DNA of 38,663 nt. It comes from Thiomicrorhabdus sp. Lineage in GTDB: Bacteria; Pseudomonadota; Gammaproteobacteria; Thiomicrospirales; Thiomicrospiraceae. Each line of letters opens with the position of its first letter. Position 1 is the first letter of the stretch. Shown one piece after another: positions 1-38,663 of this stretch. A model generated the notes under the pieces. It had not been told where the DNA came from. It worked only from the letters and a program-made list of their open reading frames with translations, and did no database searches. The translations under genes were made by a program, and so were the position numbers. Where the stretch lies: the NCBI GenBank assembly GCA_015487015.1, contig WFQP01000092.1:1-38663 (forward strand). Reading direction: 5' to 3'.

Positions 1-827
1 ACCACAGCGAACACACGCCTTGGTACACGGGCGGTGCCCTTATGAACATACTGGAAAGCATTGACATTACGCCAAAAGAAATTGAGCAAGCGTTTCGTTT
101 TCCCGTGCAATACGTCAACCGCCCTCACCTCAATTTTAGAGGGTTTGCGGGAACCATTGCCTCAGGAAGCATTCAAGTGGGTGATCAAATCACCGTTCTG
201 CCTTCTCAAAAAACCACCAAAGTGGCCTCAATTGTCGAGCCATCGGTTAAAAAAGACAGCACCATCCCAAGTGCCTTTGCCACCATGGCCATTACCATCA
301 CCACTGAAGATGAAATCGACATTAGCCGTGGCGACTTACTGGTAAAAAGCAATGAACAAGCCCCCGCGCTTACCGACTCTGTACAAGCCACGCTTGTCTG
401 GATGCATGAAGCGCCAGCGCAACTGGGTAAAGAGTACCTGATTAAACACACCAGTCATAAAATCAAAGGACACATTGACACCATTGAACACATCATTGAT
501 GTCAATACCTTTGAGAAAAAAGCAGGCGAAACCCTGCAATTAAATGACATTGCCGTGTGTAATCTCACCTTAAACCGAGCCATTCCGGTCGATGCTTACG
601 ACATCAACAAAATCACCGGTAGCTTTATCATTATTGACCGCTACACCCATGCCACCGTAGGCGCGGGCATGATTACGCAAGCAAATCAGGCAACTCAGTC
701 AAACCAAAACGACACGACATCGGTTAAACGAGACTACTCTGACGCTGAAAAAGCACTCAATGCCCTTGTGTTAGAACACTATCCAGAGTGGGGAGCCAAG
801 TCGATTGATGAGATACTCGGAGATTAA
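1..827 (+). CDS. cysN: Sulfate adenylyltransferase subunit 1 (CysN), 5'-truncated by the window edge
   Basis: The frame is open upstream of the listed ATG at 42 (HSEHTPWYTGGALMNILESID...). The C-terminal EF-Tu-like domains (FRFPVQYVNRPHLNFRGFAGTIASGSIQVGD) match CysN. Confidence 0.93.
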   Translation, partial: HSEHTPWYTGGALMNILESIDITPKEIEQAFRFPVQYVNRPHLNFRGFAGTIASGSIQVGDQITVLPSQKTTKVASIVEPSVKKDSTIPSAFATMAITITTEDEIDISRGDLLVKSNEQAPALTDSVQATLVWMHEAPAQLGKEYLIKHTSHKIKGHIDTIEHIIDVNTFEKKAGETLQLNDIAVCNLTLNRAIPVDAYDINKITGSFIIIDRYTHATVGAGMITQANQATQSNQNDTTSVKRDYSDAEKALNALVLEHYPEWGAKSIDEILGD

Positions 828-830
828 TCC

Positions 831-1550
831 ATGTACGTAGAAACAAACAAACGCTCTCTTATCAAGGGCGTGAGTTGGCGCTTGCTCGCTACCACAACGA
901 CCATTATCATTGTCTATCTGTTTTTTGGACGATTAGACTTGGCCATTATGGCGGGCGCATTAGAGACCGTAGCTAAAATATTTCTATACTATGTGCATGA
1001 ACGTGGTTGGAATAAAATTGATTACGGTAAAAAACGCATTGAGCCATTTAACCTATGGATTATTGGCCTACCACTCAGTGGTAAAAAAGTATTGGCAGAT
1101 AAAGTGTACGAGAAACTTCTCAGCCTTAAAATTCCGTTAGAACGAATCGAAAGCCGAGAAGTGCGTAAACTACTGCCCGAAATAGGCTATGAACGAGATG
1201 ACCGCATACTGCACATAAAGCGCGTCGGATTTTTAATCAAAAAACTACAACGTCACTCCGTTTCAACCATTTGCTCTTTTGTGTCACCTTACCAAGAAGC
1301 ACGAGATACCGTAAATGAAATGACGGAAAATTATGTAGAAGTCTATATTGATGGCGATCCTGAGCAATACAAAACTATTCAAGAAGCAGGCTTTATTGAA
1401 AGTGTTGACCACACACAATTGGAGGATTTAAACCGTATCAGCGAAGACTACGATAAACCTTGCAACCCTAGAATTGTCATCAAACCCGATGAGAATTTAG
1501 ATGATGCCGTTGACCGCATTGTGAGCTATATTAAAAAGAATTTAGTGTAA
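831..1550 (+). CDS. DUF2061 membrane domain fused to a degenerate APS-kinase-like (CysC-like) domain
   Basis: N-terminal KRSLIKGVSWRLLATTTTIIIVYLFFG...AGALETVAKIFLYYVHERGW is DUF2061-like. C-terminal WIIGLPLSGKK...DDRILHIKRVGFLIKKL...FVSPYQEARD aligns with APS kinase. It starts 3 nt after the cysN stop. Confidence 0.8.
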   Translation: MYVETNKRSLIKGVSWRLLATTTTIIIVYLFFGRLDLAIMAGALETVAKIFLYYVHERGWNKIDYGKKRIEPFNLWIIGLPLSGKKVLADKVYEKLLSLKIPLERIESREVRKLLPEIGYERDDRILHIKRVGFLIKKLQRHSVSTICSFVSPYQEARDTVNEMTENYVEVYIDGDPEQYKTIQEAGFIESVDHTQLEDLNRISEDYDKPCNPRIVIKPDENLDDAVDRIVSYIKKNLV

Positions 1551-1611
1551 AAACTTTACAAAAGAAATAGGGGAATAAAATTATCCCCCCTTCTTATTAA
1601 AATTTCTTAGA

Positions 1612-1648
1612 TTAAAAAAACCAGCCTATTTCAGCTGGTTTTTTTCTA
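1612..1648. terminator. Bidirectional rho-independent terminator between the convergent cysN operon and soxB
   Basis: AAAAAAACCAGC-ctatttca-GCTGGTTTTTTT hairpin flanked by A and T runs. Confidence 0.85.
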
Positions 1649-1671
1649 ATACAATCCTTTCATATTTTCAA

Positions 1672-3585
1672 CTAAGCCATTGTTCCTGGATATGCTTCAA
1701 TTCCTGGGTTACCTTTCACCCCTTTGAGTTTAGGGTGATTCACTTTTTTCAGCTTCATATCTGATTTATGATTGCGAAGATAATCCGCAGCCACATCCCA
1801 CATTAAACGACCATCACCCACCGCAGAAACTTGTGCCCAACCTGCTACACTGTAAGTTTTACTGGCATCCAATGGTGTGCCATCGTCTAAACGCATTTCT
1901 GAAATACGATTTCCTAATGAAGCATTGGGCTCACAAGTGTAGTCCATTCCTCCAAGACGTACCATATCGCCACCCGACTGTAGATACGGATCTTTTTGGA
2001 ATAAGTTCTCACAGATACCTTCTAAGATATCTTTCATTTGTGCGCCTGTTACTTCAGACTTATAGGTCTCACCATACGTCATCGATGTTTCATCCATCAC
2101 ACGTTCCATGGTAATCGTTTCACCGGCTAAAACAGAAGTACCCCAACGTACACCCGCCGACATTGCGATTTGCGTATCATGCTCTTCACGCAATGAATTT
2201 ACAATAATTTGATCCCATGTTCCCATAAAGTTACCACGACGATACAAGGTATCCTCTGCTACTGCTAACTCTTCGCCCATAATTTCACCGTAGGTTTTAC
2301 CTAAGCGGTCTTTATTGTAAGCACGAGATGGGTCTCTGGACTCAATAATATTGGTGTCATATTTCTTGGTATAAAGGTGTTTAATAAAAGTGTCCATCTC
2401 TGCATCGGCTGCCAATACATTTGAGAAGACAGGCAATAAGTTATAGTGAACGTCTCTTAATTTTCCGTTTTGAATGTCTAAATCCATTACGCCGACAAAT
2501 TTACCATTTGATCCCGCATTGGTAACATGACAAACGCCACCTTCAGGTGTTTTAACTGGAACCGTTTTTGCAACACCATCGTGAGTATGCCCACCAAAAA
2601 TAGCATCAATCCCATTCACACGAGAAGCCATCTTCAAATCAACATCCATTCCGTTATGCGAAATCATAACAATGGCTGCCACTTTCTCTTCTGCACGAAT
2701 TTTATCAACGGTTTCTTGCAGCGCGTCTTCACGTAAACCAAATGACCAATCAGGAAAGTTAGACTGTGGGTTTGCGTTGGCAGTACGAGGAAAGGCTTGT
2801 CCTACAACGGCAATTCGCTCGCCATTGATCACTTTAATGGTATAAGGTTTAAACGCTCGGGCTTCGTCTTCATCATACAAGCCCATACCTTGATGTTCAT
2901 CCACCATATCAAGGTAATCGTCACCAAATAAAGCATCTTCTTTAATACGAATATTTTGTGCTAAAAACTCGCCTTTAAATGCATTTAAATTCTTTAAAAC
3001 TTCCGCTTCGTGGTAGGTAAATTCCCAATGACCAGTCATCACATCCACCCCTAAAATATTCGAGGCTTCAACCATATCCATGCCGCGAGTAAACAAAGCG
3101 GTACCTGAACCATGCCACAAATCGCCCCCATCCATAGTTAAGGTATTCTCACGACCACCTGCTTGCTCACGTAACTTATCCAGCAACGTTTTAATGTGTG
3201 CAAAGCCCCCTACTTTACCGTACTGCTCAGAAGCATCTTGGAAATTAAGGTAAGAAAAAGCGTGTGCCAAAGGGGTGTTTTCTTTGACACCAATCTCTTT
3301 CAAAAGCTTAGTACCCACAACATGCGGAAGCTTGCCATAAGCAGGGCCAACGCCTAAGTTTACATTAGGTTCACGAAAATAGATCGGATTCAATTGTGCA
3401 TGCGTATCAGTAATGTGTAATAAACGAACTTTCCCTTTAGGGGGAAGGTTATAAATATCAGCCGTTGCTTTAGAGGTTGCGACATTGTTTGCCCCCCCCG
3501 ACATGGCACTTGCTGTGCCAGGTAATATTCCTGCGGCGGCAGCCATTGACATTACATGTAAAAATTCGCGACGGTTTAAAGACAT
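1672..3585 (-). CDS. soxB: Thiosulfohydrolase SoxB with Tat signal (SLNRREFLHVM)
   Basis: 637 aa; LLHITDTHAQLNPIYFREPNVNLG, TMDGGDLWHGSGTALFTRG and TGHWEFTYHE are typical of SoxB. Confidence 0.95.
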   Translation of the reverse strand: MSLNRREFLHVMSMAAAAGILPGTASAMSGGANNVATSKATADIYNLPPKGKVRLLHITDTHAQLNPIYFREPNVNLGVGPAYGKLPHVVGTKLLKEIGVKENTPLAHAFSYLNFQDASEQYGKVGGFAHIKTLLDKLREQAGGRENTLTMDGGDLWHGSGTALFTRGMDMVEASNILGVDVMTGHWEFTYHEAEVLKNLNAFKGEFLAQNIRIKEDALFGDDYLDMVDEHQGMGLYDEDEARAFKPYTIKVINGERIAVVGQAFPRTANANPQSNFPDWSFGLREDALQETVDKIRAEEKVAAIVMISHNGMDVDLKMASRVNGIDAIFGGHTHDGVAKTVPVKTPEGGVCHVTNAGSNGKFVGVMDLDIQNGKLRDVHYNLLPVFSNVLAADAEMDTFIKHLYTKKYDTNIIESRDPSRAYNKDRLGKTYGEIMGEELAVAEDTLYRRGNFMGTWDQIIVNSLREEHDTQIAMSAGVRWGTSVLAGETITMERVMDETSMTYGETYKSEVTGAQMKDILEGICENLFQKDPYLQSGGDMVRLGGMDYTCEPNASLGNRISEMRLDDGTPLDASKTYSVAGWAQVSAVGDGRLMWDVAADYLRNHKSDMKLKKVNHPKLKGVKGNPGIEAYPGTMA

Positions 3586-3646
3586 AAGGACTCTCCATGG
3601 TGATTTAGGAACCTCTTACTAAAGAGGGATTTAAAGAATATAGACC

Positions 3647-3675
3647 AATGTAAAAGCTATCTTAAATAAAGTCAA
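3647..3675 (-). promoter_or_regulatory. Predicted sigma70-like promoter of soxB: TTGACT-N17-TACATT
   Basis: On the minus strand, TTGACT (3675-3670), 17-nt spacer, TACATT (3652-3647), upstream of the soxB start. Confidence 0.45.
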
Positions 3676-3739
3676 ATTAATGAATATTATCGCATATTAG
3701 TATTTACTTATAACCTGTACTATTTTCTTTTGAAAAAGG

Positions 3740-3783
3740 AAAAAAAAAGGCGTTATCTCTTTTGAAAATAACGCCTTTTTTAG
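3740..3783 (-). terminator. Rho-independent terminator downstream of purL
   Basis: AAAAAAAAGGCGTTAT-ctcttttgaaa-ATAACGCCTTTTTT; 8-bp stem with A/T runs on both sides. Confidence 0.88.
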
Positions 3784-3802
3784 TTTGAAGCTCAAGCCAA
3801 GG

Positions 3803-6800
3803 TTAACCCACCCATTTTCGAGCATTTTTAAACAGTCGTATCCAAGGCGCTTCTTCTCCCCACTCATCAGGATGCCATGAATTTTGTACCGTTCTAAAGA
3901 CTCGTTCTGGATGAGGCATCATAATCGTAACACGACCATCCGTTGTGGTCAGTCCTGTCATCCCCCCTTCTGTTCCATTCGGGTTAAATGGATAACGCTC
4001 GGTAGGTTTCCCTGCCGCATCCACATAACGCAAGCCAACCAAGCCTTTCACATCACAGGCGGATCCAGAACCAAAGTCCATACGACCTTCACCATGTGCA
4101 ACAGCCACAGGAATACGAGTCCCCTCCATGCCTTTCAACATAATGGAAGGTGACTCCTGAATTTCAACTTGAGAGAAACGTGCTTCAAACTGTTCAGATT
4201 CATTGCGAACAAATGCAGGCCAGTTCTCTGCGCCTGGAATAATTTCTTTTAAGTTTGATAACATTTGGCAACCGTTACACACCCCTAACGTAAAGGTATC
4301 TTGACGATTAAAGAAGGTTTCAAACTCACTACGTGCACGCACATTGAATAAAATAGAGTTTGCCCAACCACGACCCGCACCCAGTACATCACCGTAAGAG
4401 AAGCCTCCACAAGCCACTAAACCTCTAAACTCTGATAACTGTACGTTTCCTGATAAAATATCCGTCATATGCACATCCACAGAATCAAATCCTGCTCGAT
4501 CAAATGCAGCCGCCATCTCTTGCTGACCATTCACCCCTTGCTCTCGCAAAATTGCTACTTTTGGCTTAGGTTTGCCTTCAAATTCAGCAATAATATCGTG
4601 CTGCATATTGAATGTAACAATCGGTGCTATATGCGTGTGCTCATCTTGTTCAATCGCATCAAACTCTTGTTTGGCACATAAGTGATTGTCCCGTAAGGCT
4701 TGCATCCGGTAAGAGGTTTCTGACCACCACCCTTGTAAGACTTTACGCGGCATCGACAATAACGTATTTTTGCGTGAGGTAATCTCAATCTGATCAGTAT
4801 CTGAGACAGAGCCAATCCAGTGCGTCCAATAAGTTAGTTGGAAGTCTGAAAAAATCGTTTTAACCTTCTCTTTATCAGCCGTTTTGACCTGTATAACCAC
4901 CCCAATCTCTTCCGAACACATAGCCGCTACTGGTTCCGATCCTAAGGCTGACACATCGACTTTCAAGCCACAGTGCCCAGCAAAGGCCATCTCCAGCAAG
5001 GTCACCAATAAACCACCATCCGAACGATCGTGGTACGCGAGCATCAAATCATTTTTTAACAGGCGCTGTATAGATCTAAACAGATTTTTAAGATTTTTAG
5101 CATGATCTAAATCAGGCGCTTCATCCCCAATTTGATTATAAACCTGAGCTAAGCAACTGCCCCCCATACGGTTTTGTCCACGACCTAAGTCAACCACCAA
5201 TAACTCCGTTTCACCGACATCTGTACGCAGTTGTGGTGTGACCGTTTTACGAACATCTTCTACTGGAGCAAAGGCCGTAATGTTCACCGACATAGGTGAA
5301 ATAACGGCTTTAGAGTCGCCCTCTTCTTCCCACACTGTTTTCATAGACATGGAATCTTTACCCACCGGTACAGCAATTCCTAACTGGGGACAAAGCTTTA
5401 AGCCCACCGCTTCCACCGCGGCATAAAGTGCTGAGTCCTCTCCTGGATGCCCCGCTGCAGACATCCAATTGGCAGACAACTTAATATCACTGATGCACTC
5501 TATTTTGGCACAGGAAATATTCAAAATGGCTTCTGAAATAGCCAGACGCGCAGAAGCTTCAGGGTTAATTAAGGCCACAGGAGGACGTTCACCAGAGGCC
5601 ATCGCTTCTCCTGTATAGCCCGTGTAATCAGAACAAGTAATTCCAGCATTGGCAACAGGAACTTGCCATGGCCCGACCATTTGATCTCGGGTAACCATAC
5701 CGGTAATCGAACGATCACCAATAGTAATTAAAAAGTTTTTACTGGCAATTGTCGGTAACTTCAATAAACGCTCGGTCACTTCTTTAAAGTCCAGTGTCGC
5801 CGTTTCAAACCCTGCTTGAGGCAGAGAACGCGATTCCGCTGTACGGTGCATTTTAGGTGGTTTGCCTAATAAAATACTTAAAGGCATTTCAACGGGATTA
5901 TTTTCAAATACCGTATCATTGACCACCAACTCTTGCGCCTCCGTTGCCTCACCGACAATGGCGTATAAACAACGTTCACGCTTACAAATAGCTTCAAACT
6001 GTTCAATTTGATCGGCAAAAACAGCAATCACATAACGCTCTTGTGATTCGTTGCACCAAATTTCCATCGGAGACATGCCTGGTTCATCATTAGGTATGGC
6101 ACGTAGATCAAAAATAGCGCCACGTCCACTGTCATTCACCAATTCAGGAAACGCATTGGATAAACCACCCGCACCCACATCATGGATAGATGCAATGGGA
6201 GAGTCTTTACCCAAATACGTACAGCGATCAATCACTTCTTGCGCTCGACGCTCCATTTCGGGGTTTTCACGCTGTACCGAAGCAAAATCCAATGTTTCAG
6301 AACCAGCACCACTGTCAACCGAAGAGGCCGCACTGCCTCCCAATCCAATCAGCATCGCAGGACCACCTAAAACAACTAACTTAGCTCCAACAGGAATGTC
6401 ACCTTTTAAAACATGCTCATCTCGAATATTCCCTAAACCACCCGCTAACATGATCGGTTTATGGTACCCACGTATCTCAACACCCTCATGAGTGACTAGC
6501 GCATTTTCATAGGTACGGAAGTAACCATTAATCGCAGGACGACCAAATTCATTGTTAAACCCTGCAGCACCTAAAGGCCCTTCAATCATAATTTCAAACG
6601 GCGATACAATGCGAGAAGGCTTACCATAGTCACGCTCCCAAGGCTGCTTAAAGCCGGGAATATTCAGGTTAGAGACCGTAAAGCCTGTTAAGCCCGACTT
6701 AGGTTTAGAACCACAACCCGTAGCACCTTCATCTCGAATTTCTCCCCCCGCACCGGTCGCCGCACCGGGCCAAGGCGAAATAGCCGTTGGATGATTGTGG

Positions 6801-7672
6801 GTTTCTACTTTAATTTGAAAATGCACAGGTTCTTGATGAGTTTGATAGATATTAGATTCAGGATTAGGGAAGAAACGCGTTGCTTCAGCACCCTCTAATA
6901 CCGCTGCGTTATCGCTGTAAGCAGATAAAACGCCTTCTGGGTTTTCCTTAAAGGTATTACGAATCATGCCAAAAAGAGAGTGGGGCTTATCTTGACCATC
7001 AATGGTCCAATCAGCATTAAATATTTTATGGCGACAATGCTCAGAGTTGGCTTGCGCAAACATCATTAGCTCGGCATCAACTGGGTTACGGTTTAACCCC
7101 TTAAATGCATCGACTAAATAGTCAATCTCATCCGTACTAAGGGCTAACCCCATTTCAATATTCGCTTGCACCAAAGCTTCTCGCCCACCTACTAATACAT
7201 CAACAACCTGATACGGTTTAGGCGTCTGGTGCGAGAACAAACCTTCCAGTGCGTTTACATCATACGACACTTGCTCCATCATTCGATCATGCAACAATGC
7301 TTCAACAGAAGATTTATCTGCACTTGAAACACCCTCAAAAAAGTAAACCACCCCACGTTCAATACGCTGCACATGCTCAATACCACATGTTTTGGTAATG
7401 TCCGTCGCTTTTGACGACCAAGGAGAGATCGTGCCTAAACGTGGCGTTACAATGCACGAATCGGTGGTTATTTCTGAACTAATCTCTTGTTCAGAACCGT
7501 TTAACAAAGTATTTAAACGCGAACGCTCTGTGACAGACAACTCACCCTCTACCTCAACAAAATAGAGCAGTTGTGAGCGTATGGCTGTTATATCACTGAC
7601 CGCTTTTAATTTTGTTAAAAGTTGATTTAATCGGTAAGATGAGTGGGCGGTGTTACCCCAAATGATTTGCAT
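3803..7672 (-). CDS. purL: Phosphoribosylformylglycinamidine synthase (fused PurL)
   Basis: 1289 aa; [45 protein letters not shown] and a C-terminal GATase domain with GVCNGCQML. Confidence 0.97.
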
Positions 7673-7683
7673 TATTCTTGTCC

Positions 7684-7716
7684 TTTAAAAAACAAAACCC
7701 TCAAAAAAAGAGGGTT
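7684..7716 (-). terminator. Rho-independent terminator downstream of bamC
   Basis: Minus strand AACCCTC-ttttttt-GAGGGTT followed by TTGTTTTTT. Confidence 0.75.
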
Positions 7717-7728
7717 GTAAAACGGTCT

Positions 7729-7820
7729 AAGGGGCTATCCGATAATAAAAATCGTAGCAAGAAAAAGAGGCTCAAAATTGCTTTTTCTCAGTAGATTTCT
7801 CATTCTCGGACAGCCTCCTT
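7729..7820. repeat. About 92-bp imperfect palindromic element (MITE-like or large hairpin)
   Basis: The left arm AAGGGGCTATCCGATAATAAAAATCGTAGCAAGAAAAAG pairs with the reverse complement of the right arm, AAGGAGGCTGTCCGAGAATGAGAAATCTACTGAGAAAAAG, over about 40 bp. Confidence 0.65.
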
Positions 7821-7845
7821 GATAATTAATTTATTATGAAAACTT

Positions 7846-8970
7846 TCATTGTGCAAGCAAGCCAAGACTTTCAAAGATATAACGTCTTTGTGACCCTTTT
7901 AAAGGAGAATAACCTTCCATAGCTTGAACAGTTAAATTTGTTTTATCAAGTCCATCATCCGAACTGCTTAGCTTTAACTTAACCACACTAGGTAAGTCCT
8001 GTTGATCTGAACTTTTCCAAAAAGCCAAACGGCTTAAAAAAGATTTTTCTTGTTGTACCGAATCAGGCACTTCAACCACAAGTTCATGATGTGCGGCATT
8101 AGTTTTAACAACTTGCCAGTCGGCACGATAAATCATCGCCTGCAAATAACTCCAACTCTTATCTAAGTTGGCACGTAAAACAAGATGACTTAACTCTTCG
8201 CCCTCAACCAGCTCCACCATTTGCTCCGTTACCTTTAACTGAGCCAATGCCTTTTGACTACTTGCACCTAAAAAGACCATCGCTTGGTACAGCGCTTGCG
8301 CTTCCATTTCAGGACGATAAGGTTTAATTTTCCAAGCCTCGGTTGTACCGATCGCCTCATTCACTTCCGGTGAATACAACATATGATGACTTAAATACAC
8401 ACGAGTGACCGAAGATTGTTCATCTGTTTCAACTCGAGCAACAAATTTATCATAAATACCATCCGCTAACTCAGGTCGCCAACTGTTTAACATTTTTGTA
8501 ATGAAGCCAATATCATCCATTGGCACCAACTCTGTACGCTTAAGGTATTCTGTTTTTAAAACACCAATATCTTTACGCTCTTCCGCAATGGTAAAGCCAA
8601 AACGTTGTAAAAATTGTTTTACATTAAACCAAACTAACTCACTGTCTACCGAATCAATTTCTAACCATCGTTCAGATAAGTTTGACTTGATTGATAATCC
8701 ATCCGCTTTAAACGTTGGAATGTATGGCGCATCATCTTGTTCTGCGAGTTGATCCTGTGCTTGTTCCGAATTGGCGATCGATAGTTGATTTTTAGCCTTA
8801 CCTGGATTAAACAGATTTGGTGGCATTTCAAGCGTTTGAACCATCTCCGATTCACTGTCTCGATAATCATTCTGATACGTATTTTCAGAGCCCTGAAACA
8901 TCGAACAACCACTTAAGCCGACCATGCTTAAAGAGACCGAAATAAAAACGACTTGTTTAGATAGGTGCAT
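7846..8970 (-). CDS. bamC: Outer membrane protein assembly factor BamC (NlpB lipoprotein)
   Basis: 374 aa; lipobox LSGCS, N-terminal YRDSESEMVQTLEMPPNL; located directly downstream of dapA as in E. coli. Confidence 0.85.
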   Translation of the reverse strand: MHLSKQVVFISVSLSMVGLSGCSMFQGSENTYQNDYRDSESEMVQTLEMPPNLFNPGKAKNQLSIANSEQAQDQLAEQDDAPYIPTFKADGLSIKSNLSERWLEIDSVDSELVWFNVKQFLQRFGFTIAEERKDIGVLKTEYLKRTELVPMDDIGFITKMLNSWRPELADGIYDKFVARVETDEQSSVTRVYLSHHMLYSPEVNEAIGTTEAWKIKPYRPEMEAQALYQAMVFLGASSQKALAQLKVTEQMVELVEGEELSHLVLRANLDKSWSYLQAMIYRADWQVVKTNAAHHELVVEVPDSVQQEKSFLSRLAFWKSSDQQDLPSVVKLKLSSSDDGLDKTNLTVQAMEGYSPLKGSQRRYIFESLGLLAQ

Positions 8971-9072
8971 AACCCTTTGGAACCCTTAAATAATCAAAAC
9001 GCATAATATTGCGTTTGCTAATTTTTTATTAGAGAGGATTGCTTAACAACTTGTGCAGCCCCCTCTTATCGT

Positions 9073-9954
9073 TTATTTTATTTGAATGCCTGCATCTTTC
9101 AGTGCTTTTAATACAACAGGCTGACAAGCTTTTGAAAGCGGAGTCAATGGCAAGCGAATGCCCTCTGCCATTAAGCCCATTTTAACCAATGCCCATTTAA
9201 CAGGAATGGGATTTGATTCAATGAAAATATCACGATGAATCGCACGTAATGAGCGGTCTAATTCGTGTGCTTTTTCAGCATTACCAGCCAAAGCGGCTTC
9301 ATACACATCATGCACGCGCTGAGGTGCAACATTTGCCGTAACGGAAATACCGCCATGACCACCCGCCAAAATAAACTCCACAGCCGTTTCGTCATCCCCT
9401 GTATACAAGTCAAAGCTTTCATCCACACCTGCTTGAATGAGTGCCACACGTGCCACCTCTCCAGTGGCCTCTTTTACACCAACGATGTTTTTTATTTTGG
9501 ATAGACGGATCACTGTTTCAGGCAACATATCCACGGCTGTTCGCCCTGGAACATTATAAAGAATTTGAGGGATATTAACGCTCTCAGCAATTTTTTTATG
9601 ATGCAAAAACAAGCCTTCTTGAGTTGGCTTATTATAATATGGGGTTACTAAAAGGCATGCATCAACACCTGCATCTTTCGCACTCGCAGTTAATTGAATG
9701 GCCTCCGAGGTTGAGTTAGCCCCTGTTCCAGCAATAACAGGAATACGTCCGTTTACTTTATCCACAACAAAACGTACCACACCACAGTGCTCTTCAACAT
9801 CCAGTGTTGCGGACTCACCTGTGGTTCCCATCGTTACGATTGCATCAGTCTGACACTCAACATGAAATTCAATCAGTTTCTCAAGTGACCCAAAATCAAC
9901 GGAGCCATCCTCGAACATAGGGGTGACCAATGCCACCATACTGCCTCTAAACAC
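9073..9954 (-). CDS. dapA: 4-hydroxy-tetrahydrodipicolinate synthase
   Basis: GSMVALVTPMFEDGSVD, GTTGESATL, YNVPGRTAVDM, GVKEATG. The track start at 9969 is a TTG. The GTG at 9954 (VFRGSMVALVTPM) has a GGAG Shine-Dalgarno 8 nt upstream and is preferred. Confidence 0.95.
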   Translation of the reverse strand: MFRGSMVALVTPMFEDGSVDFGSLEKLIEFHVECQTDAIVTMGTTGESATLDVEEHCGVVRFVVDKVNGRIPVIAGTGANSTSEAIQLTASAKDAGVDACLLVTPYYNKPTQEGLFLHHKKIAESVNIPQILYNVPGRTAVDMLPETVIRLSKIKNIVGVKEATGEVARVALIQAGVDESFDLYTGDDETAVEFILAGGHGGISVTANVAPQRVHDVYEAALAGNAEKAHELDRSLRAIHRDIFIESNPIPVKWALVKMGLMAEGIRLPLTPLSKACQPVVLKALKDAGIQIK

Positions 9955-9995
9955 GGCGATTTTCTCCAAACAATTAACGCAACGATAAAAGGTGT

Positions 9996-10024
9996 AATAT
10001 ACCCTTTCCCCCCCGACACTTCAA
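9996..10024 (-). promoter_or_regulatory. Predicted dapA promoter TTGAAG-N17-TATATT with a G7 tract in the spacer
   Basis: Minus strand TTGAAG-tgtcgggggggaaaggg-TATATT; spacer exactly 17 nt; about 40 nt upstream of the GTG start. Confidence 0.6.
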
Positions 10025-10130
10025 CCCATTAACCCGAATCCCCAAATAGAAATACATTTCACTATTGCTAAGCGTTTTAAAAGTTGTCATACTAAATTTA
10101 TAATAATCTTTAATACGTAGGATCTTTTAG

Positions 10131-10631
10131 ATGAGCACCGCCAATACAAGCATTGCAATAGGCCAACGCCTTACTGATTTTTCAGTTGATACAACCGCAA
10201 ATACCCCTTTAACCCACCAAGACTTACAAGGTCACTACACCGTGATCTATTTTTACCCCAAAGACAGTACGCCTGGCTGTACAACAGAAGGAAAAGACTT
10301 TAATCAACGCCTTCCTGAGTTTACTCAACTCAATACAGTCATCTATGGCGCCTCTATGGACTCCATGAAACGTCATTATAATTTCAAAAACAAACAAGAC
10401 TTTCAATTTGAGCTGATTTCAGACCCCGAGGGAACTTTTTGCGCGCTCTTTGGTGTTTACCAATTAAAAAATAATTTTGGCATTGAGTACATGGGCATTG
10501 TTCGCAGCACCTTTCTTTTTGACCCTCAAGGAACTCTTATTAATGAATGGCGCAAAGTAAAAGTCAAAGGCCATGCACAAGAAGTATTAGAAACAATTCA
10601 ATCTTACCAAAACAACGAGAATAACGAATAA
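10131..10631 (+). CDS. bcp: Bcp-type peroxiredoxin (thioredoxin-dependent thiol peroxidase)
   Basis: YFYPKDSTPGCTTEGKDFNQ active-site motif; 166 aa. Confidence 0.9.
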   Translation: MSTANTSIAIGQRLTDFSVDTTANTPLTHQDLQGHYTVIYFYPKDSTPGCTTEGKDFNQRLPEFTQLNTVIYGASMDSMKRHYNFKNKQDFQFELISDPEGTFCALFGVYQLKNNFGIEYMGIVRSTFLFDPQGTLINEWRKVKVKGHAQEVLETIQSYQNNENNE

Positions 10632-10665
10632 AGCACACACACCTTACCTAAGTGGAGACAATTCA

Positions 10666-12075
10666 ATGACAAATGAAGCAAAAAAACTCTTTATTTTAGA
10701 CACGAATGTACTCATGCACGATCCAATGGCGCTCTTCAATTTTGAGGAACATGATGTATTTATCTCTATGACGGTACTCGAAGAACTGGATGCAGGTAAA
10801 AAAGGCATGTCTGAAGTGGCACGTAATGTACGTGAAACCAACCGACTGATTGATCAAATCATCAGCAATGCCAGTTTTGAGGAGATTAAACAAGGCTTGG
10901 CCTTAGAGCGCATTTATCCAGGCCATGAGAAAAACAACGTTCACTTAGGTTCTCTTTTTTTTGAAACCGAGCCTCTTTTAGCGGAACTGCCACCCTCACT
11001 GCCTAGCCACAAAGCCGATAACCATATTTTACAAACGGGACTGGCTTTAAAAGAAAAGTACCATAACCGCAATGTTACTTTAGTCACAAAAGATATTAAC
11101 ATGCGCATTAAATCTTCTGCCGTGGGCCTGCACTCAGAAGATTATTACAACGACCGAGTACTTGAAGATGCTGATTTACTCTACCGTGGCTGGGAAAGCC
11201 TAGACGAACACTTTCTTGAATCGCATGGTAAAGAGATGAAATCTTGGCAGGATAATGGCCGAACATTTTATGAGATACTTGTGGGTGACCAAAACAACTG
11301 GTATCCCAATCAAGCACTTATCAGCACCAATGATGCAGGATTTAACGCTATTGTTCGTAATATTCAGAATGGTAAAGCCATCTTAGAGTATATGCAGGAT
11401 TTTACGCAACCAAGCCATACTGTTTGGGGGATTAACGCCCAAAATTCAGAGCAAAATATTGCACTGAATTTTTTAATGGACCCTGATATTGACTTCATCT
11501 CACTGCTGGGTGTGGCCGGTACAGGAAAGACACTTTTAACACTCGCCTCTGCATTAGAACAAACATTAGATTTAAAAATCTACAATGAAATCATTATGAC
11601 CCGTGCCACTATTCCTGTAGGGGAAGACATTGGATTTTTACCTGGCACTGAAGAAGAGAAAATGACCCCTTGGATGGGTGCTTTAATGGATAACCTAGAA
11701 GTACTTACCAGCAATGAGGGAAACAGTACCGAATGGGAGGCGCAGAGCACTCAAGAGCTACTCAACAAACGAATTAAAATCAAATCGATGAACTTTATGC
11801 GAGGACGCACTTTTTTAAATAAATTTATTATTATTGATGAAGCGCAAAATTTAACCCCAAAACAGATGAAAACACTTATTACTCGTTCTGGTGCTGGCAC
11901 CAAAGTTATCTGTTTAGGAAATATCGGACAAATTGACTCACCCTACTTAACCGAAACCACAACGGGACTAACTTATGTAGTAGACCGTTTTAAAGAGTGG
12001 GAACACAGTGCACACATTACGCTTGAACAAGGTGAACGTTCACGCTTGGCACAATTTGCTTCGGATAACCTTTAA
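10666..12075 (+). CDS. PIN domain + PhoH ATPase fusion (PhoH2/YlaK type)
   Basis: N-terminal PIN (LFILDTNVLMHDP...VLEELDAGKKG) and C-terminal PhoH P-loop (LLGVAGTGKTLLTLASALEQ; IIIDEAQNLTPKQMKTLITRSG). Confidence 0.93.
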   Translation: MTNEAKKLFILDTNVLMHDPMALFNFEEHDVFISMTVLEELDAGKKGMSEVARNVRETNRLIDQIISNASFEEIKQGLALERIYPGHEKNNVHLGSLFFETEPLLAELPPSLPSHKADNHILQTGLALKEKYHNRNVTLVTKDINMRIKSSAVGLHSEDYYNDRVLEDADLLYRGWESLDEHFLESHGKEMKSWQDNGRTFYEILVGDQNNWYPNQALISTNDAGFNAIVRNIQNGKAILEYMQDFTQPSHTVWGINAQNSEQNIALNFLMDPDIDFISLLGVAGTGKTLLTLASALEQTLDLKIYNEIIMTRATIPVGEDIGFLPGTEEEKMTPWMGALMDNLEVLTSNEGNSTEWEAQSTQELLNKRIKIKSMNFMRGRTFLNKFIIIDEAQNLTPKQMKTLITRSGAGTKVICLGNIGQIDSPYLTETTTGLTYVVDRFKEWEHSAHITLEQGERSRLAQFASDNL

Positions 12076-12107
12076 CCCTAGCTCCTGTGCTCGTAAGTTA
12101 AAAACCA

Positions 12108-12147
12108 AAAAGCCACTATTTAAATAAATTGAATAGTGGCTTTTTTT
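12108..12147. terminator. Bidirectional rho-independent terminator
   Basis: AAAAAGCCACTATT-taaataaattg-AATAGTGGCTTTTTTT between convergent genes. Confidence 0.88.
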
Positions 12148-12168
12148 AATCTCTTTAACTTCCTGAGT

Positions 12169-13098
12169 TTACTTATCAGGCAATCTAAACCCAAGCTCTT
12201 TAGCACGTTCTTCACAGTACTCCATTGCAAACTCCAATAACTCACCCACCGCTTTATGGCGGTATTTATGCTTTTGCTTAATATGTGAAAAAGGTCTCAG
12301 TAGAGGGGGATCCAAAGGAATGGCACTTAACGTATCCAACTTTAGCTCTTTAGACAGCGTGGTTCTTGAAACAATGGCAATGCCCACATCTGACTCCACG
12401 GCCATTTTAACTGCCTCAGGACTACCAAGCTCCATCACAACATTTAAGTCACTATAGCTCATCCCTTGCTCTTTCATATAGGTATCAATAACTGACCGAG
12501 AACCCGACCCCTCTTCACGAGAGACATAACCGTATTTTCTAACATCTTCTACCGTTACTTTATCGCGCTTTGCCAAAGGGTGATCTTTAGGGCAAATCAA
12601 TTGCATTTCATCAATACGACAGATATGTACATCTAAATTTTTATTACGAACTGGCGCTTCAACCAAACCAAAGTCGATCATATTATTTTCAACCATGGCC
12701 ACAATAGCATCGGTATTACCTACTTGAAGGCGGATATTAACATCGTCGTACTGCTTTTTAAATGCGCCTAATAAGCTTGGTAACATGTATTCCGCTACCG
12801 TAGTACTTGCCCCCACCACCAGTGTTCCGGTGACTTCTCCCGTCATCTCCCTTACGTCGCTGTTCATTCTGTCATACAACTCAAGAACTTGACCCGAGTA
12901 GTCATAAACCACTTTTCCCGCTTCGGTCAATGTAATTTTATTATGCGTACGATCAAACAGGCGCGTATTAAAGAAGTCTTCTAACTGCTTCACTTGAAAC
13001 GTTACCGCTGGCTGAGTCATATGCAATGTCTCAGCCGCTTTTGTAAAGCTCATTACTTTTGCAACAGTATGAAATACCTGAAGACGTCTATCAGACAT
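12169..13098 (-). CDS. LysR-family transcriptional regulator
   Basis: N-terminal wHTH (LQVFHTVAKVMSFTKAAETLHMTQPAVTFQVKQLEDFFNTRLFDR) plus a LysR substrate-binding domain. Confidence 0.93.
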   Translation of the reverse strand: MSDRRLQVFHTVAKVMSFTKAAETLHMTQPAVTFQVKQLEDFFNTRLFDRTHNKITLTEAGKVVYDYSGQVLELYDRMNSDVREMTGEVTGTLVVGASTTVAEYMLPSLLGAFKKQYDDVNIRLQVGNTDAIVAMVENNMIDFGLVEAPVRNKNLDVHICRIDEMQLICPKDHPLAKRDKVTVEDVRKYGYVSREEGSGSRSVIDTYMKEQGMSYSDLNVVMELGSPEAVKMAVESDVGIAIVSRTTLSKELKLDTLSAIPLDPPLLRPFSHIKQKHKYRHKAVGELLEFAMEYCEERAKELGFRLPDK

Positions 13099-13150
13099 AT
13101 AAGATTCCCTTGGTTTATCATAAAAAATTTAAGACAAGCGAATATAGATT

Positions 13151-13187
13151 GTTCTCTAAAGAATGTCAATCAACTTATTTAAAGAAC
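13151..13187. promoter_or_regulatory. Candidate operator: inverted 10-mer GTTCTYTAAA
   Basis: GTTCTCTAAA (13151-13160) and TTTAAAGAAC (13178-13187) form an inverted repeat about 55-90 nt upstream of the LysR start. Confidence 0.4.
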
Positions 13188-13260
13188 ATTCATAAACAAA
13201 AAACATGATAAAAACAACTTATGCCTCTTGATAAGCTAAGCTTATAACAAAGCGCAATAC

Positions 13261-14091
13261 CTAGCTTTTTTTAGCCTCTTGTAACTCTTTCTTTAAAGAT
13301 TCAATCTCTTTAGACATGTGCTTAATTAAACGCTCCGTATGTTTTTCATTTTGTTGCGTTTGACGAACAAATGAAGCCTCTAACCCCTTTATATAATGCA
13401 ACATATCAACCTCCATTTTCTTTTGGTCGGAACCGATTAAAAAGGCGGCAATGTTCGCAGACACCAGTGAGAAAAAAAGCACGCCAAACAAGATTAAAAT
13501 GGCACCAAATATTCGCCCATTTTCTGTACTGGGAACCACATCCCCATATCCTACGGTGGTAATGGTCACAATCGCATACCACGCACCATCAATAAATGGC
13601 CGATCTTCAATGTAAGAAAATACAGCCGCCGCACCCACAATCAAAAACGCAAAGGCCAGTAAAATTTGCCCAAATCGATTGCGATTTAAAACAATCGAAA
13701 CCCCTTTAAAAAAAGTGGCAAAAAATCGTAAAAACAGCAACAATCTCAAGGAGCGAATAATAATCGCCCAATCACTGCCCCACTCAATCCAAGGAAAGGC
13801 GATGATTACAATTAAAACCCCCAGCCAATTCTCTCGCAAATAACGTACTCTATATTGAACAAGCATGAGGTTAACCAATAACTCTAATGCAAACACTCCC
13901 CAAATAAGATCGGACAGCCACGTAATTTCTGTTGGCTGACTAGAGTAATACATAAACAACTGGGCAAAGGTAAGCAACAAAGCCAATAAAACTAATATTT
14001 CAAGCCAATGCCCCACCTTACGAGCACGCCTGTTTTCTGAACGATTGACGCCTGTAACGCCTAAAAGAGCCTTAATTTTTAATCTTTTCAT
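13261..14091 (-). CDS. Voltage-gated-type potassium/ion channel with C-terminal coiled coil
   Basis: Multiple TM helices, S4-like [12 protein letters not shown], selectivity filter [12 protein letters not shown]. Confidence 0.9.
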
Positions 14092-14104
14092 AACTTGTTT
14101 TTTA

Positions 14105-15379
14105 TCAATTTTTACCCGAATCCAAACGCGTGAATTTTGAACGTTTCAACGAGGCTAATGCAGGCAAGCTCTCACGTCCATTCAGTGCTTGTCCCATCAG
14201 CCAATTTTTTAGAGGCGTTAGACGGTTTGCAAGCGGCAAAAACCCTTTTCTAAAGGTAGTTTTTAAACCTGAATCCTGTTTAAACAACCAATCAAATGCC
14301 TCCATAGAGCGCTGAACAATGGCATTATCACCTCGACGCCAACGTTCATACTTTCTAAGCACGGAATAACGCCCCCAGGACTTACCTGCTAACCTAGCGG
14401 ACAAAACCGTTTCAATCAATGCCGCAGCATCTAATAGCCCTAAATTAACTCCTTGGCCAGCCTGTGGGTGAATCGTGTGTGCTGCATCCCCAACCAGTGC
14501 CAAATTGGATTTTACATAATGTTCTGCATGTCTTCGAGTCAGTGGAAATGCGGCTCTCTCACCTACTTCAACAACGGAACCTAATCGATAATCAGATGCC
14601 TTAGAAATTTCTAAAGCAAACGCTTGATCGGATAAATTCAGTGCCCACTGCATTTTCTCCGTTGGCAAATACCATGCAATCGAGCTTAAATGCTCTCCCA
14701 TTGACAAATAAGCAAACGGGCCATCTTTGGTATAACGCTGCCAACAGGTGTCCTCGGTGGGCAACTCTGTTTTAACACAACCCACTACGGCACACTGTTC
14801 ATAATCGTGCGTATCCAGTCCAATATAAGCCAACTGCCTTATTTGAGAAAGTGCTCCATCCGCACCTACTAACAGCTCCGTCTGAATATCACCCACACCC
14901 TCAACATCAAGCCAAGCTTTCCCCCCCTCTAATCGAAGCGCTTTAATCGTAGGGTTTAAGAGTAGCTGAATCGAATCACACGCTTCAACTTGCTCCCATA
15001 ATGCGGCTTGAATGACCTCATTTTCAACGGTATAGCCTAAATTGGGCTCACCCATCTCTTGAGCTGAAAAATGAATCTCTCCTGAAGACAAATCGTCCCA
15101 AACATGCATCGCTGAAAACGCATGACAACGACGCGAAGTGATACCACGCCATGCACCTAAATTTCGTAATATTTTTTCAGAGGCGCGGGTTAATGCACTC
15201 ACCCGTACTTGATAAGGTCGCTCTTCAGACCAAGCCGTATCCACCGCTTGACGCTCTAACAACAACACCTTCATTCCTTGTTGCCCCAAACCCAAAGCGA
15301 CCGTTGCACCCACCATGCCACCCCCGACTACAACCACATCCCAGATTGCATCGGTAATATTTTGCTCTATCACATTCAT
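14105..15379 (-). CDS. UbiH/UbiF/VisC-family FAD-dependent ubiquinone hydroxylase (UbiI/VisC-like)
   Basis: [45 protein letters not shown]. Overlaps the upstream ubiH stop by 4 nt (ATGA). Confidence 0.9.
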
Positions 15380-16611
15380 TTCTGCCCCCCCATTGCAAAT
15401 CGGGCAAATCGGCGTTTAACCGTTGGCATGGCCTGCATCGCCATTAAACCAAGCCCTCTTAAATGCCCAACAATCGGTGAGCGGTGTTGAAAAATTTGAA
15501 TCAAACCATCCGTAAGCCCCATCACTTTTTCATGGGCGGGTTTTCGGAGTGCGGCATAGTCCGTTAAAAAATCAGGAAACCCTAAATCGATACTCTGTGA
15601 GTTCATCTCGGTAGGCATTTCTTTTATCCGTCGCTCAAGCTGATTTAACAAAACCTCAATATCTTGAATACCTAAATTAAGACCTTGAGCAGCAACAGGA
15701 TGTTGAGTATGCGACGCATTTCCAATTAACAAGGCTCGACCTTTGCTCATTTGAGGCACATAAGTTTCTTTTAAAGGGTAAATCACTCGTGGACTGACTT
15801 GAGTAAATGCACCTAACCGCTCCCCCATTTTGGAAGAAAATAGAGCCATAAACTCTGAATCATTTAGCCCTTTTATGTACTCAACCTCTGTTTCCGAACA
15901 AACTAAAACGGCTTTATGCGCATGGCCTTTCATCGGCAGCAAGGCTACCGGACCCTCTTCGGTGAAACGCTCAAATGACCAGTTATTTGGATGCATTTCT
16001 GTTTCAATTTGCGCCAGCACCCCAAAGGCATGGTACGATTTTTCTTCTAAAGGTAACTGTAATATTTTTCGCACTTGAGAGTTTGTACCATCCGCCCCCA
16101 CGATTAACTGAGCCTCAACCTCAGTCACGGCACTGCCAGTATCCAGAGTTGAATCAATCGCAATCTGCACGCAAACGGCTTCAGGTTGCATTTCAAAATC
16201 CACAACTCGAGCCGGGCAAAGCACTTGAATATTAGAACACTGATTAACATGCTGCCACAAAACTCGACCCAAATCACTGGATTGAATACTGTAACCTAAA
16301 GCGGGTACACCCACCTCTTCGGCATGCAGTGTTGTCATGCCTAAATACCCTTTTTGAGAGACATGAACATGCTCAATTTCGGTGACAAAAGGAATTAAGT
16401 CATGCCAAATACCCAACGCATCCAGTACCAACATTGAGCCATGTGAAAGTGCCAATACGCGTCCATCAAAGGAGTTGGGTGCATTTTCGGCGGGTAAAAA
16501 AGCTTCGGCTAAAAGCACTTTTTGTGCTTGCTGAGCCAACCCCAAGGCCAGCATTAACCCCACAGGGCCACCGCCCGCAATAACCACATCACTTTTCATT
16601 GATTGTTGCAC
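15376..16611 (-). CDS. ubiH: 2-octaprenyl-6-methoxyphenyl hydroxylase (UbiH)
   Basis: VVIAGGGPVGLMLALGLAQQ; LIGNASHTQHPVAAQGLNLGIQD. Position between pepP and the visC-like gene is conserved. Confidence 0.88.
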   Translation of the reverse strand: MQQSMKSDVVIAGGGPVGLMLALGLAQQAQKVLLAEAFLPAENAPNSFDGRVLALSHGSMLVLDALGIWHDLIPFVTEIEHVHVSQKGYLGMTTLHAEEVGVPALGYSIQSSDLGRVLWQHVNQCSNIQVLCPARVVDFEMQPEAVCVQIAIDSTLDTGSAVTEVEAQLIVGADGTNSQVRKILQLPLEEKSYHAFGVLAQIETEMHPNNWSFERFTEEGPVALLPMKGHAHKAVLVCSETEVEYIKGLNDSEFMALFSSKMGERLGAFTQVSPRVIYPLKETYVPQMSKGRALLIGNASHTQHPVAAQGLNLGIQDIEVLLNQLERRIKEMPTEMNSQSIDLGFPDFLTDYAALRKPAHEKVMGLTDGLIQIFQHRSPIVGHLRGLGLMAMQAMPTVKRRFARFAMGGQK

Positions 16612-16613
16612 AA

Positions 16614-17978
16614 TTAAAACCCTTCACTGTTTACGTTTTGTCTGTATTGGCGCATCCATGTTTCAATTTCTTCCACCGTTCGGGGTAAACCTGTGGTTAA
16701 TACCTCACCCCCCGAAGGCGTCACCAAAATATCATCTTCAATTCGAATACCAATATTATGCCATTTTTCATCCACATCCTGATGCTCTTCCGAAATATAC
16801 AACCCCGGTTCAACAGTAACGACCATGCCCGCTTTAAATACTCGCCAGCTCTGATTTTGTTTGTAAACGCCTACATCATGCACATCCATACCCAGCCAGT
16901 GCCCTGTACCATGCATAAAAAAGCGTTTATAGCTCTCTTCTTTTAGGGCCGTATCCAAATCACCCTGCAAAAGACCCAAATCAAGTAACCCTTGCGTTAA
17001 TACTTTTATCGCAGCTTGATGTGCTACATCGTAAGTTTCATTAGGTTTAATGGCATCGATAGCCGCCTGCTGTGCTGCCAACACCAAGGTATACAACAGT
17101 GCCTGTTCTGAATTGAACCTACCGCTGGCAGGAAAGGTGGTGGTAATATCACCGGCATACCCCTGCCATTCCGCCCCAGCATCCACTAACACTAAATCGT
17201 CTTTTTTAATTTCAGAACGATTTTCAGTGTAATGCAAAATACACGCATTTTTACCGCTGGCCACAATGGAATTAAATGCTACCCTAGGCGAGCCTAAGCG
17301 TAAAAACTCCGCTTCCAATTCGGCTTGTACTTGAAATTCAAACACACTCGATTGAACTGATTTCATCGCCGCCAAATGCCCTTGCACTGAAATGGTGGCT
17401 GCTTTACGCAAAGACTGAACTTCAAATTCTGACTTAATTACACGCATTTCGTGCAAATAAACATCTAAATCACACACTTGTTTTGGGGCGTCCCCCCCCT
17501 TTCGAACCTTCTCTTTTAACGCTTGAATCCAACCATGCACAGTTCCTAAAAGTTCCAACGAGTGCGAGAATGAAACATAAACAGATTCAACCCCCTCAAG
17601 TAACGTCAAAACGCCCTCATCCAACCCATCAATTTCATGCGCACAATCCAGCCTCAAAGTATCAGGTGCTGCCAGAACCCCTAAACGCCGACCTTGCCAT
17701 GTCTCCTGTTCAGGATCTTTCGCTCGCACAAATAGGTGACTCTCTTCCGTGCTTTTTTTCACCAACACCAGTACTGAATCGGGCTCTTCAAACCCCGTTA
17801 AATACATGAAATCACTGTCTACTCTAAAGGGAAACTCCACATCTCGATTACGAATAAGCTCCTCGCCTGAAGACACAATAACTAAACTGTTGTCTGGTAA
17901 AAAGGCCATTAACTGTTGGCGCTTTTTTTGATGAAACTCAAGCTGTTCTAAGGAGATTTTTAACATGGTTTGGGTCAC
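16614..17978 (-). CDS. pepP: Xaa-Pro aminopeptidase (PepP)
   Basis: DSDFMYLTGFEEPDSVLVL, LVDAGAEWQGYAGDITTTFPASG, HGTGHWLGMDVHDVG, VTVEPGLYI. Confidence 0.95.
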   Translation of the reverse strand: MTQTMLKISLEQLEFHQKKRQQLMAFLPDNSLVIVSSGEELIRNRDVEFPFRVDSDFMYLTGFEEPDSVLVLVKKSTEESHLFVRAKDPEQETWQGRRLGVLAAPDTLRLDCAHEIDGLDEGVLTLLEGVESVYVSFSHSLELLGTVHGWIQALKEKVRKGGDAPKQVCDLDVYLHEMRVIKSEFEVQSLRKAATISVQGHLAAMKSVQSSVFEFQVQAELEAEFLRLGSPRVAFNSIVASGKNACILHYTENRSEIKKDDLVLVDAGAEWQGYAGDITTTFPASGRFNSEQALLYTLVLAAQQAAIDAIKPNETYDVAHQAAIKVLTQGLLDLGLLQGDLDTALKEESYKRFFMHGTGHWLGMDVHDVGVYKQNQSWRVFKAGMVVTVEPGLYISEEHQDVDEKWHNIGIRIEDDILVTPSGGEVLTTGLPRTVEEIETWMRQYRQNVNSEGF

Positions 17979-18012
17979 TTATAATTTTAAAAAAGAGGCT
18001 TAAAAATGCCCT

Positions 18013-18621
18013 TTAATGAATGGTATTAGAATCATCATCGTACGAATCAAGTAATGCATCTGGTACAGGAATCGGAGCCGTTTCAATAGGATTTAAAGAT
18101 TCATTAATGGTCATCACACCAATTTTAACAAACTCAACCAATTGCATTAAATCAGACTCTTCGGCTTCACCATCTGCAATTGATTTACCTAACCCTTCCA
18201 CATCAATACTGGCAATATCACTAAAGTCATTAATCAACTCTCTTACTTCTGGTGCAATCTCATTTTCTGCATCTTGTAAGCAACCAATTAATCCCAAACC
18301 GTACAATACGCCTTCACACAATTGCCCAATCATCATCGCGCGGTAAATCACTGGTTCGCTGTCATCAGGCAGACAAAGCTCCAATTCAAAGCCAGAACCA
18401 TTTAAGCCTTTATTGGTTTCCAAATAAAGTTCATGCAACCCTTTTAAAAAAGACTCTTTCACTGACTTAATACTGGCCTCTTCAATCAGCTTTTTAATCC
18501 AAACGGCTTCCTGCACATCGTTGTCACCACACAAAAGGCCAATTAACATCCCCTGAATAAAAGAGGGGGACTCAAGGTCGGTGTGCGGTGCGATAATTTC
18601 TTTGATTTGATCAAAACTCAT
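18013..18621 (-). CDS. YgfB/UPF0149 family protein
   Basis: The real start is probably MSFDQIKEIIAPHTDLESPSFIQGMLIGLLCG (CAT at 18619-18621). The track ORF to 18783 runs into zapA. The pepP-ygfB/zapA/6S/ygfA neighbourhood is conserved. Confidence 0.85.
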   Translation of the reverse strand: MSFDQIKEIIAPHTDLESPSFIQGMLIGLLCGDNDVQEAVWIKKLIEEASIKSVKESFLKGLHELYLETNKGLNGSGFELELCLPDDSEPVIYRAMMIGQLCEGVLYGLGLIGCLQDAENEIAPEVRELINDFSDIASIDVEGLGKSIADGEAEESDLMQLVEFVKIGVMTINESLNPIETAPIPVPDALLDSYDDDSNTIH

Positions 18622-18700
18622 AAAACATTCTCTTGTTAAAGCGTAATTATTGGGGAATAATATCACATTACTCTTTCTCTTACCCCTTCGGAGCCATGCC

Positions 18701-18970
18701 GTGTTGACACTGACTTTAATGAACCATAACTTTGAAATCCCTTGTGAAGAGAGTGACCATGAACGCTTAATTGAAGCCGCCACACTGCTGGAAGATAAAT
18801 TGGATCAACTGCCTGAGCTAAAGGGCGAAGGAAAAGTCCTTATGATGGCGCTTAACCTTTGTTATGACTACCTTCAACTCAAAAATGACACCTTGCAGTA
18901 CACTGAACAAGTCGAAACACAAATCGAAACCGTTATTGATCATGTGTCTCAAACAAACCATTCAAACTAA
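18701..18970 (+). CDS. zapA: Cell division protein ZapA
   Basis: VLTLTLMNHNFEIPCEESDHERLIEAATLLEDKL...KVLMMALNLCYDYLQ. GTG start at 18701 with GGAG 7 nt upstream; the track start at 18650 appears too early. Confidence 0.8.
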   Translation: MLTLTLMNHNFEIPCEESDHERLIEAATLLEDKLDQLPELKGEGKVLMMALNLCYDYLQLKNDTLQYTEQVETQIETVIDHVSQTNHSN

Positions 18971-18982
18971 ATATCACAGTAC

Positions 18983-19086
18983 TTAAGGGCACCTCTAAAT
19001 AATTCATGAATGCACATATTGCGTCCAAAATAGGCCGCTTTTGAACCTCAAGCCGACACACTAAAAATTAATAGAGATGTCCTTAA
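18983..19086. repeat. MITE-like element with TTAA flanks and imperfect terminal inverted repeats
   Basis: TTAA-GGGCACCTCTAAATAATT ... AATTAATAGAGATGTCC-TTAA; the ends are inverted repeats over about 20 nt. Confidence 0.6.
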
Positions 19087-19105
19087 ATTCAAATCCCAGT
19101 TTTGT

Positions 19106-19111
19106 TATAAT
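19106..19111 (+). promoter_or_regulatory. Extended -10 (TGTTATAAT) of the 6S RNA promoter
   Basis: TATAAT preceded by TGT, about 7 nt before the predicted 6S 5' end. Confidence 0.6.
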
Positions 19112-19116
19112 AAGAG

Positions 19117-19309
19117 CCTGACTCATTGTTGTTGGGCATAAACCCCTTTCCGATAATTATTATATTGGGGTCAGATGCTAGAAATGGTGTGCATCTCGTT
19201 AGTCTGTCTTGCTAGAGCTGACTAACCCGAGAAGCCTAAATTTCTTGAGGAGACTGCCACCTTGAACTGCTCGGTTCTCGGATTTTTGTTCAACGACAAT
19301 GAGTCTCTT
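19117..19309 (+). ncRNA. ssrS: 6S RNA
   Basis: Terminal stem GACTCATTGT/ACAATGAGTC, conserved CGAGAAGCCTAAA and CCACCTTGAACTGCTCGGTTCTCGG, located between zapA and ygfA as in other gammaproteobacteria. Confidence 0.9.
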
Positions 19310-19371
19310 TCTATTTTTCTCCCCCCCTATCTCTAGCATTCCAAAAAAATGCATACAAAAAGAGCCGATCC

Positions 19372-20007
19372 ATGAGCACTTCTACTTCTCATCCCTCTGA
19401 CCTACTAAGAAAACAACTGCGATTACAGCGACAATCCCTAAGCCCTGCACAACAAACTCAACATGCCCAACTTGCACAACAACACTTAGCGCACTTTCTC
19501 GCCTCGACAGAGTTTTTGCACACCCAAAACAAATTAAACATTGCTTTTTTTCTTGCACAAGATGGTGAACTCTCGACCGATTTAGCCATTCAATACCTAT
19601 GGCATTCCAGCCCACATAAAGTATGGCTGCCTATTTTAAAAACCAACCCAACAGGACACATGGCCTTTGCAGAGTACACCCCCAACACCCCTATGAAAAA
19701 AAATAAATTTGCAATTTTAGAGCCAGACCTCCCACAAAGTACATGGGTTTCAGGACAAGCATTAGACCTTGTATTGATGCCGCTGGTTGGGTTTGATGCT
19801 TCTGGAAACCGCATGGGCATGGGGGGAGGCTATTATGATCGAACCTTTCAATTTAAACAGCAATCCTCTAAAATACCTCCCCTGCTAATCGGTTGGGCAC
19901 ATCGTTGTCAACAGGTCGAACAACTGCCCGTCAATCCTTGGGACATCCCTTTGGATGGCATTATTACAGAAGCGGGGGCTTTAAATTTATCCCCCCCTAT
20001 CATTTAG
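19372..20007 (+). CDS. ygfA: 5-formyltetrahydrofolate cyclo-ligase
   Basis: LVLMPLVGFDASGNRMGMGGGYYDRTF motif; downstream of 6S RNA. Confidence 0.93.
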   Translation: MSTSTSHPSDLLRKQLRLQRQSLSPAQQTQHAQLAQQHLAHFLASTEFLHTQNKLNIAFFLAQDGELSTDLAIQYLWHSSPHKVWLPILKTNPTGHMAFAEYTPNTPMKKNKFAILEPDLPQSTWVSGQALDLVLMPLVGFDASGNRMGMGGGYYDRTFQFKQQSSKIPPLLIGWAHRCQQVEQLPVNPWDIPLDGIITEAGALNLSPPII

Positions 20008-20016
20008 GATATAAAA

Positions 20017-20256
20017 ATGGACATTTGGTCTCGAATTTTCACCTACTCAAGCGCAGCATTTGGCGCCATTCTTTTAGTGATTGTTCTCATAGTGCTCTCC
20101 AATGCCGAAGGCGGTATTTTAACCGTTGAAAGCCTGCAACACATGGAAGGCTCCTTAACCTCGTTTTACAATTTTATTTTACCGTTTGTCTATATTTGGA
20201 TGGCATTAGGGCTGTTTATTTTTGGACGTTTTTTAATGCGAATGTTTAAAAAGTAA
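20017..20256 (+). CDS. Small hypothetical membrane protein with two predicted TM helices
   Basis: 79 aa with hydrophobic segments AAFGAILLVIVLIVLS and ILPFVYIWMALGLFIFGRF; starts 10 nt after the ygfA stop. Confidence 0.7.
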   Translation: MDIWSRIFTYSSAAFGAILLVIVLIVLSNAEGGILTVESLQHMEGSLTSFYNFILPFVYIWMALGLFIFGRFLMRMFKK

Positions 20257-20306
20257 CCCTTAAGAAGTCTCTGAATAACGCTTTAAGAGGGGGGGGGGGA
20301 AGAAAT

Positions 20307-23300
20307 TTATAAATCCTCTAAAAACTCAGATTTTTTAAGCAAAAACTGCATGCCTGCAATGTCAAAACTGTCTACTTTTTCTAACAATTGACTGGCAAAA
20401 AGCGCTAATGATTCATTTTCATACTCTATCGCAAAGTCTGCTGCTTGTTTAGCAAAAGCCTTAATGTCATCAATACTGTTACTTTTAACAGCACGCTGAT
20501 ATAAAGGGGTCAGTTCATCCTTTATGACCTTTTTCAACGGCTCTGGTAAGCTCTTTTCATCAAAATTCGTGATGCGATGAGCCATCTCTTGAGGCTCATC
20601 AAGCTTCTGTTGGTCGTATTCCAAAAACTGCGATAACGATTGAATTAAGTCATTACGTAAAACAGGCTTGCGTAAGTAATCATCAAAATAAGCACGCCTT
20701 ATTTTTTCAAATTCATCCTGCATCACGGAGGCCGTTAAGGCCACAATCGGAAGATCAGGGTTCAGAGACTTAATCACTTTAGCCGCTTCATAGCCATTTA
20801 AAACAGGCATTCGAATATCCATCAAAATAAGGTCAACGTGATTGGAACGATAACAATCAATCGCTTCCTGCCCATTCTCTGCTTGAATAATCGTCAACCC
20901 CGAATCCACAAAATTTTGACAAATTAATTCACGATTATTCAAGACATCATCTACCACAAGTACCGTCGCAGGCTTAAACCGAATTGTTTGGGCATTAAAC
21001 AAAGGAGGGTTGTCTAATTCGTTATAAGAGTGAATAGAGGCAACATCCACCTTTTCAAGTAGAATCGTAAAAATAGACCCTTTATTAGGCGTACTTTCTA
21101 AGCTCATATGCCCCTTCATCATGGCCACTAAACGCTTGGTAATGGAAAGCCCTAACCCCGTTCCGCCAAACTTACCTGAGTCCTGTCCTTCTTGTTGCTC
21201 AAAAACATTAAAAATACGATCTTGCTGCTCTAAAGGAATCCCAATCCCCGTATCCTCAACCTGAATCAACAAGTCAATTTTACTCAGTTGCTCAAATTCA
21301 TTCACCGACTTAACAGATAACTTAATAGAGCCTCTATCGGTAAACTTAACCGCATTGCCCAATAAATTAAACAAAACCTGTCTTAAACGTACGGGATCCA
21401 ATAGTAATGATGGTGGAATATCTGGAGCAATATCGATATAAAAATCCAATCCTTTTTTCTGAATATTCATAATAAAAATGTCCCCAACCTCTTTAAACAG
21501 TTCATGAGGGTTGGTAGCCGTTTTCTGAATGGTCATTTTGCCCGCTTCAATTTTAGATAAATCCAAAATATCATTAATAAGCATTAATAAGGTATTACCC
21601 GCTGACTGAATCGTGTTAATAAATGATTTTAACCTTGGCTCTTTAATCTGTTCATTTAACAACTCTGTAAAACCCAAAATAGCATTCATCGGTGTACGAA
21701 TTTCGTGACTCATATTGGCTAAAAACTCTGTTTTAGACTGGTTGGCAGCCTTAGCATGCTCCATGGCTTCTTTAAGCTTTTTCTCCGCTAAAATACGTTC
21801 GGTTAAATCTACTGAAATGGTTAATAAAGACGATTGATTATGGTACGTAATGGGGGTAACCGACAGCATCATCTCTCGTGCTTTACCTTGAACATCTTTC
21901 ATGGTCACAATTTTTTGCTCGACCTTTCCCTCTTGTTGTAACCGCTGAGTGACCTCATCTCGGTCACTGCTATGCAAATAAAAGTCCATAATATTAAAAT
22001 TTGAAATATCCTCTGACATCACATTATAATCATTCAATGCTTTACGATTCGCGCTTAAAATTTTACCCTCAAAATTTGTGATCAAAACAATCAAAGGAAT
22101 GCTGTCAATAATTCGCTTCATCTGCTCTTCATTTTGCTTTAACGTCGCCTCTTGTGCTTTTTGTTCACTTTTATCTCGCCACGACATATAAATAGCCGGT
22201 TTTCCCAAATAAGGAATGGATACATACACCACATCAACCCAAAAAGTAAAGCCATGCACATCTTTAAGCATCCACTCAAACCGAACCATTCCGTGATTAA
22301 AACAGTGCTCAATAAAGCCTTTACGCTTCTCTTTTGATGTCTGTCCATCAGGCTGAAGCTCAGGGCACCAATTATCCAACCCTTGTTGTAAAATTTCTTT
22401 TTTCTCTGTTAGACCAAGTAACTTTAAAGCGGCATCATTTACTGCCACTACTTTATTTTTTTGAAAAATTAAGTGTCCATCGGCCGCTTTATCAAACAAG
22501 TATTTGAATTTATCTTTCTCTGTTTTCAGTTGCTTTTCAATAATTTTTCGCTGGTTAACCTCTTTGTTTAACTTTAAGTTCCAATAAAACACAACACCCA
22601 TAAAAAATAGGGCAACCAGTAGTATTTGAAAAATTAAGCCATAATCTACCTTGGAAGCAAAACTAAGCTTTGTCCAAGTATTTAAAATTTCCCCCCCCTG
22701 TTTCTCTTTAACCACTTTCATCACCCGATCAAGCAACTGGTGTAATTCAGGCTGTTCTTTAGATACAAACAGAGTCAATTGCATATCTAATGCTGTTTTT
22801 CCAACTACATTTAACAGGTAAAAAGCATTTTGTTTAATAAGATAACTGGCAACAGGCAGTGACAATAAAGCCACATCCGTTTTGCCTGTCGAAACACTTT
22901 CCAGCAGCTCAAGCGGTGTATCAAACTCTATAAATAAATAATCTTCATATTTATCCAACAGAGCCTGGGTATAACCATACCCTTTTACAATGCCTAACGA
23001 GCTTCCTTTCAACTCAGTCAGTGTATTCACAAACTCAGCCTCACCCTCCATTACCATTACAATCGGAACCGTTATGTACGGTTCAATGGGGTGATAATTT
23101 TGAGCCAAATGTGCATCAGCCATATCTCCTGAAATCACATCAACCCTTTTATTATCTGCTAAAGTTAACGCTTCCTGCCAGCTCGCTACAGGAACAGGGG
23201 TAAATTTCAAGGGAATTTCTCTCTCAATAGCATTTAAAAAATCGGCCACAATACCAGAGTACCCGCCTTCTGAATTAAATGCTTCAAAAGGGAGCCACCC

Positions 23301-25640
23301 TGTATCCCCCGTAAAGCGAATACTAGGATTTTTTTGCAACCACGCTCGTTCAGATTGAGTTAACTCAAAATCAGGTTCATATTCGGAGTTCTGCTGCTGA
23401 GCCAACCATTTTGACTCAATCAAGTTTTTTTCGGTTTCGGTAATAACAGCCAACCCTTTGTTTAAAATAGAGGCTAGTTCTGGTGCATCATTTCTTACCA
23501 TAAAATGAACATTTTGTAGCTCCTGATGGGTCGCCTTAAAGGGAACAATCGTGTTAATACCTGCTTTTTTGAGCGAATACGATAACACGGGGTAAACGTC
23601 ATATAATATTTGCGCTTTATTTTGAATCACCGCTTCAATTGCGGCTTGCATAGACTCGGTTTCAAGAATATTAATTTTTGGAAAATAATGTTGTAACGCA
23701 ATAGCTTGGGCAAACCCCTTAGGCACAGCGACTGTTTTACCATTTAAATCACTGATCGTTTGGACTTGTAAATCATCTCGAATAAAAAAATAATTACGTG
23801 CTTCAAAATAAGGTTCTGAAAAAAGGGCAAACCGTTTTCGATCCTCTGTTTGAAATGTAGCGGGTAAAAGATCTATTTTTTTCTGTTCCAAATTACTTAA
23901 ATTGGTGACCCAACGATCGACGGTAATTTCAAAGGTTAACCCCGTTTTATCTCCAACTAACTTTAAATAATCAATGGAAAGCCCTATAGGATTTTGATGT
24001 TTATCCACAAAATCAAAAGGTGGCCAATCAAATTCTGAAGCTACTTTAATCACGGGATTATCCGCCATCCAGTCCTGTTCAGATTCAGTTAATACAAGCT
24101 CTGTAGCCTCTTCTCCAAAATGATTGATCAGCCACTTTTTTTCAATCATAGCTTTTTCTGATTTGGATATGGCCGCCCAGCCTTTATTAATAATAGACTG
24201 CAACTCTGGTGCATCATCTCGGATAAGAAAATGTACATTTTGCAATTCTTGCTGAGTAGCTTTAAAAGGCATAATCGTATTTATGCCTGTTTTTCTTAGT
24301 AAGTAAGAGATAACAGGGTACAAACCATACAGTATCTGTGCCTTACCTTGAAGGACAGCTTCAATGGCCTCTTGCATAGAATCCACTTCAAGTATTACAA
24401 TATTCGGATAATACGCTTGGAGAAGCTGAGTACCTGCAAAGCCTTTAGGCATCGCCACAACATGACCATCAAGCTCCTTTATTTGATGCACTCGCAGATC
24501 ATCTCGAGTAAAAAAGTAATTTTTGGCTTCAAAATAAGGTTCTGAAAAAAGAGCAAAACTTTCACGCTCTTTTGTTTTAACTCCTGCTGGCAATAAATCT
24601 GTCTGTTTATTTTCCAATGCCTTTAAATTTACTGGCCAAAGGTCCGAGGTAAACTTTAATATCAACCCTGTTTTTTGAGCGATTAACCTCAAATAATCAA
24701 TCGAAAGTCCCATTGAATTTTGAGTACTATCCACAAAGTTAAATGGTGGCCAATCAAATTCTACAGCCACATTAACCTCACCATAACGGGCAATCCAATC
24801 ACGTTCATTAGGCGTTAAATTAACCGTATGAACATCGGAATGAGTCAATTGGGATTTTGCATACCACCCTTCATTAATCCTACGCAATGTTAAGGGAGAA
24901 ATATCTTTTAAAGCCTTTTGAATAATCGACATTAAAATGGGCTGTTTTTTATCAATGGCAATGGCTGTTTTCGTCTCAAGTCCATCCACTTTCGCCACTA
25001 GACTTAAATTTGTTAAATAATTTTGCTTAATGATATAAGTAGCAACAGCTATATTACCCACATAAGCATCGGCATAATTAAACGAAACAGCATTAAGAGC
25101 CTCTTCATTTGAAGAGGTTAAATACAACTTCATTTCGGGGTAGTTTAGTTCTAACCACTCATGCAAGTAAGAACCTTCATTTACAGCCACTAATTTATTT
25201 TTTAAACTGGCCATAGAAAAAATATGAGTATTTTCAGTTCGAGCCAAAATGCCTAATGGCATCGTTGTATAGGGGGGGGTAAAACTTAAGTAGGCTTCTC
25301 TTTTGAGCGTTTTTACAGCACACACTAAACCGTCTAACCCCCCTTGCTTCATCTCTGAAATAATTTCAGACCATACACCACTTTTAACTTGGATATTCAA
25401 GCCTGTTTTTTGACGAATAATATCAATAATTTCGGCAGAAATACCATCATGCCTTCCTTGCCTATTTACAAAGTCATAGGGAGGCCAAGCATGATCAGAA
25501 CCCAGTGTAACGACTGGATTTTGTGCAATCCACTGTTGCTCTTCTGGTGTTAAGTTAAGTGACTTCGCCTGCCAAGATAGTAAGCATAATGTGAGAAAAA
25601 GAAAGGACTTAAAAACGAGAGATAGCAATAAATTCATCAA
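20307..25640 (-). CDS. Large BvgS-like hybrid sensor histidine kinase: 4 tandem SBP_bac_3 domains, TM, 2 PAS, HisKA, HATPase_c, REC, C-terminal helical domain
   Basis: Four WPPFxFV/WLPFEAF-type SBP repeats; KTEFLANMSHEIRTPMNAILGF; GIGIPLEQQDRIFNVFEQ; GGTGLGLSITKRLV; VLVVDDVLNNRELI...LILMDIRMPVLNGYEAA. Confidence 0.93.
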   Translation of the reverse strand: MMNLLLSLVFKSFLFLTLCLLSWQAKSLNLTPEEQQWIAQNPVVTLGSDHAWPPYDFVNRQGRHDGISAEIIDIIRQKTGLNIQVKSGVWSEIISEMKQGGLDGLVCAVKTLKREAYLSFTPPYTTMPLGILARTENTHIFSMASLKNKLVAVNEGSYLHEWLELNYPEMKLYLTSSNEEALNAVSFNYADAYVGNIAVATYIIKQNYLTNLSLVAKVDGLETKTAIAIDKKQPILMSIIQKALKDISPLTLRRINEGWYAKSQLTHSDVHTVNLTPNERDWIARYGEVNVAVEFDWPPFNFVDSTQNSMGLSIDYLRLIAQKTGLILKFTSDLWPVNLKALENKQTDLLPAGVKTKERESFALFSEPYFEAKNYFFTRDDLRVHQIKELDGHVVAMPKGFAGTQLLQAYYPNIVILEVDSMQEAIEAVLQGKAQILYGLYPVISYLLRKTGINTIMPFKATQQELQNVHFLIRDDAPELQSIINKGWAAISKSEKAMIEKKWLINHFGEEATELVLTESEQDWMADNPVIKVASEFDWPPFDFVDKHQNPIGLSIDYLKLVGDKTGLTFEITVDRWVTNLSNLEQKKIDLLPATFQTEDRKRFALFSEPYFEARNYFFIRDDLQVQTISDLNGKTVAVPKGFAQAIALQHYFPKINILETESMQAAIEAVIQNKAQILYDVYPVLSYSLKKAGINTIVPFKATHQELQNVHFMVRNDAPELASILNKGLAVITETEKNLIESKWLAQQQNSEYEPDFELTQSERAWLQKNPSIRFTGDTGWLPFEAFNSEGGYSGIVADFLNAIEREIPLKFTPVPVASWQEALTLADNKRVDVISGDMADAHLAQNYHPIEPYITVPIVMVMEGEAEFVNTLTELKGSSLGIVKGYGYTQALLDKYEDYLFIEFDTPLELLESVSTGKTDVALLSLPVASYLIKQNAFYLLNVVGKTALDMQLTLFVSKEQPELHQLLDRVMKVVKEKQGGEILNTWTKLSFASKVDYGLIFQILLVALFFMGVVFYWNLKLNKEVNQRKIIEKQLKTEKDKFKYLFDKAADGHLIFQKNKVVAVNDAALKLLGLTEKKEILQQGLDNWCPELQPDGQTSKEKRKGFIEHCFNHGMVRFEWMLKDVHGFTFWVDVVYVSIPYLGKPAIYMSWRDKSEQKAQEATLKQNEEQMKRIIDSIPLIVLITNFEGKILSANRKALNDYNVMSEDISNFNIMDFYLHSSDRDEVTQRLQQEGKVEQKIVTMKDVQGKAREMMLSVTPITYHNQSSLLTISVDLTERILAEKKLKEAMEHAKAANQSKTEFLANMSHEIRTPMNAILGFTELLNEQIKEPRLKSFINTIQSAGNTLLMLINDILDLSKIEAGKMTIQKTATNPHELFKEVGDIFIMNIQKKGLDFYIDIAPDIPPSLLLDPVRLRQVLFNLLGNAVKFTDRGSIKLSVKSVNEFEQLSKIDLLIQVEDTGIGIPLEQQDRIFNVFEQQEGQDSGKFGGTGLGLSITKRLVAMMKGHMSLESTPNKGSIFTILLEKVDVASIHSYNELDNPPLFNAQTIRFKPATVLVVDDVLNNRELICQNFVDSGLTIIQAENGQEAIDCYRSNHVDLILMDIRMPVLNGYEAAKVIKSLNPDLPIVALTASVMQDEFEKIRRAYFDDYLRKPVLRNDLIQSLSQFLEYDQQKLDEPQEMAHRITNFDEKSLPEPLKKVIKDELTPLYQRAVKSNSIDDIKAFAKQAADFAIEYENESLALFASQLLEKVDSFDIAGMQFLLKKSEFLEDL
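23372..24830 (-). repeat. Internal tandem duplication encoding SBP domains 2 and 3 (about 730 bp each)
   Basis: Both units encode ...DLLPA...FALFSEPYFEA[KR]NYFF[TI]RDDL...PKGFA...GINTI[MV]PFKAT[QH]QELQNVHF... Confidence 0.85.
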
Positions 25641-26655
25641 TGTGCTCTACAAAAATATCCACTAAAACAGGATCAAACTGTGTACTTTTATGTTGAGCTA
25701 TGTACTCAACAGCGTCATCAATTGACCAAGCCTCTTTATAAACACGTTTATGAGTTAAGGCATCAAAAACATCGGCAATCGCAACAATTCTTGCATAAAT
25801 ATGAATTTCTTCTCGTGCTAACCCTTGTGGATATCCTGTACCATTCCATTTTTCATGATGCTGCATCGCAATCACTTCAGCTGCTTTAATAAACTTTCGG
25901 TCAGAAATTTTAAGTACATTATGTGCCAACGTGGTATGCGTTTTCATAATATTAAACTCTTCTTCCGTCAATCGACCAGGCTTATGCAAAATTTCATGAG
26001 GAATAGCTATTTTGCCAATATCATGCATCGGTGCTGCATGAAAAATAACCTGTGCATCCTCTTCGGTAATACTAGGATGATAATGTGCAAGCAATCTTGA
26101 GCATTCCGCTACACGACGAATATGTCTTCCTGTTTCATCCGAATTGGCCTCCATCAGCTCCGTTAAGACATAAATCATCTCTTTTTGATTTTCTTCCAGC
26201 TCCGTCATGAATCGTTTTTCTCGGAACAATAAGCTGTTTTTTAAATTCAAATTGTATTTCTTTAAAATACGCTTGGCTGTGTAGAGCTCCAAATGTGTTT
26301 TAACGCGAGCAATCAATTCTTCTGGGTGAAATGGCTTGGTAATATAGTCAACGGCTCCTACTTCAAACCCCTCTTTAATCGAGTCAACATCAACCTTTGC
26401 TGTCAAAAATATCACAGGAATATCTTGTGTGTTCTTCTGCTTTTTTAACTGCTGACACACTTCATACCCACTTTGCCCTGGCATCATAATATCCAATAAG
26501 ATCAAATCAAATGAATTTGATTCGACTAATTCAAGTGCTTGCTCACCATTTAGAGCAAAAGAGAATTGATAATTTTTCTCTTTTAAAATACTCATCGCAA
26601 CTTGAATATTATCCGAAACATCATCCACAATTAAGATATGAAAATTTTCTGACAC
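25609..26655 (-). CDS. Response regulator with HD-GYP domain (RpfG-like c-di-GMP phosphodiesterase)
   Basis: REC (ILIVDDVSDNIQVA...DLILLDIMMPGQSGYE) and intact HD-GYP (HDIGKIAIP; HHEKWNGTGYPQGL). The 3' end overlaps the kinase start by about 32 nt. Confidence 0.94.
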   Translation of the reverse strand: MSENFHILIVDDVSDNIQVAMSILKEKNYQFSFALNGEQALELVESNSFDLILLDIMMPGQSGYEVCQQLKKQKNTQDIPVIFLTAKVDVDSIKEGFEVGAVDYITKPFHPEELIARVKTHLELYTAKRILKKYNLNLKNSLLFREKRFMTELEENQKEMIYVLTELMEANSDETGRHIRRVAECSRLLAHYHPSITEEDAQVIFHAAPMHDIGKIAIPHEILHKPGRLTEEEFNIMKTHTTLAHNVLKISDRKFIKAAEVIAMQHHEKWNGTGYPQGLAREEIHIYARIVAIADVFDALTHKRVYKEAWSIDDAVEYIAQHKSTQFDPVLVDIFVEHIDEFIAISRF

Positions 26656-26924
26656 GCCTTAAAACCTTTTAAAATTAGTTAAAAACAACAAATTACAAGA
26701 AAAATACCGCGCAATTTTAACAAAACAGTAAACAACCTTACCACCGTATTGAATCCAATAAAATACGTACAACCGCTAAATCAGCAAAAAAATATACCTA
26801 GCAATAGATAGGCCACCATGCAAACTTTTAAAACCACTTTATAATCCTTTAAAGGCTATAATCTACCCCCTTTTGTGTATTCTAGTTTTTTACTCAATCA
26901 TCATCATTTAATAAAGGCATCAAC

Positions 26925-27869
26925 ATGGCTATTCAGTGGTATCCAGGGCATATGCACAAAGCCCAAAAAGAAGTGAGAGAAATATTTAATCAAATTGATG
27001 TTTTTATTGAAGTGCTGGATGCGCGTATCCCTTTCAGCAGCCAAAACCCAATGATTGAAGAGATTCGAGGTGATAAACCCACTATAAAAATCCTCAATAA
27101 GAGCGACTTAGCCGATTCTGAAAAAACACAAGCTTGGCAAGACTATTTAGAAGAAGAAAAACAGGTCAAAACCTTAGCCTTTAATGCACAGCAATCGGAT
27201 AAGCGTGAGCAAATAATTGCCATGATTAAAAAGCTTGTGCCTGAAAAAGTCAAAACGATTAAAACGATTCACGTTTTAATTATTGGCATTCCTAATGTTG
27301 GAAAATCCACCCTAATCAATAACATCACCGGCCGCACAATAGCCAAAACGGGCAATGAACCTGCGGTAACTAAAAATCAACAGCGTATTAAACTTGAAGA
27401 GGGCATTACCTTAATTGATACCCCTGGCATGCTTTGGCCTAATATTGAAAATGAAAACAGCGGTTACCGTTTGGCGATTACTGGTGGCATAAAAGAGACT
27501 GCATTTGAACTGCCCGATATCGCCTCTTATGCTGCAGAATACTTAATGAAAACCTACCCGAATGCCTTAAAGGAACGCTTTAATTTAGATCAGTTACCCA
27601 ATACAGATATTGAGTTTTTAGAAGAAATTGGGCGACAACGAGGGTGTTTACGTTCGGGTGGTTGGATCGATTTAGATAAGATATCTCGAATTTTTATTGT
27701 CGAATACCGTGACACCATACTTGGAAACTTAACCCTTGAAACCCCTGATATTATTGAACAAGAGTTAAAACAAGTCGAAAAACAACGAGCACTCAAAAAA
27801 GAGAAGCTTGAAGCGAAAGAAGCCAATAAAAAAGTACGACGCGCTCGGCATAAAAAGAATAAGCGCTAA
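26925..27869 (+). CDS. ylqF: Ribosome biogenesis GTPase YlqF/RbgA (circularly permuted GTPase)
   Basis: G4 motif NKSDL precedes P-loop GIPNVGKSTLIN and G3 DTPGM; MAIQWYPGHMHKA N-terminus. Confidence 0.95.
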   Translation: MAIQWYPGHMHKAQKEVREIFNQIDVFIEVLDARIPFSSQNPMIEEIRGDKPTIKILNKSDLADSEKTQAWQDYLEEEKQVKTLAFNAQQSDKREQIIAMIKKLVPEKVKTIKTIHVLIIGIPNVGKSTLINNITGRTIAKTGNEPAVTKNQQRIKLEEGITLIDTPGMLWPNIENENSGYRLAITGGIKETAFELPDIASYAAEYLMKTYPNALKERFNLDQLPNTDIEFLEEIGRQRGCLRSGGWIDLDKISRIFIVEYRDTILGNLTLETPDIIEQELKQVEKQRALKKEKLEAKEANKKVRRARHKKNKR

Positions 27870-27906
27870 ACTCTCCCTCCCTCCGATACCCTCAAATATT
27901 AGACAT

Positions 27907-27938
27907 AAAAAAGGCTCTAAAAAGAGCCTTTTATTTTT
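27907..27938. terminator. Bidirectional rho-independent terminator between ylqF and dapB
   Basis: AAAAAAGGCTCT-aaaa-AGAGCCTTTTATTTTTT. Confidence 0.87.
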
Positions 27939-27957
27939 TGATTAAAACTTAAAACGG

Positions 27958-29935
<1,978 letters not shown>

Positions 29936-30043
29936 ATTCTCATACTGTTAACTGGGTTAAGAGGGGGGGGATTTTTATTTTAAACAAATCTTAAAAGCAT
30001 CTCTAAATAATCAATGAATACACTTAAAATTATTAAAATTTCT

Positions 30044-30081
30044 TTAAAATAAAAACGGGCAATTCACTATTGAATCGCCCG
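30044..30081 (-). terminator. Rho-independent terminator downstream of dnaK
   Basis: Minus strand CGGGCGATTCA-atag-TGAATTGCCCG followed by TTTTTATTTT. Confidence 0.85.
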
Positions 30082-30112
30082 AATTATAACGTTTTAAATC
30101 AAACGTACCTGC

Positions 30113-32029
30113 TTATTTTTTAGAGCCATCCACTTCTTCAAATTCAGCATCAACAATATCGTCATCAGCTTTATTTGAATCTCCTTGTGGTTTTTCATCT
30201 CCACCAGCCGCCTGTTTAGCTTGTGCTTTTTCTGCAATCGACTTACTGGCTTCTGCTAGTTTTTCAACACTGGCTTCAATCGCCGCTTTGTCGTCACCTT
30301 TAATGGCTTCTTCAACCGCTTTAATGGCATCTTCAACGGCTGTTTTTTCACCATCCGCTACAGAATCGCCTGCGTCTTTCAGCATTTTTTGTGTGCCATG
30401 AATCATTGCATCGGCTTGGTTACGAACTTCAACCAACTCTTTTAACTTAGCATCTTCTTCCGCATGCGCTTCAGCATCTTTTACCATCGCTTCCACTTCT
30501 TCGTCCGATAAACCAGAAGAGGCTTGAATGGTAATGTGTTGCTCTTTACCAGACGCTTTATCTTTGGCCGATACATTTAAAATACCGTTCGCATCAATAT
30601 CAAACGTTACTTCAATTTGCGGTGTACCACGAGGTGCAGGTGGAATCTCATCTAGATTAAACTGCCCAAGAGATTTGTTACCAGAGGCAATTTCACGCTC
30701 CCCTTGTACCACATGAATCGTTACCGCAGCTTGATTGTCTTCAGCTGTTGAGAACACTTGCGATTTACGTGTTGGAATCGTGGTGTTTTTCTCAATTAAC
30801 TTAGTCATCACACCACCCATCGTCTCAATACCTAGAGATAATGGCGTCACATCCAATAACAATACATCGTTCACATCACCAGATAAAACACCCCCTTGAA
30901 TCGCTGCACCCATTGCAACCGCTTCATCCGGGTTCACATCTTTACGAGGATCTTTACCAAAAAAGTCTTTAACCGCCGCTTGAACCATTGGGACACGTGT
31001 TGAACCACCGACCAAGATAACATCGTCAATTTCAGAGGCAGAAAGCCCAGCATCTTTTAATGCCATTTTACAAGGCTCAATCGTACGCTTTACTAAATCC
31101 TCAATTAATGATTCAAACTTAGCACGTGTGATTTTCATGTTTAAATGTTTTGGGCCCGTTGCATCCGCTGTAACGTAAGGCAAGTTAATGTCTGTTTGCT
31201 CACGAGAAGACAGTTCAATTTTTGCTTTTTCAGCCGCTTCACGAACACGTTGCAGAGCCAACTTATCTAATTTAAGGTCAACATTTTGATCTTTCTTAAA
31301 CTCTTCAGCAATGTATTCAACGATTGCATTATCAAAATCTTCACCACCTAAGAAGGTGTCTCCGTTCGTTGACAATACTTCAACTTGTTTTTCACCATCA
31401 AGGTTAGCGACTTCGATGATTGAAACATCAAATGTTCCCCCCCCTAAGTCATACACAGCAATAGTGCTGTCTTTGGTTACTTTATCCATACCATAAGCCA
31501 GTGCCGCAGCCGTTGGCTCATTGATGATACGCTTCACTTCTAACCCTGCAATTTTACCCGCATCCTTAGTCGCTTGGCGTTGTGCATCGTTAAAGTAAGC
31601 TGGAACCGTTACAACCGCTTCGGTGACTTCATGACCTAGATAGTCTTCAGCTGTTTTTTTCATTTTAATCAATGTTTTTGCAGACACTTCTTGTGGCGAC
31701 AACTTCTCACCATTGACTTCTACCCATGCATCGCCGTTATCTGCGGCCACTATCGCGTAAGGAACCATGTCCTTATCTTTTTGAACCACTTTATCGTCAG
31801 CACGACGACCAATTAAACGCTTAATCGCAAACAAGGTATTTTCTGGGTTAGTGACTGCTTGGCGTTTTGCTGAATCCCCAACAAGTACCTCACCATCTTG
31901 AGTGTAAGCCACAATAGAAGGCGTTGTGCGTACGCCTTCTGCATTTGGAATAACCTTAACCTCTTTGCCTTCCATTACCGCCACACATGAGTTGGTGGTT
32001 CCTAAATCAATACCAATAATTTTAGCCAT
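30113..32029 (-). CDS. dnaK: Chaperone protein DnaK
   Basis: [43 protein letters not shown]-terminus. Confidence 0.98.
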
Positions 32030-32114
32030 TTTTATTTTTCTCCAAAGTTCTTATTTCTTAATCTTGTTATCTATATAAGACTGTAAGTTAGTTTTTCAAG
32101 TGCATCTCAAAAAA

Positions 32115-32699
32115 TTATTGCGCCACAATCACTCGAGCAGGACGAATCAGTCTTTCATTTAAGCTGTAACCCTTCTGAATCACATCCACAACCGTATTAC
32201 TTTCATGGTCTGGTGATGGAATCATGGTCATCGCTTCATGAAATTGAGGGTCAAACTTCTCCCCTTTAGGATCAATACGCTCAACATTAAACTCACCCAG
32301 TACATCAAGCAATTGTTTAAAAGTAATATCAATGCCTTCACGAATACTTTCAATCGTCGCTTCTTCTTTTTTCGCGGCATCCACCCCCATTTCCATGGAG
32401 TCCATCGCCGGAATTAAAGCATCCACAAATTTGTTTAAGGCATATTTATGTGCATTTTCAACATCCAATCGTGTACGACGACGCAAGTTTTCCATATCCG
32501 CTTGAATACGCAATGCCATATCTTTATGCTTTTCCGCCTCCGATCGAGACTCAGCGAGTAACGCTTCAATGTCCTCAGAAACAGCTTCCTGTGCTTGCTC
32601 CAAAGCCTCTTCAGAGTTCTCCAAGGCTTCTTCTACGGTTGGAACACCCTCTTCATTGATTTGATCAACACTTCGTTTTTTTGTTTTATTTTCTGCCAC
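32115..32699 (-). CDS. grpE: Nucleotide exchange factor GrpE
   Basis: RIQADMENLRRRTRLDVENAHKYALNKFVDALIPAMDSME; FDPQFHEAM. Confidence 0.95.
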   Translation of the reverse strand: MAENKTKKRSVDQINEEGVPTVEEALENSEEALEQAQEAVSEDIEALLAESRSEAEKHKDMALRIQADMENLRRRTRLDVENAHKYALNKFVDALIPAMDSMEMGVDAAKKEEATIESIREGIDITFKQLLDVLGEFNVERIDPKGEKFDPQFHEAMTMIPSPDHESNTVVDVIQKGYSLNERLIRPARVIVAQ

Positions 32700-32751
32700 G
32701 ACTCTTTTCCTATCTTAATAGTTACACTGCTTTTTAAATTGGGGCTTGTCA

Positions 32752-33777
32752 CTACTTTTTCAAGAGTGAGCCTAAAATTTTTGCCATCACATCCACATTT
32801 GGCACCACTTTTTCATAATTCATTCGGCTGGGGCCTACTACGCCTAAAACACCGAGCACTTCGCCTTCAACTTCATAGGGCGTACTCACAATACTGCAAT
32901 CTTGATAAACTTGACTGCCACACTCATGGCCAATAAACACTTGAACCCCTTGTGCATTCATACTCTTATCCAAAATACTTAACATTTCAGTGTGATGTTC
33001 AAAGGAGTGAAACAACGACTTTAACTTATCCGTCTCAGCCAACTCTTGATAGTTTAATAAGTTACTTTGCCCTGAAACTAAAAAAGGTATCTCTTGCTGA
33101 AGTTGTTCACTCAATACCGTATCGGTTGCTTCAATAACAGACAACATAAATTCATTAGTGGTACTTCGAATCTGATTCATACGTTCAATTAATGACCGCT
33201 TAGCATTCGCTAAACTCATCCCCACACACTGTTCATTGAGGAAGTTAGCCACTTTAATTAACTCATCAGCTGTCACCGCGGCATCCAGCTCAATAATTCG
33301 ATTTTGTACATCCTGCTCATTAAAGACCAACACCACTAATACACGCGTATCACCTAATGCCACAAAATCAATGTGTCTTAAAATCCCTTGCTCTCTGTTT
33401 GGCATTAACACCAAACTAGCCATACCAGTAATACCTGACAACATTTGAGATGCACTCGACATTAATGCATCTTGGCTTAAAGTTAAAGAGAGCTCTTGAC
33501 GAATACGTTCTTCACCCTGTTGCGACAACGGCTGGTAGGTTAATAACGAATCTACAAAAAAACGGTACCCTTTGTCCGTCGGAATACGACCAGCTGAGGT
33601 GTGTGGGGAGTGAATCATTCCCATTCTCTCTAAGTCTGCCATCACATTACGAACCGTAGCGGAACTTAACCCCACCTCTGGGCATTTTGCCAAAGTGGTT
33701 GAACCAATGGGCTTCCCCTCATTGAGGTATAATCCCATTAAATTTTTAAACAAAAGTTGTGAACGGTCGTTTAACAT
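32752..33777 (-). CDS. hrcA: Heat-inducible transcription repressor HrcA
   Basis: LSSATVRNVMADLERMGMIHSPHTSAGRIPTDKGYRFFVD; gene order hrcA-grpE-dnaK-dnaJ. Confidence 0.96.
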   Translation of the reverse strand: MLNDRSQLLFKNLMGLYLNEGKPIGSTTLAKCPEVGLSSATVRNVMADLERMGMIHSPHTSAGRIPTDKGYRFFVDSLLTYQPLSQQGEERIRQELSLTLSQDALMSSASQMLSGITGMASLVLMPNREQGILRHIDFVALGDTRVLVVLVFNEQDVQNRIIELDAAVTADELIKVANFLNEQCVGMSLANAKRSLIERMNQIRSTTNEFMLSVIEATDTVLSEQLQQEIPFLVSGQSNLLNYQELAETDKLKSLFHSFEHHTEMLSILDKSMNAQGVQVFIGHECGSQVYQDCSIVSTPYEVEGEVLGVLGVVGPSRMNYEKVVPNVDVMAKILGSLLKK

Positions 33778-33822
33778 CTGTTAGCCTAGATTAAAAGAAG
33801 CACTAGAGGGCACTTATTGCAC

Positions 33823-33849
33823 TTAGCAGTCATATTGTATGACTGCTAA
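33823..33849. promoter_or_regulatory. CIRCE-like HrcA operator (variant): TTAGCAGTC-N9-GACTGCTAA
   Basis: Perfect 9-9-9 inverted repeat, 46 nt upstream of hrcA. Canonical CIRCE is TTAGCACTC-N9-GAGTGCTAA. Confidence 0.85.
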
Positions 33850-33877
33850 ATTATAAGGCGAGCCCCTATTTATTCAA
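33850..33877 (-). promoter_or_regulatory. Predicted hrcA promoter TTGAAT-N16-TATAAT adjacent to the CIRCE-like operator
   Basis: Minus strand TTGAAT (33877-33872) and TATAAT (33855-33850), immediately upstream of the palindrome. Confidence 0.65.
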
Positions 33878-33914
33878 GGATTTTTAATAATTTTATTTAA
33901 CGAGTCTTAATTGT

Positions 33915-34793
33915 ATGTTTGAAACATTTGGAATTTTTGGAAAATACAATGGCATTCAATGCTGGGATACCATTGATAAACTGGTGCAACACCTACAAGC
34001 ACAAGGCAAAACCGTCTACCTAGACTCAGCTTCTTGCCATGATTTCCCCCAAGCTCGCTATGACATTGAAATCATCAAACGAGATCAGATGGCCAAACAA
34101 ATTGATGTGGCCATTGTCGTAGGGGGAGACGGTACTTTCTTAGATGTAGCACGCTCCATCGTTGACCAAAAAATTCCTATTTTAGGCATCAACCTCGGCC
34201 GCCTAGGTTTTTTAACCGATATATCGCCTAAAGACATGCTCAATACGCTTGATGCGATGATGCAAGGTTCCTATGAGGAAGAGGAGCGTAATTTAATTCG
34301 CGTCACCATTTATAAGGGGGATAAAAAATTATTTGACCAGCTGGCCTTCAACGATGTGGTCATCCATAAAACTGAATCCCCTCGTATGATTGAGTTTGAA
34401 ACCTTTGTCGACAGCCGCTTTTTAAACAGCCAACGATCCGATGGGTTAATTATTTCAACCCCTACAGGCTCAACCGCTTACGCACTCTCTGCAGGAGGCC
34501 CTATTTTAGACCCCTCTTTAGATGTATTAAGCTTAGTCTCAATCAATCCTCACACCATGAGCACGCGACCTTACGTGGTATCAGGCAGCAGTGTTATTGA
34601 GCTGCGCCCTCATGCCGATCTCTGTCATGGTACAGCCAATATCATCTGCGATGGGCAAGTTTCTTATGTGATTTCTGCTGGGTATCGAACTCAAATCACA
34701 CGCCATCAACATTTTATTAAAATGTTGCATCCAAAAGGCCACGACCATTTTGAACTCCTTCGTGCTAAACTCCACTGGGGCGATAAACTTTAA
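33915..34793 (+). CDS. nadK: NAD kinase
   Basis: VVGGDGTFLDVAR; LGRLGFLTDI; DGLIISTPTGSTAYALSAGGPI. Confidence 0.96.
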   Translation: MFETFGIFGKYNGIQCWDTIDKLVQHLQAQGKTVYLDSASCHDFPQARYDIEIIKRDQMAKQIDVAIVVGGDGTFLDVARSIVDQKIPILGINLGRLGFLTDISPKDMLNTLDAMMQGSYEEEERNLIRVTIYKGDKKLFDQLAFNDVVIHKTESPRMIEFETFVDSRFLNSQRSDGLIISTPTGSTAYALSAGGPILDPSLDVLSLVSINPHTMSTRPYVVSGSSVIELRPHADLCHGTANIICDGQVSYVISAGYRTQITRHQHFIKMLHPKGHDHFELLRAKLHWGDKL

Positions 34794-34846
34794 CCCTCCA
34801 GTTTCAATGCAAAATTACAGCACAAAAAATAAGAAAAGATACCTTT

Positions 34847-36508
34847 ATGCTTCAAGAATTAACCATCCAAAATCTAGCCCTTATTGAGAAATTACACTTA
34901 AACTTTCACTCAGGGTTTAGCACGCTAACAGGCGAAACAGGAGCTGGAAAATCCATTTTATTAGACGCCTTAGGATTAAGTCTAGGTGAACGTGCCGACA
35001 GTAGCTTAGTTCGTCATAACACAGCTCGAGCAGATGTCATTGCCCAGTTTAATATCGAAACCCAACCTAACGTACAAGCGTGGCTGAAACAACATGAGCT
35101 GGAAGATGATCAGGACTGTTTGTTGAGACGAACGGTTACACCAGAAGGACGCTCAAAAGCCTATATAAACAGCCGTCCAGTACCCGCAAGTCAACTCAAA
35201 AAACTTGGGAGCTTGCTGATCGATATTCATGGACAACACGAACATCAATCGTTACTCTCCAGCACAAAGCAACTCGAATTATTGGATGCGTATGCGGCTC
35301 ACCCTACTTTAACGCCTGCCTGCAAACAAAGCTATCAAGCTTGGCAAACCTTACAGCAAACGCTTAAAACACACTTAGAAAACCAAGTCGATGACCAAAA
35401 CAGGCTCGAGCTATTGCGCTTTCAAAACACTGAATTCAATGAGATACAACCAGTACAAGATGAGTTTGAAACACTCTCGCAAGAACAGCACCAACTCTCA
35501 CACGCCAAAGAGATTCAGACCGCCTGCCAAACCGCTTATGACGCGATTGAAGGAGAATCAGGAGCAGCCGAAAAAATAAACCAAGCGATTTTAAGCTTAG
35601 AGCAAATTGCCGATGTAACGCCCCTGCTGCAAACAAATTTAGCACAACTCAACAGCGCACTCATTGAAGCTCAAGAAGCCGCAAGTGAAATTCAGCACCA
35701 AGCCAATACAACAGAGCTTGACCCACAACGTTTAACGGCCATAGAAGAGCGCTTATCACAGCTCTTTAGCTTAGCTAAAAAGTACAACATTGATCCCTCT
35801 GAATTAACCATCAAACAACAACAGTTACAGCAATCGCTCTCAGAGCTCACCCAATCCGAAGACTCTTTAGGTACATTAAAACAAGAGATTGAAGACGCTT
35901 GGAATTACTTTCAAAGCCAAGCGAAACAATTGCAAACATCTCGCCAAAAGGCAGCCAAAAAACTCTCTTATGTTGTCACCGAAGGGATGCGAACACTTGG
36001 AATGCCCAATGGGCAGTTTGAAGTACGTTTAGAAACGTTAGAAACGCCCAATATAATGGGACTAGATAAAGTGGCTTTTTACGTAACAGCCAACAAAGGC
36101 CAACCCCCGCAACCTCTTGCAAAAGTAGCTTCAGGAGGAGAGCTATCTCGTATCAGTCTGGCTATACAGGTCGCTACCGCAGAAGTGGCCTGTCTACCCA
36201 CGTTAATTTTTGATGAGGTTGATGTGGGCATTGGTGGGGGTATTGCCGAAGTCGTGGGTAAAAAAATGCAACAACTGGGCAACCATAAACAGATACTGTC
36301 CATCACACACCTTGCACAGGTCGCTTCGCACGGGCACTGCCACTTACATATTGAAAAACAAACACGTAATGAACAAACTTACACGCACGTCACGGAACTT
36401 ACCAATGAAAAACGCATTGAAGAATTGGCCAGAATGATGGGAGGTCTAACCGTGACTGAACAGACGTTAAGTCACGCTAAAGAGATGTTAAAAAATGCTC
36501 AAAAATAG
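34847..36508 (+). CDS. recN: DNA repair protein RecN
   Basis: MLQELTIQNLALIEKLHLNFHSGFSTLTGETGAGKSILLDALGL; FDEVDVGIGGGIAEVVGKKM. Confidence 0.96.
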   Translation: MLQELTIQNLALIEKLHLNFHSGFSTLTGETGAGKSILLDALGLSLGERADSSLVRHNTARADVIAQFNIETQPNVQAWLKQHELEDDQDCLLRRTVTPEGRSKAYINSRPVPASQLKKLGSLLIDIHGQHEHQSLLSSTKQLELLDAYAAHPTLTPACKQSYQAWQTLQQTLKTHLENQVDDQNRLELLRFQNTEFNEIQPVQDEFETLSQEQHQLSHAKEIQTACQTAYDAIEGESGAAEKINQAILSLEQIADVTPLLQTNLAQLNSALIEAQEAASEIQHQANTTELDPQRLTAIEERLSQLFSLAKKYNIDPSELTIKQQQLQQSLSELTQSEDSLGTLKQEIEDAWNYFQSQAKQLQTSRQKAAKKLSYVVTEGMRTLGMPNGQFEVRLETLETPNIMGLDKVAFYVTANKGQPPQPLAKVASGGELSRISLAIQVATAEVACLPTLIFDEVDVGIGGGIAEVVGKKMQQLGNHKQILSITHLAQVASHGHCHLHIEKQTRNEQTYTHVTELTNEKRIEELARMMGGLTVTEQTLSHAKEMLKNAQK

Positions 36509-36528
36509 TAAAAAGCCTCAAGGAGGTG

Positions 36529-36939
36529 TTATTGCTCTTCCGTCATTTCACCATAAATAACCAAACTGTGGCTGGATACTTTGTAACCACTCTCCTTGGC
36601 AATCTCTTGAATACGCGCTTCAATAATCGGATCAACAAACTCTTTGACTTTACCCGATTTAACACACACTAAATGATCATGGTTATCGCCCGTATCTAAC
36701 TCAAAAATTGAGATATTATTTTCAAAGTTTAAACGGCGAACAATACCTGCTTGCTCAAATTGAGTAAGCACACGGTACACCGTCGCAAGTCCGACCTCTT
36801 CACCCTGCTCTAATAATATTTTATACACATCCTCTGCGGTGAGATGATGCTGATCATCTATCCGTTCAAGAATTTCTAAAATTTTAACTCTAGGCAGTGT
36901 TACTTTTAACCCAAACTTTTTAAGCTCTGCTCCGCTCAT
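36529..36939 (-). CDS. fur: Ferric uptake regulator Fur
   Basis: LKVTLPRVKILEILE...HLTAEDVYK...GLATVYRVLTQFEQAGIVRRLNFE...HDHLVC. Divergent from bamE, as is common. Confidence 0.93.
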   Translation of the reverse strand: MSGAELKKFGLKVTLPRVKILEILERIDDQHHLTAEDVYKILLEQGEEVGLATVYRVLTQFEQAGIVRRLNFENNISIFELDTGDNHDHLVCVKSGKVKEFVDPIIEARIQEIAKESGYKVSSHSLVIYGEMTEEQ

Positions 36940-36979
36940 TTTACCCTCTGGTTTTTATTATTTTTAAAGCAATATTAGG

Positions 36980-37000
36980 TACCTTGGTATTAACAAGGTA
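36980..37000. promoter_or_regulatory. Candidate operator palindrome TACCTTG-gtattaa-CAAGGTA in the fur/bamE intergenic region
   Basis: Perfect 7-bp inverted repeat with a 7-nt spacer between divergent genes. Confidence 0.4.
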
Positions 37001-37082
37001 AGCCCAACACAAGGCTTATGTATAGAAATAACTTAGCGTGTATAATACCTTAAATTATCTAATCACAAGAATTAAATACACG

Positions 37083-37532
37083 ATGAAACAATTCACTCAA
37101 CCATCCTTGCCCAACCAAGTGAACGTAACCCATTCTGGTCAAAAAAACCCCTACAAAAAACAGGGGGGGGGAAAATTAATAGCACTTGGATTAAGCCTTG
37201 TCCTGCTCTCTGGCTGCTCTTTCTTTCAACCTTATAAAGCCCCATTAACACAGGGAAATGTGATGACACAAGAGGCCATTGCCAGCTTGCAGGTGGGATT
37301 AGATAAAAACCAAGTGCGTGAATTACTCGGGCCTCCTTTAGGAAAAGACCCTTTTAATCCAAATCACTGGGAATATATTTTTTACAGTGCCAACACCGAC
37401 CTACACTCTGATTCAGCCAGACACTTAGTTATCTTGTTCGATGAAGACAACATGTTAAAAAGCTGGGAGAAACGTACTAAAACTATTACGCTCAAAGAGG
37501 ACAACAGTTTCCTAGGCTTAGGTTTTTTTTAA
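37083..37532 (+). CDS. bamE: Outer membrane protein assembly factor BamE (SmpA/OmlA lipoprotein)
   Basis: Lipobox LLSGCSF; QEAIASLQVGLDKNQVRELLGPPLGKDPFNPNHWEYIFY. The track start at 37038 is a GTG overlapping a TATAAT box; ATG at 37083 is preferred. Confidence 0.9.
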   Translation: MKQFTQPSLPNQVNVTHSGQKNPYKKQGGGKLIALGLSLVLLSGCSFFQPYKAPLTQGNVMTQEAIASLQVGLDKNQVRELLGPPLGKDPFNPNHWEYIFYSANTDLHSDSARHLVILFDEDNMLKSWEKRTKTITLKEDNSFLGLGFF

Positions 37533-37551
37533 TACCCGATCTAAAGCCTAC

Positions 37552-37851
37552 TTACTTCCCCTCTTTTTCTTCCTTACGAGCCTGTTCAACCTGCTTACGT
37601 CGCCGATCTCTTGGATCGGCTTTCAACGGACGGTAAACCTCAATACGATCCCCCTCTCTCAATACCGTCTGGTATTCCGTTAACTTGCCAAAAATACCCA
37701 CTTTATCAATATTTACCTTCGGAAAATCAACCAACAGTTGAGACCCCTTTAAAGCCTCAAGCACCGTCGTCCCTTCCTCCACCTGCTCTGTATACAAAAA
37801 TTGCTCATCGGCTAACGCATACGCCACTTCAATTTGAATTTTATTGGCCAT
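37552..37851 (-). CDS. RnfH family (UPF0125, RatB) Ubl-fold protein
   Basis: KIQIEVAYALADEQFLYTEQVEEGTTVLEALKGS...VGIFGKL...REGDRIEVYRPLKADPRDRRR; adjacent to ratA. Likely start MANKIQ. Confidence 0.88.
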   Translation of the reverse strand: MANKIQIEVAYALADEQFLYTEQVEEGTTVLEALKGSQLLVDFPKVNIDKVGIFGKLTEYQTVLREGDRIEVYRPLKADPRDRRRKQVEQARKEEKEGK

Positions 37852-37865
37852 AATCCTACCCAACC

Positions 37866-38300
37866 CTAACCATAAATGACTTTTGCACGTTCACAAAAAG
37901 AGTCCACTAAAGTACTACTTATGTGTTCAAACACCGTACCAATGGCCATGTTTAATACCCCATTACTCACTTCAAATTCCACTTCAAACTGAATTTTACA
38001 GGCATCCACATCCAGTGGCTTAAAAACCCACTCCCCTTTAAGATGCTTAAAAGGACCCTCCAATAAGTGCATTTCAATCCGCTCTCCAACCACTAAATGG
38101 TTTTTAGTTTCAAAGGTTTGACGCAATCCAGCTTTTACAATGGTTACTTTCGCCACCATCTCACTCTCCGTCTCTGAAATCACTTCTGCTGCACCACACC
38201 ACGGTAAAAACTCAGGGTAAGCCGCCACATCATTCACTAAGTTATACATTTGCAAAGCAGAATAAGGCAATAAAGCTGTTCGGGAAATTTTTTTCATCAA
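37866..38300 (-). CDS. ratA: RatA/COQ10-like START-domain protein (type II toxin RatA family)
   Basis: YSALQMYNLVNDVAAYPEFLPWCGAAEVI...LLEGPFKHLKGEWVFKPL; divergent from smpB. Confidence 0.88.
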   Translation of the reverse strand: MMKKISRTALLPYSALQMYNLVNDVAAYPEFLPWCGAAEVISETESEMVAKVTIVKAGLRQTFETKNHLVVGERIEMHLLEGPFKHLKGEWVFKPLDVDACKIQFEVEFEVSNGVLNMAIGTVFEHISSTLVDSFCERAKVIYG

Positions 38301-38410
38301 TCAAGTTACTCAAGCGTTAAATTTAGCGCAACCATTATAACAAAGCCGCAATCGGCTCTGAAACGATTACAAATCATTCACCTAATTTTTTCTCCCCCCC
38401 TTCGGTTTGT

Positions 38411-38416
38411 TATAAT
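38411..38416 (+). promoter_or_regulatory. -10 box (TATAAT) of the smpB promoter
   Basis: Perfect TATAAT about 32 nt upstream of the smpB ATG. The matching -35 position is weak (TTTTCT). Confidence 0.5.
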
Positions 38417-38447
38417 CTGTTTACTAAACTGATCACTGGCAAAAAAC

Positions 38448-38663
38448 ATGGCAAAAAAATCTAAAAACAAATCAAGCCCCAACACCATTGCACAAAACAA
38501 AAAAGCACGTTTTGATTACGCCATAGAACAAACCTACGAAGCAGGACTGTCTTTACAAGGCTGGGAAATCAAAAGTATTCGTGATGGCAAAGTTAATATT
38601 AAAGAGAGCTATATTCTCTTAAAAAACCACGAAGCTTTTTTATTTGGTGCGCAAATTCAACCC
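38448..38663 (+). CDS. smpB: SsrA-binding protein SmpB, 3'-truncated by the window edge
   Basis: [72 protein letters not shown]. Confidence 0.93.

Follow-up and report, generated by a model that had tools for sequence, protein, structure and literature searches.

Sulfate activation in bacteria is usually drawn as a soluble process, and APS kinases are dimers. Residue roles have been assigned for the APS kinase CysC of Mycobacterium tuberculosis, in which D480 represents the catalytic Asp, located 3.6 Å from O3' of APS (PMC4373884); according to work cited in that paper, the corresponding Asp is indispensable for the APS kinase of the mouse. Furthermore, fungal ATP sulfurylase features an APS-kinase-like domain, which is inactive and confers regulation by PAPS (PMC3734648, PMC3779200, PMC13213808). 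The gene analyzed here follows cysN in the genome of a sulfur-oxidising Thiomicrorhabdus, and its product is, with a probability of roughly 55%, best explained as a membrane-tethered pseudo-APS-kinase, representing a putative docking or regulatory subunit for the ATP sulfurylase CysDN.

The gene is located at positions 831–1550 (plus strand) of the window, i.e., the whole analyzed stretch of 38,663 nucleotides, which corresponds to contig C92 of the source genome (1.98 Mb, 144 contigs, 85% complete). It is an open reading frame starting with ATG and encodes 239 amino acids, for which a reading of the sequence alone had proposed the fusion of a DUF2061 domain with two transmembrane helices to a CysC-like domain. 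Pfam matches above the respective cut-offs confirmed this architecture, with 62.3 bits for DUF2061 (PF09834, cut-off 23.1; residues 10–61, positions 858–1013) and 89.6 bits for APS_kinase (PF01583, cut-off 21.1; residues 72–218, positions 1044–1484). In line with this, the AlphaFold2 model of the single chain, built from a 23-sequence alignment and of moderate confidence (mean pLDDT 78.3, pTM 0.65), comprises helices at residues 10–32 and 35–64, followed by an alpha/beta kinase fold. APS kinases were on top of the Foldseek results against the PDB, with 2yvu being the best match (E 1.9e-12, probability 1.00, TM 0.84 by target); other matches were 7yq0, 1m7g, 4bzp and the ATP sulfurylase of P. 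chrysogenum (1m8p, 1i2d). The hydrophobic hairpin is flanked by positive charges family-wide, which agrees with the predicted membrane anchor and suggests that both hairpin ends, N and C, are cytoplasmic.

The fusion ATG was found 3 bp downstream of the cysN stop codon (825–827), so that the proposed adjacency to cysN holds. Positions 3–827 (plus strand) represent the C-terminal part of cysN, encoding the GTPase subunit of ATP sulfurylase (NCBIfam CysN). The 5' part of this gene is carried by contig C57, the end of which matches the first 151 bp of the window exactly. Joining both contigs yielded the operon order cysH-cysI-cysD-cysN-fusion, the fusion being the last gene, and in the related genome G046 cysH is preceded by cysJ. 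A hairpin with a U tract 3' of the operon (1614–1649, plus strand; folding energy −15.9 kcal/mol, z −5.8) is a probable intrinsic terminator; it is absent from the list of a consensus terminator scan, which gave a weaker minus-strand hairpin at 1569–1590. The operon is adjoined by a minus-strand gene of SoxB-like thiosulfohydrolase type (1672–3585), named from its sequence alone. A SoxB-like sequence likewise occurs 3' of the fusion in G046 (locus L022), and the Thiomicrorhabdus genomes G036 and G039 have other genes at this place.

The CysH protein of the operon retains the CC...CxxC cysteines and passed the APS reductase model TIGR02055 (246.9, cut-off 235.3), but not the PAPS reductase model (151.6, cut-off 254.2). 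As CysH accordingly represents an APS reductase, the reductive route does not need PAPS, which fits an inactive kinase in this operon. Canonical CysC was not found in the source genome assembly (85% complete). A second cysD-cysN pair was observed on contig C100 (locus L122, 1702–3432), being about 97–99% like its counterparts in G039 and G040. In G039, permease-cysC-cysQ come directly after this pair, and C100 stops inside cysN. A normal CysC of the source genome may fall into the gap after this second cysDN, and the claim that the source genome has no real CysC was set aside given this possible assembly gap. Neither a canonical APS kinase nor a second cysDN was found in G036 (88% complete) and G046 (94% complete).

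Active-site residues were mapped using 60 canonical CysC rows from the fetched loci and the functions assigned to individual residues of M. tuberculosis CysC (PMC4373884), the numbering of which was transferred solely by motif alignment via canonical CysC. The P-loop reads GLPLSGKK (residues 79–86, positions 1065–1088) in place of canonical GLSGSGKS, and ESREVR (residues 107–112, positions 1149–1166) replaces DGDNxR, both as pointed out in the sequence-only reading; the fold motifs listed there as remaining were also located, namely DDRxxHIKRV as DDRILHIKRV (123–132), FVSPYQEARD (150–159) and NPRIVI (212–217). The P-loop Lys is retained, and the two hydroxyl residues following it are substituted by K86 and V87, meaning that the Walker A pattern GxxxxGK[ST] is lacking in the window protein as well as in its Thiomicrorhabdus orthologues. 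Furthermore, the Mg-water Asp is replaced by E107, the catalytic-base Asp of the DGD motif by R109 and the lid Lys by A186, and the stacking Phe pair corresponds to Y120 and L200, with one aromatic residue gone. The Thiomicrorhabdus members in general have lost the lid Lys and a stacking Phe besides the Walker A hydroxyls. The Arg residues for the APS phosphate (R112) and for adenine (R125) are retained. With 90.8 bits, the protein stays below the apsK equivalog_domain cut-off of 138.7 (TIGR00455). Since the base, the lid Lys and the Walker A hydroxyls were lost together, APS kinase activity of the window protein is very unlikely, as judged from structure–function work on relatives, and these substitutions support the earlier verdict of a probably inactive protein. 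An APS-kinase fold without kinase residues is also what characterizes the inactive domain of the fungal type.

Three more Thiomicrorhabdus genomes harboring orthologues (G036, G039 and G046) share this P-loop and the R/E/R residues, the motifs GLPLSGKK and E[S/N]REVR being common to all four. Within the host family, the fusion was detected in 4 out of 63 genomes, all belonging to this one genus. Pairwise dN/dS values (NG86) for the APS-kinase part amounted to 0.067 between the window and G039 (residues 70–239), and to 0.01 (residues 70–139) and 0.033 (residues 99–239, dS near saturation) between the window and G046. With these ratios (0.01–0.07), strong purifying selection acts on the APS-kinase part, indicating that the eroded active-site region is kept, as expected for a new non-catalytic role and not for decay. 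A sequencing or assembly error was ruled out by the concordance of four genomes with synonymous divergence around the substitutions, and a decaying pseudogene was ruled out for the window gene by the dN/dS values and the intact frames.

The window protein turned out to be a member of a cross-phylum family and hence no local oddity. Full-length fusions were detected by profile search in 20 out of 298 Campylobacterota genomes, and a divergent fusion with DGHN in 1 out of 297 Bacteroidota genomes; no further full-length fusion was found among the matches listed for samples of 369 genomes of the host class and 299 genomes of the host phylum. DUF2061 (PF09834) was matched by 23 of 23 members of the family. 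The APS-kinase tree unites the 20 Campylobacterota and three Thiomicrorhabdus proteins in one clade (100/100), in which the Thiomicrorhabdus branch is long (1.31 changes per column). One common origin of all 24 members is compatible with the tree, though less firm (93/73). Transfer from Campylobacterota was considered in view of the shared clade and the long branch; as the Thiomicrorhabdus fusion operons are left unplaced by the CysN tree, no direction is claimed. Bacteroidota loci L142–L150 encode a short CysC type (about 177 amino acids) with an intact DGD and the HVKRVG motif common to the fusions; it scores nearer to the fusions than the usual CysC does and may be their nearest active relative.

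Throughout the family, the catalytic Asp is substituted, by Lys or Arg in 23 of 23 fusions and by His in the Bacteroidota member L141 (i.e., in all 24 full-length members), compared to Asp in all 59 canonical rows without a gap. Where canonical enzymes have DGDN, the Campylobacterota fusions carry DSKD or DSRD; GLP[LM]SGK[ST]T and the D478-, K562- and F576-equivalents are intact in 20 out of 20, and the R483- and R497-equivalents, the lid Lys and both aromatic positions are kept. Homologues with an intact Walker A, named in the sequence-only reading as a sign of a sequencing variant, do exist in these 20 genomes; they do not turn the window protein into a sequencing variant, since the catalytic Asp is missing there too.

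The intact positions (GLP[LM]SGK[ST]T, D478-, K562- and F576-equivalents) could be taken to mean that a substrate different from APS is phosphorylated, at least by the Campylobacterota members. However, the contacts for the adenine and phosphosulfate of APS are retained, which does not suggest a new substrate, and the window protein lacks any Walker A hydroxyl, making a changed substrate or mechanism highly improbable. Likewise, the Asp loss might be compensated and PAPS still be made at the membrane, as the Campylobacterota protein L071 (1501–2223) scores 160.9 against the apsK cut-off of 138.7. We regard this as scarcely credible, considering the essential role of the equivalent Asp in the mouse enzyme (as cited in PMC4373884), the presence of a normal cysC close to the fusion in 19 of 20 loci and the score of the window protein under the cut-off. 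The conserved Lys/Arg at the former base could also reflect altered chemistry. As TIGR00455 is passed without the catalytic Asp by L071 and also by L141 (Bacteroidota, 1492–2232; 177.1), automatic annotation will name such members APS kinases and can thus overstate PAPS capacity.

The residues kept in Campylobacterota also bear on a ligand-sensing regulator, the fold of which would bind APS or PAPS without turnover and feed back on CysDN or sulfate uptake. The Lys/Arg at the former Asp would be placed beside the 3' position, where it might accommodate the 3'-phosphate of PAPS; in the Campylobacterota proteins, Walker A and the R483-, R497-, K562- and F576-equivalents are kept, and a fixed K/R occurs at the Asp only. 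The fungal domain provides the nearest functional precedent (PMC3734648, PMC3779200, PMC13213808), and 1m8p was among the structural matches. However, the window protein is devoid of the lid Lys and a stacking Phe (A186, L200), its pocket may have lost the binding of APS or PAPS, and the window operon produces no PAPS; a sensor is considered unlikely. The eroded pocket of the window protein would favour docking, and the kept pocket together with the fixed Lys/Arg may be compatible with sensing in Campylobacterota.

The partner of the protein was deduced from gene neighborhoods. In Campylobacterota, 19 of 20 fusions are located directly after cysN on the same strand (gap of 117–507 bp between HMM hits), and 19 of 20 loci harbor a canonical cysC in the same orientation no more than 2.8 kb away, often adjoining the fusion. 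Exceptions comprise a fusion whose short contig lacks cysN, the sole cysN fragment residing on another contig, and a locus with broken cysN and cysC. In G653 (locus L136, 5405–8298), cysN and cysC are broken around the open fusion gene, which could be due to decay or sequencing errors. The usual orders are cysD-cysN-fusion-cysC-cysQ and cysQ-cysC-cysD-cysN-fusion, and several loci are embedded among nucleotide-sugar- and glycosyltransferase-like genes (types other than cys were read from sequence starts). For the Bacteroidota genome G866, the order fusion-cysC-sat was found, with sat being read from the sequence alone. In two further loci from Bacteroidota genomes, one open frame encoding tandem DUF2061 hairpins immediately precedes cysC (L171, 4589–4855; L172, 4865–5179).

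The frequent neighborhood of cysC, together with the G866 order and the dimeric nature of APS kinases, would also agree with a pseudo-subunit that heterodimerises with the nearby CysC and thereby brings it to the membrane. Against this, the fusion occurs without a canonical APS kinase in two Thiomicrorhabdus genomes of 88% and 94% completeness, and the stand-alone DUF2061 genes track cysN without CysC; heterodimerisation is therefore judged quite unlikely. Among the matches listed, 42 of 42 stand-alone DUF2061 genes are located 1.6–2.4 kb from cysN on the same strand, for example in the order cysK-DUF2061-cysH-cysD-cysN. In the phylogenetic profile against cysDN, the check proposed along with the sequence-only reading, cysN was present in 57 of 57 genomes with DUF2061 or the fusion, compared to 85 of 298 overall, a co-occurrence statistic that ignores shared ancestry. 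DUF2061 is also found with CysDN where an APS kinase is absent (Arcobacteraceae genome G428), and it thus points to CysDN. Taken together, the neighborhoods indicate that DUF2061 goes with CysDN and that, in the fusion, this association is extended by an APS-kinase fold.

Because of this gene order, a docking or regulatory role for CysDN is proposed, and the scaffold or regulator of ATP sulfurylase suggested previously would fit the order observed in three phyla, although gene order cannot tell docking from regulation, nor CysDN from CysC or a sulfate transporter as the partner. The pseudo-APS-kinase reading has its observed basis in the architecture, the lost catalytic residues, purifying selection, the gene order and the single main clade. 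The DUF2061 hairpin would hold the APS-kinase fold, no longer phosphorylating APS, at the cytoplasmic face of the inner membrane, where the fold would bind CysDN as its docking or regulatory subunit and, in Campylobacterota, probably also serve the real CysC encoded nearby. The putative benefit would be that APS is handed on near the membrane, or that CysDN is held back.

If true, bacterial sulfate activation would have a membrane-bound organiser, DUF2061 would gain a testable role, and the fungal inactive APS-kinase domain would have a bacterial counterpart on a separate membrane protein. A literature search, covering few subscription journals, revealed no description of the protein, no paper on DUF2061 together with adenylylsulfate kinase and none for COG3205. 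It is conceivable, albeit doubtful, that an undescribed pseudo-APS-kinase family recruits CysDN, alone or along with CysC, to the inner membrane, with DUF2061 being a general ATP sulfurylase docking module and the Lys/Arg site an APS/PAPS sensor.

Compared with known systems, the fusion shares its fold, about 27% identity and the sulfate-activation neighborhood with the APS kinase CysC (PF01583, TIGR00455), but differs by the N-terminal membrane hairpin and the replaced catalytic Asp in all members, the window protein additionally lacking the Walker A hydroxyls, the lid Lys and one stacking Phe. The bifunctional CysNC, e.g., of M. tuberculosis, likewise physically links an APS-kinase fold with the ATP sulfurylase GTPase; however, its kinase is active and joined to CysN, whereas the fusion is a separate, apparently inactive membrane protein encoded after cysN. 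Stand-alone members of the DUF2061 family (PF09834) feature the same hairpin and also reside in cys clusters, but comprise about 75 amino acids without the APS-kinase fold. The domain of P. chrysogenum ATP sulfurylase (1i2d/1m8p) resembles the fusion as an inactive APS-kinase fold serving ATP sulfurylase; in contrast to this covalent C-terminal part of a homo-oligomeric Sat-type enzyme, the fusion is encoded by a separate gene after cysN and represents a distinct membrane protein beside an ATP sulfurylase of the CysDN type.
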